Of a stretch of 64,000 bases of DNA, positions 1-64,000 are shown one piece after another. This DNA is from Arenimonas maotaiensis. GTDB lineage: Bacteria > Pseudomonadota > Gammaproteobacteria > Xanthomonadales > Xanthomonadaceae. The stretch covers positions 372,001 to 436,000 of the forward strand of contig NZ_BMFO01000001.1 of the NCBI RefSeq assembly GCF_014638745.1, written 5' to 3'. Each line of letters begins with the position of its first letter. The first letter of the stretch is position 1. Position numbers and translations under genes: made by a program. Under the pieces are notes generated by a model. The model was not told where the DNA came from and made no database searches. It saw only the letters and a program-made list of their open reading frames with translations.

Positions 1-68
1 GTGGCGTTGCCCACGCCGCGGGCGACCGCGTCGACCCGGCGCTGCTGCAATTCGGCGTTTTTGCTCAT
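1..68 (-). CDS. gabT: 4-aminobutyrate aminotransferase, N-terminal fragment
   Basis: Only the first 22 codons are inside the window; the rest lies beyond position 1. The peptide begins MSKNAELQQRR and continues to RGVGN, which matches the characteristic start of GabT proteins (an LxxRRxxAVxRGVG pattern). The family is a PLP-dependent enzyme that moves the amino group of GABA to 2-oxoglutarate, giving succinate semialdehyde and glutamate. A good Shine-Dalgarno sequence (GAGGA) precedes the ATG at 68. An 18-bp perfect palindrome lies 18 bp upstream of the start. The call rests on the N-terminus alone. Confidence 0.7.
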   Translation of the reverse strand, partial: MSKNAELQQRRVDAVARGVGNA

Positions 69-86
69 GGCGGTTTCCTCAACAGA

Positions 87-104
87 TGTTTAATATATTA
101 AACA
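87..104. promoter_or_regulatory. 18-bp perfect palindrome, probable operator between gabT and the peroxiredoxin gene
   Basis: The sequence TGTTTAATATATTAAACA is its own reverse complement. It is strikingly AT-rich in a high-GC region and lies 18 bp upstream of the gabT start codon and about 70 bp upstream of the divergent peroxiredoxin gene. That position and symmetry suggest a binding site for a dimeric repressor. Which regulator binds is unknown. Confidence 0.5.
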
Positions 105-176
105 CCCCCGCTTCACGCAATGCAAGCAAACGCCTGACTAGACTACACTTCCCGTTCATTTGCCAAAGGATCAACC

Positions 177-797
177 ATGCTGGCCATCGGCGATACCGCA
201 CCCGCCTTCACCCTGCCCGACCAATCCGGCGCCGCGCTGGACGCGAAAAGCCTGAAAGGCCAACGCTACCTGGTGTATTTCTACCCGAAGGATTCGACCC
301 CGGGCTGCACGATGCAGGCCTGCGGCCTGCAGTCGGATCTGGCGCAGTTCAACGGCCTCGGCATCCGCGTGCTGGGCGTGAGCATGGACAGCGTCGCCAG
401 CCACAAGAAATTCGCCGACAAATACGGCCTGCGCTTCAGCCTGCTGGCCGACACCGAACGCAAGCTGATCGAGGCCTACGGCGTCTGGGTCGAGAAATCG
501 ATGTACGGCAAGCGCTACATGGGCATCTCGCGCAGCAGCTTTTTGGTCGGCGCCAACGGCAAGATCGAGCAGGTCTGGGAGAAGGCCAACACCAAGACCC
601 ACGCGCAGGACGTGCTGGCGTTCGTGAACGGCGGCGCGGCCGCGCCGGCGGCGAAGAAAGCGCCTGTAACGAAAGCGGCGGCGAAACCGGCACCGGCCAA
701 GAAAGCCGTGGTAAAGAAAGCGCCTGCTAAAAAGGCGGCCACGAAAAAAGCCCCGGCCAAGAAAACGGCCGCGAAAAAAACCGCCAAGAAGAAGTAA
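177..797 (+). CDS. bcp: Peroxiredoxin (BCP/PrxQ type) with a C-terminal lysine/alanine-rich tail
   Basis: 206 aa. Residues 1-150 are a thioredoxin-fold peroxiredoxin of the BCP/PrxQ class, which reduces hydrogen peroxide and organic hydroperoxides. The peroxidatic Cys44 is in TPGCT and a resolving Cys49 follows four residues later, the PrxQ arrangement. Family members are usually about 150-165 aa. Here residues 155-206 add a tail of repeated KKAPAKKA-like units, strongly basic and similar to histone H1-like or AlgP-type C-termini. The ATG at 177 has a Shine-Dalgarno AAAGGA. The tail could bind nucleic acid or polyanions (inference). A similar tail occurs on bTHX at 16213-16389. EamA follows 6 nt downstream. 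Confidence 0.88.
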   Translation: MLAIGDTAPAFTLPDQSGAALDAKSLKGQRYLVYFYPKDSTPGCTMQACGLQSDLAQFNGLGIRVLGVSMDSVASHKKFADKYGLRFSLLADTERKLIEAYGVWVEKSMYGKRYMGISRSSFLVGANGKIEQVWEKANTKTHAQDVLAFVNGGAAAPAAKKAPVTKAAAKPAPAKKAVVKKAPAKKAATKKAPAKKTAAKKTAKKK

Positions 798-803
798 GCG
801 TCG

Positions 804-1694
804 ATGCCCCACACCCACGCGGAACGCAAGGCGTTCTGGCAAATCCATTTCTGCGTGCTGTTGTGGGGCTTCACCGCCATCCTCGGCAAACTGATCAGCC
901 TGCCGGCGCAGGCGCTGGTGGTCTGGCGCATGCTGCTGGTCAGCGCGTTCCTGGCCGTGTTGCCGCGCGTCTGGCGCGGCGTGCGCGCGTTGCCGCCGCG
1001 GATGATCGCCATCTACGCCGGCATCGGCGCCGTGGTCGCGTTGCACTGGCTCACCTTCTACGGCGCCATCAAGCTGGCCAACGCCTCGGTGGCGGTCAGC
1101 TGCCTGGCGTTGGGCTCCATCTTCGCGGCGGTGCTGGAGCCGCTGCTGACGCACAAGCCGCACGCCTGGAGCGAACTGCTGCTGGGGCTGATGGTGATTC
1201 CCGGCGTGGTGCTGCTGGTGGGCGGCGTGCCGCTGCACATGCACACCGGCATCGTGGTCGGCGTGGTCTCGGCCTTCCTCACCGCGCTGTTCGCGGTGCT
1301 GAACAAACGCTACGTGCACGGCGCCGATCCCGAATCGGTGACCTTCATCGAGATGCTGGTCGGCGCGTCGTTCCTGGCGCTCGTCAGCATCGGCTATTTC
1401 GGCCTCGATCAAACCTTCATCCTGCCGGACTGTCGCGACGCCGGCCTGCTGTTGGTGCTGGCGCTGGCCTGCACGCTGCTACCGTTCATCCTGTCCCTGC
1501 ACGCATTGCGCCACATCAGCGCGTTCTCCACCCAGCTGGCGCTGAACCTGGAGCCGGTATACGCCATCGTCATCGCCGCATTGTGGCTGAAGGAACACCG
1601 CGAGCTGACGCCGCAGTTCTACCTCGGTGTGGCCATCGTGCTGGCGGCGGTGTTCGTGCAACCGCTGCTGTTGAAACCGAAGCGCGCGGCCTGA
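804..1694 (+). CDS. EamA/DMT-family transporter
   Basis: 296 aa, almost entirely hydrophobic, with about ten predicted membrane segments arranged as two EamA repeats. The family is the drug/metabolite transporter superfamily, usually inner-membrane exporters of amino acids or other small metabolites. The substrate cannot be read from the sequence. The C-terminus ends in a short basic stretch (KPKRAA). It starts 6 nt after the peroxiredoxin stop, so the two are probably co-transcribed. A 7-bp-arm inverted repeat (1703-1721) follows the stop. Confidence 0.85.
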   Translation: MPHTHAERKAFWQIHFCVLLWGFTAILGKLISLPAQALVVWRMLLVSAFLAVLPRVWRGVRALPPRMIAIYAGIGAVVALHWLTFYGAIKLANASVAVSCLALGSIFAAVLEPLLTHKPHAWSELLLGLMVIPGVVLLVGGVPLHMHTGIVVGVVSAFLTALFAVLNKRYVHGADPESVTFIEMLVGASFLALVSIGYFGLDQTFILPDCRDAGLLLVLALACTLLPFILSLHALRHISAFSTQLALNLEPVYAIVIAALWLKEHRELTPQFYLGVAIVLAAVFVQPLLLKPKRAA

Positions 1695-1702
1695 CATCAC
1701 GC

Positions 1703-1721
1703 GCGAGTGCGAATCACTCGC
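1703..1721. repeat. Inverted repeat after the EamA gene
   Basis: GCGAGTG-CGAAT-CACTCGC has perfect 7-bp arms and a 5-nt loop. It lies 8 nt after the EamA stop and upstream of the FNR-type promoter. No T-run follows, so it is a weak terminator candidate. It may be an mRNA 3' end stabiliser or an operator. Confidence 0.35.
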
Positions 1722-1740
1722 ATCCGTAGCGGCTTTGGTA

Positions 1741-1782
1741 TTGACTGTGGTCAATGCGTGACAGGCCTTGCCGAAGTATGAT
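1741..1782 (+). promoter_or_regulatory. FNR/Anr-type site with correctly spaced -10 element, class II arrangement
   Basis: TTGACTGTGGTCAA (1741-1754) is a perfect inverted repeat matching the FNR/Anr consensus TTGAYnnnnRTCAA. An exact -10-like TATGAT lies at 1777-1782. Taking that hexamer as -12 to -7 puts the transcription start near 1789 and the centre of the site at -41.5, the classical position for FNR-activated class II promoters. The first start codon of the redox operon is at 1791, so the mRNA would be almost leaderless. This predicts induction of the reductase/decaheme operon at low oxygen. Confidence 0.65.
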
Positions 1783-1790
1783 GGCAGGGT

Positions 1791-3002
1791 ATGACCGCCG
1801 CGAAACTCACGCTGATCATCGTCTCCGCCTTGACGCTGCAAGTGCTGCTGTTTGCCGCCTATGCGTTGTGGCGGCGCGTGCGCGCACCGAAGCCAACGCC
1901 CGCCCCCGTGGCCACACCGGCAAAAACTCCGGCTGGATGGGATGGCTGGCGGGCACTGCGCGTGGTCCGGCGCGGATATGAAGACGCGGCCGGCACAATC
2001 TGCTCGTTTTATCTGGAAGCCGTCGATGGCGGCGAGTTGCCACCCTTCCTGCCCGGCCAATACCTGACGTTCAAGGCGCCGCCGGCGGCGGACGGCAAAG
2101 CGCGCACCCGCTGCTATTCGCTGTCGGACAACGGCGACGGCCGGCGTTACCGCATCAGCGTCAAGCGCGTGCCATGGGATGCGCAACCGGGCCCGCCGAT
2201 GCCGGTCTCGGTGCATTTGCACGAACAGCTGCAGGTCGGCGATACGATCATGGCGCGTGCGCCGATGGGCCGCTTCACGCTGGATACCGGATCCGATACG
2301 CCGGTGGTGCTGATCGCCGGCGGCATCGGCATCACGCCGCTGCTGTGCATGCTGCAATGGCTGCTGGCCAACCGGCCGCAGCGACCGGTGCATCTGTTCT
2401 ACGGCGCCCGCAACGCTCGTGAAATGGCGTTCCGCAACCTGATCGAGGACTGGGCCGCGCGCCATCCGCACTTCAAACGGCATCTGCTGTTCGACAGCCC
2501 GGAACCCGGCGACTCGGATCTACCGGGCGTGCGCGATGGCCGTTTCATCACCATCGAACTGCTGCAGCGGCAACTGCCCTACGGGCCGGCGCAGTTCTAC
2601 CTGTGCGGCCCGAACGCGATGATGCAGGCGATGACCGACGGTCTGCGCGGTTGGGGTGTGGCGGCGAAAGACATCCATCTGGAAGCCTTCGGACCCTCGG
2701 CGCTGACCAACGCCGCGCCAGTCGAAGCGCCGGTCGATAACGCGACTACGTATCCCGTCACCTTCACCCGATCCGGCGTCAACGCGGTCTGGGACGGACG
2801 CGATGCCAGTCTGCTGGAACTGTCCGAGCGCGTCGGCGTGGAGATCGCCAACGCCTGCCGTGCCGGCAACTGCGGCACCTGCGAAACCAAAATCGGCAAA
2901 GGCGACGTAATCTACCCGGAGCCGCCGGACTTCCCGGTACAGGACGGCCATTGCCTGCCCTGCGTCTGCCGGCCGGCCGGCGAGCTAGCGTTGGAGGCCT
3001 GA
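1791..3002 (+). CDS. Membrane-anchored FAD/NAD(P)H and 2Fe-2S oxidoreductase
   Basis: 403 aa. Residues 5-28 form one hydrophobic segment followed by basic residues (WRRVR), which predicts a cytoplasmic globular part. A ferredoxin-NADP-reductase-type module follows: an RCYSLSD flavin motif near 105 and a GGIGITPLL pyridine-nucleotide motif near 165-175. The last 90 residues are a plant-type 2Fe-2S ferredoxin domain with Cys356, Cys361, Cys364 and a fourth cysteine in the CLPCVC segment (388-393). The architecture resembles Hcr and oxygenase reductases. It would take electrons from NAD(P)H and pass them through FAD and 2Fe-2S. The next gene starts 1 nt after its stop, so the inferred partner is the membrane protein at 3004 and then the decaheme cytochrome. 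Confidence 0.85.
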   Translation: MTAAKLTLIIVSALTLQVLLFAAYALWRRVRAPKPTPAPVATPAKTPAGWDGWRALRVVRRGYEDAAGTICSFYLEAVDGGELPPFLPGQYLTFKAPPAADGKARTRCYSLSDNGDGRRYRISVKRVPWDAQPGPPMPVSVHLHEQLQVGDTIMARAPMGRFTLDTGSDTPVVLIAGGIGITPLLCMLQWLLANRPQRPVHLFYGARNAREMAFRNLIEDWAARHPHFKRHLLFDSPEPGDSDLPGVRDGRFITIELLQRQLPYGPAQFYLCGPNAMMQAMTDGLRGWGVAAKDIHLEAFGPSALTNAAPVEAPVDNATTYPVTFTRSGVNAVWDGRDASLLELSERVGVEIANACRAGNCGTCETKIGKGDVIYPEPPDFPVQDGHCLPCVCRPAGELALEA

Positions 3003-3003
3003 G

Positions 3004-3573
3004 ATGCAAGCGCACCTGATCCGCACCGTGGTGTTGCCGTTCCTGATCTGGTTCGTCGGTCTGGCGTTGGCCACGCTGCTTTCCGACCGGCTGTTGCACC
3101 AGCTCGATCTGGTCTGGGTCGGGCGCTATCTGGGCATTCCCGGCACGCTGCTGATCATCGGCTCGTTCGGTTATTCGCTGGCCAAACGCCGCAAAATCAA
3201 GACCCGCAGTCTGCCGCGCCTGCTGTCCTACCACGAAGTGCTGGCCTGGCTGGGTTCGCTGATGGTGCTGGTGCACGCCGGCGTGCACTTCAACGCCATC
3301 CTCGGCTGGTTGGCGGTGGCCGCCATGCTGGTCAACGTGGCCAGCGGCCTGACTGGCAAGTTCCTGATAAAACGCGCGCGCGAACGCATGCGCCAGGCCG
3401 GTGAAAGCCCGGCCGGACCCGATGGCGAGGCCGGATCCGGCCACTTCTGGGACAGCTTGACCGTGGACGCCGTGACCCAATGGCGCAAGGTGCACTTCCC
3501 GATCGCGTTCGCGTTCGGTTTCCTGGCCTTGGCGCACATCATCAGCATTTTCCTGTTCTGGGGTTGGCGATGA
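3004..3573 (+). CDS. Small histidine-containing membrane protein, candidate b-type cytochrome
   Basis: 189 aa with about four hydrophobic segments (near 8-26, 42-60, 78-112 and 165-187). Histidines 77, 91, 95, 164 and 178 lie in or at the ends of these segments, and the pairs His91/His95 and His164/His178 could coordinate haem in the membrane. This resembles the four-helix ferric-reductase/cytochrome b fold, but I recognise no specific family. It sits between the flavo-iron-sulfur reductase and the decaheme cytochrome gene and overlaps the latter by an ATGA. The inferred role is to carry electrons across the inner membrane. Haem binding is a prediction only. Confidence 0.6.
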   Translation: MQAHLIRTVVLPFLIWFVGLALATLLSDRLLHQLDLVWVGRYLGIPGTLLIIGSFGYSLAKRRKIKTRSLPRLLSYHEVLAWLGSLMVLVHAGVHFNAILGWLAVAAMLVNVASGLTGKFLIKRARERMRQAGESPAGPDGEAGSGHFWDSLTVDAVTQWRKVHFPIAFAFGFLALAHIISIFLFWGWR

Positions 3574-4448
3574 ACAAGCGCACCGTACTGTATGTGATCG
3601 CGGCCAACGTGCTGGCGCTGATCGCGCTGACCTTCATCTACCCTGAGTTCATGGTCAGCCCGGGCAGTACCGGCGCCGCGCACGCCACGCTAGGCAATGA
3701 CTGCTTCGCCTGCCATCAGCCGTTCCTGGGCGCCTCGGAAGCGCGCTGCCAGAGCTGCCACGCACTGGCCGATATCGGCATCAAGGACACCCAGGGCCGG
3801 CCGTTGGCGCGCAAGGGCAAGACCGCGAAATTCCACCACGCGTTGGCGAACCCGGACTGCATGGGCTGCCACAGCATCCACCGGGGCTCGAAGCTGACCC
3901 AAGGCGACATCCGGCGGTTCTCGCATGATCTGCTGCCGGCCGATATCCGGCAGGATTGCGCGTCCTGCCATACGAAACCGACCAACGCCCTGCACCGGCC
4001 GCTGACCGCCAACTGCGGCGCCTGCCACAGCAGCGAAGCCTGGAAGCCGGCTCAGTTCAGCCATGCAAGCCTGCCGAAAACGGCGCTGGCGCAGTGCCAG
4101 AGCTGCCATGAAAAACCGCAGGACCGCATGCATCGGCCGTTCACCGGCAATTGCGGCAGCTGCCACAGCACCACGGCCTGGGAGCCGGCCACCTTCAACC
4201 ACAACCGCTACTTCGTGCTGGACAAGGACCACAACACCGACTGCGCCACCTGCCATACCGGCAATCTACGCGGCATCGGCGGCACGGATTTCAAACAGTA
4301 CACCTGCTACGGCTGCCACGAGCACACACCGGCCAAGATCCGCGCCGAGCATCTGGAGGAAGGCATCCGCAACTTCAACAACTGCGTGAAATGCCACCGC
4401 GATCCGCGCGTGGAGCCCGAAGGCTACGGCGAATCCGGCGACGACTAG
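3570..4448 (+). CDS. Membrane-anchored decaheme c-type cytochrome
   Basis: 292 aa. An N-terminal hydrophobic segment (6-24) without a clear cleavage site anchors a periplasmic domain with ten CxxCH haem-binding motifs, starting at Cys45, 60, 97, 130, 149, 176, 194, 225, 246 and 272. Residues 130-168 and 176-212 are an internal duplication (CxxCH, HRPxT, NCGxCH, AWxPAxF), typical of cytochrome c3/doubled-CXXCH families. The ATG at 3570 overlaps the upstream stop (ATGA). With its two upstream genes and the FNR-type promoter, the inferred role is a periplasmic electron carrier for anaerobic reduction of a terminal reductase or an extracellular acceptor. No outer-membrane porin or terminal reductase gene is adjacent. 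Confidence 0.85.
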   Translation: MNKRTVLYVIAANVLALIALTFIYPEFMVSPGSTGAAHATLGNDCFACHQPFLGASEARCQSCHALADIGIKDTQGRPLARKGKTAKFHHALANPDCMGCHSIHRGSKLTQGDIRRFSHDLLPADIRQDCASCHTKPTNALHRPLTANCGACHSSEAWKPAQFSHASLPKTALAQCQSCHEKPQDRMHRPFTGNCGSCHSTTAWEPATFNHNRYFVLDKDHNTDCATCHTGNLRGIGGTDFKQYTCYGCHEHTPAKIRAEHLEEGIRNFNNCVKCHRDPRVEPEGYGESGDD

Positions 4449-4531
4449 CGGCCGCGGCATGGCATACGGCGGCAGATGCGCGCCGACCCGAACGGGTGCA
4501 TGATGGGCGCTCCACCTAACGGAGAACTGCC

Positions 4532-4888
4532 ATGTACGTCGACGGATTCCTGACCCCGGTGAAGAAGGACAAACTCGCCGATTACAAGAAGATGGCCCGC
4601 GCCTGCGGCAAGATCTGGAAGGAACACGGCGCGTTGCAGTATCTGGAGGCCGTGGCCGACGACGCGCCGTACGGCAAGCGCACCTCGTTCCCGCGCGCGG
4701 TGAAGCTGCAGGATGACGAGGTGGTGGTGTTCGCCTACGTGCTGTACACCAGCCGCAAGGAACGCGACCGCATCATGAACGCGGTGATGACCGACAAGCG
4801 CCTGGCCAAGTTCATGGATCCGAAAACGCTGCCGTTCGACGGCAAGCGCATGATCTGGGGCGGATTCAAGGAAATCGTGGGCTACTGA
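4532..4888 (+). CDS. DUF1428 (YbaA-like) protein
   Basis: 118 aa, a typical full-length member of DUF1428, a family with a ferredoxin-like alpha/beta dimer fold and no established function. It is recognised from the start MYVDGFLTPV, the central FPRAV and VVFAYV strands and the MIWGGF near the C-terminus. A clear Shine-Dalgarno (AACGGAGAA) precedes the ATG. It stands alone between the cytochrome operon and a convergent secreted-protein gene. Its stop codon and the convergent gene's stop codon sit inside one 14-bp palindrome (4885-4898). Confidence 0.8.
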   Translation: MYVDGFLTPVKKDKLADYKKMARACGKIWKEHGALQYLEAVADDAPYGKRTSFPRAVKLQDDEVVVFAYVLYTSRKERDRIMNAVMTDKRLAKFMDPKTLPFDGKRMIWGGFKEIVGY

Positions 4889-4894
4889 GCCGGC

Positions 4895-5383
4895 TCAGTT
4901 GATGAGGTACACCCGCGCCTTCGGGTAATCCTCATGCACTTCCAGGAACCAGCGCCCGGCGATGCCGGGCACCACGCGCACGTCGGGGCTCTGCATCGGC
5001 TTGGGCAAGGTCATGTAGCCCTTCAGCACTTTCCACTGCTGGCCGTTTTCCAGCTCGAACACCGTGCCTTCCTGCCAACCGGTGATGGTGCCTTTCAAGC
5101 GGCTTCGGATCGGCTCCACGGTAAAGCCGAGCAGCGGTGTATCGACTTTCGACGGCATCTGCGCCACCGGGGCAGGCGGCGCCTCGATCTGCTTCGCGAT
5201 GGTTTCGCCCTGCAACACGCGGTTCAGCGCGGCTAATTGCTCGGCCGAGAGCGTGTCGAGCCCGGTTTCGCGCAGCTGTTCGGCGCTCAGGCGCTGTTCC
5301 AGCGGCACATAGGGCGCGGCGGCGGATGCAACGCCGCAGAGTGCGAACACTAAAGCAAAAATAAAGAATCGGAAGGCGGCCAT
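4895..5383 (-). CDS. Putative secreted protein of unknown function
   Basis: 162 aa. Residues 1-22 look like a Sec signal peptide with an ASA-A cleavage region, so the mature protein is probably periplasmic. A helical segment (about 30-65, SAEQL repeated) is followed by a beta-rich C-terminal half containing FELENGQQWKV, a pattern seen in many small xanthomonad secreted proteins of unknown function. I recognise no domain. It is monocistronic by spacing. An inverted repeat (5388-5408) lies immediately upstream of its start. Confidence 0.6.
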   Translation of the reverse strand: MAAFRFFIFALVFALCGVASAAAPYVPLEQRLSAEQLRETGLDTLSAEQLAALNRVLQGETIAKQIEAPPAPVAQMPSKVDTPLLGFTVEPIRSRLKGTITGWQEGTVFELENGQQWKVLKGYMTLPKPMQSPDVRVVPGIAGRWFLEVHEDYPKARVYLIN

Positions 5384-5387
5384 GACG

Positions 5388-5408
5388 TCACATCAATTTA
5401 AGATGTGA
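5388..5408. repeat. Inverted repeat upstream of the secreted-protein gene
   Basis: TCACATC-N7-GATGTGA has 7-bp perfect arms and lies 4 bp upstream of the start codon of the gene at 5383. It could be an operator or a 5' hairpin. The arms are in the opposite order to a CRP/Clp site (TGTGA-N6-TCACA), so it is not called as one. Confidence 0.35.
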
Positions 5409-5453
5409 CCAGTCTATGACGATTTTGTGACGGATTTGTGTCGGATCCGAAGA

Positions 5454-5479
5454 TAGGCTGGGTTATGTAACCCAGGCTA
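5454..5479. repeat. Short intergenic palindrome (REP-like) downstream of hutU
   Basis: TAGGCTGGGTTA-TG-TAACCCAGGCTA has 12-bp arms with one mismatch and lies just downstream of the hutU stop. The GTAGCC(T/C)GGGT... ACCC(A/G)GGCTAC pattern resembles short intergenic repeats found in many gammaproteobacteria. On the hutU strand it would form a hairpin but has no U-tract, so it may be a 3'-end stabiliser and not a terminator. Only one copy was found by eye in this window. Confidence 0.4.
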
Positions 5480-5492
5480 CGGTCTTGGCGAA

Positions 5493-7160
5493 TTACAGCA
5501 TTGGCAACTTCAAACCCTTCTCTTTGGCACAATCCACGGCAATCTCATAACCCGCATCGGCATGGCGCATCACACCCGTGCCCGGATCGTTCCACAGCAC
5601 ACGCGCCAGGCGCTTGGCCGCGGCCTCGGTGCCGTCGGCCACGATGACCACGCCCGAGTGCTGCGAATAGCCCATGCCCACGCCGCCGCCATGATGCAGC
5701 GACACCCAGGTGGCGCCGCCTGCCACGTTCAGCATGGCGTTCAGCAGCGGCCAGTCGGACACGGCGTCGGAGCCGTCTTTCATCGCTTCGGTCTCGCGGT
5801 TGGGCGAAGCCACCGAACCGGAGTCCAGATGGTCGCGGCCGATCACGATCGGTGCCTTCAGCTCGCCCTTGGCCACCATCTCGTTGAACGCCAGCGCTAA
5901 GCGGTGGCGGTCGCCCAGGCCCACCCAGCAGATGCGCGCCGGCAGGCCTTGGAAGGCGATGCGCTCCTTGGCCATGTCCAGCCAACGGTGCAGGTGCGGA
6001 TCGTTCGGGATCAGCTCCTTCACCTTGGCGTCGGTCTTGGCGATGTCGTCCGGGTCGCCGCTCAGCGCCACCCAGCGGAACGGGCCGACGCCGCGGCAGA
6101 ACAGCGGCCGCACGTAGGCCGGCACGAAGCCGGGGAAATCGAAGGCGTCCGCGCAGCCCACGTCCTTGGCCATCTGGCGGATGTTGTTGCCGTAGTCGAA
6201 CACCGGAATGCCCATGTTCTGGAAGTGCAGCATGGCCTCCACGTGCACGCGCATGGAGTGCTTGGCGGCGTCCACCACCTTGGCCGGACTGTGCTTTTGC
6301 TCGTCCAGGTACTGCTCCCAGGTCCAGCCGGCCGGCAGGTAGCCGTGCAGCGGATCGTGGGCGCTGGTCTGGTCGGTCACCGCGTCCGGGCGAACGCCGC
6401 GGCGCACCAGTTCCGGCAGGATCTCGGCGGCGTTGCCGAGCAGCGCCACCGATACCGCCTTGCCGTCGGCGCAGTATTTTTCGATCCGCGCCAAGGCGTC
6501 GTCCAAATCGGTCGCCTGCTCGTCCACGTAGCGCGTGCGCAGGCGCATGTCGATGCGCGACTGCTGACATTCGATGTTCAGCGAACAGGCGCCGGCCATG
6601 CTCGCGGCCAACGGCTGCGCGCCGCCCATGCCGCCCAGGCCCGCGGTCAGGATCCACTTGCCGGTCAAATCGCCGCCGTAGTGCTGGCGGCCCATTTCCA
6701 CGAAGGTCTCGTAGGTGCCCTGCACGATGCCCTGCGAGCCGATGTAGATCCACGAACCGGCGGTCATCTGGCCGTACATCATCAGGCCTTTCTTATCGAG
6801 CTCGTTGAAGTGCTCCCAGGTGGCCCAGTGCGGCACCAGGTTGGAATTGGCCAGCAGCACGCGCGGCGCATCCGGGTGCGAGGGGAACACGCCGACCGGC
6901 TTGCCGCTCTGCACCAGCAGGGTCTCGTCGTCGTTCAGCGCCTTCAGGCTGTCGAGGATGGCGTCGAAGCAGGCCCAATCGCGCGCGGCGCGGCCGATGC
7001 CGCCGTACACCACCAGACCCTGCGGGTTCTCGGCCACCTCCGGGTCCAGATTGTTCTGGATCATGCGGAACGCGGCTTCGCTCAGCCAGGATTTGCAGGA
7101 CAGTTCGGCACCGCGCGGGGCGCGGATGACGCGGGTGGCGTCGAAACGGGGATCGGACAT
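5493..7160 (-). CDS. hutU: Urocanate hydratase
   Basis: 555 aa, the standard length for the family. HutU adds water to urocanate to give imidazolone propionate, the second step of histidine degradation, using tightly bound NAD as an electrophile. The glycine-rich [12 protein letters not shown] stretch (about 171-182) is the dinucleotide-binding motif. The conserved [10 protein letters not shown] around 410 and the C-terminal [13 protein letters not shown] are also present. The ATG at 7160 has a Shine-Dalgarno CTGGAG. A TATACT -10-like hexamer (7187-7192, minus strand) suggests its own promoter behind the DUF1275 gene. hutH is not in this window. Confidence 0.96.
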
Positions 7161-7201
7161 GGCGGGCGCTCCAGAAAGAGGCCCTTAGTATAAACCGCGG
7201 G

Positions 7202-7873
7202 CTAGCCGCCCTGCCCGGCCGTGCGCCAGCGGTAGCCGGCATACACCAGCGCCAATCCGGCCGCCAGACCGGCCGGCACATACAGCACGCCGAAGCCCCA
7301 CGGCTGGAAGCCGAGCGCGCCGCTGACGCCGCCGGCGACGAAGCCGCCGATCACGGTCAGGCTGATGATCACGCGCCGGCGCTCGACCGGTGCCCGGCGC
7401 AGCAGATGGCCGAAGTAGATGCCCAGATCGGTGAACATGCCGGTCACGTGCGAGGTGCGGATGACCGTGCCGCTGAAGGTGGTGGCCATGGCGTTCTGTA
7501 GGCCGCAGGCCAGGCCGGCCAGATAGATGCCGAGGTTGGCGCCGTCCTGCAGGTAGCGCACGGCCAGGATCAGCACCGCCGATTCCATCAGCAGCGCCAC
7601 GCCGTAGCGCCGGCCCAGACGCAGGATGCTGTCGCCGATGATCAGGCCGCTGAGCGCGGCGCCGGCGAAGAACGAGCCGAGCACGGCCAGCAGATGCAGC
7701 GCCATGCCGCCCTGCCCGCCGGCCAAGGCGGCGCTGAGCAAAGTGGTGGTGCCGGTCAGATGGGTGACGGCCTGATGTTCGAAGCTGAGGAAGCCGACCA
7801 CGTTGATGATGCCGGCCATGAACGCCAACAGCGCGGCATACACTAGCACCCAGCGCGGCAGCCGCGTGATCAT
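7202..7873 (-). CDS. DUF1275 (YoaK-type) membrane protein
   Basis: 223 aa with about six membrane segments. It begins with LVYAALLAFMAGIINVVG and contains FLSFEHQAVTHLTG, the signature of DUF1275/YoaK proteins, whose function is unestablished although transport has been proposed. The ATG at 7873 overlaps the hutF stop (ATGA), so it is translationally coupled to hutF. It also precedes hutU by 41 nt. Its place between two histidine-utilisation genes suggests a role in uptake or efflux of a hut intermediate, but this is inference from position only. Confidence 0.8.
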   Translation of the reverse strand: MITRLPRWVLVYAALLAFMAGIINVVGFLSFEHQAVTHLTGTTTLLSAALAGGQGGMALHLLAVLGSFFAGAALSGLIIGDSILRLGRRYGVALLMESAVLILAVRYLQDGANLGIYLAGLACGLQNAMATTFSGTVIRTSHVTGMFTDLGIYFGHLLRRAPVERRRVIISLTVIGGFVAGGVSGALGFQPWGFGVLYVPAGLAAGLALVYAGYRWRTAGQGG

Positions 7874-9084
7874 CCGGCCAGCAGCTGCTGCAGCGCCAGC
7901 CGGTAGCCGGCGTAGAACGGTTCGCGGAAGATGTGCCGGCCGTCGAGCACGCGGTCGACGCCATGCGAACACACGCGCCGCACCAAGGGCCGGTTGCCGG
8001 CGAACACGAAGCGGCCGGCCACGTCCTCGGGGCTGGCCTGCAACAGCACCGGCGCTTCGGCGTCGAGCTCGATGTGGTCGTCGCGCTTGGCCACGCCGGC
8101 GGCCTGCCAGCCGCCTTTGGCGGCACCGTCGAGCAGGAAGCGGCCGACGTCGGGTTGTTTGTCGTTGGCGGCCAGGTTGCGCTGCTGGTGTTTCAGGCGC
8201 TGGCCGTATTCCAGCCAACGCAGCTCCTCGACCGCCGACACCGAGACATTGGAATCGGAACCGACCGACCAGCGACCCTTGGCTTTCAGGTATTCGGGGA
8301 ACGGGAACAAGCCGTCGCCCAGATTGGCTTCGGTGGTCGGGCAGATCGACACCACCGCCTTGGACTTGGCCAGCGCGCGGGTCTCGCGGGTGGTCATGTG
8401 GGTGGCATGCACCAGGCACCAACGCGCGTCCACCGGCAGGTTGTCGAGCAGCCATTGCACCGGCCGGGCGCCGCGCACGGCCTCGCACTCGCGCACTTCG
8501 GCCATCTGCTCGGCGATGTGGATGTGGATTGGCAGTTCGCGGCCGTCCAGCCAGGGCAGCAGGGCCCTAAGCGTGTCTTCCGGCACCGCGCGCAGGCTGT
8601 GCAGGGCGATGCCGATCTTCAGCAGATGGCTTTCCTGCCGCTGCAGGCGTTCGATCAGCGCCAGATAGGCGTCCAGTGTGTGGCCGAAGCGCTGTTGGGT
8701 GGCGTTCAGCGCCCGGCCGTCGAAGCCGCCGGTCTGGTACAGCACCGGCAGCAGGGTCAGGCCGATGCCGGCGTCCTCGGCGGCGCGGATGATGGCCTGC
8801 GACATCTCGGACGGATCGGCGTACGGCTTGCCGCCGGGCTGGTGGTGCAGGTAATGGAATTCGCAGACCTGGGTGTAGCCGGCCTCCAGCATCTCGCCGT
8901 ACAGTTGCGCGGCGATGGCGTACATCTGCTCGGGATTGATGCGCTCGGCGAAGCGGTACATCCACTCGCGCCAGGTCCAGAAACTGTCGGCCGGATCGCC
9001 GCGGCGTTCGGCCAGACCGGCCATGGCGCGCTGGAAGGCGTGGCTATGGCTGTTCGGGATTGCGGGTAGAATGAACCGATCCAT
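7870..9084 (-). CDS. hutF: Formimidoylglutamate deiminase, N-terminally short
   Basis: 404 aa. HutF hydrolyses N-formimidoyl-L-glutamate to N-formyl-L-glutamate and ammonia, the branch of histidine breakdown that later needs HutG. The amidohydrolase metal motif HSH is at residues 13-15, followed by AFQRAMAGLAE and FWTWREWMY, diagnostic of HutF. Known HutF proteins are about 450 aa with this HxH near residue 56, so about 43 N-terminal residues (part of the beta-sandwich domain) are absent. An in-frame TGA lies just upstream of the only alternative start (GTG 9117), so the truncation is not a start-choice artefact. The C-terminus looks complete. A TACAAT -10-like hexamer (9091-9096) is 6 nt before the ATG, with no Shine-Dalgarno. 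Confidence 0.85.
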   Translation of the reverse strand: MDRFILPAIPNSHSHAFQRAMAGLAERRGDPADSFWTWREWMYRFAERINPEQMYAIAAQLYGEMLEAGYTQVCEFHYLHHQPGGKPYADPSEMSQAIIRAAEDAGIGLTLLPVLYQTGGFDGRALNATQQRFGHTLDAYLALIERLQRQESHLLKIGIALHSLRAVPEDTLRALLPWLDGRELPIHIHIAEQMAEVRECEAVRGARPVQWLLDNLPVDARWCLVHATHMTTRETRALAKSKAVVSICPTTEANLGDGLFPFPEYLKAKGRWSVGSDSNVSVSAVEELRWLEYGQRLKHQQRNLAANDKQPDVGRFLLDGAAKGGWQAAGVAKRDDHIELDAEAPVLLQASPEDVAGRFVFAGNRPLVRRVCSHGVDRVLDGRHIFREPFYAGYRLALQQLLAG

Positions 9085-9096
9085 GGTTGCATTGTA
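9067..9096. promoter_or_regulatory. Overlapping divergent -10 elements for hutF and the CoA-transferase gene
   Basis: The plus-strand TAGAAT (9067-9072) is 36 nt before the CoA-transferase ATG at 9108. The minus-strand TACAAT (9091-9096 complement) is 6 nt before the hutF ATG at 9084. Only 23 bp separate the two start codons, so each promoter lies in or against the other gene's 5' end. The -35 regions are weak on both sides. If both are used, the transcripts start within a few bases of each other and are mutually exclusive. Confidence 0.4.
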
Positions 9097-9107
9097 AGCG
9101 AGAAGCG

Positions 9108-10268
9108 ATGTCGGCACTCAGCGGGGTGAAGGTACTGGATTTGTCGCGGGTTTTGGCCGGTCCCTGGTGCGGACAGGCGCTCGCCGACCTCGGCGCTGAC
9201 GTGATCAAGGTCGAGTCCTTCGACGGCGACGACACCCGCGGCATGGGGCCGCTCTATCTGGGCGAGATCTCGGCCTACTTCGCCTGCGCCAACCGCAACA
9301 AACGCTCGCTCTGCCTCGACCTGCACCGGCCGGAAAGCGCCGAGGTCATCCGCGCCCTGGTCAAGGACGCCGACGTGCTGATCGAGAACTTCCGCACCGG
9401 CACCGCCGAACGCCTGGGCGTGGGCTACGAAGCCCTGCGCGCGGTCAATCCGCGCCTGATCTATTGCTCCATCTCCGGCTACGGCCGCACCGGCCCGGAC
9501 GCGACCCGCGCCGGCTACGATTACGCGGTGCAGGCCGAGGGCGGGCTGATGGCGATCACCGGCGAACGCGACGGCGCGCCCAATAAAGTGGCGGTGGCGG
9601 TGGTCGATCTGGCCACCGGCCAGAACGCGACCATCGCCGTCCTCGCCGCCTTGCTGCAGCGCGAACGCACCGGCCGCGGCCAGCAGGTCGCGGTGTCGTT
9701 GTTCGACACGCAACTGAGCTGGCTGGCCAACATCGGCTCCAGCGTGCTGTTCACCGGTCAGGACGCGCCGCGCTACGGCAACGAGCACGCCAGCATCGTG
9801 CCGTATCAGGACTTCCGCGCATCCGACCAGCACTTCGTGCTGACCGTGGCCAACGAAAAACTCTGGCAGGCGCTGTGCGAAGCCGTCGGCCGGCCGGAGT
9901 GGATCGACGACCCGCGCTTTTGCAGCAACCGCCAGCGCGTGCTGAACCGCGAGGCGGTCAGCGACGGCCTGCAAGCCATCTTCGCCACGCGCCCGATGGC
10001 GCATTGGCTAGCCGAATTCGGCCGCCGCGGCATTCCCTGCGCGCCGATCAACTCGGTCAAGCAGGCGCTGGAAAGTCCGCTGGCCAAGGCCAACGGCAAC
10101 GTCATCGAACGCGACGGCATCCCGATGGTGGCCAGCCCGCTGAAGCTGGCCGAGTCGCCGGTTGAATTGCGGCATGCGCCGCCGCGGCTGGGCGCGCACT
10201 CGCGCGAGATCCTGGAACAGGCCGGACTCGACTTCGACCGCTACGCCGCGCTCGGGGTGGTGAAGTGA
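9108..10268 (+). CDS. CaiB/BaiF-type (class III) acyl-CoA transferase
   Basis: 386 aa, typical for family III CoA-transferases, which move CoA between carboxylic acids through an aspartyl-CoA anhydride. The start [16 protein letters not shown], the [11 protein letters not shown] segment, VLIENFRTG and the catalytic Asp167 in VVDLATG are all present. The sequence looks most like the succinyl-CoA:glutarate/dicarboxylate CoA-transferase group that usually sits beside glutaryl-CoA dehydrogenase, but no such dehydrogenase is here. It overlaps hutI by 4 nt (GTGA), so it heads the hutI-pxp-pcp transcription unit. The substrate is therefore open; a dicarboxylate linked to glutamate catabolism is a guess. 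Confidence 0.82.
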
Positions 10269-11497
10269 GCCGGATCCTACGACAAAACCGGGGCGTGCTC
10301 GTCAATGCGCATCTGGCCACGCTGGACGGCGCCGATTACGGCCTGCGGGAAAACGCCTGCCTGGCCTGGCGCGACGGCGTCATCGTGTACGTCGGTCACG
10401 ACATGGCCGCGGCACGCGCCACGCTCGGCGGCGCGCCGGCGGCGGAGATCGACGCACAGGGCGGCTGGATCACCCCGGCGCTGATCGATTGCCACACGCA
10501 TCTGGTGTTCGCCGGCAACCGCGCGCCGGAAGCCGAGCAGCGTCTGCGCGGCGTCAGTTACGCCGACATCGCCCAGGCCGGCGGCGGCATCCTGTCGACG
10601 GTGCGCCTGACCCGCGAAGCGAGCGAAGACGCCCTGTTCGCCGAAAGCCTGCCGCGCCTGCAGGCCTTGATGCACGATGGCGTGGCCTGCGTCGAAATCA
10701 AATCCGGCTACGGCCTGGACTTGGCCAACGAACGCAAGATGCTGCGCGTGGCACGCCGGCTCGGCCGGGAAACCGGCGTCACGGTGAAGACCACGTATCT
10801 GGCCGCGCACGCGCTGCCGCCGGAATACGCCGGCCGCGCCGACGACTACATCGCCGCGGTCTGCGACTGGCTGCCGGTGCTGCATGCCGACGGCCTGGTC
10901 GACGCCGTCGACGTGTTCTGCGAAGGCATCGGCTTCTCGCCGGCGCAGAGCCGGCGCGTGTTCGAGGCCGCGCGCGCGCTCGGCCTGCCGGTGAAATGCC
11001 ATGCCGACCAGCTCAGCGACCTGTCCGGTGCGGCGTTGGTAGCCGAATTCGGCGGCCTCTCGGCCGACCATGTGGAATACACCAACGCCGATTCGGTACG
11101 CCGCATGGCGGACGCCGGCAGCGTGGCGGTGCTGTTGCCGGGCGCGTTCCATGTGCTGCGCGAAACCCAATTGCCGCCGCTGGACGCTTTCCGCGCGCAC
11201 GGCGTGCCGATGGCCGTGGCCAGCGACTGCAATCCGGGCACCGCACCGCTGCTGTCGTTGCGATTGGCGATGGCCTTGGCCTGCACGCATTTCCGGCTGA
11301 CACCGGAAGAAGCGCTGCGCGGCGCCACCGAGCACGCCGCCCGCGCGCTCGGCCTGCACGACCGCGGCCGGCTGGCCGTCGGCCAACGCGCCGATCTGGC
11401 GCTGTGGCGCGTCCGGCATCCGTCGGAGCTGTGTTATTGGCTGGGCGGCGACCTGTTGCAGACTCTGGTTCTGTCCGGCGATGGCGCTGCCGGCTGA
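10265..11497 (+). CDS. hutI: Imidazolonepropionase
   Basis: 410 aa, family length. HutI opens imidazolone propionate to N-formimidoyl-L-glutamate, the substrate of the HutF encoded 1.2 kb away. The amidohydrolase metal motif is [12 protein letters not shown] (about 75-86), with later [16 protein letters not shown] and [10 protein letters not shown] motifs typical of HutI. Translation starts with GTG at 10265, overlapping the CoA-transferase stop. Its end overlaps pxpB by 17 nt, so histidine and 5-oxoproline degradation genes share one unit. Confidence 0.95.
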
Positions 11498-12173
11498 CAT
11501 CCGCATCGACGCCTTGGGTGACAGCGCGCTGGTGCTGCGCCTGCCGGCGGCGATCGACGAGGCCACCAATGAACGCGTGCATGCCCTTGCGGCCTGGATC
11601 GCGGCCAATATCCGGCACGGCATCCTCGACCTGGTGCCGGCTTATCACACGCTGACCGTGCACTATCATCCGTGGCGCTACGGCTTCGAGGAGCTGGCGG
11701 AGCGCATACGCGCCGCGGAACCGGAAACCGTGCAAGCCGCCTTCCGGGCGCGCACGGTCAGCATACCGGTGTGTTACGACCCGCGTCTGGGGCCTGATCT
11801 GCCGGCGCTGGCGGCGCATTGCCGGCTATCGGAAGACGAGGTGGTGCGGCGCCACAGCGGCGCCGACTACCGGGTGTTTTTCCTCGGCTTCAAACCGGGC
11901 TTCGCCTATCTCGGCGGCCTGCATGCGTCCCTGTACATGCCGCGGCACGACACGCCGCGCCTGCGCGTGCCGGCCGGCGCGGTCGGCATCGGCGGCGCGC
12001 AGACCGGCATCTATCCGGACAGCTCGCCGGGCGGTTGGCAGCTAATCGGCCGCACGCCGCTGCGCCTGTTCGATCCGGAACAGACGCCGCCCAGCCTGTT
12101 GCAGGCCGGCGATCATGTCCGCTTCGAGCCGATCGACTTCGACGCCTACCGGGAGCTGGGCGGCCAATGCTGA
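11481..12173 (+). CDS. pxpB: 5-oxoprolinase subunit B
   Basis: 230 aa, KipI-like/allophanate hydrolase subunit 1 family. PxpB, PxpC and PxpA together form the ATP-dependent bacterial 5-oxoprolinase that converts 5-oxo-L-proline to L-glutamate. Diagnostic motifs are [34 protein letters not shown] and the [14 protein letters not shown] near the C-terminus. The start ATG lies 17 nt inside hutI and the end overlaps pxpC by 7 nt, implying tight translational coupling. Confidence 0.93.
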
Positions 12174-13117
12174 CAGTCGAAAAGCCCGGCTTCAGCGCCA
12201 TCCAGGATCTGGGACGCAACGGCTACCAGAACCAGGGCATCGGCGAATCCGGCGCGATGGACGACCTGGCGGCACGCACCGCCAACGTGCTGCTCGGCAA
12301 TCCGGACAACACGGCGGTGATCGAAATCACGCTCGGCGCCGCCGCCTTCCGCATCGTCAAAACACAATGGTTCGCGCTGACCGGCGCCGACCTGAGCGCG
12401 ACCGTAGACGACCGGCCGGTGCCGCTTTGCGCCCCGATCCTGTTGGAATCCGGCAGCCTGTTGCGCTTCGGCAATGCCAAGCGGGGCTGCCGGGCCTATC
12501 TGGCGGTGCGTGGCGGCTTCGCGGTCGATCCGGTGCTGGGCAGCGCATCGACTGATGCGTCTGCCGGCCTGGGCGGTGTGGACGGCCGCTGGCTCCGGCG
12601 CGGCGATACGCTGGCGTTCCGGTCCGAGGCCGTGCCTGCGCGGCGCATCCGTTGGCATACCTGCTGGGCCAATCCGGCCTTCGAAGACGACGAACCGCTG
12701 TGGCTGATTCCCGGCCCGGCTTGGCCGGAACTGGACACGGACGCACAACGCGAATGCTTGGCACGAACCTGGACGGTCGGCAAGGACAGCGACCGCATGG
12801 GCCTGCGTCTGGTGCAGAGTCTGGCCACGGCGCGGGCGCCGGCACCGGTACTGTCCACCGGCGTGGCGTTCGGCAGCGTGCAGTTGCCGCCGGACGGACG
12901 TCCGATCATTCTCGCGGCCGACCGGCAAACCACCGGCGGCTACCCTATCATAGGCACGGTGGCGACGGTTTCGCACCCGCGTCTGGCGCAGTGCCGGCCC
13001 GGCGACGGCCTGCGCTTCGCGGTCATCGACGTGGCGCAGGCGCAGACGCTTTGGCGCGCGCGCGAACGGCGCTTTCGGGATTGGCAGGAGCATATGATGC
13101 GATGGTGGCGGGATTGA
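12167..13117 (+). CDS. pxpC: 5-oxoprolinase subunit C
   Basis: 316 aa, KipA/allophanate hydrolase subunit 2 family (biotin-dependent carboxyltransferase-like fold). It begins [16 protein letters not shown] and contains the family motif GESGAMDDLAARTANVLLGN. The ATG at 12167 overlaps the pxpB stop by 7 nt; an open frame continues upstream but lacks family similarity, so the shorter start is chosen. It partners PxpB and PxpA in cleaving 5-oxoproline with ATP. Confidence 0.93.
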   Translation: MLTVEKPGFSAIQDLGRNGYQNQGIGESGAMDDLAARTANVLLGNPDNTAVIEITLGAAAFRIVKTQWFALTGADLSATVDDRPVPLCAPILLESGSLLRFGNAKRGCRAYLAVRGGFAVDPVLGSASTDASAGLGGVDGRWLRRGDTLAFRSEAVPARRIRWHTCWANPAFEDDEPLWLIPGPAWPELDTDAQRECLARTWTVGKDSDRMGLRLVQSLATARAPAPVLSTGVAFGSVQLPPDGRPIILAADRQTTGGYPIIGTVATVSHPRLAQCRPGDGLRFAVIDVAQAQTLWRARERRFRDWQEHMMRWWRD

Positions 13118-13866
13118 AACGGCGTATCGACCTCAACGCCGATGTGGGCGAAATGGATGCGGCGGACGACGCCGCGCTGATGCCGTACCTCAGTTCGGCC
13201 AACATCGCCTGCGGCTTCCATGCCGGCTCGCCGCTGCGCATGCGCGAGACCGTGGCTTTATGCAAGGCGCATGGCGTGGCCGTCGGCGCGCATCCCTCAT
13301 ACTGGGACCGCGCGCACTTCGGCCGCCGCGAGCTGGACATCCCGGCGGATGAGATCCGCGAACTGGTGCGCTACCAGATCGGGGCCCTGCAGGCCGTCGC
13401 GGCCGCGCAGGGCGTGCGTGTCGGACACGTCAAGCCGCACGGCGCGCTGTACAACCGTTCGGCACGCGATGCCGTCGTGGCCGATGCCATCGCCGACGCC
13501 GTGGCCTCGGTCGATGCCGGACTGATGCTGGTCGGCCTGGCCGGCTCCGAATCCCTGGCCGCGGGCCGGCGCGCGGGCCTCCGCGTAGCCGCGGAAGGTT
13601 TCGCCGACCGCCGCTACACCGCACAAGCACGGCTGGTGCCGCGCTCTTCACCGGATGCCTGCATCGAATCGACCGACGAGGCGGTTGCCCAGGTGTTGGG
13701 CATGTTGTCGGACGGCAGGGTACGCGCGTCGTCCGGCGAGGATGTCGCCCTCTCGGTCGACACCGTATGCCTGCATGGTGACGGACCCTCCGCCTTGGCG
13801 TTCGCGCGCGCCCTGCGCAGTCGCCTTGAGGGCGAAGGCGTCGAGATAAGCGCGGAGCGGCCATGA
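13102..13866 (+). CDS. pxpA: 5-oxoprolinase subunit A (LamB/YcsF family)
   Basis: 254 aa, standard for LamB/YcsF proteins. The start KRRIDLNADVGEMDAADDAAL followed by ANIACGFHAG is the family signature, with later GAHPSYWDRAHFGRR and VKPHGALYN blocks. ATG 13102 overlaps the end of pxpC by 16 nt; GTG 13105 is an alternative start. It completes the 5-oxoprolinase. The gene overlaps the DUF969 gene by 4 nt (ATGA). Confidence 0.93.
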   Translation: MVAGLKRRIDLNADVGEMDAADDAALMPYLSSANIACGFHAGSPLRMRETVALCKAHGVAVGAHPSYWDRAHFGRRELDIPADEIRELVRYQIGALQAVAAAQGVRVGHVKPHGALYNRSARDAVVADAIADAVASVDAGLMLVGLAGSESLAAGRRAGLRVAAEGFADRRYTAQARLVPRSSPDACIESTDEAVAQVLGMLSDGRVRASSGEDVALSVDTVCLHGDGPSALAFARALRSRLEGEGVEISAERP

Positions 13867-14570
13867 ATTACTGGCCTCTGTTGTCGGTCGCGGTGGTGGT
13901 CGTCGGCTTCATGCGGCGCTGGAATCCGGTGCTGGTGGTGGTGGCGGCGGCCCTGACCGCCGGTTTCGCGTCCGGTCTTTCGTTCACCGGAATACTGGCC
14001 GAAATCGGCAACGGCTTCGCCAAGAACCGTTTCCTGCTGATCATCATCCTGACCCTGCCGGTACTGGGCGCGCTCGAGCGGGCCGGTCTGCGCGAACACG
14101 CGCAACGCTGGGTCGCCAGCCGACGTTCGCTGACGCCCGGACGCTTGATGACGCTCTATCTCGCCCTGCGCCAGACCGCCGCCGCGCTCGGGCTGACCAG
14201 CCTGGGCGGCCAGGCGCAGACCGTGCGGCCGCTGCTCGCGCCGATGGCCGAGGCCAGTGCCGAAACCTTGCGCGGCGGCGCACTCGACGATGAGGAACGC
14301 CAGCGCCTGCGCGCGATGGCGGCCGCCACCGACAACGTCGGCCTGTTCTTCGGCGAAGACATCTTCCTCGCGTTCGGCGCGGTGCTGCTGATCCAAAGCA
14401 TCTACGCCGACAGCGGCCTGCCCATGGAGCCGCTGCATATCGCGCTGTGGGGCATCCCCACCGCGATCCTGGCGTTCGCCATCCACGCCTTCCGCCTGCG
14501 CCGTTTCGACCGCCGGCCGGGCGTACCGCCGCCGGACCGGCAGGCGCACGGAGGCTCCGGCGATGCTTGA
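13863..14570 (+). CDS. DUF969 membrane protein, probable 5-oxoproline transporter subunit
   Basis: 235 aa with about five to six membrane segments. The N-terminus NYWPLLSVAVVVVGFMRRWNPV and the LGLTSLGGQAQTVRPL block are typical of DUF969. Proteins of this family regularly lie next to DUF979 and pxpABC and are named as a two-part 5-oxoproline transporter from that context. Here it starts within pxpA (ATGA) and overlaps the DUF979 gene by 8 nt, in full agreement with that role. Transport activity is not shown by the sequence itself. Confidence 0.85.
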   Translation: MNYWPLLSVAVVVVGFMRRWNPVLVVVAAALTAGFASGLSFTGILAEIGNGFAKNRFLLIIILTLPVLGALERAGLREHAQRWVASRRSLTPGRLMTLYLALRQTAAALGLTSLGGQAQTVRPLLAPMAEASAETLRGGALDDEERQRLRAMAAATDNVGLFFGEDIFLAFGAVLLIQSIYADSGLPMEPLHIALWGIPTAILAFAIHAFRLRRFDRRPGVPPPDRQAHGGSGDA

Positions 14571-15516
14571 GCTGACGCATGTGTACTGGCTGTGCGGTCT
14601 GTATCTGGCCTATGTCGCGTTGCAGACCCTGCGCGACCGCGCCCATGGCAAGCGTATCGGCACCGCCGCGTTCTGGGGACTGCTGTCGGCGGCGTTCCTG
14701 GCCGGCGACCGGTTGCCGCCCACCGTGATGGGCCTGATGGTGCTCGCCATCGCCGGCCTGGCCGGCTTCGGCGCGGTCGGCAGCGGCGACTACCGGAACG
14801 CGACGGCGGCGCAGCGCGAGACCAAGGCTCTGGCGCTGGGCAACCGGCTGTTCGCGCCGGCCCTGCTGATTCCGCTGCTGACTCTGGCCGGTGTGCTCGG
14901 CCTGAAGCACGTGCATTGGAACGAATGGCGCCTGCTGGCCGGCGAACAGACCGCGGTGATCTGCCTCGCCCTGGCCTGCCTCGGCGCACTGTTGGCGGCG
15001 CTGAAGATCACCGGCGAACGCTTACCGGATGCGGTCCATGGCTCGCGCGGAATCCTGGACGCCATCGGCTGGGCCGTGTTGCTGCCGGTGCTGCTGGCCA
15101 TGCTCGGGGGACTGTTCAACAAGGCCGGCATCGGCGATCTGGTCGCCGAGCTGCTGACCCGCGGTCTGCCGCTGCAGCATGCCTGGGTCGCGGTACTCGC
15201 CTATGGCCTCGGCATGGTGCTGTTCACCATGGTGATGGGTAACGCCTTCGCCGCCTTTCCGGTGATGACGCTCGGCATCGGCCTGCCGATCCTAGTCGCG
15301 CAGCACGGCGCCGACCCGGCGCCGTTGGCGGCGATCGGCATGTTGACCGGTTACTGCGGCACCCTGATGACGCCGATGGCGGCGAACTTCAACATCGTGC
15401 CGGTCGCCTTGCTGGAATTGCGCGACCAGAACGCCGTGATCCGGATGCAGGTGATGACCGCCCTGCCCCTGATCGCCTGCAACCTGCTGCTCATTTACTG
15501 GCTGGCCCTGCCATGA
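14563..15516 (+). CDS. DUF979 membrane protein, probable 5-oxoproline transporter subunit
   Basis: 317 aa with about nine hydrophobic segments. Typical DUF979 features include the conserved MGNAFAAFPVMTLGIGLP and GYCGTLMTPMAANFN blocks near the C-terminus. It overlaps the DUF969 gene by 8 nt and pcp by 4 nt. The pair presumably imports 5-oxoproline (or a pyroglutamyl compound) for the PxpABC enzyme. Confidence 0.86.
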   Translation: MLELTHVYWLCGLYLAYVALQTLRDRAHGKRIGTAAFWGLLSAAFLAGDRLPPTVMGLMVLAIAGLAGFGAVGSGDYRNATAAQRETKALALGNRLFAPALLIPLLTLAGVLGLKHVHWNEWRLLAGEQTAVICLALACLGALLAALKITGERLPDAVHGSRGILDAIGWAVLLPVLLAMLGGLFNKAGIGDLVAELLTRGLPLQHAWVAVLAYGLGMVLFTMVMGNAFAAFPVMTLGIGLPILVAQHGADPAPLAAIGMLTGYCGTLMTPMAANFNIVPVALLELRDQNAVIRMQVMTALPLIACNLLLIYWLALP

Positions 15517-16154
15517 ACATCCTGATCACCGGTTTCGATCCCTTCGGCGGCGAGTCCGTCAATCCTTCCTGGCTTGCGGCCGAGCGCCTAGACGGTTCCC
15601 GCATCGACGGGCACACGCTCGTCGCCGGCCGATTGCCGACCGAGTTCGGGCGCGCGCTGGAAACGCTCCGGGCCTTGGTCGAACGCCATAATCCGTGCCT
15701 GGTGATCGCGGTCGGCCAAGCCGGCGGCCGCGACCGCATCAGCCTGGAGCGGGTCGCCATCAACATCGACGACGCGCGCATTCCGGACAATGCCGGCCGT
15801 CAGCCGATCGATGCGCCGATCGATCCCGACGGCGAAGCCGCCTACTTCAGCGGCCTGCCGATCAAGGCGATGCTGCACGCCTTGCAGCAAGCCGGCATTC
15901 CGGCCGAAGTCTCCAACAGCGCCGGCACCTTCGTCTGCAACCACGTGTTTTACGGCCTGATGACCTTGTGCCGCAGCCGGCCCGGCCTGCGCGGCGGATT
16001 CATCCACATCCCCTATCTGCCCGGGCAGGCCGTGGCGCATCCCGGCAAGGCCAGCATGGCACTGGATGACATCGTACGGGCGCTGACGCTGTGCGTGCAG
16101 GTGGCGTTGCAAACCGGACAGGACCTGAAAATCGCCGCCGGCACGGAGTGTTGA
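15513..16154 (+). CDS. pcp: Pyroglutamyl-peptidase I
   Basis: 213 aa, family C15 cysteine peptidase that removes N-terminal 5-oxoproline from peptides. The catalytic triad is visible: Glu79 in the SLERVAIN motif, Cys142 in AGTFVCN and His165 in FIHIPY. The start MNILITGFDPFGG is diagnostic. The ATG overlaps the DUF979 stop (ATGA). As last gene of the unit it supplies free 5-oxoproline to PxpABC, a coherent peptide-to-glutamate route. A strong terminator follows 12 nt after the stop. Confidence 0.95.
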   Translation: MNILITGFDPFGGESVNPSWLAAERLDGSRIDGHTLVAGRLPTEFGRALETLRALVERHNPCLVIAVGQAGGRDRISLERVAINIDDARIPDNAGRQPIDAPIDPDGEAAYFSGLPIKAMLHALQQAGIPAEVSNSAGTFVCNHVFYGLMTLCRSRPGLRGGFIHIPYLPGQAVAHPGKASMALDDIVRALTLCVQVALQTGQDLKIAAGTEC

Positions 16155-16166
16155 TTTCCACCCATG

Positions 16167-16192
16167 AAAAACGGCCCCGCAGGGCCGTTTTT
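16167..16192. terminator. Bidirectional intrinsic terminator after pcp and bTHX
   Basis: AAAAACGGCCC and GGGCCGTTTTT form a GC-rich stem flanked by A and T runs, located between convergent pcp (ends 16154) and the bTHX gene (ends 16213). Confidence 0.85.
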
Positions 16193-16212
16193 ACGCTCCC
16201 TTCAGCGAGGGA

Positions 16213-16389
16213 TCATTCCTTGGCGGCGGCTTTCTTGGCCGGAGCCTTCTTGGCCGGCGCGGCTTTCTTCACCGCTTCCTTCTTCACCGCAACCGCGACG
16301 GCGGCTTTCTTGGCGGTGCCCGGACGGGCGTTGCCATAGCTGGAGATGTTGCGTTTGCCTTTCGCGGTCTTGCGGTCGCCTTTGCCCAT
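16213..16389 (-). CDS. Small ribosomal subunit protein bTHX with an extended basic tail
   Basis: 58 aa. It starts MGKGDRKTAKGK and continues to ISSYGNARPG, the signature of bTHX (THX), a short basic peptide that packs into the head of the 30S subunit. Classical THX proteins are about 25-45 aa. Here residues 28-58 add a KKAxxAKKAPAKKAAAKE tail that resembles the tail of the peroxiredoxin at 177-797. The frame stays open for 24 codons upstream of ATG 16389, but that segment lacks family similarity. Confidence 0.82.
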   Translation of the reverse strand: MGKGDRKTAKGKRNISSYGNARPGTAKKAAVAVAVKKEAVKKAAPAKKAPAKKAAAKE

Positions 16390-16465
16390 GATTGCGTTCC
16401 TTGTAGGGATATTGTTGGAAGTTAAGGCCCATAGATTACCACCACGGGCGGTCTGAACCAAGTAT

Positions 16466-16873
16466 TCAGTGTCCGTGGCGGCAATTGGCGTCGTGCACGT
16501 GGCCGTGGCTGAGGCGCAGATTGACCAGATGCGCGATGGCGATCAGGATGCCGCCGGCGGTCATCACCACCGCGTGCCGCAGCGGTTGCAGGTGGATCTG
16601 CGGCACCAGCACACCGAGCCAGACCAGACCCAGACCGGGCACCAGGAACGCCAACGCGCGGTACACGCGGTGCCGGCGGTAGCCTAGCCACAGGCTGAAC
16701 AGGCCGAGCAGCGTGGCGAACACCACGAAGCCCCATTCCAGGCCGTTCATGGCCAGCACGCCCAAGCCCAACGCCGGCAATACCGAAATCAGCACTGGCA
16801 GCAGCGCGCAGTGCACGGCGCAGACCATGGACGCGGTGGTGCCGAATTGGTCGAGGAAACGCTGGAAACGCAT
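16466..16873 (-). CDS. MerC-domain membrane protein with histidine-rich C-terminus
   Basis: 135 aa with four membrane segments. Residues near 10-25 (TTASMVCAVHCALLPVL) carry the paired cysteine/histidine pattern of MerC-like proteins, and the C-terminus is His-rich (HGHVHDANCRHGH). MerC proteins transport mercury, but many homologues are uncharacterised metal-related membrane proteins. It is divergent from the znuD-like receptor, and the shared 96-bp gap holds two Zur-type operators, so a role in zinc handling is inferred. ATG 16873 is preferred over TTG 16894; no strong Shine-Dalgarno is visible. Confidence 0.75.
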   Translation of the reverse strand: MRFQRFLDQFGTTASMVCAVHCALLPVLISVLPALGLGVLAMNGLEWGFVVFATLLGLFSLWLGYRRHRVYRALAFLVPGLGLVWLGVLVPQIHLQPLRHAVVMTAGGILIAIAHLVNLRLSHGHVHDANCRHGH

Positions 16874-16901
16874 GGCGGGCGGAGGCCTTGTCAAACCGTA
16901 T

Positions 16902-16943
16902 CGTTACATAGTAACATTTTTTTCGAACTGTTACACAATAACA
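16902..16943. promoter_or_regulatory. Two tandem Zur-type operators between the merC-like gene and znuD
   Basis: CGTTACATAGTAACA (16902-16916) and TGTTACACAATAACA (16929-16943) both fit the gammaproteobacterial Zur core TGTTA-N5-TAACA (the first with one mismatch), with centres 27 bp apart. They lie in the intergenic region shared by two divergent metal-related genes, and a Zur repressor is encoded at 21488-21988. Zinc-dependent repression of both genes is predicted. Confidence 0.65.
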
Positions 16944-16969
16944 CCATTGCCCGCAGGAAACACCCGACC

Positions 16970-19039
16970 ATGAACAGACTGCCGCTTGCCCTCGCCATCA
17001 CCACGCTGCTGACGCCCGCCTTGGCACTGGCCCAGAACGCCGACGAGCACCCGCACCCGGAGGCCAAGGAACTGGACCGCGTGCAGGTCACCGCCTCGCC
17101 GCTGCGCAGCGCCATCGATGACGTGGCGCGGCCGATTTCGGTGCTGGCCGGCACGGAACTGGATGCCCGCAAAGCCGGCACCTTGGGCCAAACGCTGGAA
17201 CGCGAAGCCGGCGTGCAATCGAGCTTCTTCGGCGCCGGCGTCGGCCGCCCGATCATCCGCGGCCAGGAAGGCGCGCGCGTGCAGACCCTGAGCGGCGGCA
17301 TGAGCTCGGCCGATGTGTCCACCGTCAGCGCCGACCACGCAGTCAGCATCGAGCCGTTTTTGGCCGACCAGATCGAAGTGCTGCGCGGTCCGGCCGTGCT
17401 GCTGTACGGTTCCGGTGCCATCGCCGGCGCGGTCAATGTGGTCGATGGCCGGATTCCGGCCGAGCCGGTCGGTGCGGCGCTGAAAGGCCGTGCCGAAGCG
17501 CGCTTCGGCGACAACGACAACGGCAAGACCGGCGCCCTGCGTCTGGACGGCGACATCGCCGGTACCGGCCTGAGCTGGCATCTGGACGGCTTCCGCCGCG
17601 ACACCGGCGATTACGCCATTCCCGGCTACGCCTTCCATGAGCACCTGATCGAGGAAGATCTGGCCGCAGGCGGCAGCCTGGACGAGTTCGTCAAAGGCAA
17701 AGTGCCGAACTCCGCGCTAGAAACCCAGGGTGCCGCCGCCGGGCTGAGCTGGTTCGGCGACCGCGGCTGGTTGGGCGCCGCGCTCAGCCGCTACGAATCC
17801 GATTACGGCATTCCGCCGGGCGCGCACGCGCACGAAGCCGCGCCCGACGCGCTGCTGCCGGAAGCCGCCGCCGACGAGTTCGTGCGCATCGGTCTGCGCC
17901 AGAACCGCTTCGATGTGAAAGGCGGCGTACGCGAGGTCGGCGCCTTCCGCGAAATCAACCTGCGCTTCAGCAACAACACCTACACCCATACCGAATTCGA
18001 GGGCGGCGCCGTCGGCACCCGCTTCGACAACCGCGCGCGGGAAACCCGCATCGAGGCCGTGCAGAACACCTGGCGCGGCTGGGACGGCGCGTTCGGCATC
18101 CAATACGGCACCCGCGATTTCCGGGCCGAGGGCGACGAGGCCTTCGTGCCGGCGTCGCGCTCGCGCGACACCGGCCTGTTCGCGCTGCAGGAACGCGCGT
18201 TCGGCCCGTTCAAGCTGGAGCTCGGCGCCCGCCATGACCGCGTCCGCATCGCGTCCGATGTCGCGCCGGAACGTTCGTTCGGCGCCAACAGCGTCGCGCT
18301 CGGCGGCATCTGGAAGCTCGGCGAAGCCTGGCATCTGAGCCTCAACCTCGACCGCGCCCAGCGCGCGCCGACGCCGGAGGAACTGCTATCCGACGGCCCG
18401 CATGTGGCCACCGGCACCTATGAAATCGGCGATGCCGCACTCGACACCGAAACCGCCCGCAACGTCGAACTCGGCCTGCACCTGCACAGCGGCCGCATCG
18501 ACGGCAAGCTGTCGCTGTACCGCAACCGCTATGACGGCTACATCTATCTGCGCGGCATCGGCGGCGAGCTCGATGGCCTGCCGGCGGCGCGCTGGAGCCA
18601 GGGCGACGCCGAATTCCGCGGTTGGGAGGCCGAGGTCACGATGGATCTGGTCGAGAACGCCAGCGGCCTGTGGAGCCTGCGCGCCAACGCCGACCGCGTC
18701 AGCGCCGAACTCGACGACGGCTCGAACCTGCCGCGCATCGCGCCGGCGCGAGTCGGCGCCGAACTGCTGTGGGAACGCCAGGGCTGGAGCGCCCGCCTGG
18801 GCGGCATGCGCGTCAGCGCCCAGACCGATGTGGCGGCCGGCGAAGAGCCGACCTCGGGTTACACATCGATCAACGCCAACGTGACCTATCATTGGGACCA
18901 AGGCGACACCGGCTATGAAGTATTCCTGGAAGGCCGCAACCTGACCGACGCCGAGGCCCGGGCGCACACCTCGTTCCTGAAGGAAATCGCGCCCCTGCCC
19001 GGCCGCTCGCTGCAAGCCGGTTTCCGCGTGTTTTTCTAA
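16970..19039 (+). CDS. znuD: TonB-dependent outer-membrane receptor, ZnuD-like (zinc uptake)
   Basis: 689 aa. A signal peptide (1-21, ending ALALAQ) is followed by a plug domain (about 40-160) with RPIIRGQEGARV, SADHAVSIEPFLADQIEVLRGPAVLLYG and GSGAIAGAVNV motifs matching ZnuD/zinc-piracy receptors, then a 22-strand beta-barrel ending in aromatic FRVFF, the outer-membrane sorting signal. Histidines (HPHPEA) just after the signal peptide may bind zinc. Energised by TonB, it would carry zinc across the outer membrane. Two Zur-type boxes lie 27-68 bp upstream of the ATG. The symbol is by similarity; a related metal or haem substrate cannot be excluded. Confidence 0.82.
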   Translation: MNRLPLALAITTLLTPALALAQNADEHPHPEAKELDRVQVTASPLRSAIDDVARPISVLAGTELDARKAGTLGQTLEREAGVQSSFFGAGVGRPIIRGQEGARVQTLSGGMSSADVSTVSADHAVSIEPFLADQIEVLRGPAVLLYGSGAIAGAVNVVDGRIPAEPVGAALKGRAEARFGDNDNGKTGALRLDGDIAGTGLSWHLDGFRRDTGDYAIPGYAFHEHLIEEDLAAGGSLDEFVKGKVPNSALETQGAAAGLSWFGDRGWLGAALSRYESDYGIPPGAHAHEAAPDALLPEAAADEFVRIGLRQNRFDVKGGVREVGAFREINLRFSNNTYTHTEFEGGAVGTRFDNRARETRIEAVQNTWRGWDGAFGIQYGTRDFRAEGDEAFVPASRSRDTGLFALQERAFGPFKLELGARHDRVRIASDVAPERSFGANSVALGGIWKLGEAWHLSLNLDRAQRAPTPEELLSDGPHVATGTYEIGDAALDTETARNVELGLHLHSGRIDGKLSLYRNRYDGYIYLRGIGGELDGLPAARWSQGDAEFRGWEAEVTMDLVENASGLWSLRANADRVSAELDDGSNLPRIAPARVGAELLWERQGWSARLGGMRVSAQTDVAAGEEPTSGYTSINANVTYHWDQGDTGYEVFLEGRNLTDAEARAHTSFLKEIAPLPGRSLQAGFRVFF

Positions 19040-19087
19040 ACCCGACAGGTGCGCTGTCACGTGACGGGCTTGTGCGATAATGCCGGC

Positions 19088-20323
19088 ATGACCGAGCGCC
19101 TGATCAACTTCCTCGCCGATTTGGCGCAGGCCATGCACGTCAGCGGCGCCAACGCGCATGAGCTGGAACGGCACATCCATGCCCTGGGCCGGCGCTTCGG
19201 GGTCGAAGCGCACTGCTTCGCGCTGCCGACCATGCTGACCATCACATTGGAAGACGACGACCGGGCGCAACGCAGCAAACTGCTGCGGCTGCCGAACTAC
19301 GACTTCAACATGGCGCGTTTGATCGCGCTGAAAGACATGGTGCGCCGGCTGAGCTCTTTGGATCAACTGCCCGAAGCCGTCGCCACGCTCGGCGCGATCA
19401 TGGCCCAGCCCTCGCCATGGAAGCCCTGGCAGATGGTGCTGAGCGGGCTGGCGCTGTCGGCCGGCATCGCCGTGCTGCTCGGCGGCGGCCTGCCGGAAAT
19501 GGCGGTGGCCGGGCTCAACGGCCTGCTGTTCGTGCTGGCATATGTGTATCTGGCCGCGCGTCCGGGCTTGGCGCCGGTGATGCCGGTGCTGCTGTGCGCT
19601 CTGGCGGCCTTATTGGCGTATGCGTTCACGCTCATCGTGCCGGTGACCTCGCCGTTCGTGGTGATCCTGGCCAGCATCGTATTGCTGTTGCCGGGCTTCA
19701 CCATCACCATCGCGATGACCGAATTGGCCACCGGCAACCTGCTGGCCGGCACCGGACGCTTGGCCGGCGCGTTCATCCTGATGCTGCTGATGGGCGCCGG
19801 CGTCGCCATCGGCACCACGCTCGGCACCGAATGGCTGCCGGTGCGTCTGCTGCCGGGCCTGGAGAAGTTGCCGGACTGGACGCTATGGCCGGCCATCGCC
19901 CTGCTCGGCGCCACGTTGATGGTGTTCCTGCAGGCCCCGTTGCGCGCCCTGCACGTGATGATGGGCGCCTGTCTGCTGGCGTTCGCAGTCAGCAGCAGCG
20001 TCGGCGCTTGGCTGACGCCGGTCGCCGGCGCGTTCACCGCCGCCTTCAGCGTGGCTCTGGCCGGCCATCTGTACCAGCGCTTCAGCGGCGAACCGGGCAT
20101 CCTGGTGCAGATTCCCGGCCTGATCACCCTGGTGCCCGGCAGCGTCGGTTTCAGAGGCCTGCACGCGCTGATGGAACAGGACAACCTGGCCGGCATCAGC
20201 ACCATCACCAGCATGGCGGTCACCGGCGTCGCGCTGGTGATCGGCACCCTGTTGGCCAACAGCCTGGCGCTGTCGCGGTTCGCGCGCGGCGCCCGGTCCG
20301 AACTCGAGGAGGAATCGGCATGA
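19088..20323 (+). CDS. ThrE-family threonine/serine exporter
   Basis: 411 aa, both halves of the ThrE family in one chain: an N-terminal DUF1212 part (about 1-250, with the HVSGANAHELERH start and later membrane helices) and a C-terminal DUF3815-like membrane part (about 270-405). Homologues export threonine and serine, some also dipeptides. ATG 19088 follows a GATAAT hexamer (19076-19081) by 6 nt and has no Shine-Dalgarno, suggesting a leaderless transcript. A 10-bp palindrome GTCACGTGAC (19056-19065) lies upstream. It overlaps the GST gene by ATGA. Confidence 0.85.
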   Translation: MTERLINFLADLAQAMHVSGANAHELERHIHALGRRFGVEAHCFALPTMLTITLEDDDRAQRSKLLRLPNYDFNMARLIALKDMVRRLSSLDQLPEAVATLGAIMAQPSPWKPWQMVLSGLALSAGIAVLLGGGLPEMAVAGLNGLLFVLAYVYLAARPGLAPVMPVLLCALAALLAYAFTLIVPVTSPFVVILASIVLLLPGFTITIAMTELATGNLLAGTGRLAGAFILMLLMGAGVAIGTTLGTEWLPVRLLPGLEKLPDWTLWPAIALLGATLMVFLQAPLRALHVMMGACLLAFAVSSSVGAWLTPVAGAFTAAFSVALAGHLYQRFSGEPGILVQIPGLITLVPGSVGFRGLHALMEQDNLAGISTITSMAVTGVALVIGTLLANSLALSRFARGARSELEEESA

Positions 20324-21003
20324 GCGCGTATACCCTGTACATCGGCAACAAGAACTATTCGTCCTGGTCGCTGCGCCCTTGGCTGCTGCTGCGCGAACGC
20401 GGCATCGGCTTCGATGAGGTGCTGCTGCCGTTCGAGGCCGACAACCACGGGCGCTTCAAGGCGGTCGCCCCGAACGCGCGCGTGCCGTGCCTGCACGACG
20501 GCGATATCGTGGTCTGGGATTCGCTGGCGATCATCGAGTACCTCGCCGAACGCCATCCCGGCGTGTGGCCGGCGGATGCCGGCGCGCGCGCCTGGGCGCG
20601 TTCGGCCGCGGCCGAGATGCACTCGGGCTTCGCCGCCCTGCGCAACGTCTGCCCGATGAACTGCGGCCTGCGTCTGCGCCTGCACACACCGCCGGCGGCG
20701 ATGCTGTCCGACCTGACGCGCATAGACGAACTCTGGTGCGACGGCTTGCAACGCTTCGGCGGTCCGTTCCTGGCCGGTGCGGCGTTCAGCGCTGTGGACG
20801 CCTTCTACGCGCCGGTGGCGTTCCGGGTGCAGACCTACGGCCTGCCGCTGAGCGCGCCGGCGCAGGACTACGCCACGCGCCTGCTGGCCTTACCCGGCAT
20901 GCGGGACTGGTACCAAGCGGCGCTGCGCGAACCCTGGCGCGAAGCCGAGCACGAACGCGAGACCCTGCAGCAGGCCGAGCTGTTGGCCGATCTGCGCTTG
21001 TGA
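20320..21003 (+). CDS. Glutathione S-transferase family protein
   Basis: 227 aa. N-terminal thioredoxin-like GST domain starting TLYIGNKNYSSWSLRPWLLL, where Ser14/Ser15 are candidate glutathione-activating residues, with VPCLHDGD and the DSLAIIEYLAE glutathione-binding motif at about 67-77. A helical C-terminal domain follows (about 90-220). The class with an NKNYSSWSLR start is common in proteobacteria and lacks a fixed substrate. The start codon overlaps thrE (ATGA). Cytosolic detoxification or isomerisation is the likely role. Confidence 0.85.
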   Translation: MSAYTLYIGNKNYSSWSLRPWLLLRERGIGFDEVLLPFEADNHGRFKAVAPNARVPCLHDGDIVVWDSLAIIEYLAERHPGVWPADAGARAWARSAAAEMHSGFAALRNVCPMNCGLRLRLHTPPAAMLSDLTRIDELWCDGLQRFGGPFLAGAAFSAVDAFYAPVAFRVQTYGLPLSAPAQDYATRLLALPGMRDWYQAALREPWREAEHERETLQQAELLADLRL

Positions 21004-21069
21004 CCGATGGCCCATGCGCACGGGCGAGATCCGCGCTACCTTAAAGGCCACACACCCGAGGAGAATGCC

Positions 21070-21453
21070 ATGGACAACCTGAATTCCGCGCAAGACGGCA
21101 AATGGGCCGGTGGCGTGCACGTCGGCGCACTGGTGCTGGCCTTGGTCACGTCCTGGTCGGCCGGCGTCGGCGGCATGGTCGCCGCGTTCGTGGTCTGGCT
21201 GATCAAGAAGGATGAATCGGCTTTCATCCGCCGGCATGCGGCGGAGGCCTTCAACTTCAATTTCAGCATGTTCATCTACACCCTGGTCGGGGTATTCTTC
21301 AGCCTGGTGACGCTCGGCCTGGGGCTGATCGTGACCGTTCCGATCGCGGTGGTGTTGGCGGTGGTCTGGATCTGGTGCACGGTACAGGGCGCGATGGCCG
21401 GCTTCGACGGCCGCGACTACCGCTATCCGGTGACCATGCGCCTGTTGAGCTGA
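21070..21453 (+). CDS. DUF4870-type small membrane protein
   Basis: 127 aa with three membrane segments (about 14-45, 65-85 and 88-108). The motif FIRRHAAEAFNFNFSMFIY between helices one and two is typical of DUF4870, a widespread family with no known function. ATG 21070 has a strong GAGGAG Shine-Dalgarno. It is followed by an intrinsic terminator that overlaps the 3' end of zur. Confidence 0.8.
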   Translation: MDNLNSAQDGKWAGGVHVGALVLALVTSWSAGVGGMVAAFVVWLIKKDESAFIRRHAAEAFNFNFSMFIYTLVGVFFSLVTLGLGLIVTVPIAVVLAVVWIWCTVQGAMAGFDGRDYRYPVTMRLLS

Positions 21454-21475
21454 ACCGCAAAGGCCCGAATACGCG

Positions 21476-21504
21476 AACGCCGGCTTGTCAGCCGGCGTTT
21501 TTTT
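21476..21504 (+). terminator. Intrinsic terminator overlapping the zur stop codon
   Basis: AACGCCGGC (21476-21484), loop TTGTCA and GCCGGCGTT (21491-21499) are followed by a T-run to 21504. It ends the DUF4870 transcript. The zur stop codon (21488-21490, opposite strand) lies in the loop, so the two genes share this DNA. Confidence 0.8.
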
Positions 21505-21988
21505 CGGCCGCCGCCGCGCAATCGCGGCATACGCCATGCACTTCCAGCACCTGCGCCCGCGGCGAGAAGCCGAGCGCCTGGGCCTTGGCGTCTAGGTCGC
21601 GGGCGACCGATTCGTCCTCGAGCTCGATGGCGTTGTGGCAGACATCGCAGATGAGGAACGGCACGGTGTGCCGCACACTCGGATGATGGCAGGCCACGAA
21701 GGCGTTGATCGACGCCAATTTATGGATGAAGCCGTTGGCCAGCAGGAAATCGAGCGCGCGGTACACGGTCGGCGGCGCGTTGGCGCCGACCTCGGACTGC
21801 ATGCGCTCGAGCAGGTCGTAGGCCTTCACCGGCTTGCCGCTACGCGCGATAAGACCCAGCACCTGTTCGCGGATCGGCGTCAGCCGCAGGCCGCGGGCCG
21901 CGCAGGCGGCCTTGACCGCCACGACATAGGCCTCGGCATCATGCACATGATGGTGCGGATGCGTGCAGCCGTGGCCGGCATGGCTCAT
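21488..21988 (-). CDS. zur: Fur-family zinc uptake regulator
   Basis: 166 aa. A histidine-rich N-terminus (His3 to His16) precedes the winged-helix domain (about 30-95, with TPIREQVL and [12 protein letters not shown] as the recognition region). A dimerisation domain carries two structural CxxC pairs, Cys114/Cys117 and Cys154/Cys157, the usual zinc site of Zur. ATG 21988 overlaps the gltX stop (ATGA). The likely targets within the window are the TGTTA-N5-TAACA sites at 16902-16943. The His-rich extension may add metal sensing (inference). Confidence 0.9.
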
Positions 21989-23394
21989 TGCGGCAGTTTC
22001 TCCAACGCCGCATCCAGCCGCTGCAAGGCACGTTCGCGACCGCACAGGAACACCGTGTGGTCGATCGAGGGCGAGGCGGTGCTGCCGGTGACCGCCACGC
22101 GGATGGCCGGACCGACCTTGCCCATGGCCAGCTCGAGCTCGGCCAGGGTGTCGGCGAAAGCCTGGTGCACGCCGGCCAATGTCCACTCCGGCAAGGCCCG
22201 CAGCTTGGCGGTGAATAGCGACAGCGGCGCGCGCACGGTGGCGGTCAGCTGCTTGGCCGCGGCGACCGGGTCGATGTCGGCGTCGGTCAGCGGCATGTAC
22301 CAGCAACGCGCCTTCTCGGCCATTTCCTTCAGGGTCTGCACGCGGTCGCGCAGCGCCACCACCACGTCGGCCGGCTCGGGGCCGTCGGCCAGGTCATAGC
22401 CGGCTTTTTGCAGATGCCAGACCAGATGCTTGGCCACGTCCTGCGGCGCGTCGGTCTTCAGGTAATGCTGGTTGATCCAGTTCAGCTTGGCCGGATCCAG
22501 GCGCGAAGCCTTGGAGTTGACGTCCTCGATGCGGAACAGCGCGAACATCTCGTCCTTGCTGAAGATCTCCTGGTCGCCGTGCGACCAGCCCAGCCGCACC
22601 AGGTAGTTCAGCAGCGCGTGCGGCAGGTAGCCGTCGTCGCGGTACTGCATCACGTTGGCGGCGCCGTGGCGCTTGGACAGCTTGGCGCCCTCGGGATCGA
22701 GGATCATCGGCATATGCCCGAAGCGCGGCAGGAAATCGCCGAGCGCCTTGTAGATGTTGATCTGGCGCGGCGTGTTGTTGACGTGGTCGTCGCCGCGAAT
22801 GACGTCGGTGATGCCCATGTCGAGGTCGTCCACCACCACCGCGAAGTTGTAGGTGGCGTAGCCGTCGGAGCGGAATATCACCAGGTCGTCGAGCTCGGTG
22901 TTGCTGAACTCGATGCGACCCTTGATGCTGTCGTCCCAGGCCACCGTGCCCTCGAGCGGATTCTTGAATCGGATCACGCGGTTCGGATCGTCTCGGTACG
23001 GGGCGTTGGCGTCGCGGTACACGCCGTTGTAGCGCGGCTTGTCGTTGCGGGCCAGCGCCTCGTTGCGCATGGCCTCGAGTTCGTCCTTGGTTTCATAGGC
23101 GTAATAGGCCTTGCCCTCGGCCACCAGGCGCTCGGCGACCTCGCGGTAACGATCGAGGCGCGCGGTCTGGTAGATCGGACCTTCGTCGTACTCCAGGCCC
23201 AGCCAGTCCATCGCGTCCAGGATGGCGTCCACCGCAGCCTGGGTCGAACGCTCGCGGTCGGTGTCCTCGATGCGCAGCACGAAGGCGCCGTTTCGGCGGC
23301 GGGCTTCGAGATAGCAATAAAGAGCGGTGCGGGCGCCGCCGATGTGCAGGAATCCGGTGGGGCTGGGGGCGAAGCGGGTACGGCAGGCGGTCAT
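21985..23394 (-). CDS. gltX: Glutamyl-tRNA synthetase
   Basis: 469 aa, standard class I aminoacyl-tRNA synthetase that charges tRNA-Glu. The HIGH signature is HIGG at residues 17-20 ([12 protein letters not shown]) and the KMSKS loop is KLSKRHG near residue 236. Conserved RIEDTD and VRGDDH-type motifs are present (here [13 protein letters not shown]). It is preceded by a long 5' region with a TAAAAT -10 candidate and co-transcribed with zur through an ATGA overlap. Confidence 0.97.
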
Positions 23395-23586
23395 GGCGGA
23401 ACCTATCGGAAAACTGCCGTAATTTTAGCGGATTTGGCCGATGGCGTCTGGAAAAACAGACGTTTGCGGCTGGTTGCCGCACAGCGGCGCGGGTCTTTAT
23501 GGCATAGTGTGGAAATCTCCCATCGGCACGGAACGGCACATGCACCCGACTTCAGGCCCGCACGGCGCGGCATCGGCAATCCACCC

Positions 23587-24042
23587 ATGAACCGTCCGGT
23601 CGGCATCCGCATGGCCTCACCCTCTGATTTGGGTGAACTGGCACCGCTGTTCGACGCCTACCGCCGCTTCTACGGGCAGCCCGCCGACCTCGAGCGCGCC
23701 CGCGACTTCCTCGGCGAGCGCCTGAACCGGCACGACGCCTGGATCCTGGTGGCGCAACGCGGGGAAACCCTGGTCGGCTTCACGCAGCTGTACCCCAGTT
23801 TCAGCTCGACCCGCACCAGCCGCATCGCCATCCTCAACGACCTGTTCGTGGCCGAATCCGAGCGCGGGCGCGGCACCGGCCGCGCCCTGCTGTCGGCCGC
23901 CGAAGACCTGGCGCGCAAACTCGGACTGGACGCGCTCGAACTGGCCACCGCCACCGACAACACCGCCGCGCAATCGCTGTACGAAGCCCAAGGCTGGCAA
24001 CGCGACACCGGCTTCTTCACTTACGGCAAATCCCTGCGATGA
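23587..24042 (+). CDS. GNAT-family N-acetyltransferase
   Basis: 151 aa, single GNAT domain. The acetyl-CoA-binding motif A is visible at about 86-105 as LNDLFVAESERGRGTGRALL, followed by a LELATATDNTAAQSLYEAQGW motif B region. The target (small molecule, peptide or protein) is unknown. ATG 23587 is taken because upstream codons in the frame are antisense to gltX and lack family similarity. It overlaps the DUF3465 gene by ATGA. Confidence 0.85.
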   Translation: MNRPVGIRMASPSDLGELAPLFDAYRRFYGQPADLERARDFLGERLNRHDAWILVAQRGETLVGFTQLYPSFSSTRTSRIAILNDLFVAESERGRGTGRALLSAAEDLARKLGLDALELATATDNTAAQSLYEAQGWQRDTGFFTYGKSLR

Positions 24043-24485
24043 AAAAAGCGGCTTTGGCCGCGTTGCTGCTGCTCGCCGCGCTCTGGTTCGGCCGGCAGCC
24101 CACGCTGCTGCCGGCGGACACGTCGGATTCCGCAGCCACCCTGCCGGCCGCCGGCAATGCCGCCATCGCCGATGCCTATAGCCGCCGTCTGCGCGACGTG
24201 CCGGTCGAGGCCGAAGGCCGGGTGGTGAAACTGCTTCCGGACGACGTCGAGGGCAGTCGCCATCAACGCTTCCTGCTCGACACCGGCGCCGGCCATACCG
24301 TGCTGGTGGCGCACAACATCGATTTGGCGCCGCGCATCGGCGGCCTGCGCCCCGGCGACAGCGTCGGCTTCAAGGGCGAATACGTGTGGAACGCCAAAGG
24401 CGGCGTGGTGCACTGGACCCACCACGACCCGGACGGCCGCCACCCGGGCGGCTGGCTGCTGCACCAGGGCCGCCGTTACCGATGA
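24039..24485 (+). CDS. DUF3465 secreted or anchored protein
   Basis: 148 aa. The first 17 residues are a hydrophobic signal/anchor. The remainder is a compact beta domain containing EGRVVKLLPDD, GSRHQRFLL, HTVLVAHNIDLAPR and WTHHDPDGRHPGGWL, the signature of DUF3465, an OB-fold-like family of unknown function that usually occurs as one small periplasmic protein. Translationally coupled to the GNAT gene. Confidence 0.8.
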   Translation: MKKAALAALLLLAALWFGRQPTLLPADTSDSAATLPAAGNAAIADAYSRRLRDVPVEAEGRVVKLLPDDVEGSRHQRFLLDTGAGHTVLVAHNIDLAPRIGGLRPGDSVGFKGEYVWNAKGGVVHWTHHDPDGRHPGGWLLHQGRRYR

Positions 24486-24516
24486 TGCCGACGGCCGCGG
24501 ATGTTAAACTAGCCGC

Positions 24517-25173
24517 ATGCATTCCCCCTCCAAACTCCTGACGACATTGGCTCTGGCTGCGGCGCTGAGCGCCTGCGGCGGCAAAAACGACGGCCGTTCG
24601 GTCAGCGAGGTGGCGATCGATCCGGACGCCGAACGCACCGCCCACGAAACCGCCCTGGCCGAGTATCCGAAAGCGCGGCTGCACACCGACGCCGGCGACA
24701 TCGTGATCGCGCTGCATGCCGACAAGGCGCCGGAGACCGTGCGCAATTTCCGCGCCTACGCCGAAACCGGGCATTACGACGGCACCGTATTCCACCGCGT
24801 GGCCGGTGACCTGCTGATCCAAGGCGGCGCCTATACCGCGGATTACCGGATTAAGCCCGAACGCGGCTTCATCCGCAGCGAATCCGACAACGGCCTGCGC
24901 AATCTGCGCGGCACCGTCGCCGCCGCCCGCCGCGCCAACGACGCCGATTCCGCCGGCGCCCAGTTCTTCATCAACGTGGTCGACAACCCGCAGTTCGATT
25001 TCGTCTCCGCCGCCGATGCCGCCAGCCGCGGCTATGCCGTGTTCGGCGAGGTGGTCGAGGGCATGGCGGTGGTCGACGCCCTGCGCAAGACGCCGGTGGA
25101 AAGCCGCCCCGGCATCGGCGCGCAGGTGCCGAAAGCGCCGATCGTGATCCGCCGCGTCACCGTCGAGGACTGA
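24517..25173 (+). CDS. Cyclophilin-type peptidyl-prolyl isomerase, lipoprotein
   Basis: 218 aa. A lipoprotein signal with lipobox LSAC (Cys20) precedes a cyclophilin domain from about 50 onwards, with the catalytic FHR motif (VFHRVAGDLLIQGG) and AGAQFFINVVDNPQFD core motifs. It catalyses cis-trans isomerisation of Xaa-Pro bonds in the periplasm. A TAAACT hexamer at 24505-24510 is 6 nt before the ATG with no Shine-Dalgarno, so the mRNA may be leaderless. lpxH follows without a gap. Confidence 0.9.
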   Translation: MHSPSKLLTTLALAAALSACGGKNDGRSVSEVAIDPDAERTAHETALAEYPKARLHTDAGDIVIALHADKAPETVRNFRAYAETGHYDGTVFHRVAGDLLIQGGAYTADYRIKPERGFIRSESDNGLRNLRGTVAAARRANDADSAGAQFFINVVDNPQFDFVSAADAASRGYAVFGEVVEGMAVVDALRKTPVESRPGIGAQVPKAPIVIRRVTVED

Positions 25174-25914
25174 GTGAGCCGACTGTTCATTTCCGACCTG
25201 CATCTGGACGCCGGACGACCGCAGACCACCGCGCAGTTCCTCGACTTCCTGGCGGCCGAATGCCGCGGCGCCGAGGCGCTGTACATCCTGGGCGATTTGT
25301 TCGAGGCCTGGATCGGCGACGACGACGACAGCGCGCTGGCGGAGAGCGTGCAGGATGCGCTGGCGATATGCAGTGCCGCCGGTACGCGTCTGTTCGTGCA
25401 GCGCGGCAACCGCGATTTCCTGCTCGGCCCCGCCTTCGCCGCGCGCATCGGCGCACAGCTGCTGCCCGACTTCGCGGTGATCACCTGCGCCGGCGAGCCG
25501 GCGCTACTGATGCACGGCGACCTGCTGTGCACGCAGGACAGCGAATATCTGGCGTTCCGGGCCCAGGTGCGCGATCCGGCCTGGCAGTCGGCGTTCCTGG
25601 CGCAGCCGCTGGCCGCGCGGCACGCCTTCGCCGAACGCGCGCGGCAAGCCAGCCAAATCCGGCAACAGGGATTGAAGGACACCAGCCAGCTGGAAACCAT
25701 CACCGACGTGACGCCGGCGGACGTGGTCTCGGTGATGCGCCGTTACGGCGTGCGACGCCTGATCCACGGCCATACCCACCGTCCGGCCCGGCACGCGCTG
25801 GAAATCGACGGCATGCCGGCCGAACGCATCGTGCTCGGCGACTGGTACACGCAGGAATCGCGCCTGCGCGACGAAAACGGCAGGCTCGAGCTCAGCGCGG
25901 CGCCAGCCGGCTGA
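25174..25914 (+). CDS. lpxH: UDP-2,3-diacylglucosamine diphosphatase
   Basis: 246 aa. LpxH hydrolyses UDP-2,3-diacylglucosamine to lipid X and UMP in lipid A synthesis at the inner membrane face. Calcineurin-like metal ligands are visible: Asp8 and His10 (SDLHL), Asp41 (GDLFEAW), Asn79 (RGNRDF), His114 (MHGDLLC) and the HGHTHRP pair near 195-197. The start is GTG, immediately after the cyclophilin stop. A ppi-lpxH pairing is common in this bacterial group. Its last 23 nt overlap the convergent DUF455 gene. Confidence 0.94.
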   Translation: MSRLFISDLHLDAGRPQTTAQFLDFLAAECRGAEALYILGDLFEAWIGDDDDSALAESVQDALAICSAAGTRLFVQRGNRDFLLGPAFAARIGAQLLPDFAVITCAGEPALLMHGDLLCTQDSEYLAFRAQVRDPAWQSAFLAQPLAARHAFAERARQASQIRQQGLKDTSQLETITDVTPADVVSVMRRYGVRRLIHGHTHRPARHALEIDGMPAERIVLGDWYTQESRLRDENGRLELSAAPAG

Positions 25915-26695
25915 TCGCCTGCATCTCGGATGCGCTAAAGCCGGCTTCGCTGCGGGCGTCCAGATTGAACGGCCCGCTCAGGGCCGCGCCGCCGACCGAT
26001 TCCAGCAAGGCCAGAAAGGTCGGCTCCGGATCGCGGCCCGCCTGCGCGCAGGAGTGCCGGAACCAGCGCGTGCCGATGGCGACGTGCGCCACTTCCTCGC
26101 GCAGGATCACCTCCAACACCGCCACCGAGGCTTCGTCGCCGACCTGACGCAGGCGCGCGATCATGCCCGGCGTCACGTCCAGCCCACGCGCCTCGAGCAG
26201 ACGCGGCACCAACGCCATGCGCGACAGACAATCGTGCCGGGTCTTTTCCGCCATCGCCCACAGGCCGTCATGGGCCGGATGGTCGCCGTATCCGCAGCCG
26301 AGCTCGGCCATGCGCGCGCATAGCAGACGGAAATGGCGGGCCTCGTCCACCGCCACGCCGGCCCAGTCTCGGTAGAACGCGTCCGGCATGCCGGCGAAGC
26401 GCTGCACGGCGTCGCAGGCCAGGTTGATCGCGTTGAATTCGATGTGCGCGATGGCATGCAGCAGGGCGGCCCGGCCCTCGGCGCTGCCCAGGCCGCGCTT
26501 GGGCAGGTCTTTCGGCTCAACCAGCGGCGGCTTGCCCGGACGGCCGGGATGGCCGATATCGGCGAATGCCGCCGCGGCATCGGCTTTAATGCCGTCAGAC
26601 AACGCATGGGCTAACGCATCGACCACCGCCAGTTTGGCCTCGACCGCCCGCTCGCACAGGGCGGCATAGGCCAACGCGCGTAACTCGGCGGCCAC
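25892..26695 (-). CDS. DUF455 ferritin-like protein
   Basis: 267 aa from the GTG at 26695. The protein is a helical ferritin-like DUF455 member: conserved Glu/His pairs (HIEFNAINLA, DEARHFRLL and EEVAHVAIG) are candidate di-metal ligands. Function is not established for the family. The frame stays open into purF, but a start at 26695 gives the normal family length and sits 7 nt after purF. Its 3' end overlaps lpxH. Confidence 0.8.
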   Translation of the reverse strand: MAAELRALAYAALCERAVEAKLAVVDALAHALSDGIKADAAAAFADIGHPGRPGKPPLVEPKDLPKRGLGSAEGRAALLHAIAHIEFNAINLACDAVQRFAGMPDAFYRDWAGVAVDEARHFRLLCARMAELGCGYGDHPAHDGLWAMAEKTRHDCLSRMALVPRLLEARGLDVTPGMIARLRQVGDEASVAVLEVILREEVAHVAIGTRWFRHSCAQAGRDPEPTFLALLESVGGAALSGPFNLDARSEAGFSASEMQAISRLAPR

Positions 26696-26702
26696 GGCGG
26701 AC

Positions 26703-28166
<1,464 letters not shown>

Positions 28167-28187
28167 ACGCTGTTCAGACCTGCTGGT

Positions 28188-29096
28188 TTAGGGATGGGCG
28201 ACGACGATGCCGTCGATGCCGGTGTTCTGTTTGACGCGCGCCAACAGCGCGGCGGCCGACTCGCGGCTGGCCTCCGGCCCGATGCGCACGCGGTAGCGGC
28301 GTCCGGACTCGGTGTCGACCGGCTGGATGAAGCTGGTGAAGCCGGCCGCGCGCGCCTTGTCGCGCAGGCCGATGGCGGCCTGCTCGCTGGCCGGCGCGCC
28401 GATCTGCACGGCGAAGCCCTTGGCCGCGGACATCGGCTCGGATTTGGCCGGCGCCGGCATGGGCTTGGTCTCGGCCGGTTTCGCGGCGACCGGAACCGCC
28501 TGCGTCGGCATAGCGGCGGGCAATGCCGGCTTGACGGCCGGAGCGGCGGGATTCGATTCAGCCGTCGAGGCGACGGCGGCATCCATCGCCACCACGAGGC
28601 CGCCCGGGGCGGCGGCGGCCAGGCGCAGACGGGCCTGCTCGGCGCTTTCACGCGCGTTGAACGGGCCGACCCGGACACGGAAGCGTTGGCCATTGCCCTG
28701 CACCACGCCATTCAAACCGGCTTTGCGCACGGCCGCCAGCAGCGTCTTGGCACCGGCGTCATCGGCGGCGGGGAGCACCAGCGCATACTGGCCGGCGGCT
28801 TGCGCCGGACCTGCGTCAACCGGCGCAGCGGCATCAGGGGCCGCAGCGGCAGTCACCGCCGTCTGCGGCACGGATGCGGCAACGGTCGGTGCCTTGGCGG
28901 GTTCGGCCGGGGCATCGAGCGGAATATCGATGGTGGTGATGCCGTCGTCATCGGGTTCGTCGGGGATGCTCAGCGGCACGTCGGCGCTGTCCGGATCCTT
29001 GACGTCGGGGCTTTTCAGCAGCATCGGCACGAAAATCAGGGCCAAGGCGGCCAGAACGACGGCGCCGATCAGGCGTTGCTTCAACGGTGCTTCCAT
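28188..29096 (-). CDS. SPOR-domain inner-membrane protein
   Basis: 302 aa. One N-terminal membrane helix (about 8-27), then an acidic and Ala/Pro-rich linker with low-complexity Ala/Pro stretches, then two SPOR-type repeats (about 100-165 and 225-300, each with an RVRxGP core). SPOR domains bind denuded peptidoglycan at the division site. The gene lies between folC and purF, the position of the DedD-like/SPOR gene in other gammaproteobacteria. Confidence 0.85.
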   Translation of the reverse strand: MEAPLKQRLIGAVVLAALALIFVPMLLKSPDVKDPDSADVPLSIPDEPDDDGITTIDIPLDAPAEPAKAPTVAASVPQTAVTAAAAPDAAAPVDAGPAQAAGQYALVLPAADDAGAKTLLAAVRKAGLNGVVQGNGQRFRVRVGPFNARESAEQARLRLAAAAPGGLVVAMDAAVASTAESNPAAPAVKPALPAAMPTQAVPVAAKPAETKPMPAPAKSEPMSAAKGFAVQIGAPASEQAAIGLRDKARAAGFTSFIQPVDTESGRRYRVRIGPEASRESAAALLARVKQNTGIDGIVVAHP

Positions 29097-29138
29097 GGAA
29101 CCCTCCCGGTGGGAGCGCCAATTATACCCCTAGCGTCC

Positions 29139-30389
29139 TCAGCGCGGGAGCCGCATCACCGCTTCCAGCGTGTGGAAGGAGCCGAACACCAGGATGCGTT
29201 CGCCGTGGTTTTCAGCCAAGGCCGCCGCGTACGCCGCGGGCACGCTGGCATGCAGGCTGAAGGCCGTTTCCGGCAAGCTGGCGGATAATGCCGCCATCCA
29301 ATCAACCGCATCCGGCACCCGATCGGCCGGCTCGGCCAGGCATCCGACATGCCAATGCGCGATGTGCGGCGCCATCGCCGCCAGCATGCCGGCGATGTCC
29401 TTGTCCTTCAGCGCGCTGAATACCGCCACAGTCGGCTTCGGATGCGCGGCCAACCACTGCGCCAGTTGCGCCACCGACTGCGGATTATGCGCGACGTCTA
29501 GCACCACCTCGGGCGACTCGCGCCAACGCTGCAGACGGCCGGTGATCGTGGCCGCGGCCACGCCGGCGGCCCAGGACGCATCCGCGATATCCAGCGGCGA
29601 CGCACGCAAGGCCGCGATGGCGCAGGCGGCGTTCTGCAGCTGTACCGGCGCCTTTAGCCCCGGATACGGCAGTTCCAGGCTGAAGCCCGGCTCGCGCCAG
29701 ACCCAGTGGTCGTCGAAGCGGTCGATCAGGTAATCGCTGAAGCCGCGCACGCAATAGACGCCGTTTTCATAGGCGTAGCGCAGCACCGAGGACGGCGGAT
29801 CCTTCTCGCCCAGGACGCAGGGCTTGCCCGGACGCAGGATGCCGGCCTTCTCCAGACCGATCGCCTCGCGGTCTTCGCCCAGATAGGCCTGGTGGTCGAG
29901 GTCGACGGTGGTGACCACCGCGACGTCGGCATCGAGGATGTTGACCGCATCCAGACGCCCGCCCAAGCCGACCTCGAGCACGGCCAGATCCAAGCCGGCT
30001 TCGGCGAACAGCACCAGCGCCGCCAAGGTACCGAACTCGAAATAGGTCAGCGGGATATCCGCCCGCGCCAGCTCGATGGCCTCGAATGCGCGCACCAGAT
30101 CGGCGTCGGAAACTTCCGCGCCGCCGATGCGGATACGCTCGTTGTAGCGCAGGAAGTGCGGTGAGGTGAACGCGCCGACCTTATACCCCGAGGCGGTGGC
30201 GATGGCCTCGATGAAGGCCACGGTCGAGCCCTTGCCGTTGGTGCCGGCCACGGTGATGACCGGGCACGGCAGGTGCAGCAGATCCATGCGCCGCGCCACC
30301 TCGCGCACGCGCTCCAGGCCCATGGCGATGCCCTGGGGGTGCGTATGCAGCTGGTATTCCAGCCATTGCTCGAGCGTGCGTTCGTTCAC
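29139..30389 (-). CDS. folC: Folylpolyglutamate/dihydrofolate synthase
   Basis: 416 aa. FolC adds glutamate to dihydropteroate and later glutamates to folates, using ATP. The P-loop GTNGKGST is at residues 49-56, followed by FTSPHFLRYNERI and a VTTVDLDHQAYLGED stretch that is diagnostic. The start overlaps the stop of the upstream phosphatase gene (ATGA). Confidence 0.95.
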   Translation of the reverse strand: MNERTLEQWLEYQLHTHPQGIAMGLERVREVARRMDLLHLPCPVITVAGTNGKGSTVAFIEAIATASGYKVGAFTSPHFLRYNERIRIGGAEVSDADLVRAFEAIELARADIPLTYFEFGTLAALVLFAEAGLDLAVLEVGLGGRLDAVNILDADVAVVTTVDLDHQAYLGEDREAIGLEKAGILRPGKPCVLGEKDPPSSVLRYAYENGVYCVRGFSDYLIDRFDDHWVWREPGFSLELPYPGLKAPVQLQNAACAIAALRASPLDIADASWAAGVAAATITGRLQRWRESPEVVLDVAHNPQSVAQLAQWLAAHPKPTVAVFSALKDKDIAGMLAAMAPHIAHWHVGCLAEPADRVPDAVDWMAALSASLPETAFSLHASVPAAYAAALAENHGERILVFGSFHTLEAVMRLPR

Positions 30390-31030
30390 AGGGCGCGGTG
30401 CAGGGCTTCACCGAACAGCGGCGTGTGGTGTTGGCAGTCATTCAAACGCACCACAGCCAGATTGTCCACCGAGTCGCCTTCGAGCAGGTTGAGCGTGGTC
30501 GGCGCCTGACGGAACGCCCACAAGCGGGACAGGTCGAGTCCGAGAATCCGGCACAGCAACACGCGGTTGACGGCGTCGTGCGCCACCAACAGCAGGATGT
30601 CGTCGGCGCCGAGTCCCTCGCAGGCGGCGCGGAAGCCGTCCCAGGCCCGATCCAGCACCTGCTGCAGGTTCTCGCCGCCCGGCATCTGCACGGTCTGCGG
30701 CGCTTCGCGCCAGGCACGGAACGTATCCGGGTCGCGCGCGGCGATTTCGCCGGCCAGCAGCCCTTCCCACTCGCCGTGGGCGATTTCCTGCAGGCGCGGA
30801 TCGATCGCCAGCATCTGCTTGCGCGCATCGCCCAAGGCCGCTTCGGCGGTGGCCTTGGCACGCGCCAACTGCGAGCTGACCGCGCGCGCGATCGGCACGT
30901 CGCGCAGGCGTTCGCCGAGCTTGGCGGCCTGCGCCAGGCCGACGTCCGAGAGCGGGATGTCGATCTGGCCCTGGTAGCGGCCGGCGGCGTTCCACGGGGT
31001 TTCACCATGACGGGCGAGGATGATCTTCAT
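30386..31030 (-). CDS. Histidine phosphatase (phosphoglycerate-mutase-like)
   Basis: 214 aa. The histidine phosphatase motif LARHGETPWN places the phospho-accepting His8 near the N-terminus. A GDARKQ-to-HGEWEG central block and LLLVAHDAVNRV carrying the second catalytic His follow. Such proteins (GpmB/CobC/PhoE group) act on phosphosugars or other phosphoesters and the substrate cannot be assigned here. It lies between serA and folC, so a link to 3-phosphoglycerate is possible but unproven. Confidence 0.82.
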   Translation of the reverse strand: MKIILARHGETPWNAAGRYQGQIDIPLSDVGLAQAAKLGERLRDVPIARAVSSQLARAKATAEAALGDARKQMLAIDPRLQEIAHGEWEGLLAGEIAARDPDTFRAWREAPQTVQMPGGENLQQVLDRAWDGFRAACEGLGADDILLLVAHDAVNRVLLCRILGLDLSRLWAFRQAPTTLNLLEGDSVDNLAVVRLNDCQHHTPLFGEALHRAL

Positions 31031-31040
31031 CGGGCGCGCC

Positions 31041-32603
31041 TCAAATCATGTCCAGGGACACGATGCCCGGGATGGTGCGCAGACCCGAGAGCTGCGTGGC
31101 CGAGACCTCGCGGTCGACGGTGATCGCCGCCAACGCGTGGCCGTCGCCGGTGGCGCCGAGCGAGAAGTTCACGATGTTGATGCCGGCCGCGCCCAGGTTC
31201 GAGCCGAGCAGGCCGATCACGCCGGGCTTGTCCTCGTTCTTCATCAGCAGGACATGCGCGCCGGGGTCGAAGTCGAGCTCGACGCCGTCCAGCCGCACTA
31301 CGCGCGGGCCACGGTGCAAGGTGGCTTCGATGCGCCTGCTGCCTTGCTCGCCCGCCACTTCGATGCGCAGCAGGCGGTCGAAACCGTCTCCATCGCCACC
31401 GAGCGTTTCCGAGACCGCCAGACCGCGTACGGCCGCTTCGCCCAAGGCGTTGACCGGCGTGACCCGGCCGGAGGCGCTACCCAGCATCGCCGCCACCAGC
31501 AGACGGCTGAGCGGACGGGTATCGAGCGCCTCGGTGCGGCCGGCATAGGTGATGTGCAGCTTGCTGGCGGCCGGCACCAGCCGGTTGGCCAACTTGCCGA
31601 GTTCGGTCATCAGCGGAATCCACGGACCGACTTCCTTGGCGGCCTCGGCGCTGAGCGGCGGCAGGTTGACGCAACCGGCGACAGCGCCGGTCTTCAGGAA
31701 GTCGATCATCTGGCGCGCCAGTATGGTGCTGACCGCTTGTTGCGCTTCCGAGGTCGAGGCACCCAGATGCGGCGTCAGGATCAGTTTCGGATGCGCGCGC
31801 AGCGGCGAGTCCTTCGGTAGCGGTTCGGTCACAAAAGTGTCGAGCGCGGCGCCGGCCAGATGGCCTTCGTCGAGCAGCTTGAGCAGGGCCGCTTCATCCA
31901 CCAAGCCGCCACGGGCGGCGTTGATCAGGTACGCGCCTTTGCGCATGCGCCGCATCTGCGCCTCGCCGATCAGGTTGGTGGTGTCCTTGGTGCGCGGGAT
32001 GTGCAGGGTGATGATGTCGGCCCAGGCCAGCAGCTCGTCCAGCGTCTTCATCGGCACGCTCAGACGGCCGGAGGCCGCGGCCGGCAGGAACGGATCGAAG
32101 GCGGCCACATCCATGCCGATGCCGGCGGCCTTGCGCGCTACGGTGGCGCCGATGCGGCCCAGGCCGATCACGCCCAAGCGCTTGCCTTCCAGCTCGAAAC
32201 CGGTCAGGCCGTTCTTCGGCCACTCGCCGGCCTTCATGCCGGCGTCGGCCTTGGGCACATGGCGCGCCATCGAGAACAGCAGCGACACCGCGTGCTCGGC
32301 GGCGGCCAGGGTGTTGCCGTCGGGCGCGTTCATCACCGCGATGCCGCGCGCGGTGGCGGCCTCGACGTCGATGGTGTCGACGCCGGCACCGGCGCGGCCG
32401 ATGACCTTCAGATGCGTGGCCTGCTTCAGCGCGTCGGCCGTGATCAAAGTGGCCGAACGCACCACCACGGCGTCGAAATCCTTCAGTTTTTCGGCCAACA
32501 CGGACGCATCCTTGATGGGATCGCTGGTTTCGACCGAGAAACCGGCTTGTTCGAACAGGGTCAGACCGTCGGCATGGATGCCGTCGCAGGCGAGGATTTT
32601 CAT
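31041..32603 (-). CDS. serA: D-3-phosphoglycerate dehydrogenase (long form)
   Basis: 520 aa. SerA oxidises 3-phosphoglycerate to 3-phosphohydroxypyruvate with NAD, opening serine synthesis. The Rossmann GLGRIG motif is at 147-152. After the catalytic domain there is an allosteric substrate-binding domain and a C-terminal ACT domain (HVLLMKNEDKPGVIGLLG region, about 440-520), the architecture of the long bacterial/human type. ATG 32603 is preferred; an upstream extension in the frame (18 codons) has no similarity. Confidence 0.95.
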   Translation of the reverse strand: MKILACDGIHADGLTLFEQAGFSVETSDPIKDASVLAEKLKDFDAVVVRSATLITADALKQATHLKVIGRAGAGVDTIDVEAATARGIAVMNAPDGNTLAAAEHAVSLLFSMARHVPKADAGMKAGEWPKNGLTGFELEGKRLGVIGLGRIGATVARKAAGIGMDVAAFDPFLPAAASGRLSVPMKTLDELLAWADIITLHIPRTKDTTNLIGEAQMRRMRKGAYLINAARGGLVDEAALLKLLDEGHLAGAALDTFVTEPLPKDSPLRAHPKLILTPHLGASTSEAQQAVSTILARQMIDFLKTGAVAGCVNLPPLSAEAAKEVGPWIPLMTELGKLANRLVPAASKLHITYAGRTEALDTRPLSRLLVAAMLGSASGRVTPVNALGEAAVRGLAVSETLGGDGDGFDRLLRIEVAGEQGSRRIEATLHRGPRVVRLDGVELDFDPGAHVLLMKNEDKPGVIGLLGSNLGAAGINIVNFSLGATGDGHALAAITVDREVSATQLSGLRTIPGIVSLDMI

Positions 32604-32898
32604 GGGAGCTCCAAGTGGGGAAGATTCAAGGCGGGAAACCGCGCGCCAGAACCCCATGCGTGGAGTCGGAGAGAAAATAACGATGTATACGGGCTACGGC
32701 GATCGCACGGGGCGACCGCAGAGGCCAGGAGACGGGGCGTCATACGCATGGGAGTCCTGAACCAGATTTCCCGTTCACCCTAGCAAATCGCGGCCGGTTT
32801 GCCAAGCCGGCATGACTTCCGGCCTATCCCGTCGCCTGCGGAAAAAGCGTATGCTCGATGGTGTTTTATGCCCGCCATCCCCTTTACCGGAGTGTTTC
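32604..32898. other. 295-bp divergent intergenic region between serA and the M13 peptidase gene
   Basis: It must hold the promoters of both genes. I see a GCCGGTTTG-C-CAAGCCGGC near-perfect inverted repeat (about 32792-32810) and a candidate TATGCT hexamer (about 32848) for the peptidase gene. No protein-coding stretch, T-box or recognisable riboswitch is visible. Confidence 0.35.
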
Positions 32899-34974
32899 GT
32901 GAACCAGTCCCTGAAATTGCTGACCTTGAGCGCCGCCATCGCGCTCGGCCTGTCCGCCTGCAAGAAAGAAGAAGCCGTCGTGGCCGAACCTGCGAAGCTG
33001 AGCATCGACCTCGCCAAACTGCCGCCGTTGCCGGCGTTCGCGGTCGCCGACCTCGACACCAGCGTGTCGGCCTGCACCGACCTGAACCAGTTCGTCAACG
33101 GCAAATGGCTGGCCGCCAATCCGGTACCGGGCGACCGCACCAGCTGGGGCAGCTTCGAGATGCTGGCCGAGCGTTCGCTCGCCACCCAGCGCCAGATCGT
33201 GGAAGCCGCCGCCGGCATGAAGGATGCCAAAGGCACGCATAAGCTGATCGGCGACCTGTGGGCCACCGGCATGGACGAGGCCGCGATCGAAGCCGCCGGC
33301 ATCAAACCGATCCAGCCGTTCCTGGATGAAATCGCCGCGCTGAAAGCCCCGGCCGACTTGCCGGCCTACCTGCGCAAGACCGCCGCCGAAGGCCGCATGA
33401 GCCTGTTCGGCCTCGGCGGCGAATCCGACTTCAAGGATTCCAGCCAAGTCATCGCCTACGCCGCACCGGGCGGCCTGGGTCTGCCGGACAAGACCTACTA
33501 CAGCGGCGACGCCCACAAGGCCGAGCGCGAAGCCTATCAGGCGCATATCGCCGCCACGCTGAAGTTGGCTGGCGCCACCGACGCCGACGCCGCCAAGCAG
33601 GCCGCCGCCATCCTGGCCATCGAAACCGCGCTGGCCAAGGTCAGCTACTCGAACGAGGAACTGTCGCGCGATGTCTCCAAATACTACAACCCGGTCTCGA
33701 TCGACGCCGCCAACAAGATCACCCCGGCCTTCGAGTGGGGCGCCTACTTCGACGCCAACGGCATCAAACGCCCGGCGCAGTTCTCGCTGTCGAACCCGAC
33801 GTTCTTCAAGACCCTGGACGGCATGTTCGCCTCGGTGCCGATGGCGGACTGGCAGGCCTACCTGCGCTTCCACACCATCGACGGCCTGGCGCCGTACCTG
33901 AGCAAGGCCTTCGCCGACCAGAACTTCGCGTTCTACGGCAAGACCCTGCGCGGCCAGCAGGAGCAGAAGGAGCGTTGGAAGCGCGTGCTCGACACCGTCA
34001 ACGACAGCGCCGGCGAAGCGCTCGGCCAGCTGTACGTCGAGGTCGCGTTCCCGGCCGAGAGCAAGGCGCAGATGGAGAAGCTGGTCGGCAACCTGTCGGC
34101 CGCGCTCAAGACCCGCCTCGAGAAGCTGGAATGGATGACTCCGGAAACCCGCGCCAAGGCGCTCGAAAAATGGGCCAGCTTCACGCCCAAGATCGGCTAT
34201 CCGGACAAATGGCGCGATTGGGCCGGCCTGAGCACCGGCCGCGACAGCTACGTCGGCAACATCCTGGCCGCCGCCAAGTTCAACCACGCCTATGAAATGG
34301 CCAAGATCGGCAAGCCCAAGGACCGCAAGGACTGGGGCATGACACCCCAGACCGTGAACGCCTACTACAACCCGTTGATGAACGAAATCGTGTTCCCGGC
34401 CGCCATCCTGCAACCGCCGTTCTTCGACGCCAAGGCCGACCCGGCGTTGAACTACGGCGGCATCGGCGCCGTCATCGGCCACGAGATGCTGCACGGCTAC
34501 GACGACCAAGGCTCGCGCTTCGACGCCAAGGGCAGCTTCGCCAACTGGTGGCAGCCGAGCGACGCCGAAGGCTTCAAGGCCAAGACCAACCAGCTGGTCG
34601 CGCAGTTCGACGGCTACGAAGCCCTGCCCGGCAAGAAGGTCAACGGCAACCTGACCCTGGGCGAGAACATCGCCGACCTCGGCGGCCTGACCGTGGCGCT
34701 GGACGCGCTGCGCATCGAGCTGGCCGACAAGAAAGTGGCCGAGATCGAGGGCTATACGCAGGAACAGCGCTTCTTCATGAACTGGGCGACCGTCTGGCGC
34801 CGCAACTTCACCGAGAAGGAGCTGGCCGTGCGTCTGGTCACCGATCCGCACGCGCCGGCCAAGTTCCGCGCCAACGGCACGCCGTCCAACATGGACGCGT
34901 TCGCGGCGGCGTTCCAGTGCAAGGCCGGCGACCCGATGGTGCGCAGCGGCGCGCAGAAGATCGCCATCTGGTGA
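32899..34974 (+). CDS. M13-family metallopeptidase (neprilysin/PepO type), lipoprotein
   Basis: 691 aa. GTG start at 32899 with a GGAG Shine-Dalgarno, giving a lipoprotein signal with a LSAC lipobox (about residue 21). The catalytic zinc site is HEMLH (His528, His532) with the third ligand Glu589 in the GENIADLGG motif. M13 peptidases cut peptides and small proteins, here in the periplasm or at the cell surface. The N-terminal half is the usual helical cap domain of the family. A strong terminator follows. Confidence 0.92.
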   Translation: MNQSLKLLTLSAAIALGLSACKKEEAVVAEPAKLSIDLAKLPPLPAFAVADLDTSVSACTDLNQFVNGKWLAANPVPGDRTSWGSFEMLAERSLATQRQIVEAAAGMKDAKGTHKLIGDLWATGMDEAAIEAAGIKPIQPFLDEIAALKAPADLPAYLRKTAAEGRMSLFGLGGESDFKDSSQVIAYAAPGGLGLPDKTYYSGDAHKAEREAYQAHIAATLKLAGATDADAAKQAAAILAIETALAKVSYSNEELSRDVSKYYNPVSIDAANKITPAFEWGAYFDANGIKRPAQFSLSNPTFFKTLDGMFASVPMADWQAYLRFHTIDGLAPYLSKAFADQNFAFYGKTLRGQQEQKERWKRVLDTVNDSAGEALGQLYVEVAFPAESKAQMEKLVGNLSAALKTRLEKLEWMTPETRAKALEKWASFTPKIGYPDKWRDWAGLSTGRDSYVGNILAAAKFNHAYEMAKIGKPKDRKDWGMTPQTVNAYYNPLMNEIVFPAAILQPPFFDAKADPALNYGGIGAVIGHEMLHGYDDQGSRFDAKGSFANWWQPSDAEGFKAKTNQLVAQFDGYEALPGKKVNGNLTLGENIADLGGLTVALDALRIELADKKVAEIEGYTQEQRFFMNWATVWRRNFTEKELAVRLVTDPHAPAKFRANGTPSNMDAFAAAFQCKAGDPMVRSGAQKIAIW

Positions 34975-34994
34975 TCGGGCCTGCGGCCGTAACG

Positions 34995-35020
34995 AAAACC
35001 CCGGCATCGCCGGGGTTTTT
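34995..35020 (+). terminator. Intrinsic terminator after the M13 peptidase gene
   Basis: AAAACCCCGGC-ATC-GCCGGGGTTTTT is a perfect stem with a T-run, about 20 bp after the peptidase stop. Confidence 0.9.
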
Positions 35021-35059
35021 GTTTTGCGCGCGCCGGCCGATGCCGGTACAATGCGCCGC

Positions 35060-36037
35060 ATGCTGATGATCCGCCCCGGCCAACGCTGGTCTTCCACCGC
35101 CGAACCCGAACTGGGCCTGGGCACCATCCTCCGGTCCGACAACCGCCAAGCCGACATCGTGTTCACCGGCTGCGGCGAACTCAAACGCTTCACCCATGCC
35201 GCCTCGCCGCTGGTCCGCGTGCGCTTCGCGGTCGGCGACCACATCACGATTGACGGCCGCGCGCTCGAGGTCGAGGAGGTCGGGGAAACCGACGGCATGC
35301 TGCGCTACCGTTGCGGCGGCGAATGGCGGCTGGAAGGCGCGCTCGACCCGGAACAGGCGTCGCTGCCGATTGACGTGCGGCTGCCGCTGAACGCCTGCGA
35401 CCCGAGCCATCTGTTCGACCTGCGCAGCGCGGCGCTGGCCGCCGCGCAACTCGACCAGTCCGGCTTCGAACAGCTGGCGCTCGACTTGCTGACGCATTTC
35501 GGCGGACGCGTCGCGCCGCTGACGCCGCACCGGTTCCTGCTCGACAGCCGCGAGCTGTCGGTGCCGGATTTCGAACAGGCCTTGCCGGCGTCCCTGCCCT
35601 GCCGGTTTCCCTCGGAGCACGCCGACGACGACGGCAGCACCCTGTTGGACGCCGTGCACCCGCTGTACGCCGCGGCCCGCCGCGCTTTCCTCGCCAGCGG
35701 TGCGGGCGGCGCCAGCTTCATGATCGACGACAGCCTGCCGGCGCGCAGCGCGGTGCTGCAGACGGTATTCGGCCGCGATGACGGCGCGCTGACGGCGCTC
35801 GCCGTGGACGCCAAGTTCAACCGGCTCGGCAGCTTCCAGCCCAATGCGCAGTCGCTGTACCGCGCCCGCCATGCGGTGATCGACATGAAGCCGTACCGGC
35901 GCAGCCTGGAAGCGATTTATCCCAACCTGTTGCAGGCGGCGCGCGAGGAAGCAGGCCAACAGGACATGCGGCGCCTGTTGGCGCTGCGCCTGGTGGTCGG
36001 ATCGGAGTTCGCGCTGTTCGGCAAAAACGGGCGTTAA
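35060..36037 (+). CDS. RapA-like protein lacking the SWI2/SNF2 motor
   Basis: 325 aa. Residues 1-100 match the N-terminal tandem Tudor-like domains of the RNA polymerase recycling ATPase RapA: GQRWSS, ELGLGTI, ASPLVRVRF, GDHITIDG and LEVEEVGETDGMLRY align with RapA. The next blocks (DPSHLFDLRSAALAA, about 115-130) also follow RapA. No Walker A, DEAH or helicase motif occurs, so the roughly 500-residue ATPase core is absent. Residues 140-325 resemble the RapA C-terminal region in pattern (RVAPL-RFLLDSREL, HPLYAA, ending ALRLVV), a weaker comparison by eye. It may bind RNA polymerase without ATPase action. TACAAT (35047-35052) is 7 nt before the ATG, so the transcript may be leaderless. ATG 35051 is an alternative start. 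Confidence 0.6.
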   Translation: MLMIRPGQRWSSTAEPELGLGTILRSDNRQADIVFTGCGELKRFTHAASPLVRVRFAVGDHITIDGRALEVEEVGETDGMLRYRCGGEWRLEGALDPEQASLPIDVRLPLNACDPSHLFDLRSAALAAAQLDQSGFEQLALDLLTHFGGRVAPLTPHRFLLDSRELSVPDFEQALPASLPCRFPSEHADDDGSTLLDAVHPLYAAARRAFLASGAGGASFMIDDSLPARSAVLQTVFGRDDGALTALAVDAKFNRLGSFQPNAQSLYRARHAVIDMKPYRRSLEAIYPNLLQAAREEAGQQDMRRLLALRLVVGSEFALFGKNGR

Positions 36038-36684
36038 ACGCCCCAGGGGCCGCGGCGCTTGGCCTTGAACGGCGGCTGCCCGCGCCAATAGCGGATCAAC
36101 AACCAGCCGAACAGCATGCCGCCCAGATGCGCGAAATGCGCGATGCCGCCGCCGGTGCCGGTGACGCCCATGAACAGCGACAGCGCGCCGAACACCAGCA
36201 CCAGGGTGCGTGCCGACATCGGAATCGGCGGAATCAGCAGCATCACGCGCTCACGCGGGAACAGCAGGCCGTAGGCCAGCAGCAGGCCGTACACGCCGCC
36301 CGAGGCGCCGAGCGTGGGGCCGGCCGATTGTGGCACCAAGGCCGTGAACAGCAGCTGGCACAGGCCGGCGCCGGCCACGCAGACCAGGAAGAAGGTCAGG
36401 TATTTCTTCGGGCCCCAGAGGTATTCCAAGCGCGCACCGAACTGGTACAGCGCGATGCCGTTGAACAGCAGATGGGTGAAATTGCCGTGCAGGAACCCAT
36501 AGGTCAGCAACTGCCAGGGCTGGAAGCCGAGGCTCACCGGCAGGCCGTCGGCGCCGATGCCGACCGGATGCTCGCCGAACGGCCAGAGCATCAGCGGCAG
36601 CACGGCATCGCCGAGGAATTGCTGCGCCAGGAACGCGATGGCGAGTATCCAGAGCAGGTTGCGGGTCATCGGCGGCAGATGCAT
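36034..36684 (-). CDS. Rhomboid-family intramembrane serine protease
   Basis: 216 aa with six membrane segments. Rhomboids cut within membrane helices. The HxxxN motif is His71-Asn75, the catalytic Ser128 is in GASGG and the catalytic His186 in AHLGG, so all key residues are present. Start ATG 36684 has a plausible upstream GGAACTC; Met 36669 is an alternative. Its stop overlaps the convergent stop of the RapA-like gene by 4 nt. Confidence 0.88.
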   Translation of the reverse strand: MHLPPMTRNLLWILAIAFLAQQFLGDAVLPLMLWPFGEHPVGIGADGLPVSLGFQPWQLLTYGFLHGNFTHLLFNGIALYQFGARLEYLWGPKKYLTFFLVCVAGAGLCQLLFTALVPQSAGPTLGASGGVYGLLLAYGLLFPRERVMLLIPPIPMSARTLVLVFGALSLFMGVTGTGGGIAHFAHLGGMLFGWLLIRYWRGQPPFKAKRRGPWGV

Positions 36685-36727
36685 GCGGGAGTTCCGTGAT
36701 TGGCTGTGGATAGGATACCCGATTGCC

Positions 36728-37057
36728 TCAGTCCGGCGCCCACAGCAGCGCATCGAGGTCGGGACCGCTGCGCCGCAATTTGACGCGGCCGTTCTCGACC
36801 CGCACGCCCTCGGCGCGCAGGCGCTGCGTCTGTTCGGCGAACAGCGGCGAATCGGGCGGGAACGCGATCTGCCCTGAAGCGCGCAGCACGCGGTGCCAGG
36901 GCAGGTCGCCGTCGGACTCGGACAGGATGCGCGCGACCAGACGCGCGCGTCCGGGGAATCCGGCCGCCGCGGCGACGTCGCCGTAGGCCATCACCGTGCC
37001 GCGCGGAATCGCGCGGATGCGCCGGATGATCGCCTGCTTAATGTTTTTTTCACCCAT
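36728..37057 (-). CDS. Alkyltransferase-like protein (MGMT family, Cys replaced by Trp)
   Basis: 109 aa. The fold and motifs are those of O6-alkylguanine-DNA alkyltransferases (MAYGDVAAAAGFPGRARLV DNA-binding helix) but the active-site PCHR is PWHR at residues 53-56, so the acceptor cysteine is Trp54. Such ATL proteins bind alkylated guanine without repairing it and hand the lesion to nucleotide-excision repair. It is short because the usual N-terminal domain is missing, which is normal for ATLs. Confidence 0.88.
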   Translation of the reverse strand: MGEKNIKQAIIRRIRAIPRGTVMAYGDVAAAAGFPGRARLVARILSESDGDLPWHRVLRASGQIAFPPDSPLFAEQTQRLRAEGVRVENGRVKLRRSGPDLDALLWAPD

Positions 37058-37090
37058 CGCGGCGTAGCATAACGGAAAAGGAGGTGTGCG

Positions 37091-37501
37091 ATGCGGAGCT
37101 TCGAGCAAATCGCCGATTGGGTGGCGCAACACTACACGGTCACGCACATGGAGCCGTTCCTGTTGGCGCTGGAGCTCTCGCTCGACCAGGGCCGACGGCG
37201 GCAGAGCGTGTTCCTGTCGGAACTGATGGATGAAGACGGCGGCCGCGTGCTGCGCATCAGCACCGCGGTCGCCGACCGCGAACACAGCCGTGACGCGCTG
37301 GCGAAAGCCCTGGAATTCAACTGGCAGAGCCGCGCCGGCTATCTGGCGCTCGGCGAGATGGGCGGCCGCAGCTACCTGCACCTGTGCGAGAACCGGGCTT
37401 ATCCCGGACTCGACGCGACCGAGCTGGAGCGCGCCCTGCTGCGCATCGGCGGACTGGGCGACGGCATCGAACGGCAACTGCAGGGCGGCGACGCGTTCTA
37501 G
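37091..37501 (+). CDS. Hypothetical protein
   Basis: 136 aa, soluble with no membrane segment. The start SFEQIADWVAQHYTV and the pattern of alternating helices and strands (residues 25-100) suggest a small alpha/beta fold, possibly YbjN/type III chaperone-like, but I recognise no family with confidence. ATG 37091 has a GGAGGTG Shine-Dalgarno. Its last codons overlap the stop of the pit gene on the other strand by 4 nt. Confidence 0.55.
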   Translation: MRSFEQIADWVAQHYTVTHMEPFLLALELSLDQGRRRQSVFLSELMDEDGGRVLRISTAVADREHSRDALAKALEFNWQSRAGYLALGEMGGRSYLHLCENRAYPGLDATELERALLRIGGLGDGIERQLQGGDAF

Positions 37502-38628
37502 AAGCCGACGCCGTAGTGCTTGAGCAGGCGCACCAGGCCCCAGGCGATGCCGCCGGCGGCCGGAATGGTGAGTATCCAGGCCCAGATGATGCGCTCGATC
37601 ACCGAGAACTTCAGCGCACGCGGGTTCTTGGCGAAGCCGACGCCCATGATGGCGGTCGAGATGCTGTGCGTGGTGGACACCGGCATGCCGAAATGTGCGG
37701 CCACCGACAGGATGGTGGCGGAGCTGGTCTCGGCCGCGAAACCGTTGATCGGATGCAGCTTGACCATCTTGTGGCCGAGGGTCTTGATGATGCGCCAGCC
37801 GCCCATCGCGGTGCCGGCCGCCATCACCAGCGCGCAGGTCACCACGATCCATTTGTCGATGTCCTTCTCGCCGCCGCTGGGATGCAGGAACGACAGCCAC
37901 TCGGGCAGGTCCTTGAGGGTGCCGGACGCTTCCGCGCCGAAAATGGCCAGCGCGATGATGCCCATGGTCTTCTGCGCGTCGTTGGTGCCGTGCGCGAAAC
38001 CCATGTAGGCCGCCGAGCCGATCTGCGCTTTGCCGAACACGGCGTTGATCCAGCGCGGGCGCGACACGCGCGCCAACCAGCCGCCGGCCGAATTCATCGA
38101 ACTGATCAGCGCCATCAATAGCGCCATGATCAGCACGCCGAGCAGGAAGCCGGCCAGGGGCGAGGTCACCATCGGGATGACCACTTTCCACAGCAGACCG
38201 GCGTTCTTGGTCCAGTTCTCGCCGGCCTGCGACCACACCAGCGCGCCGAAATCGTTGTCGGCGGCGGCCACCGCCGCGCCGCACAGGCCGCCGATCAACG
38301 CGTGGCTGGACGAGGACGGCAGGCCGCGCCACCAGGTGATCAGGTTCCAGATGATGCCGCCGGCCAGGGCGCAGATCAGCACCAAGGAGCCGACATGCAC
38401 GACGTCGGTGTCGATCAGGCCGGAAGCGATGGTCTTGGCCACCGCGGTGCCCCAGAACGCGCCGATCAGGTTGGTGACCGCCGCCAGCATCACCGCCTGG
38501 GTCGGGGTCAGCACCTTGGTCGCCACCACGGTGGCGATGGAGTTGGCGGTGTCGTGGAAGCCGTTGATGAACTCGAACACCAGCGCGGTGACGATCACCA
38601 GCAGCAGCAGGACCAGGGCGAAGTCCAT
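37498..38628 (-). CDS. Pit-family low-affinity phosphate transporter
   Basis: 376 aa with about ten membrane segments. The two characteristic GFHDTANSIATVVATKVLTP (N-terminal) and FAHGTNDAQKTMG (central) sequences are Pit signatures for metal-phosphate/proton symport. Preceded by the DUF47 gene with a 10-nt gap, forming the usual DUF47-pit operon. A possible Pho box lies upstream of DUF47. Inner membrane. Confidence 0.93.
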   Translation of the reverse strand: MDFALVLLLLVIVTALVFEFINGFHDTANSIATVVATKVLTPTQAVMLAAVTNLIGAFWGTAVAKTIASGLIDTDVVHVGSLVLICALAGGIIWNLITWWRGLPSSSSHALIGGLCGAAVAAADNDFGALVWSQAGENWTKNAGLLWKVVIPMVTSPLAGFLLGVLIMALLMALISSMNSAGGWLARVSRPRWINAVFGKAQIGSAAYMGFAHGTNDAQKTMGIIALAIFGAEASGTLKDLPEWLSFLHPSGGEKDIDKWIVVTCALVMAAGTAMGGWRIIKTLGHKMVKLHPINGFAAETSSATILSVAAHFGMPVSTTHSISTAIMGVGFAKNPRALKFSVIERIIWAWILTIPAAGGIAWGLVRLLKHYGVGF

Positions 38629-38638
38629 GGCCGGATCC

Positions 38639-39268
38639 TCAGGAGTTCTTCAGGATGATGTGGTGCACCACGTTGCCGGCGTCGCGGCACTTGTCGATGG
38701 CCTTCTCCAGCATCTCGAACAGGTCCTTCAGGATCATGTAGCGCATCGGGTCGGTTTCGTTCTGGTAGGTGTCGCGGTACAGCTCGAGAATCAGGCGGTC
38801 GGCCTCGGACTCGATGGCCTGCATGCGGTCGTTCAGCGCCTTGCTGGTCTCGATGTTCATGCCCTTGCGCAGTTGGCCGACCATCTGCTCCAGAACCTCG
38901 GTGCTCTGCTCCAGCATCTTGGCGCGCGGCACGAAATCGACGTCGCCCAAGCGGTGCGCCGACAGGGTGAAGCGCTCGGCGAACTTTTCGACCACCTTGG
39001 GAATCTTGTACAGCACGTTCGACAGCGCCTCGATGTCCTCGCGCTCGAGCGCGGTCACGAAGGTGTTGATCAGCTCCTGGCTGATCTGCGCGGCCAAGTC
39101 CTTCTCGCGTTGGCGGGCCAGCTTGAACTTCTCCAGCGAACGTTGCTGCGGCGGCGTGGCCAGCAGGTCGGCCAGTGCCGCCGTGCTTTCCCGTGCGGCG
39201 GCGGCGCTGGCTTCCAGCAGGCCGTAGAACTTGTCGCCTTTGCCGAAGATGGTTTGCAGAGAGAACAT
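38639..39268 (-). CDS. DUF47 (Pit accessory, PhoU-like) protein
   Basis: 209 aa, all-helical, typical of DUF47/PhoU-like proteins which co-occur with Pit transporters and modulate phosphate uptake. Features include the LLEASAAAARESTAALADLL N-terminal helix and LERED-ALSNVLYKIPKVVEKFAE. It is first in the DUF47-pit operon, with a candidate Pho box 52 bp upstream. Confidence 0.85.
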   Translation of the reverse strand: MFSLQTIFGKGDKFYGLLEASAAAARESTAALADLLATPPQQRSLEKFKLARQREKDLAAQISQELINTFVTALEREDIEALSNVLYKIPKVVEKFAERFTLSAHRLGDVDFVPRAKMLEQSTEVLEQMVGQLRKGMNIETSKALNDRMQAIESEADRLILELYRDTYQNETDPMRYMILKDLFEMLEKAIDKCRDAGNVVHHIILKNS

Positions 39269-39319
39269 GGCGGGCTCCTGAACGGGCGGTTAATCGGGCT
39301 GGCGCTATTGTAGGCGAAA

Positions 39320-39338
39320 TATGACGCGATTGTGACAA
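39320..39338 (-). promoter_or_regulatory. Candidate Pho box upstream of the DUF47-pit operon
   Basis: On the minus strand TTGTCACAATCGCGTCATA contains TTGTCAC and GCGTCAT, two copies of a CTGTCAT-like element in 11-bp direct register, as in PhoB-binding sites. It lies 52 bp upstream of the DUF47 start. The second copy is imperfect, so the match needs testing. Confidence 0.4.
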
Positions 39339-39414
39339 CCGGCAACATAGTCCGGACGACCCCGGCCGGCATGGAGTATCCTATCGGCTGTGAACGGAAA
39401 AACCCGCCGCCTCG

Positions 39415-40722
39415 ATGCTTGAGCTCGCCGTCGTCCTCGTTTTGGTCCTGCTGAACGGGTTCTTCGCCCTGTCGGAAATGGCGGTGGTGACCTCCCGCAA
39501 GTCGCGCCTGAAACAGCTGGCGCAGGGCTCCAAGCGCGCCCAAGCCGCCTTGGAGCTGTCGGAACATCCGGAAAGCTTCCTGTCGGCGGTCCAGGTCTGG
39601 ATCACCCTGCTCGGCCTGCTGACCGGCTATTTCGGCGGCGAGTCGCTGGCCGAACGCATCCAGCCGGCCTTCGCCGCCCTGCCGGCCTTGGCGGATTACG
39701 CCCACATCATCGCCTACGCGCTCAGTTTCGGCGGCATCCTGTTCGTCTCGGTGGTCTTGGGCGAACTGCTGCCCAAACGCCTGGGCACCCTGCGCCCCGA
39801 ACAGCTGGCGGTGGCGGTGGCCCTGCCGATGCGCTTTTTGGCCACGGTCGCGCGGCCGGTGGTGGTGGTGCTGGCCGGCAGCACCCGTTTCCTGATGCGC
39901 CTGCTCGGCCTGAGCAACGTCTCCGAAGAGAAAGTCACCGACGAGGAGATCCGCCATCTCGTGGCGGAAAGCCACGAGCAGGGCATGATCGACGCCGACG
40001 AGCGCAACATGCTCAACCGCGTGCTGCGCCTGGGCGACCGCAGCGCCGAATCGCTGATGACGCCGCGCACCCTGATCACCTGGCTGGACGCCGACGCTCC
40101 GCTGGAAGAAAACCAGGCGGTGCTGCGCGGACAGCCGTTCACCCGCTACCCGGTGTACCGCGGCGACGACAGCAACGTGCTGGGCGTACTCGAATCCAAG
40201 ACCCTGGTCGGCCGCGAGTGCCGCAGCACCGACGAGCTGTTCGGCAGCCTGCGCCCGGCGCTGTTCGTCTCCGAATCGACCAACGCGCTCAAGCTGCTGG
40301 AGATCTTCCGCGAAGAGCAGCAGACCCTGGCCCTGGTGGTCGACGAATACGGCGACATCCAGGGCATGGTGACCTTGAACGACCTGCTCGGCGCCATCCT
40401 CGGCCGCATCCAGAGCCTGGAAAGCGACGAGACCGAACCGCTGGTGATCGAGCGCGACGACGGCAGCTGGCTGGTGGACGGCCGCCTGGCGGTCGAGGAG
40501 CTGCACGAACTGCTCAACCTGCAAAGCCTGCCAGGCGAGGATGACGGCGATTTCACCACCGTCGCCGGCATGGTCATCGCCCACTTCGGCCGCATCCCGC
40601 ACACCGGCGAGATCTTCGAATTCGGCGATTGGCGCGTGGAAGTGGTCGACCTCGACGGCGCCCGCATCGACAAGCTGCTGATCGGGCCGCGGCCGCAGAA
40701 CGACCCGGCCTTCGACGAGTAA
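39415..40722 (+). CDS. CNNM/CorC-family hemolysin-like transporter (HlyC/CorC type)
   Basis: 435 aa. An N-terminal CNNM (DUF21) membrane region with four helices (1-190) starts LVLVLLNGFFALSEMAVVTSRKSRLKQL. A tandem CBS domain pair (about 205-330, with RSAESLMTPRTLITWL and the DEYGDIQGMVTLNDLLGAILG motif) and a C-terminal CorC_HlyC domain (about 340-425) follow. Homologues are linked to magnesium or cobalt efflux. The substrate in this organism is unknown. Confidence 0.88.
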   Translation: MLELAVVLVLVLLNGFFALSEMAVVTSRKSRLKQLAQGSKRAQAALELSEHPESFLSAVQVWITLLGLLTGYFGGESLAERIQPAFAALPALADYAHIIAYALSFGGILFVSVVLGELLPKRLGTLRPEQLAVAVALPMRFLATVARPVVVVLAGSTRFLMRLLGLSNVSEEKVTDEEIRHLVAESHEQGMIDADERNMLNRVLRLGDRSAESLMTPRTLITWLDADAPLEENQAVLRGQPFTRYPVYRGDDSNVLGVLESKTLVGRECRSTDELFGSLRPALFVSESTNALKLLEIFREEQQTLALVVDEYGDIQGMVTLNDLLGAILGRIQSLESDETEPLVIERDDGSWLVDGRLAVEELHELLNLQSLPGEDDGDFTTVAGMVIAHFGRIPHTGEIFEFGDWRVEVVDLDGARIDKLLIGPRPQNDPAFDE

Positions 40723-40725
40723 GCC

Positions 40726-41337
40726 ATGAGCCACGAAATCAGCACCCGCATCCTGCTGCAGCAGCTGGCGTCCGGCCGGCCGGACGACGACCTGAGCTTC
40801 GAGCTGGTGCTGGACAGCTTCCGCCACCGCAGTTACGGCCTGTTCCTGCTGATCGTGCTGATTCCGGTGTTCATCCCGATTCCGGCCGGACAAGGCGCGT
40901 TCAGCGGCTTGCTGACCACCCTGATCGGCGCCCAGCTGCTGTGGCAGCTGGAGCATCCTTGGGTGCCTGCGTTCATCGGCCGCAAGACCTTCAAGCGCGC
41001 GCACGTGATCAACTTCCAGCGCCGCTTCGACCGTTGGCTCGGCTTCGTCGAGAAGCTGTGCAAGCCGCGCTTCGAATACGCCTTCGACCACGCCTGGGCG
41101 CGCGCCTTCAGCGGCCTGCTGCTGGTCGTGCTGGGCGTGCTGCTGGCGCTGCCGATCCCGTTCACCAACTACCCGTTCGGAATGATCGTGCTGGCCTTCA
41201 GCCTCGGCTTCATCGAGCGCGACGGTCTCCTGCTCGGCATCGGCTGGATCCTGGGGCTGGTGGAAATCGTGCTGCTGGCCGAATTCTCCGGCCTGATCAT
41301 CGGCCATCTGGCCGACCTGCTGCGCTACTTCTCCTGA
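40726..41337 (+). CDS. ExoD-family membrane protein
   Basis: 203 aa, four to five membrane segments. The IPGTI-like segment (LIPVFIPIPAGQGAFSGLLTT) and LPIPFTNYPFGMIVLAFSLGFIERDG blocks are conserved in ExoD, first linked to exopolysaccharide synthesis in rhizobia; biochemical function is unknown. It starts 3 nt after the CNNM gene and its 3' end overlaps trmJ on the other strand by 13 nt. Confidence 0.85.
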   Translation: MSHEISTRILLQQLASGRPDDDLSFELVLDSFRHRSYGLFLLIVLIPVFIPIPAGQGAFSGLLTTLIGAQLLWQLEHPWVPAFIGRKTFKRAHVINFQRRFDRWLGFVEKLCKPRFEYAFDHAWARAFSGLLLVVLGVLLALPIPFTNYPFGMIVLAFSLGFIERDGLLLGIGWILGLVEIVLLAEFSGLIIGHLADLLRYFS

Positions 41338-42068
41338 CGCAGCAGCCGCTGCGCGTCGGACAGGATTCCGCGCAGGATCTTGATTTCGCGCTCATCCATG
41401 CCGGCGCGCAGGAACAGCCGGCGCAGGCGTTGGGTCACCATGTCCGGCGAACGGCCCTTGTGGAAATCGATCTCGTCCATGAATTCGCCCAGATGCCCGA
41501 ACAGGCGCTCCATCTGGTCCAAGCTGGCCGGCGCCTCCTCGGCCGGCGATGGTGTGCGGCCCGCCTGCAGTCCGGCCTCCAGGCGCCGGAGCCGGATTTC
41601 GTAACTGAGCACCTGCACCGCCGCCGCCAGATTGAGCGAGGCGTAGTCCGGGTTGCAGGGAATGAACACGCGGCCGTGGCAGCGATGCAGCTCCTCGTTG
41701 TCCAGGCCCGTACGCTCGCGCCCGAACAGCAGGGCGACGTCGCCCTGCGCCGTGCGCGTCACCAGCTCGGCGGCGGCCTCGCGCGGCGACAGCTCGGGCA
41801 GGCTGACGGCACGGTCGCGCGCGGTGCTGCCGAGCGCGTAACGGCAGCCCTCCAGCGCCTCGTCCAGCGTGGCCACGACACGCGCGCCGGCCAGCACGTC
41901 GTCGGCGCCGGCGGCCAGCGCCAGCGCTTCCGGATCGGGAAAGCGCGAGGGCGACACCAGCACCAGGTTGGACAGGCCCATGGTCTTCATCGCGCGCGCG
42001 GCCGAGCCGATGTTGCCCGGGTGCGAGGTGCCGACGAGGACGATGCGGATGGGGTCGGCTTGGCTCAT
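41325..42068 (-). CDS. trmJ: tRNA (cytidine/uridine-2'-O-)-methyltransferase TrmJ
   Basis: 247 aa. SPOUT-family SAM-dependent methyltransferase that 2'-O-methylates nucleotide 32 in certain tRNAs. The TSHPGNIGSAARAMKTMGLSNLVL start and the FGRERTGLDNEELHRC and IPCNPDYASLNLAAAVQVLSYE blocks are diagnostic. It is divergent from suhB with a 135-bp spacer, as in many gammaproteobacteria. Confidence 0.94.
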   Translation of the reverse strand: MSQADPIRIVLVGTSHPGNIGSAARAMKTMGLSNLVLVSPSRFPDPEALALAAGADDVLAGARVVATLDEALEGCRYALGSTARDRAVSLPELSPREAAAELVTRTAQGDVALLFGRERTGLDNEELHRCHGRVFIPCNPDYASLNLAAAVQVLSYEIRLRRLEAGLQAGRTPSPAEEAPASLDQMERLFGHLGEFMDEIDFHKGRSPDMVTQRLRRLFLRAGMDEREIKILRGILSDAQRLLRQEK

Positions 42069-42203
42069 GGCAGGTCGTTTCCGGCTCGGGAATGAATGGT
42101 GGCAGGCGTCATCGGTTCAGGACGGCGGCGCTTTCGGGTATCATACGCGGGTGCCGCTGGACGGCATCGCGTTCTCATACCAACTCAGCCCAAGGGTAAT
42201 CCC

Positions 42204-43004
42204 ATGCAGAACCCCGTCGTCACCGTGATGGTGAAGGCCGCGCGTCAGGCCGGCACCGTCATTTTACGCCATATGAACAAGCTCGACAGCCTGAGCGTGT
42301 TCGAGAAATCCAAGCAGGATTACGCCAGCGAAGTCGATTCACTCGCCGAGGCCGAGATCATCAAGGAACTCAAGCGCGCCTATCCGCAGGCCGCCTTCCT
42401 GTGCGAAGAATCCGGCGCCATGGGCAAGGGCAAGCAGACCTTCGTCATCGATCCGCTCGACGGCACCTCCAACTTCCTGCACGGCATCCCGCACTACTGC
42501 GTGTCGATCGCGCTGGTGGAGAACGGCGAGCCGGTCGAGGCGGTCATCTACGATCCGATCAAGAACGAGCTGTTCACCGCCAGCAAGGGCAAGGGCGCGC
42601 TGCTGAACGACCGCAAGATCCGCGTCACCGACCGCCGCGACCTGTCCGGCGCGATGGTGATCACCGGCACGCCGCCGCGCGACCGCGGCCGCGTCGGCCC
42701 GCATCTGGACTTCTGCAAGGCGCTGCTGGGCACCGCCGAGGACATCCGCCGCACCGGTTCGGCCGCGCTCGACCTGGCTTATGTCGCCTGCGGCCGGGCC
42801 GACGCCTATTTCGAATCCGGCATCAAGGCCTGGGACGTGGCGGCCGGCATGCTGCTGGTGCGCGAAGCCGGCGGCCGGGTCTGCGACGTCAAGGGCCGCG
42901 GCGAGAAGATCCTCGACGCCGGCAACATCGTAGCCGGCAACGTGCGCGTCAATCCGCTGCTGCAGGCCGCCATCGCGCAGTCGGAATACGGCAGAAGCTT
43001 CTGA
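42204..43004 (+). CDS. suhB: Inositol monophosphatase family protein SuhB
   Basis: 266 aa. Mg-dependent phosphatase fold with Glu68/Glu69 (FLCEESG), the DPLDGTSN block at 83-90 and [15 protein letters not shown] near the C-terminus. SuhB also acts in rRNA antitermination in enterobacteria. ATG 42204 matches the family start. A candidate TATCAT -10 lies at 42138-42143. Confidence 0.93.
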
Positions 43005-43222
43005 ATCCGGCCGCCGCGCGTGCGTGGGCGCGGCGGGTCCCGGCGGCATGTTCTGGAGTTTTGTTAATCGAATCGGTACAATCCCGGCCAGACCCATTAA
43101 AAAAACGACGGTCTGCCGGGGAATCTGAATCCGCATCCTGACGATGCGGCCTGCCGTTGACCGGCCGACGTCGACTTTGCCATGGGCAGCGCATCCATCA
43201 ACCAAGCCATAGAGGTAGCCCC

Positions 43223-43435
43223 ATGTCTGAGCAAAAACCCGCGCAATCCAAAATCCTGATGTTCTTCGTCTGTTGGTTCCTGGGCGTTTTCGGCATCCAC
43301 CGTCTGGTGATGGGCCACTCCAACTGGTGGCTGCAGCTGATCACCTTCGGCGGTTGCGGCTTCTGGGCCCTGATCGACCTGATCCGCATCCTGACCGGCA
43401 GCCTGAAAATGGCCGATGGCCGCGACCTGACCTGA
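43223..43435 (+). CDS. TM2-domain membrane protein
   Basis: 70 aa with two membrane segments. The FLGVFGIHRLVMGHSNW motif and a GGCGFWALIDLIRIL second helix define the TM2 domain. The function of bacterial TM2 proteins is unknown. It is the first of two adjacent TM2 genes and is separated from the second by a strong hairpin. GAGGTAGC lies before the ATG. Confidence 0.88.
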   Translation: MSEQKPAQSKILMFFVCWFLGVFGIHRLVMGHSNWWLQLITFGGCGFWALIDLIRILTGSLKMADGRDLT

Positions 43436-43444
43436 TCCGCACCC

Positions 43445-43470
43445 GCGGACCGCGCTCCGGCGCGGTCCGC
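43445..43470. other. Very stable 11-bp hairpin with UCCG tetraloop between the TM2 genes
   Basis: GCGGACCGCGC (43445-43455), loop TCCG (43456-43459) and GCGCGGTCCGC (43460-43470) are perfectly complementary. The loop fits a C(UNCG)G tetraloop in RNA. There is no T-run, so it is not a classic terminator. It sits 22 nt before the second TM2 start and may protect or separate mRNA segments. Confidence 0.55.
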
Positions 43471-43491
43471 CCTGCTCTGCCACGGCACGAC

Positions 43492-43818
43492 ATGAAAAAC
43501 GACAACGAAAAATACTGCACCGAATGCGGTGAGCTGATCAACATCAAGGCGGAAATCTGCCCGAAATGCGGCGTCCGCCAGGAAGCGCCGGCCAAGCCCG
43601 CGCCGGCCGCCGACAACAGCCGCTGGATCGTGGCCCTGCTGCTGTGCTGGTTCCTGGGCGTATTCGGCATCCACCGTTTCTACACCGGCCACATCGCCAT
43701 CGGCATCGTGCAATTGCTTACGTTCGGCGCCTGCGGCATCTGGACCTTGGTCGATTTCATCATCCTGGTCTCCGGCAACTTCCGCGATGCCGACGGCAAT
43801 CCGGTCAAGAACGGCTGA
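43492..43818 (+). CDS. Zinc-ribbon plus TM2-domain membrane protein
   Basis: 108 aa. An N-terminal zinc ribbon (Cys9xxCys12 and Cys24xxCys27; YCTECGE and CPKCGV), a short Ala/Pro linker and a TM2 domain with FLGVFGIHRFYTGH. Such zinc-ribbon-TM2 proteins are common in Bacteroidetes and proteobacteria with no assigned role. The following DUF2752 gene is typical company. Confidence 0.85.
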   Translation: MKNDNEKYCTECGELINIKAEICPKCGVRQEAPAKPAPAADNSRWIVALLLCWFLGVFGIHRFYTGHIAIGIVQLLTFGACGIWTLVDFIILVSGNFRDADGNPVKNG

Positions 43819-43861
43819 TTCCATACATCTGGGCGCCGCTTATCTGCGGCGCAACCGGGTG

Positions 43862-44131
43862 ATGGCGGCGGCGGTCGCCTATTTCGGCGCCGGCCTGGCG
43901 CTGATGCGATTCGGCGGCATCGACGTGCTGCCGCCCTGCGTCTGGAAACTGCTGACCGGCGCCGACTGCCCGGGCTGCGGCCTGACCACCGCGATGCTGC
44001 ACCTGCTCCACCTCGATCCCGCCGCCGCCTATGCCAGCAATCCGCTGGTGTTCCTAGTGTTACCGGCGGTCGGCGCCTATCTGCTCCGGGATTTCCTGCG
44101 CTTCAGCCGTAGCGAAGCGACGCAGGCCTGA
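43862..44131 (+). CDS. DUF2752 membrane protein
   Basis: 89 aa with two membrane segments. The PCVWKLLTGADCPGCGLTTA motif is the DUF2752 signature (CPGCGxTRA type). The family has no known function and often lies beside TM2 genes, as here. ATG 43862 (or GTG 43859) is chosen; no good Shine-Dalgarno is visible, and the upstream spacing of 43 nt suggests co-transcription with the TM2 gene. Confidence 0.8.
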   Translation: MAAAVAYFGAGLALMRFGGIDVLPPCVWKLLTGADCPGCGLTTAMLHLLHLDPAAAYASNPLVFLVLPAVGAYLLRDFLRFSRSEATQA

Positions 44132-44205
44132 GCCGCCCGGCCGGGCTTTTGCCCGCAGCCTGCCGCGGTGCCATAATCAGGACACCCATCCGCCGGGAGA
44201 CGCCC

Positions 44206-44961
44206 ATGTTCGAAAAAGACGCCGTCGCATTGGTCACCGGAGCCGCCACCGGCATCGGACTGGAAACCGCCACCGCTTACGCGCAGGCCGGATGCCGCAC
44301 GGTGCTGTGCGACCGCGACGCGGTACGCGGCGCCGAAGCCGCCGAGCGCCTGCGCGCCGCCGGCCACGACGCCCTGTTCATCGCCTGCGACGTGGCCGAC
44401 GCGGAGCAGGTCGCCGCCCTGCACCGCCGGATCGCCGAGACCTGCGGCCGGCTCGACGCCGCCTGCAACAACGCCGGCATCGAAGGCGAGACCGCCGCCA
44501 CCGGCGAAGCCAGCCTGGCCAACTTCGACCGCGTCATCAACGTCAATCTGCGCGGTGTGTTCGCCTGCATGCGCGAGCAGATCCGGCTGATGCTGCCGCG
44601 CCGCAATGGCGCCATCGTCAACATCGCCTCGGTGGCCGGATTGGTCGGTTTCGCCGGACTGCCGGCGTATTGCGCCTCGAAGGGCGGCGTGGTGCAACTG
44701 ACGCGCGCCGCGGCGGTGGAATACGGCGACCGCGGCATCCGCGTCAACGCGGTCTGCCCGGGCGTAATCAAGACCGAGATGGTTAACCGCATCACCCGTC
44801 AGGATCCCGCGGTCGAGGCGCAGTACGCGGCAATACATCCGATGAACCGGATGGGCACGCCGCGCGAAATCGCCGACACCGTGGTCTGGCTGTGCTCGTC
44901 GCAGGCCGGATTCGTCACCGGCCAGGCCCTGGCGGTGGACGGCGGACTGGTGGCGCGCTGA
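44206..44961 (+). CDS. Short-chain dehydrogenase/reductase
   Basis: 251 aa, classical SDR. The TGAATGIG cofactor motif is at 11-18, NNAG at 88-91, catalytic Ser142 (NIASVAG), Tyr155 and Lys159 (YCASK). The pattern DAACNNAGIEG and the GRTGxPxEIA-like C-terminal region (RMGTPREIADTVVWLCS) match SDRs annotated as glucose or 3-oxoacyl dehydrogenases. Asp36 after the second strand favours NAD(H) over NADP(H). Substrate unknown. ATG 44206 has GGGAGAC upstream. Confidence 0.85.
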   Translation: MFEKDAVALVTGAATGIGLETATAYAQAGCRTVLCDRDAVRGAEAAERLRAAGHDALFIACDVADAEQVAALHRRIAETCGRLDAACNNAGIEGETAATGEASLANFDRVINVNLRGVFACMREQIRLMLPRRNGAIVNIASVAGLVGFAGLPAYCASKGGVVQLTRAAAVEYGDRGIRVNAVCPGVIKTEMVNRITRQDPAVEAQYAAIHPMNRMGTPREIADTVVWLCSSQAGFVTGQALAVDGGLVAR

Positions 44962-44983
44962 AGCGGGCGCCTTCCGGGAAACG

Positions 44984-45009
44984 AAAAGCCCCGCCGAAGC
45001 GGGGTTTTT
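44984..45009. terminator. Bidirectional intrinsic terminator between the SDR gene and secF
   Basis: AAAAGCCCCGC-CGAA-GCGGGGTTTTT, located between two convergent stops (44961 and 45028). Confidence 0.88.
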
Positions 45010-45027
45010 CATCGGATCGCATGGCGC

Positions 45028-45960
45028 TCAGGGGCGGGCGTTCAGCTCCGCTTCGTCGCGCGCCTTCGGCATCAGGTCCTGCTTGGTGACGCCCATCATC
45101 AGCAACAGCGGGCTGGCCACGAAGATCGAGGACAGGGTGCCGATGACGATGCCGAGCACCTGCGAGATGGCCATGCCCTGCAACGAATCGCCGCCGTAGA
45201 AATACAGGGCCAGCACGGTCAGCAAGGCGACGAACGAGGTGATGATGGTGCGCGACAGGGTCTGATTGACCGAGCGGTTCAGCACCTCCGCCGGCGACAG
45301 CTTGTGCAGATTGCGGAAGTTCTCGCGCACGCGGTCGAACACCACGATGGTATCGTTGATCGAGTAGCCCATCACCGACAGCACGCCGGCCAGCACGGCC
45401 AAATCGAATTCGATGCCGAACAAGGCGAACCAGCCGCAGACCAGCAGCATATCGTGCAGGGTGGCGATGATGGCGGCGATGGCGAACTTCAGCTCGAAAC
45501 GCATCCAGACGTAAGCGAGGAATCCGAGCACCACGAACAGCACGGCCAGAAAGCCGTTCTCGGCCAGCTCCTTGCCGACCTGCGGGCCGACGTAGTAGCT
45601 GTCCCGCAACACGCCGGGGTTCTCCGCGGTCTGCACGGCGTTCAGGATGTCGGTGCCGCTCTGGCGCGCGCCGTCCTTCTGCAGCTGCATGCGCACCACC
45701 ACGTCGGTGGCGGAGCCGAAGGTGCGCACCTGAGCGCCATGATAGCCGGCGGCCTCGAGCTTCTGGCGCACGGCCTCGACGTCGGCCGGCTTCCTGAAGT
45801 GGATTTCGGTCTCGGTACCGCCGGTGAAGTCGAGCGCGAAGTTGAAGCCCTTGACCGCCATGGCGCCGATGGCCACGACCATCAGCAGGCCGGCCAGGCC
45901 CAGGGAGACCCAGCGCAGACGCATGAAATCGAATTTGCTATTGGAAGGAAACAGTTCCAC
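45028..45960 (-). CDS. secF: Protein translocase subunit SecF
   Basis: 310 aa with six membrane segments (first at about 15-33, the rest from about 130 onwards) and a periplasmic P1 domain containing DFTGGTETEIHFR. SecDF uses the proton motive force to aid protein export through SecYEG. The C-terminal half has the conserved VMGYSINDTIVVFDRVRENF motif. It follows secD by 15 nt. Confidence 0.95.
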   Translation of the reverse strand: MELFPSNSKFDFMRLRWVSLGLAGLLMVVAIGAMAVKGFNFALDFTGGTETEIHFRKPADVEAVRQKLEAAGYHGAQVRTFGSATDVVVRMQLQKDGARQSGTDILNAVQTAENPGVLRDSYYVGPQVGKELAENGFLAVLFVVLGFLAYVWMRFELKFAIAAIIATLHDMLLVCGWFALFGIEFDLAVLAGVLSVMGYSINDTIVVFDRVRENFRNLHKLSPAEVLNRSVNQTLSRTIITSFVALLTVLALYFYGGDSLQGMAISQVLGIVIGTLSSIFVASPLLLMMGVTKQDLMPKARDEAELNARP

Positions 45961-45975
45961 GTCGGACTCCGTGCG

Positions 45976-47850
45976 TCAGATCGAAAGCTTGGCCAGCTTG
46001 CGCCGGCCGCCGTAAATCAAGGTGGCGACCCCGCGCGACACCGACACCGCGGTGTACATCGAGGTCAGGATGCCGATGATCAGGGTGATGCCGAAGCCGC
46101 GGATCGGGCCGGAGCCGAATGCCGCCATCGCGATGCCGCCCAACAGCGCGGTGACGTTGGCGTCGGCGATGGTGCCGCTGGCCTTGTCGTAACCGGCCGC
46201 GATGCTGGCCAGCGGCGTGTTGCCCAGGCGCAGCTCCTCGCGGATGCGTTCGTTGATCAGCACGTTGGCGTCCACCGACATGCCGACGGTCAGCGCGATG
46301 CCGGCGAAGCCCGGCAGGGTCAGCGTGGCGCCGAACAGCGACATCACCGCCACCACCAGCAGCAGGTTGAGCAGCAGCGCGATGTTGGTGATCAGACCGA
46401 ACATGCGGTAGTACAGCACGAAGAACACCATCACGAACACGAAGGAATACAGCACCGCCTGCACGCCGCGCTTGACGTTCTCGGCGCCGAGGCTGGGACC
46501 GACCACGCGCTCCTGCACGAAGTCCATCGGCGCGGCCAGCGCGCCGGCCTTCAGTTGCTTGGACAGGCGCTCGGCTTCCTGCGGATCCAGGCCGGTGGTC
46601 TGGAAATCCTTGCCGAACACGCCCTGGATGGTGGCCGAGTTGATCACGTCCTCGTTGATGCGCACGGTCTTGACGGTCTGCCCGCCGACGATTTTGGTCT
46701 CCGGCACGCGCTCGACGTACACCACGGCCATGTTCTTGCCGACGTTCTCGAGCGTGTGGTTGAACATGCGCTTGCCGCCGGAGGCGTCGAGCTTGATGCT
46801 GACCGCCGGGCGTCCGGTCTGCGGATCGCTGATCGGCGTGGCGTCGACCAGCTGGTCGCCGGATACGATCACGCGGCGCGACAGCAGGATCGGGATGCGG
46901 CTGCCGTCCGGATTGGTCTCGCGCATGAAATACAGGCGCGCTTCCGGCGGCACGATGCCGGACGAAAGGGCTTCGGCGGCCTGGCCGAGATCGCCGATCT
47001 GTGCCCTATATTCCAGCGTGGCGGTGGCGCCGATGCTGTCCTTGGCTTCGGCGGTGTCCTGCACGCCCGGCAGCTGCACGATGATGCGGTTGCCGCCTTG
47101 GCGCTGGATCACCGGCTCGCTGACGCCGAGCGCGTCGATGCGGTTGCGCAGGATGGTGATGTTCTGGTCCACGGCGCCGTCGGCGATGCGCTTGGCCTCG
47201 GCCGGCGTGGCCTGGGCCTTCAGCAGCAGGCCGTTGCCGCTGTCGGGCTGGCTGAACTGCAGGGCCGGAAAGCCCTTCATCAGCAGGCTTTCGGCGCGCA
47301 GCAGGTCCTGCGGGTTCTTGAGGCGGATGGCGATGCCGTCCACGCCGCGGCTGGCGTCGTAATCGCCGAATTTGGCGTCGCGCAAGGCGCCGCGGATTTC
47401 GTCCAGATAGGCGTTCTCGCGCTTTTCCAACGCGGCCTTCTGGTCGACCTCCATCAGGAAGTGCACGCCGCCCTGCAGGTCAAGGCCCAGCGTCATCGGC
47501 TTGCCGCCGAGGCCCGACAGCCAAGCCGGAACGCTCGAGGCCAGGTTCAGCGCCACGGTGTAGCGGCTGCCCAGTTCCTGCTTCAGCACTTCGGCGGCCT
47601 TGGTCTGCGCGTCGGTACCCGGCAGGCGCACGATCAGGCCGTCGCCGTCCGGACCGACCGAGGCGCCGGCGATGCCTTCGGCCTTCAGCCGCTGGTCGAT
47701 GCGGGCGGCGAGTCCCTCTTCGATCGCCCCGCGGGTGACGCTGATCTGCACCGCAGGCTGTTTCGGGTACAGGTTGGGCAAGGAATACAAGGCGCTGGCG
47801 AACAGCACCAGGAACATCACGGCGTACTTCCACTTCGGAAATTCAAGCAT
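45976..47850 (-). CDS. secD: Protein translocase subunit SecD
   Basis: 624 aa. One N-terminal membrane helix, a large periplasmic region (about 35-440) and five further helices at the C-terminus with the AGIALTVGMSVDANVLINERIREE motif. It partners SecF for late stages of secretion. It lies between yajC (33-nt gap) and secF. Confidence 0.95.
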   Translation of the reverse strand: MLEFPKWKYAVMFLVLFASALYSLPNLYPKQPAVQISVTRGAIEEGLAARIDQRLKAEGIAGASVGPDGDGLIVRLPGTDAQTKAAEVLKQELGSRYTVALNLASSVPAWLSGLGGKPMTLGLDLQGGVHFLMEVDQKAALEKRENAYLDEIRGALRDAKFGDYDASRGVDGIAIRLKNPQDLLRAESLLMKGFPALQFSQPDSGNGLLLKAQATPAEAKRIADGAVDQNITILRNRIDALGVSEPVIQRQGGNRIIVQLPGVQDTAEAKDSIGATATLEYRAQIGDLGQAAEALSSGIVPPEARLYFMRETNPDGSRIPILLSRRVIVSGDQLVDATPISDPQTGRPAVSIKLDASGGKRMFNHTLENVGKNMAVVYVERVPETKIVGGQTVKTVRINEDVINSATIQGVFGKDFQTTGLDPQEAERLSKQLKAGALAAPMDFVQERVVGPSLGAENVKRGVQAVLYSFVFVMVFFVLYYRMFGLITNIALLLNLLLVVAVMSLFGATLTLPGFAGIALTVGMSVDANVLINERIREELRLGNTPLASIAAGYDKASGTIADANVTALLGGIAMAAFGSGPIRGFGITLIIGILTSMYTAVSVSRGVATLIYGGRRKLAKLSI

Positions 47851-47883
47851 GGCGAAAACCCGGGCCGCAGCCCCTAAGATGGA

Positions 47884-48231
47884 TCAGGCGGACTTCAGGC
47901 TGCCCTTCGGCAACACGGCGGTGATGGCGTTCTTCTGCACTTTGATCTTGACGCCATCGGCGATTTCGACGCCGACGAAGCTCTCGCCGAGCTCTTCCAC
48001 GCGTCCGGCGATGCCGCCGGCCATGATCACCTCGTCGCCCTTGGACAGGCCGGCCAACAGGGCGCGGTGTTCCTTGGCGCGTTTCATCTGCGGGCGGATG
48101 GCCATGAAGTAGAACACGGCGAAGAACAGCACCATCATGATCAGCAGCGACATCGGGCTGCCTTGCTGGGCGGGAGCGGCCTGGGCGGCGGCCGGGGAGA
48201 TGATCAGATCGAGCAGGGACATGGTCGGCAA
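47884..48231 (-). CDS. yajC: YajC, SecDF accessory protein
   Basis: 115 aa with one membrane helix (about 24-46) and a small basic cytoplasmic domain with RPQMKRAKEHRALLAGLSKGDEVI. YajC binds SecDF. The standard order queA-tgt-yajC-secD-secF holds here, with a 66-nt gap to tgt. Confidence 0.93.
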   Translation of the reverse strand: MPTMSLLDLIISPAAAQAAPAQQGSPMSLLIMMVLFFAVFYFMAIRPQMKRAKEHRALLAGLSKGDEVIMAGGIAGRVEELGESFVGVEIADGVKIKVQKNAITAVLPKGSLKSA

Positions 48232-48297
48232 TCCTTTGGATTCGGTCGGTGAAACGGAGGGTCGATTATGACATAAGTGGGGCCGCGTCTGGCCTTA

Positions 48298-50441
<2,144 letters not shown>

Positions 50442-50580
50442 GGGGCTCCGGAATAAGCCGCATATTGTAGCCTAAGTGGTTGATTCCGCCCGGCGGGGGT
50501 TACGGCGCGAAAACCCGCATGGTAAAATCGTCTTTTGCGTCACCATAACCATAAAGCGGCCCAGCCGCCGGAGTCGACAC

Positions 50581-52080
50581 ATGAGCATCCTGGATATCCT
50601 GAAACCCCTGCGCGCGCGCGCCGGCGCCGTCCGCACCCAAGGCCTGGATGACGCCAGCCTGGTCCGTCTGGCCGGCCGCTTCCCGGAGCTGACCGTGGCC
50701 GCCGAACGCGCCGCCGCCGCCTTCCCGGCGCTGGTCGCGGAATTCCCGGAGCTGGCCGACGCCGACGAACAGGCCCAGATCGACGCCGTGCAGGCCGGTT
50801 TTGTCAACTTCTACCCGGATGACGCGGTCAACCCGTACGTCGCCATCGCCGCCGCCGGCCCCTGGATCGTCACCCTGAAGGGCCGCGTGTTGCACGACTC
50901 GGGCGGCTACGGCATGCTCGGCTTCGGCCACACCCCGGAATCGGTGTTGGCCGCCATGGCCAAGCCGCAGGTGATGGCCAACATCATGTCGCCGAGCCTG
51001 TCGCAACTGCGCGTGACCCGCGCCCTGCGCGCCGAGATCGGCCACAGCCGCGGCGGCTGCCCGTACGCCCGCTTCCTGACCCTGAACTCCGGTTCGGAAT
51101 CGGTGTCGCTGGCCGGCCGCATCGCCGACACCAACACCAAGCTGATGACCGACCCGGGCGCCCGCCACGCCGGCAAGCGCGTCAAACGCATCGCCGTGCA
51201 AGGCGCGTTCCACGGCCGCACCGAACTGCCGGCGCTGTATTCGGACTCCTCGCGCAAGGCCTACCTGGCCAACCTGGCCAGCTACAAGCACCACAACGAC
51301 CAGCTGATCACCATCGAACCGTATTCGATCGACGGCCTGAAAAAGGCGTTCGCCGACGCCGACGCCAACGGCTGGTACATCGAAGCCATGTTCCTGGAGC
51401 CGGTGATGGGCGAAGGCGATCCGGGCCGCGCCGTGCCGCCGGAATTTTATGCCGTCGCCCGCGAACTGACCAAAGCCCACGGCACCTTCCTGCTGGTGGA
51501 CTCCATCCAGGCCGGCATCCGCGCCCAGGGCACGCTGTCGATCGTCGACTATCCGGGCTTCGAAAATCTGGAAGCGCCGGACATGGAAACCTACTCCAAG
51601 GCCCTGAACGGCGGCCAGTACCCGCTGTCGGTGCTGGCGGTGAACGAACGCGCGGCCAAGACCTACGCCAAAGGCACCTACGGCAACACCATGACCACCA
51701 ACCCGCGCGCGATGGACATCGCCTCGACCGTGCTGGGCCAGCTGACGCCGGACGTGCGCGCCAACATCCGCGAACGCGGCCAGGAAGCGGTGGCCAAGTT
51801 GAACGCGCTGAAGGACGAACTCGGCGGCCTGATCACCAAGGTCCAGGGCACCGGCCTGCTGTTCAGCTGCGAGCTTGACCCGCGCTTCAAGTGCTACGGC
51901 GCCGGCTCGACCGAGGAATACATGCGCGAACGCGGCATCGGCGTGATCCATGGCGGCACCAACTCGCTGCGCTTCACCCCGCACTTCAACATCACCAGCG
52001 AGGAACTCGATCTGGTGATCGAGCATGTGCGCCACGCCCTGCTGCACGGCCCGCGCAAGTCCGAAGCCGAAGCGGCCTGA
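50581..52080 (+). CDS. Class III PLP-dependent aminotransferase, substrate unassigned
   Basis: 499 aa. The PLP lysine is Lys340 in YSKALNGGQYPLSVLA, and an FLTLNSGSESVSLAGRIA stretch and the GAFHGRTELPALYS block are typical of class III (omega- and epsilon-transaminase) enzymes. There is an unusual N-terminal extension of about 80 residues rich in Ala/Glu. I cannot name the substrate; the size and pattern suggest a lysine/ornithine-type or omega-amino acid transaminase. It is monocistronic, with a TAAAAT hexamer about 57 bp upstream and a terminator downstream. Confidence 0.75.
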   Translation: MSILDILKPLRARAGAVRTQGLDDASLVRLAGRFPELTVAAERAAAAFPALVAEFPELADADEQAQIDAVQAGFVNFYPDDAVNPYVAIAAAGPWIVTLKGRVLHDSGGYGMLGFGHTPESVLAAMAKPQVMANIMSPSLSQLRVTRALRAEIGHSRGGCPYARFLTLNSGSESVSLAGRIADTNTKLMTDPGARHAGKRVKRIAVQGAFHGRTELPALYSDSSRKAYLANLASYKHHNDQLITIEPYSIDGLKKAFADADANGWYIEAMFLEPVMGEGDPGRAVPPEFYAVARELTKAHGTFLLVDSIQAGIRAQGTLSIVDYPGFENLEAPDMETYSKALNGGQYPLSVLAVNERAAKTYAKGTYGNTMTTNPRAMDIASTVLGQLTPDVRANIRERGQEAVAKLNALKDELGGLITKVQGTGLLFSCELDPRFKCYGAGSTEEYMRERGIGVIHGGTNSLRFTPHFNITSEELDLVIEHVRHALLHGPRKSEAEAA

Positions 52081-52102
52081 ACCGCGCGCCGCGCGTGACC
52101 GG

Positions 52103-52127
52103 AAAACCCGCCGCATGGCGGGTTTTT
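52103..52127 (+). terminator. Intrinsic terminator after the aminotransferase gene
   Basis: AAAACCCGCC-GCAT-GGCGGGTTTTT, about 23 bp after the stop, with a T-run. Confidence 0.88.
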
Positions 52128-52209
52128 CTTGCCTGGCCGCCGGCCGCAACATTGCCGATGGCGCGGCTTTGGTATTTAATCGACATACGCCCCTGCTTGG
52201 AGAACCGCC

Positions 52210-52647
52210 ATGGATCCGTTCCTGCTCGCCGCCATCGAGGAAGCCGAACTCGGCCTGGCCGAAGGCGGCATCCCGATCGGCTCGGTGCTGGTGCACGACG
52301 GCGCCATCGTCGGCCGCGGCCACAACCGCCGCGTGCAGAAAGGCAGCACGGTGCTACACGCCGAGATGGACGCGCTGGAGAACGCCGGCCGCCGCAGCGC
52401 CCGCTTCTACCGCGAATGCACGCTGTACACCACGCTGTCGCCCTGCCCGATGTGCAGCGGCGCCGTCGTGCTGTACGGCATCCCGAGGGTGGTCATCGGC
52501 GAGAACCGCTCGTTCATGGGCGAAGAGCAATGGCTATGCAGCCACGGCGTGGCGCTCGAGGTACGCCAGGATGAACGCTGCATCGGGCTGATGCGCGACT
52601 TCATGCACGACAACCCGACACTCTGGGCCGAAGACATAGGCGAATGA
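52210..52647 (+). CDS. Cytosine deaminase of the yeast Fcy1 type (CMP/dCMP-deaminase fold)
   Basis: 145 aa. Zinc-dependent deaminase: His50-Ala-Glu52 (HAE) and Cys79xxCys82 (SPCPMC) hold zinc, Glu52 shuttles the proton. The body follows Fcy1 closely: LYTTLSPC, SGAVVLYGIPRVVIGEN and the C-terminal WAEDIGE end are Fcy1-like, whereas TadA tRNA deaminases lack this tail. The likely reaction is cytosine to uracil in pyrimidine salvage. ATG 52210 has GGAGAAC upstream. Confidence 0.78.
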   Translation: MDPFLLAAIEEAELGLAEGGIPIGSVLVHDGAIVGRGHNRRVQKGSTVLHAEMDALENAGRRSARFYRECTLYTTLSPCPMCSGAVVLYGIPRVVIGENRSFMGEEQWLCSHGVALEVRQDERCIGLMRDFMHDNPTLWAEDIGE

Positions 52648-52663
52648 CTTCTGCCGATAAATG

Positions 52664-52687
52664 AAAAAGGCCGCTTAGCGGCCTTTT
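52664..52687. terminator. Bidirectional intrinsic terminator
   Basis: AAAAAGGCCGC-TTA-GCGGCCTTTT lies between convergent stops of the cytosine deaminase (52647) and MAPEG (52696) genes. Confidence 0.8.
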
Positions 52688-52695
52688 CTCCGGGC

Positions 52696-53097
52696 TTACT
52701 GGAAGCGCGGCACCTGCGCGCTGAGCGAGCCGACGATGGCGAACACCGCCATCACGATCATCGGCAGCCAGGTCAGGGTCATGCCCCAGAAGCGGCCGAG
52801 CGAACGGCCCTCGCTTCGGCTGACGCCCCAGGCGTGCAGCAGCCGCGAGAACAGGAACACGCCGCCGAAGGCGTGGATCACCGCCGGCGGGTAACCGGTC
52901 AGCTCGAGCGAGCCGAGCAGGATCAGCGCCAGCGGCATGTTCTCGGTGGCGTTGGCGTGCGCGCGCGTGGCCTGCAACAGTTGCATGTTGCCGCCATGAC
53001 CGAGGCCGACGCCGTGCTCGCGCCGCAGCTTGACCACGCGCAGGGCCAGGACGATCACCAACAGCGTGCATAGGCCGGCGTACATCATCGAAATCAT
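52696..53097 (-). CDS. MAPEG-family membrane protein
   Basis: 133 aa with four membrane segments. RAHANATENMPLALILLG and the HAFGGVFLFSRLLHAWG motif are the MAPEG (membrane-associated eicosanoid and glutathione metabolism) signature; bacterial members often have glutathione transferase or peroxidase activity. The Shine-Dalgarno AAAGGAGC overlaps the upstream MBL stop codon. It sits downstream of ggt, suggesting a glutathione theme. Confidence 0.85.
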   Translation of the reverse strand: MISMMYAGLCTLLVIVLALRVVKLRREHGVGLGHGGNMQLLQATRAHANATENMPLALILLGSLELTGYPPAVIHAFGGVFLFSRLLHAWGVSRSEGRSLGRFWGMTLTWLPMIVMAVFAIVGSLSAQVPRFQ

Positions 53098-53108
53098 CGC
53101 GTGCTCCT

Positions 53109-53968
53109 TTACAGGGGATGCGCGGCCCACGCGGCCCGGGCATCGGTGGTGGAATAGCGGCCCTTGTCGTCCTGCACCAGCCGCGCGGCGGCGGTTTCGG
53201 CGTCATGGGTGAAGAACAGGGTAACACCGCGCGCCAGCATATCGGCCAGGAACGCGCGTTTTTCGTCGATCACCAGCTCGGCGTTGCGGTCGTAGCCCAT
53301 GGTGATCGGCAGATGCACCCAGGCCCGGCCGGGAATCAGGTCGGCGCAGAACACCACCGACTCGGCGGCGCCGCGGATTTCGGCCAGCAGCAGGCCCGGC
53401 GTGTGGCCGTCGGAATGGTGGAAGCGCACGGCATCGCCGAGGCTCGGCGTGTGGTCGCCGTCGACCAGCTCGAGCCGGCCGCTGGCCGCCAGCAGCGCGT
53501 TGAGTTCCGGCACGAAGCTGGCGCGGTCGCGCGGATGCGGCGCCTGCGCGCGCCGCCAATGCTCGGCACCGACCACGAATTTGGCGTTCGGGAACAGCAG
53601 GCGCATCGGCTGGCCTTCGGCCCACGGCGCCAGCAGGCCGCCGGCGTGGTCGAAGTGCAGGTGCGAGAGCACCACCACGTCGATGTCCTCGTGGTTGAAG
53701 CCGGCCCTGCCCAGCTCGGCCAGCAACACGTGCTCGGCCTCCTGGATGCCGTAGCGTTCGCGCAGCTTCGGCTCGAAAAAGGCGCCGACGCCGGCCTCGA
53801 ACAGCACGCGCTTGCCGTTCAGGCCGTCCACCAGCAGCGCGCGGCAGGCCAGATCGATGCGGTTCAGGTCATCGACCGTAACCCAGTTTTCCCACATGGC
53901 CTTGGGCGCGTTGCCGAACATGGCGCCGCCATCGAGTTTCTGCGAATTGCCGAGCAGGGACCAGGCGT

Positions 53969-53972
<4 letters not shown>
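53109..53972 (-). CDS. Metallo-beta-lactamase-fold hydrolase
   Basis: 287 aa. The MBL metal motif [10 protein letters not shown] gives His104, His106, Asp108 and His109 as ligands; further ligands are in the HSDGHTPG block and a distal His. The substrate is unknown; such enzymes hydrolyse esters or thioesters. Its ATG overlaps the ggt stop (ATGA), and MAPEG follows 11 nt later. The group ferredoxin-ggt-MBL-MAPEG is a coupled run. Confidence 0.82.
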
Positions 53973-56527
<2,555 letters not shown>

Positions 56528-56538
56528 AGTGAACCTCG

Positions 56539-57081
<543 letters not shown>

Positions 57082-57678
57082 TCAGCCGCCCGCCGGTTTT
57101 TGCCATTGCGCCAGCAAATAGCGGGACTCCCGGGTTTTGCCCTCTTTCAGCGCCACCAAGCCATCCGGCAAGGCCAAAGCGGCGGCGGCCGCGGCCTCGA
57201 CATAGACCAAGGCGCCGTCATGCAGCAGCGGCAACAACAGCGGCCAGAGCCGGGGCCAGAAATCGCTGGCGAACGGCGGATCCAGGAACACCAGATCGAA
57301 GCGCTCGCCGGCGTTGCCGGCCATCCACGCCAACGCATCGGCCTGCACCACCTGCAGCCGATCGGCCTTCAGGCGCTCCCGACTCGCACGCAGCGAAGCG
57401 GCGGCCGGGGCATGGCTTTCGACCAACAGGACCTCGGCGGCACCGCGCGAAGCCGCCTCGAAACCGAGTGCGCCGGAGCCGGCGAACAGATCGAGCACGC
57501 GCCGGCCTTCGATCCGGTTCTGCAGCCAGTTGAACAGGGTCTCGCGCACGCGGTCGCCGGTCGGCCGCAGGCCGTCGGCATCCGGCACCGGCAATTTCGA
57601 GCCCCTGAGGCTACCGGCTATAATACGGACGTGGCCAAGCCCTGTTTTTCGCACGCTTCGCCTCCATATCCTCCGCAT
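57082..57678 (-). CDS. rsmD: 16S rRNA (guanine966-N2)-methyltransferase
   Basis: 198 aa from ATG 57678 (a GTG at 57654 would give 190). VRIIAGSLRGSKL, LFAGSGALGFEAASRG (SAM-binding loop) and the catalytic LDPPF motif identify RsmD, which methylates G966 of 16S rRNA. It is divergent from ftsY with a 30-bp gap and is followed by coaD (33-nt gap), the usual neighbourhood. Confidence 0.92.
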   Translation of the reverse strand: MRRIWRRSVRKTGLGHVRIIAGSLRGSKLPVPDADGLRPTGDRVRETLFNWLQNRIEGRRVLDLFAGSGALGFEAASRGAAEVLLVESHAPAAASLRASRERLKADRLQVVQADALAWMAGNAGERFDLVFLDPPFASDFWPRLWPLLLPLLHDGALVYVEAAAAAALALPDGLVALKEGKTRESRYLLAQWQKPAGG

Positions 57679-57708
57679 GTCCCGCCTATTGTGACGCAGA
57701 ACCGCCCT

Positions 57709-58746
57709 ATGTTCGATTTCCTCAAGAAAAAACCCAAGCCCGAGGCCGAAAAACCGGCAAGCCCGGCGATGGCGGAGCCGCCGGCGCAGACGGCCGAGGC
57801 GGACGCGGCCGGCGATGCCGCCGAGGTGGTGGACACCCGCGAGGCGGTCAAGCAGACGGTCGGCAAGAGCTTCTTCGCCCGCACCTTCGGCGGCCTGTTC
57901 TCGCGCCATCCCAAGCTCGACCCGGAACTGCTCGACGAGCTGGAGGAGGCACTGATCAGCGCCGATGTCGGCGTGCGGGTCAGCGCCGAAATCATGGCCG
58001 ACCTGCGCAAGCGCCTGAAGGCGCGCGAGTTCGCCGATTCCGGGCAGCTGCACGACACCCTGCGCGCGCAGTTGCGAGCGATTCTGGAGCCGATCGCCAA
58101 GCCGCTGGCGATCGACGGCGGCCATAAACCGTTCGTGCTGTTGACCGTCGGCGTCAACGGCGTCGGCAAGACCACCACCATCGGCAAGCTGGCGCGCCGC
58201 TTCCAGAAGGACGGCCACAGCCTGATGCTGGCCGCCGGCGACACCTTCCGCGCCGCCGCCGTGCAGCAGCTGCAGATCTGGGGCGAGCGCAACAACGTCG
58301 CGGTCGTCGCGCAGGGCCAGGACGCCGATCCGGCCTCGGTCGCCTTCGACGCCCTGCAGGCCGCGAAATCGCGCGGCTTCGACATCCTGATCGCCGACAC
58401 CGCCGGCCGCCTGCATACCCAGAACCATCTGATGGCGGAACTGGCCAAGATCAAACGCGTGCTGGCCAAGCTCGACCCGGAGGCGCCGCACGAGGTGCTG
58501 CTGGTGATCGACGGCACCACCGGCCAGAACGCCATCAACCAGTGCCGTGCCTTCCACGAGGCGGTCGGCGTCACCGGCTTGGTGGTGACCAAGCTCGACG
58601 GCACCGCCAAGGGCGGCGTGCTGTTCGCCTTGGCGCGTGAATTCGGCATCCCCATCCGCTTCATCGGCTTGGGCGAAAAGCCGGAAGACCTGCGCGAATT
58701 CGACGCCCAGGCCTACGTGGACGCCCTGCTACCGGCGCGCGCTTGA
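57709..58746 (+). CDS. ftsY: Signal recognition particle receptor FtsY
   Basis: 345 aa. An acidic/Ala-rich N-terminal A region (about 10-45, short for the family) precedes the helical N domain and the GTPase G domain: GVNGVGKTTTIG (P-loop, about 145-156), DTFRAAAVQQL, DTAGRLHTQ and TKLDGTAKGG. It targets ribosomes carrying membrane proteins to SecYEG together with Ffh. The downstream mutY overlaps by 4 nt with TTGA. Confidence 0.95.
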   Translation: MFDFLKKKPKPEAEKPASPAMAEPPAQTAEADAAGDAAEVVDTREAVKQTVGKSFFARTFGGLFSRHPKLDPELLDELEEALISADVGVRVSAEIMADLRKRLKAREFADSGQLHDTLRAQLRAILEPIAKPLAIDGGHKPFVLLTVGVNGVGKTTTIGKLARRFQKDGHSLMLAAGDTFRAAAVQQLQIWGERNNVAVVAQGQDADPASVAFDALQAAKSRGFDILIADTAGRLHTQNHLMAELAKIKRVLAKLDPEAPHEVLLVIDGTTGQNAINQCRAFHEAVGVTGLVVTKLDGTAKGGVLFALAREFGIPIRFIGLGEKPEDLREFDAQAYVDALLPARA

Positions 58747-59792
58747 GCCGTACCGCCGATTTCGCCGATACCCTGCTAGGCTGGCATGCCCGCCACGGCC
58801 GGCATGATTTGCCATGGCAGCACCCGCGCACGCCTTACCGGGTCTGGGTCTCGGAAATCATGCTGCAGCAGACCCAGGTCAAGACCGTCATCCCCTATTT
58901 CAACGTCTTCATGCAGCGTTTCCCCACGCTCACGGCCCTGGCCGAGGCGCCGGAGGCGGCGGTGATGCAGCACTGGGCGGGACTGGGCTATTACGCTCGG
59001 GCGCGCAACCTGCACCGCGCCGCGCAGCAATGCCTGGCGTCGCACGGCGGCGAACTGCCCGAGGACTTCGATGCCCTGCTCGCCCTGCCCGGCATCGGGC
59101 GCTCGACCGCCGGCGCGATCCTCAGCCAGGCACATGGCCGGCGCCACGCCATCCTCGACGGCAACGTGAAGCGGGTGCTGACCCGCTTCTTCGCCATCGA
59201 CGGCGACCCGTCCAGCGCCGCGGTTTCGGCGCGCCTGTGGCGCACCGCCGAATCGCTGTTGCCCGCCACGCGCATGGCCGACTACACCCAGGCGCTGATG
59301 GATCTGGGCGCCACGCTGTGCACGCGCGCCAAGCCCGGCTGCGGCGTCTGCCCGTTGGCGCCGCAATGCCAGGCGCAACGCAGCGGCACAGTCGCGCAAT
59401 ACCCGGAGCGCAAGACGCGCAAGCCGGTGCCGGACCGCGACATCCACATGCTGGTGCTGCAACGCAAGGACGGCGCGGTGCTGCTCGAACGCCGGCCGGG
59501 CAGCGGCATCTGGGGCGGCCTGCATTCGCTGCCGGAAGCGGCCGACGAAACCGCGGCCCGGCGTCTGGCCAAGCGTCTGGCCCGTGGCGTCGGCGGCGAT
59601 CCCGATTGCCTGCCGCCGTTCACGCATGTATTCAGCCATTTCCGGCTGAACGTCCGCGCCCTGCATTGGCGCGGCTGCACACCGAACGCGGCAATCGCCG
59701 ATAATGACGCGCTAAGCTGGCTGGCGCCGCACGAGTGGCCGCGCATCGGCCTGCCCGCCCCGATTAAAACCCTGCTTCAGGACCTGCCATGA
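58743..59792 (+). CDS. mutY: A/G-specific adenine DNA glycosylase
   Basis: 349 aa. MutY removes A mispaired with 8-oxoG. Catalytic residues Glu38 ([12 protein letters not shown]) and Asp139 (LDGNVKRVL), the HhH motif [12 protein letters not shown] and the 4Fe-4S cluster Cys193, Cys200, Cys203, Cys209 are present, then a C-terminal NUDIX-like domain. It starts with TTG (58743) overlapping the ftsY stop as TTGA, an unusual start codon. Confidence 0.95.
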
Positions 59793-60055
59793 GCCGAACC
59801 GTATTCTGCGAAAAGACCCGAACCGAAACCGACGGCCTGGATTTCGCGCCGTGGCCGGGCGAGCTCGGCAAGCGCGTGTTCAACCACATCGGCAAAGCCG
59901 CCTGGACCGAGTGGCTGGCGCATCAGACCATGCTGATCAACGAGAACCGGCTGTCGCCGCTGGACCCGAAGCACCGCGCCTTCCTGCAGGCGGAAATGGA
60001 GAAGTTCCTGTTCGGTGCCGGCTCGGACAAGCCCGAAGGCTATACCCCGGCCTGA
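59789..60055 (+). CDS. yggX: Probable Fe(2+)-trafficking protein YggX
   Basis: 88 aa, full length. The start SRTVFCEKT with conserved Cys7 and the [27 protein letters not shown] region are diagnostic of YggX, a small protein linked to iron trafficking and protection of Fe-S clusters. The ATG overlaps the mutY stop (ATGA). The pairing mutY-yggX is conserved in gammaproteobacteria. Confidence 0.95.
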
Positions 60056-60496
60056 TCAGGCCGGCTTGGCGGCCGCTTTGGCGGCTTCGCGCTTGGCCTT
60101 CTGCGCTGCTTTCATGGCCTTGACGTCGACCGGGCGGATTTCGATGATGCGGCAGCGGTTGCCACGCACGACGATCGCGTCCAGGCGTACGTTCAGGCTG
60201 GAAGAGGAATTGTCGACGCCGAGCTTGAATGCGCTCGGCATGTCCGGACAGAAGTCCTCGATCTTCACCAGGTAGGCGCGGTTGAGCGATTCGTACAGCA
60301 ACAGGGTGTCGCTGCCCAGCGGTTCGAAGTCGTAAAAGCGGCTGAAGCGAACCGAGGACTGGGGCTCGCCGGCGAAGCCGGTGACGAATTCCCGGCGTTC
60401 GTCCATGCGCGTCTGGCGGTCGGTCTTGGTGGTGGCGGCCGAGGCGGCGGTGGCGATCAGGATGGACAACAACATTGCGGCGGATTGGCGGATCAT
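60056..60496 (-). CDS. DUF6491-type secreted protein
   Basis: 146 aa with a signal peptide (about 1-21, AASA). The mature region contains RFSRFYDFEPLGSDTLLLYE and YLVKIEDFCPDM, matching a small family of unknown function found mostly in Lysobacterales (DUF6491). The C-terminus ends in a Lys/Ala-rich stretch (AKREAAKAAAKPA). The stop lies directly against the yggX stop. ATG 60496 has moderate ribosome-binding potential. Confidence 0.7.
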   Translation of the reverse strand: MIRQSAAMLLSILIATAASAATTKTDRQTRMDERREFVTGFAGEPQSSVRFSRFYDFEPLGSDTLLLYESLNRAYLVKIEDFCPDMPSAFKLGVDNSSSSLNVRLDAIVVRGNRCRIIEIRPVDVKAMKAAQKAKREAAKAAAKPA

Positions 60497-60598
60497 GGCA
60501 CGGCCCCCTGGGTTCGGTTTGCTCCAAGCTAGCAAAGGCCGGACGGACGCGCCAGAGCCGATACAGTGCCGTTCAGTCGGGCGTCAGCCAGGAAAAGC

Positions 60599-60627
60599 TT
60601 GCATGTCGTCGGCCGAGGACATACAAT
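60599..60627 (+). promoter_or_regulatory. Probable promoter of the tRNA-Phe gene
   Basis: TTGCAT (60599-60604), 17 bp, TACAAT (60622-60627) is a good sigma-70-type promoter placing the start about 7 nt before the tRNA at 60641. Confidence 0.6.
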
Positions 60628-60640
60628 AGAACGCCTGAAT

Positions 60641-60716
60641 GGCCAATTAGCTCAGTTGGTAGAGCAAGGGATTGAAAATCCCTGTGTCCTTGGTTCGATT
60701 CCGAGATTGGCCACCA
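60641..60716 (+). tRNA. tRNA-Phe (anticodon GAA)
   Basis: 76 nt with CCA encoded. Acceptor GGCCAAT/ATTGGCC (60641-60647 with 60706-60712), D-stem GCTC/GAGC, anticodon stem AGGGA/TCCCT with loop TTGAAAA (anticodon GAA at 60674-60676) and T-arm CTTGG/CCGAG around TTCGATT. All four stems pair. The discriminator base is A (60713). A terminator follows 9 nt downstream. Confidence 0.97.
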
Positions 60717-60724
60717 CTATTCAG

Positions 60725-60751
60725 AAAAAACCCCGCCTCGGCGGGGTTTTT
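60725..60751. terminator. Intrinsic terminator after tRNA-Phe (bidirectional)
   Basis: AAAAAACCCCGCC-TC-GGCGGGGTTTTT between the tRNA and the convergent CapA gene (stop at 60780). Confidence 0.88.
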
Positions 60752-60779
60752 ATTTGCCCGATTAAGGGAATCCGCCGAC

Positions 60780-62159
60780 TCAGGGCGACTCGGCCGGCAG
60801 CACCACCTCGCCGTACCAGCCCTTGATCTCGATGCGGGTGCCGTACGGCGCCGACAGGCGCTGCACGGTGGCCAGGATCTCGGCGCCGCGGCGGTCGTTG
60901 GCCAGCTTCGGCACGCCGTACAGCGGGCCCTCGTCGTCGATGGTGACCGGAATCAGCTGCAGCTTCTTCAGCCGGCCGTCGTTCATCACCATGCGCGCCA
61001 TCACCGCTTCCATCACTTCCGGCGAATCGCGGCGGTCGAACACCGAGACGTTGGTCGGACGCGGCATTTCGCTGTCGCGCTGGTGCACGATGTCGACCGG
61101 GATGGCTTCGGGCGTGCGGTACTGGTAGATGAAGTTCGACAGGCTGTACAGGATCGGCTTGCCTTTGTAGAACTCGATGCCGCGCAGCACGTGCGGGCCG
61201 TGGCCGAGCACCATGTCGGCGCCGCTGTCGACGGCGCGGCGGAACAGCATCTCCTCGGTCGGCGGCGTCCGGTTCTGGATGCCGTTGATGCGCGCGTGGC
61301 TGACGTCGTGCACGTGCAGGGCGACGATGACCTGGTCGTTCTTGCGTTTGGCCAGGATGATGTCGTCGTCCATCGCGGTCAGGTCCGAGGTCAGCAGGCC
61401 CTCCACCGATTCGACCTGCCCCGGACCGCGGCTGAGCGTGACCTTGGCCGGATCGATGGTGGCCAGCGACGGCGCGTCCGGATCGCGGCTGCGGTAGCGG
61501 TCGTGCCAGAAGCGCATGTACGACAGCATGGCGAAGCGGGTCCGCGCGTGCAGCGGCGAGATCACCGCCGGTTTGTGCGCCTCGGCCAGGGTATCGCCGG
61601 CGCCGGCGTAGCTGATGCCGCTGTGGTCGAGCACGTGCAGGTGCTCGCGCAGGCCTTCCTGGCCGAAGTCGAGCGTGTGGTTGTTGGCCAGGCTGACCAG
61701 GTTGATGCCGGTGCGCGCGACCTCCCAGACGAATTCCGGCGGCGCGCGGAAATTGTAGAACGGCTTCAGCAGCTCGGGCTTGGAGTTGATCGGGAACTCC
61801 ATGTTGCCGTAGGCGATGTCGGCTTCCTGCATCAGGCGCAGCAGCTGCTTGCGCTCCGGGTCCTGCAGGTGGGTGATCGGCTCGTTGAAGATCATGTCGC
61901 CGACCGCGGTCAGGATGACGTCGCCCGGCTCTTCCACCAGCAGGGCGTCGATGCGCTTTTTCCAGTCGATGCGCGAGCGCGGCTCGGCCGGACGCACGCG
62001 GTGGTTGTAGACCGAGGTGGCCTCCTGGCGCGTCGAAGTGATGGTGCCCGGTAAGCTGCGTGTCGCCTGCGCGGCCATCGCCTCGCAGGTCATGGCGGAC
62101 AAGATCGACAGGCAGCATGCGGCCAAGGCATGTCGAAGCAGCGGAGAAGTGGTCGGCAT
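60780..62159 (-). CDS. CapA-family protein
   Basis: 459 aa with a signal peptide (about 1-29). The body is the PGA_cap domain, a metallophosphatase-like fold: TAVGDMIFNEPI, IAYGNMEFPIN, SLANNHTLDFG and the HGPHVLRGIEFYKGKPILYSLSNF block are the family hallmarks. CapA proteins act in poly-gamma-glutamate capsule export in bacilli, but proteobacterial members are uncharacterised and no capB/capC is nearby. Location is probably periplasmic. Confidence 0.85.
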   Translation of the reverse strand: MPTTSPLLRHALAACCLSILSAMTCEAMAAQATRSLPGTITSTRQEATSVYNHRVRPAEPRSRIDWKKRIDALLVEEPGDVILTAVGDMIFNEPITHLQDPERKQLLRLMQEADIAYGNMEFPINSKPELLKPFYNFRAPPEFVWEVARTGINLVSLANNHTLDFGQEGLREHLHVLDHSGISYAGAGDTLAEAHKPAVISPLHARTRFAMLSYMRFWHDRYRSRDPDAPSLATIDPAKVTLSRGPGQVESVEGLLTSDLTAMDDDIILAKRKNDQVIVALHVHDVSHARINGIQNRTPPTEEMLFRRAVDSGADMVLGHGPHVLRGIEFYKGKPILYSLSNFIYQYRTPEAIPVDIVHQRDSEMPRPTNVSVFDRRDSPEVMEAVMARMVMNDGRLKKLQLIPVTIDDEGPLYGVPKLANDRRGAEILATVQRLSAPYGTRIEIKGWYGEVVLPAESP

Positions 62160-62196
62160 GGCGGAATCCCGTGTGTTATGGCGTGTTATCGTTCCT

Positions 62197-62222
62197 GAAA
62201 AAAGCCCCGCTGCGCAGGGCTT
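62197..62222 (-). terminator. Terminator for the 3-hydroxybutyrate oligomer hydrolase-like gene
   Basis: On the minus strand AAGCCC-TGCGCAGCG-GGGCTT is followed by a T-run (A-run at 62198-62203 on the plus strand). It lies 15 bp after the hydrolase stop. Confidence 0.6.
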
Positions 62223-62236
62223 CGATCGTCACCATC

Positions 62237-64000
62237 CTAGAGGCCTAGGCTTTCCGCCGTCAATGGCTGCAGACCGCCGGCGCCGGCTTTGCGCGGCACC
62301 GGCGTAATCGTGCGGCTGTCCGGCAGCGGCTTGGACTCGGCGATCGCGGCCCAGACCGCATCCAGGCCGCGGTAGGCATAGGGCATCAACGGCACGTACT
62401 GCGTGGCCAGCACCGGCTGCGCCAAGAAGGCGTCGAAATGCTGGGCGTGTTGTACCTGCCAATAGCGCACCGACGGCCGCGACTTGCCGGCCCAGGCGGC
62501 ATACGCGCCGCCGCTGAAGGCTTCCGGCACCAGGCCGTCGTCCGCGCCGTGGATGACCAGCACCGGCAGGCCTTTGGCCGGTAGCTTGGCCTGGGTCGCG
62601 GTAATCGATTGACGCAAAGCTTGGGCTTCAGCGTCATTGCCGGTCCACAGCGCGCGCAGGCATTTCAGTCCGGCGAACGCGGCATCGTTGCCGGTGGCTT
62701 GGCCGTCGACGATGCCGACGCCGACCGAAGGCGGAATGCCGGTGCTGTCGCTCCACCACAGCGCGCGCTCGGCCTCTGCGGCCATGCGCGGTTTGCCGGC
62801 GGCGTCCAGCGTGTCGAAACGGTAACCACAGGGCATGTCGTCCGGGCCGCTGCGCAGGTAGGCCGAGGCGTAGGTCACCGCCACCGCGCGCCAGAGATCG
62901 AAGGCGGTGCTGACCGCACCGGCCGCCACAGCCTCACGCCGCCAACCGGCGGCGCGTAACATCGCCCAAGCCGCTTCGGCCTGCGCCTGCGGCGTGTCGG
63001 CGGCAAGCATGCCATCGGCTTTCAACGAGGCGCAGCGCAGGGTGCCGGCCGCGGACTTGACGCCGCCGGGCCGGGCATAGGCTACGGTATCGAAATCGGC
63101 CGCATTCAAGGCGCAAGGCATCAGCAACGCCGCTTCGGTGCTGTAGTCGTACAGCGGACGGCTGCCCGGCGCGTGGATGTTCGGCGACACCGCCACCACA
63201 CCGTCCAGCCAGTTGCCCGGCAATTCGGCCGCGCGCAGCACCGCGCCGGCGCCGTTGGACACGCCGACCGCCAGCGTGCGCGTGTTCTTGGTCGTGAACG
63301 GCGCCGCATGCGGGAAGCGGCTGTCGAGCGTGGCCAGCGCGTATTCGCTGGCCTGTTGCACATAGCGGCCCCAATCGGCCTCCGGGTTGTCGCCCGAGTG
63401 CGCGTGCTTGACCGCGATGCTCTTGGCGCCGGTGGGATATACAAATTCCTTCGGGGTGCCGTCGCGGCTCAGATGGCCGTCCACGGCGTAGCCTTCGCCC
63501 TCGGCGGCCAGAAATCCGGTGCCGGCGCCTTTGTCGGTATAGGCCACGGCGCAACCATGGTTCAGGCCCCAGGCGCCGGCCAACGCGATGGCGCCGTAGA
63601 TGCCGCGCGAGCCGCTGGACGCGGTGACCACCAGGCAGCGTTTGTCCAAGTCATAGTTGTCGGGAATCTGCACCATCACCCGGTGCGGTTGTGTGTTGCC
63701 TTTGAAACGCAGCAGCGCGCTGTATTCGCGGCCCGGCACCGGCGCGATGCGGCCGTACCAGTCGCCGTAGCCGCCGCCGGGAGCAAGATCGGCGATGCCG
63801 CGCCAATTGGCCCAGAGCGCACGCTGGCGCAGCAGCTCGGCGGAGGTCTCGCCGGCGGGTGCCGTCGGATTGCGCAGGCCGTCCAAACCAAGGCCGGCCG
63901 ACAGCAGATCGGCATGCGTGTGCAGGCTTTGGGCCAGCGGCACCGGACCGCGCGCAACGGCCAGTGACGCGGTGCCGGCAAGCAATATGCCGGCGATGAG
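62237..64000 (-). CDS. 3-hydroxybutyrate oligomer hydrolase-like protein (5' end outside window)
   Basis: At least 588 codons; the open frame runs out at 64000, so the true start lies beyond. The N-terminal visible residues (IAGILLAGTASLAVA) look like a signal peptide. The rest matches the large extracellular D-(-)-3-hydroxybutyrate oligomer hydrolase family: residues with VVTASSGSRGIYGAIALAG, the nucleophile serine in GVSNGAG, CALNAADFDT and HGADDGLVPEAF near the C-terminus. It would degrade soluble PHB oligomers outside the cytoplasm. A terminator follows on the same strand. Confidence 0.8.
   Translation of the reverse strand, partial: LIAGILLAGTASLAVARGPVPLAQSLHTHADLLSAGLGLDGLRNPTAPAGETSAELLRQRALWANWRGIADLAPGGGYGDWYGRIAPVPGREYSALLRFKGNTQPHRVMVQIPDNYDLDKRCLVVTASSGSRGIYGAIALAGAWGLNHGCAVAYTDKGAGTGFLAAEGEGYAVDGHLSRDGTPKEFVYPTGAKSIAVKHAHSGDNPEADWGRYVQQASEYALATLDSRFPHAAPFTTKNTRTLAVGVSNGAGAVLRAAELPGNWLDGVVAVSPNIHAPGSRPLYDYSTEAALLMPCALNAADFDTVAYARPGGVKSAAGTLRCASLKADGMLAADTPQAQAEAAWAMLRAAGWRREAVAAGAVSTAFDLWRAVAVTYASAYLRSGPDDMPCGYRFDTLDAAGKPRMAAEAERALWWSDSTGIPPSVGVGIVDGQATGNDAAFAGLKCLRALWTGNDAEAQALRQSITATQAKLPAKGLPVLVIHGADDGLVPEAFSGGAYAAWAGKSRPSVRYWQVQHAQHFDAFLAQPVLATQYVPLMPYAYRGLDAVWAAIAESKPLPDSRTITPVPRKAGAGGLQPLTAESLGL

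Follow-up and report, generated by a model that had tools for sequence, protein, structure and literature searches.

A three-gene module of Arenimonas maotaiensis that may carry electrons from NAD(P)H to a periplasmic multihaem cytochrome

What might three closely packed genes for a flavin reductase, a small membrane protein and a multihaem cytochrome do in Arenimonas maotaiensis, and do they amount to the undescribed respiratory system that the initial annotation of this DNA saw in them? The genes, here called RED, MEMB and CYT, lie on the forward strand of the window (the whole 64,000-nt stretch of DNA that was analysed), with RED at positions 1791–3002, MEMB at 3004–3573 and CYT at 3570–4448. 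The tight packing first described is plain to see, as MEMB starts after a gap of 1 nt past the RED stop codon and CYT overlaps MEMB by 4 nt. Neither a porin nor a terminal reductase was seen by eye among the open reading frames beside the module, and the MtrB_PioB porin model found no match anywhere in the window's genome, in agreement with the earlier description.

RED is a membrane-anchored NAD(P)H-type reductase of 403 aa with FAD and plant-type 2Fe-2S domains. This assignment, also made at the outset, is upheld by three Pfam domains scoring over their cut-offs (FAD_binding_6, NAD_binding_1 and Fer2) and by a hydrophobic N-terminal helix, followed by arginines, in the hydropathy profile. 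Its sequence relatives in the PDB are flavohaemoproteins and dioxygenase reductases, and the motifs which we take to be those for FAD, NAD and the Fe-S cluster (cysteines) are invariant across six aligned RED proteins.

MEMB is a probable five-helix di-haem b protein, judging from its motifs and a profile match. It bears HX13H pairs at residues 77/91 and 164/178, WX3H at residue 160 and SGXXG at residue 114, and both HX13H, one WX3H and SGXXG are kept in 10/10 MEMB proteins. With helices assigned by hydropathy, the two HX13H lie on TM3 and TM5 and SGXXG on TM4 in all ten, with WX3H standing before the TM5 pair in every protein and before the TM3 pair in none (0/10). The initial annotation, which spoke of a histidine-rich four-helix protein, was thus right about the histidines, whereas the number of helices has to be revised, since the protein looks five-helical in a hydropathy plot and in a weak structure model (AlphaFold, 4 sequences, pLDDT 57, too weak for haem geometry). 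Ferric reductases and the inner-membrane proteins of PCC3/PCC4 bear the same di-haem b signature of two HX13H pairs, and loops rich in lysine and arginine in the hydropathy analysis (residues 61–72 and 119–130) would put His77 and His164 on the cytoplasmic side.

In profile comparisons, MEMB matched five membrane proteins, regarded here as PCC3-like, over 86 columns (hhalign, probability 98%, E 1.6e-14). Ferric_reduct (PF01794) gave no match in the window's MEMB (P0003), nor at E<=0.1 in 10 homologues, and kinship with b561 was rejected when the MEMB profile showed no match to that of the one b561 compared. Against DUF4405 (PF14358), MEMB scored 21.1 bits, under the Pfam gathering cut-off of 26.7, and 3/10 MEMB homologues matched that family at E<=0.1. 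According to the accessible part of one report, a DUF4405 protein and FezC, the ferrosome cytochrome, bind haem b in vitro, and like the predicted MEMB they are small haem b membrane proteins for transmembrane electron transfer (PMC11334425). MEMB differs from them in staying under the Pfam cut-off, and neither an ApbE/flavinylation gene nor a ferrosome gene was noticed next to the window copy.

CYT, the third member, is an N-terminally anchored periplasmic c3/c7-type cytochrome of 292 aa with 10 CxxCH motifs, an N-terminal helix by hydropathy, and Pfam matches to the class III, c7 and c3 cytochrome families; no second CYT-like match was found in the genome at E<=0.001. The anchored decahaem cytochrome of the first description therefore holds for the window copy, but not as a trait of the module, as over 35 loci the haem number is 8 in 22, 10 in 10 and 12 in 2, one sequence being cut. 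Sequence alignment reveals two copies of a two-haem repeat inside CYT (3957–4085 and 4095–4223, forward strand; 22/43 residues identical), and the extra two-haem unit is absent from aligned 8-haem homologues. Nine aligned CYT proteins share 9 invariant histidines outside CxxCH against 8 shared haems, which would be enough for bis-His haems and so points to electron transfer rather than catalysis. Assignment to the DmsE/MtrA decahaem family (TIGR03508) was rejected at 25.9 bits against a cut-off of 192.2, as was OmcA/MtrC membership, for which the score was far below the cut-off. With the Shewanella MtrA/DmsE and CymA route, CYT has in common its ten CxxCH and that weak match to the DmsE-family model; it differs in being anchored, and neither a porin nor a quinol-oxidising NapC-type donor was seen here.

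Do the three genes belong together? Related gene sets are spread patchily over many bacterial families, in some cases on plasmids and in others close to genes for metal export, and a MEMB search of plasmids returned distant relatives only. CYT directly follows MEMB in 35/35 loci and RED precedes MEMB in 20 of them, so that the conserved gene order for which the initial annotation wished to see a search is indeed there, the module recurring as a unit across many families. Nor do the homologues always sit beside a characterised terminal reductase, as judged mostly by eye among the genes listed for the 35 loci, with neighbour family counts covering 25 of 137 families. On the MEMB tree, loci with RED group together, its presence or absence changing 6 times (0/500 shuffles were as low), a statistic to which near-copies among the loci contribute. 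A divergent sister form has the same order of RED, MEMB and CYT and carries a flavin/Fe-S reductase in 4/4 stretches, while a Fer4 and Pyr_redox reductase was found in 5/7 PCC3-like stretches searched (domains are shown for 4), the short L065 and L070 having neither reductase type; the reductases of the two groups represent two unrelated folds. RED-like paralogues present in other gene clusters might suggest that RED serves an unrelated enzyme and came to lie beside MEMB and CYT by chance or operon convenience, which we find very hard to believe of an order shared by 20/35 loci over many families and by the divergent sister form.

An intact adjacent RED is missing at 15/35 loci, two of them at contig ends and one with an N-terminal piece of RED, and four of the 15 form a divergent clade, so MEMB and CYT can apparently use another donor. 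A b561 gene adjoins MEMB in L134, and among 13 RED-less genomes searched at E<=1e-40 a RED-like gene lies elsewhere in 5 and in 8 there is none. All this would suit a MEMB that is a quinone-reactive cytochrome b, with quinol feeding CYT or CYT feeding the quinone pool and RED as an accessory donor, and quinone activity is what He et al. propose for HX13H membrane proteins in the available part of their text (PMC5566968). We nevertheless regard a quinone-reactive MEMB as unlikely in view of the adjacent RED in 20/35 loci, its clustering on the MEMB tree, and the flavin/Fe-S reductases of two unrelated folds in the sister form (4/4) and the PCC3-like stretches (5/7).

Upstream of RED lies an FNR/Anr-type palindrome, TTGACTGTGGTCAA (1741–1754, forward strand), which matches the consensus exactly and is the sole exact FNR box that a motif scan found in the window. 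When one mismatch is tolerated, 4 matches occur in the window against 2.3 expected (at least 4 in 19/100 shuffles), which is no more than chance. Genome-wide, 21 exact palindromes compare with 2 for a reversed control motif, and FNR boxes also stand beside nitrate- and NO-reduction genes. The genome encodes an Fnr-like protein with an N-terminal Cys cluster (NF008365, 195 bits; cut-off 228), so that an FNR-type regulator and an upstream consensus box, as expected for a member of the FNR regulon, are both present. In G008, of the same genus, an exact box is found upstream of RED at a nearly identical place even though its RED is 41% identical to ours, which makes 2/2 module carriers found within the genus; the box as such, noted at the outset, is confirmed. 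A putative -10 hexamer TATGAT, read by eye (1777–1782, forward strand, 5/6 positions), would centre the box at about -41.5 relative to the putative start, and with this spacing the box is probably in the class II position; a generic scan for promoters reported nothing promoter-like, this hexamer included. FNR control as a general trait of the module was rejected, as no exact box stands in the 300 bp before the module at any of the 32 other loci (of 35) with upstream sequence, of which three offer just 157–256 bp. Boxes matching at 9/10 positions occur upstream in L119, L129 and L133. Gene order, motifs, conservation and the FNR box are features of the DNA itself; neither the decahaem count nor FNR control is general to the module.

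How, then, might electrons travel? In NADPH oxidases, ferric reductases and Fre-MsrQ(-MsrP), they pass from NAD(P)H to a flavin, through two stacked haems b and on to an outside acceptor. The module shares the HX13H pairs and the same predicted electron path, and we judge it rather likely to be a split NOX-like or ferric-reductase-like transmembrane flavocytochrome whose outer end is formed by a multihaem cytochrome c. It differs from the known enzymes in that the flavin part belongs to a protein of its own, which also has a 2Fe-2S domain, the outer end is a multihaem cytochrome c, and MEMB has no PF01794 match. Cytoplasmic NAD(P)H would reduce the FAD and then the 2Fe-2S of RED, from which electrons would pass to the cytoplasmic-side haem b of MEMB (His77/His164), to the periplasmic-side haem b (His91/His178), into the haem chain of membrane-anchored CYT and finally to a soluble periplasmic acceptor. 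The cofactors, haem pairing, electron direction and regulation in this scheme are predictions from sequence. Such a route would bypass the quinone pool and spend membrane potential, so its most likely role would be redox-balancing, metal-reducing or detoxifying, and it is probably not energy-conserving. At low oxygen, FNR would probably switch the module on alongside the nitrate- and NO-reduction genes. An NAD(P)H-to-periplasm route at low oxygen, proposed at the start, is still the best-supported reading, with the recurring unit and the G008 box in its favour, although FNR control is not general; to speak of an undescribed respiratory system goes too far, as the route would spend rather than build the membrane potential and similar porin-less clusters were noted in the accessible text of a 2017 study (PMC5566968).

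The opposite direction, with CYT taking up periplasmic electrons and RED reducing NAD(P)+ as lithotrophic input, is suggested by PCC3/PCC4, whose related-looking membrane proteins are proposed, in the text available, for extracellular donors such as Fe(II) (PMC5566968). We consider inward flow improbable: from most donors, electrons would have to climb against the redox potential and the membrane potential alike. In addition, MtrB_PioB finds no match in the genome, where FNR boxes lie beside genes for the reduction of nitrate and NO.

For an outward route, metal ions, for example Fe(III) complexes, are our leading guess as acceptor. CDF exporters occur near 5/34 relatives (about 0.18 expected) and VIT1 near 2/34, either being present in 7/34, and L132 has ArsP_1 with an ArsR-family gene near the module. 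One sister-form locus lies near a heavy-metal P-type ATPase, another near RND efflux genes, and another has a multicopper oxidase and a sub-threshold Metal_resist protein nearby. Together with FezC being a ferrosome cytochrome (PMC11334425), such neighbours hint at an acceptor that is specifically metal, either periplasmic Fe(III) complexes or metal(loid) ions, in connection with the export or uptake of metals. A metal acceptor would be a narrower form of the split flavocytochrome, compatible with it, and we hold it as possible but doubtful: CDF was picked out after looking, with two of the five CDF-bearing relatives from one genus, and the metal-site motifs vary among the CDFs. In addition, the remaining 27 relatives have neither CDF nor VIT1 among the nearest ORFs scanned (108/176 picked ORFs), and no metal gene was seen by eye among the ORFs neighbouring the window's copy.

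We found no name for the three-gene module in the main texts of the open-access library searched. In iron oxidisers, He et al. (2017) noted porin-less clusters of a multihaem cytochrome and HX13H proteins, left unnamed and without a mechanism in the accessible text, with the short porin-less proteins classed by HX13H alone (PMC5566968). As far as the available section 18 of that paper goes, these clusters have in common with the module a multihaem cytochrome of variable haem number, a short conserved five-helix protein with two HX13H and usually another redox protein, mostly without a porin; they differ in gene order, the membrane-protein gene being downstream of the cytochrome there and MEMB upstream here, and that section gives neither a mechanism nor FNR control nor a connection to NAD(P)H (PMC5566968). 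Compared by description, MEMB and CYT agree with such clusters in 35/35 loci, with RED in 20/35, and the module is a variant of the clusters noted in 2017 rather than a proven respiratory system. PCC3/PCC4, in the text at hand, likewise have a related membrane-protein profile and a c3-type multihaem partner (PMC5566968). They differ in having a porin and an extracellular cytochrome, and the PCC3 cytochromes of Sideroxydans ES-1 are given 17–28 haems in the accessible part of their description, against 8–12 here (PMC8788666). MEMB has the two HX13H and SGXXG of these conduits without the double WX3HX13H, no conduit porin was seen nearby or matched by MtrB_PioB in the genome, and their reductase is of another type than RED.

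What would such a module mean? The bacterial routes to periplasmic multihaem cytochromes known to us (CymA, Imc/Cbc) all have quinol as their starting point. If electrons do come directly from NAD(P)H, the module would let more strongly reducing electrons reach the periplasm, and the role of the unassigned HX13H membrane proteins in PCC3-like clusters would be explained; with three genes and an FNR box within the genus, its donor, direction and acceptor are directly testable. More tentatively, and with less than even confidence, we suggest that the module belongs to a widespread and horizontally mobile class of modular oxidoreductases acting between NAD(P)H and multihaem cytochromes, which would combine an HX13H haem b membrane core with interchangeable cytoplasmic reductases (FAD/2Fe-2S or Fer4/Pyr_redox type) and interchangeable c3-type chains (7 to 12 haems, up to 20–40) and pass electrons to the periplasm quinone-free, in metal redox or detoxification. 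If this were true, PCC3 would have to be re-read as NAD(P)H-linked, not quinone-linked.

Three adjoining genes on the + strand of the window make up the module: one for an anchored FAD/NAD/2Fe-2S reductase (RED, 1791-3002), one for a membrane protein with HX13H pairs (MEMB, 3004-3573) and one for an anchored multihaem cytochrome (CYT, 3570-4448), which overlaps its predecessor. The three-gene arrangement proposed in the initial annotation is thus confirmed, and so is its membrane-anchored FAD/2Fe-2S reductase, as the FAD_binding_6, NAD_binding_1 and Fer2 domains of RED each exceed the Pfam cut-off and hydropathy reveals a single N-terminal helix. RED falls below all NCBIfam cut-offs among the matches listed, and its closest solved sequences are flavohaemoproteins and dioxygenase reductases. 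Because arginines follow the helix, the soluble part of the protein is suggested to be cytoplasmic. The histidines of MEMB, whose sole family match (DUF4405) is sub-threshold, form two HX13H pairs kept in 10/10 homologues; WX3H ahead of the second pair and SGXXG between the pairs are likewise present in MEMB and in 10/10 homologues. According to the portion of He et al. (PMC5566968) considered here, inner-membrane proteins of the putative porin-cytochrome conduits PCC3 and PCC4 carry these HX13H, WX3H and SGXXG marks and are likened to ferric reductase/NOX. A tryptophan ahead of the first HX13H is absent from 10/10 MEMB proteins, so the twice-repeated WX3HX13H mark of PCC3/PCC4 is not found in them.

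CYT, a cytochrome of class III/c7/c3 type, has an N-terminal anchor and 10 CxxCH motifs, which bears out the proposed membrane-anchored decaheme cytochrome for the window copy. As a trait of the module, however, "decaheme" does not hold: 22 loci carry 8 haems, 10 loci (the window's among them) carry 10 and 2 carry 12; 1 is cut by a contig end. The count changes by two-haem units; two copies of the unit in the window CYT are 51% identical (22 of 43), and the extra unit is missing from all six 8-haem proteins aligned. Across nine aligned CYT proteins, nine histidines outside CxxCH are invariant, a pattern consistent with bis-His haems and hence with an electron wire, not an enzyme.

Full-length or nearly full-length MEMB is present in 8/369 genomes of the class (52/369 with distant matches added) and, at E<=1e-30, in 24/398 genomes of the phylum, the window's genome being counted in both the 8 and the 24; it was also found in two Bacteroidota MAGs and one Nitrosomonadales MAG. 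Among 61 relatives (27 in the genus, own included), close CYT occurs only in the window's own genome and in G008, a second genome of the genus, with weaker matches in six more, one of which (G048) resembles the sister form dealt with further on. At the 35 loci inspected for gene order, CYT follows MEMB in all 35 and RED lies directly upstream of MEMB in 20. Two of the 15 loci without an adjacent intact RED (L004, L130) meet a contig end within 160 bp, and L121 retains only an N-terminal RED piece. At L063 and L116, RED appears split over two reading frames, which reflects either sequencing error or a broken gene. As the window MEMB forms a group (support 97/94) with three relatives that carry RED and belong to two other families, and the module is rare in the order, horizontal transfer of the window module is suggested.

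The FNR/Anr box claimed upstream of RED was found by motif match as an exact palindrome (1741-1754, + strand); TATGAT at 1777-1782, read from the sequence, would put it at about -41.5. This claim relies on the exact match, since the 4 FNR-like window matches obtained with one mismatch tolerated are not above chance. The genome holds 21 exact palindromes on 2.16 Mb vs 2 for the reversed pattern, and at this control rate, roughly 1 site/Mb, a chance exact box just upstream of a chosen gene is unlikely. We inspected the surroundings of the 20 others: exact boxes lie closely upstream of narK (which narG adjoins), upstream of hemN, at the ccoN reading-frame start and between an Fnr-like and a norB-like gene, and several more adjoin genes without an obvious anaerobic role, e.g. 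an aminotransferase. Boxes at the former genes indicate that, judging by its genome sequence, the organism possesses an FNR regulon covering nitrate- and NO-reduction genes. In G008, RED (41% identical to that of the window) and the first part of MEMB lie on one contig and the CYT end on another, both cut by contig ends. There the exact box TTGATTGAGATCAA begins 47 bp ahead of the RED start codon (50 bp in the window); the 3.3-kb contig has no other exact site, and 4 of 200 shuffles contain one. No exact box occurs at any of the 32 remaining loci for which upstream sequence is available, so the box is common to the two genus carriers found and not a defining trait of the module.

The MEMB profile matched five membrane proteins with a probability of 98% over 86 columns. 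We regard these as PCC3-like on the grounds that they adjoin large multihaem genes (a cut one in L065) and that their HX13H pairs are invariant; the complete cytochromes of PCC3-like stretches contain 19 to 40 haems. A Fer4 + Pyr_redox reductase lies near the HX13H protein in 5/7 PCC3-like stretches searched (L066, L067, L068, L071 and L145, the last from an Emticicia oligotrophica plasmid), its domains being shown, and an N-terminal helix visible by eye, in the same four of the five; neither reductase type was found in L065 and L070, both short. By domain content, then, one membrane core meets two unrelated flavin/Fe-S reductase types. A sister form has a RED of 560-693 aa with a longer N-terminus, a MEMB of about 250 aa with HX13H kept and a 7-haem CYT; it resides on plasmids of Pontibacter actiniarum, Methylocystis rosea and Methylophaga pinxianii (L146, L147 and L148) and in the genome G150. 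DUF1622 genes recur in two of these plasmid loci, and genes for RND efflux or for a heavy-metal ATPase are close by.

At L064:4624-7354, a related membrane protein, with a distant Fer4/Pyr_redox match upstream, adjoins a 560-aa decahaem protein whose non-haem N-terminal part is FHA-like by eye; in the part of a Gallionellaceae study considered here, a protein with 10 CXXCH is listed as "Forkhead-associated protein". In other gene clusters, RED-like paralogues are accompanied by multihaem proteins and by a protein of 593-600 aa at L139 (where the latter is cNMP-binding plus Fer4) and L142, and lie beside a 4-CxxCH protein in L143.

Judging from the positive loops, MEMB would have His77 and His164 facing the cytoplasm and His91 and His178 facing outward, and the four may form a ladder linking the RED 2Fe-2S cluster to CYT; the MEMB structure model was too weak to use. 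In vitro haem b binding is described for a DUF4405 protein and for FezC in the section of PMC11334425 drawn on here. Less probably, MEMB is quinone-linked instead of NAD(P)H-fed, as He et al. prefer in the portion of PMC5566968 considered. An intact adjacent RED is missing from 15/35 loci, and in a search at E<=1e-40 of 13 such genomes (L002 and L004 left out) 8 have no RED-like gene, which speaks for quinone, while 5 have one elsewhere (two inside another multihaem cluster, a third adjoined by a multihaem gene). On the other hand, flavin/Fe-S reductases of two unrelated types appear exchangeable on one HX13H core, and mainly for this reason we prefer NAD(P)H over quinol as the probable source; the Fer4 + Pyr_redox reductases in PCC3-like clusters argue for the same.

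CDF exporters lie <=2 kb from 5/34 relatives, with one or two intervening genes in some; from 3.6 CDF genes per genome (ten genomes), the number expected within 3 kb either side is about 0.18, presuming 4.0-Mb genomes and full flanks, with CDF chosen after looking and two of the five loci coming from one genus. VIT1 is near 2 of the 34, and ArsP_1 with an ArsR-family gene adjoins 1. Sister-form surroundings contain a heavy-metal P-type ATPase, genes for RND efflux, or a multicopper oxidase accompanied by a Metal_resist protein that scores sub-threshold. The window module's own neighbours (a peroxiredoxin, a DUF1428 protein and, by eye, an EamA-type transporter) include no metal-related gene. 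The C-terminal tail of the AhpC/TSA-family peroxiredoxin at 177-797 is long, rich in Lys/Ala/Pro and histone-H1-like.

The system cannot be called undescribed, as clusters that combine a multihaem cytochrome with a short membrane protein bearing HX13H and a further redox protein, most of them lacking a porin, were already noted in 2017, without name or mechanism (PMC5566968). New here are the definition of the three-gene form and its haem-number steps, the FNR box in the genus, the interchangeable reductases and the metal-related neighbours. As for the suggested respiratory system, the NAD(P)H-to-periplasm route remains the preferred one, but electrons passing outward from cytoplasmic NAD(P)H would expend membrane potential, and we therefore expect the module to balance the redox state, reduce metals or detoxify, and not to support energy-conserving respiration.
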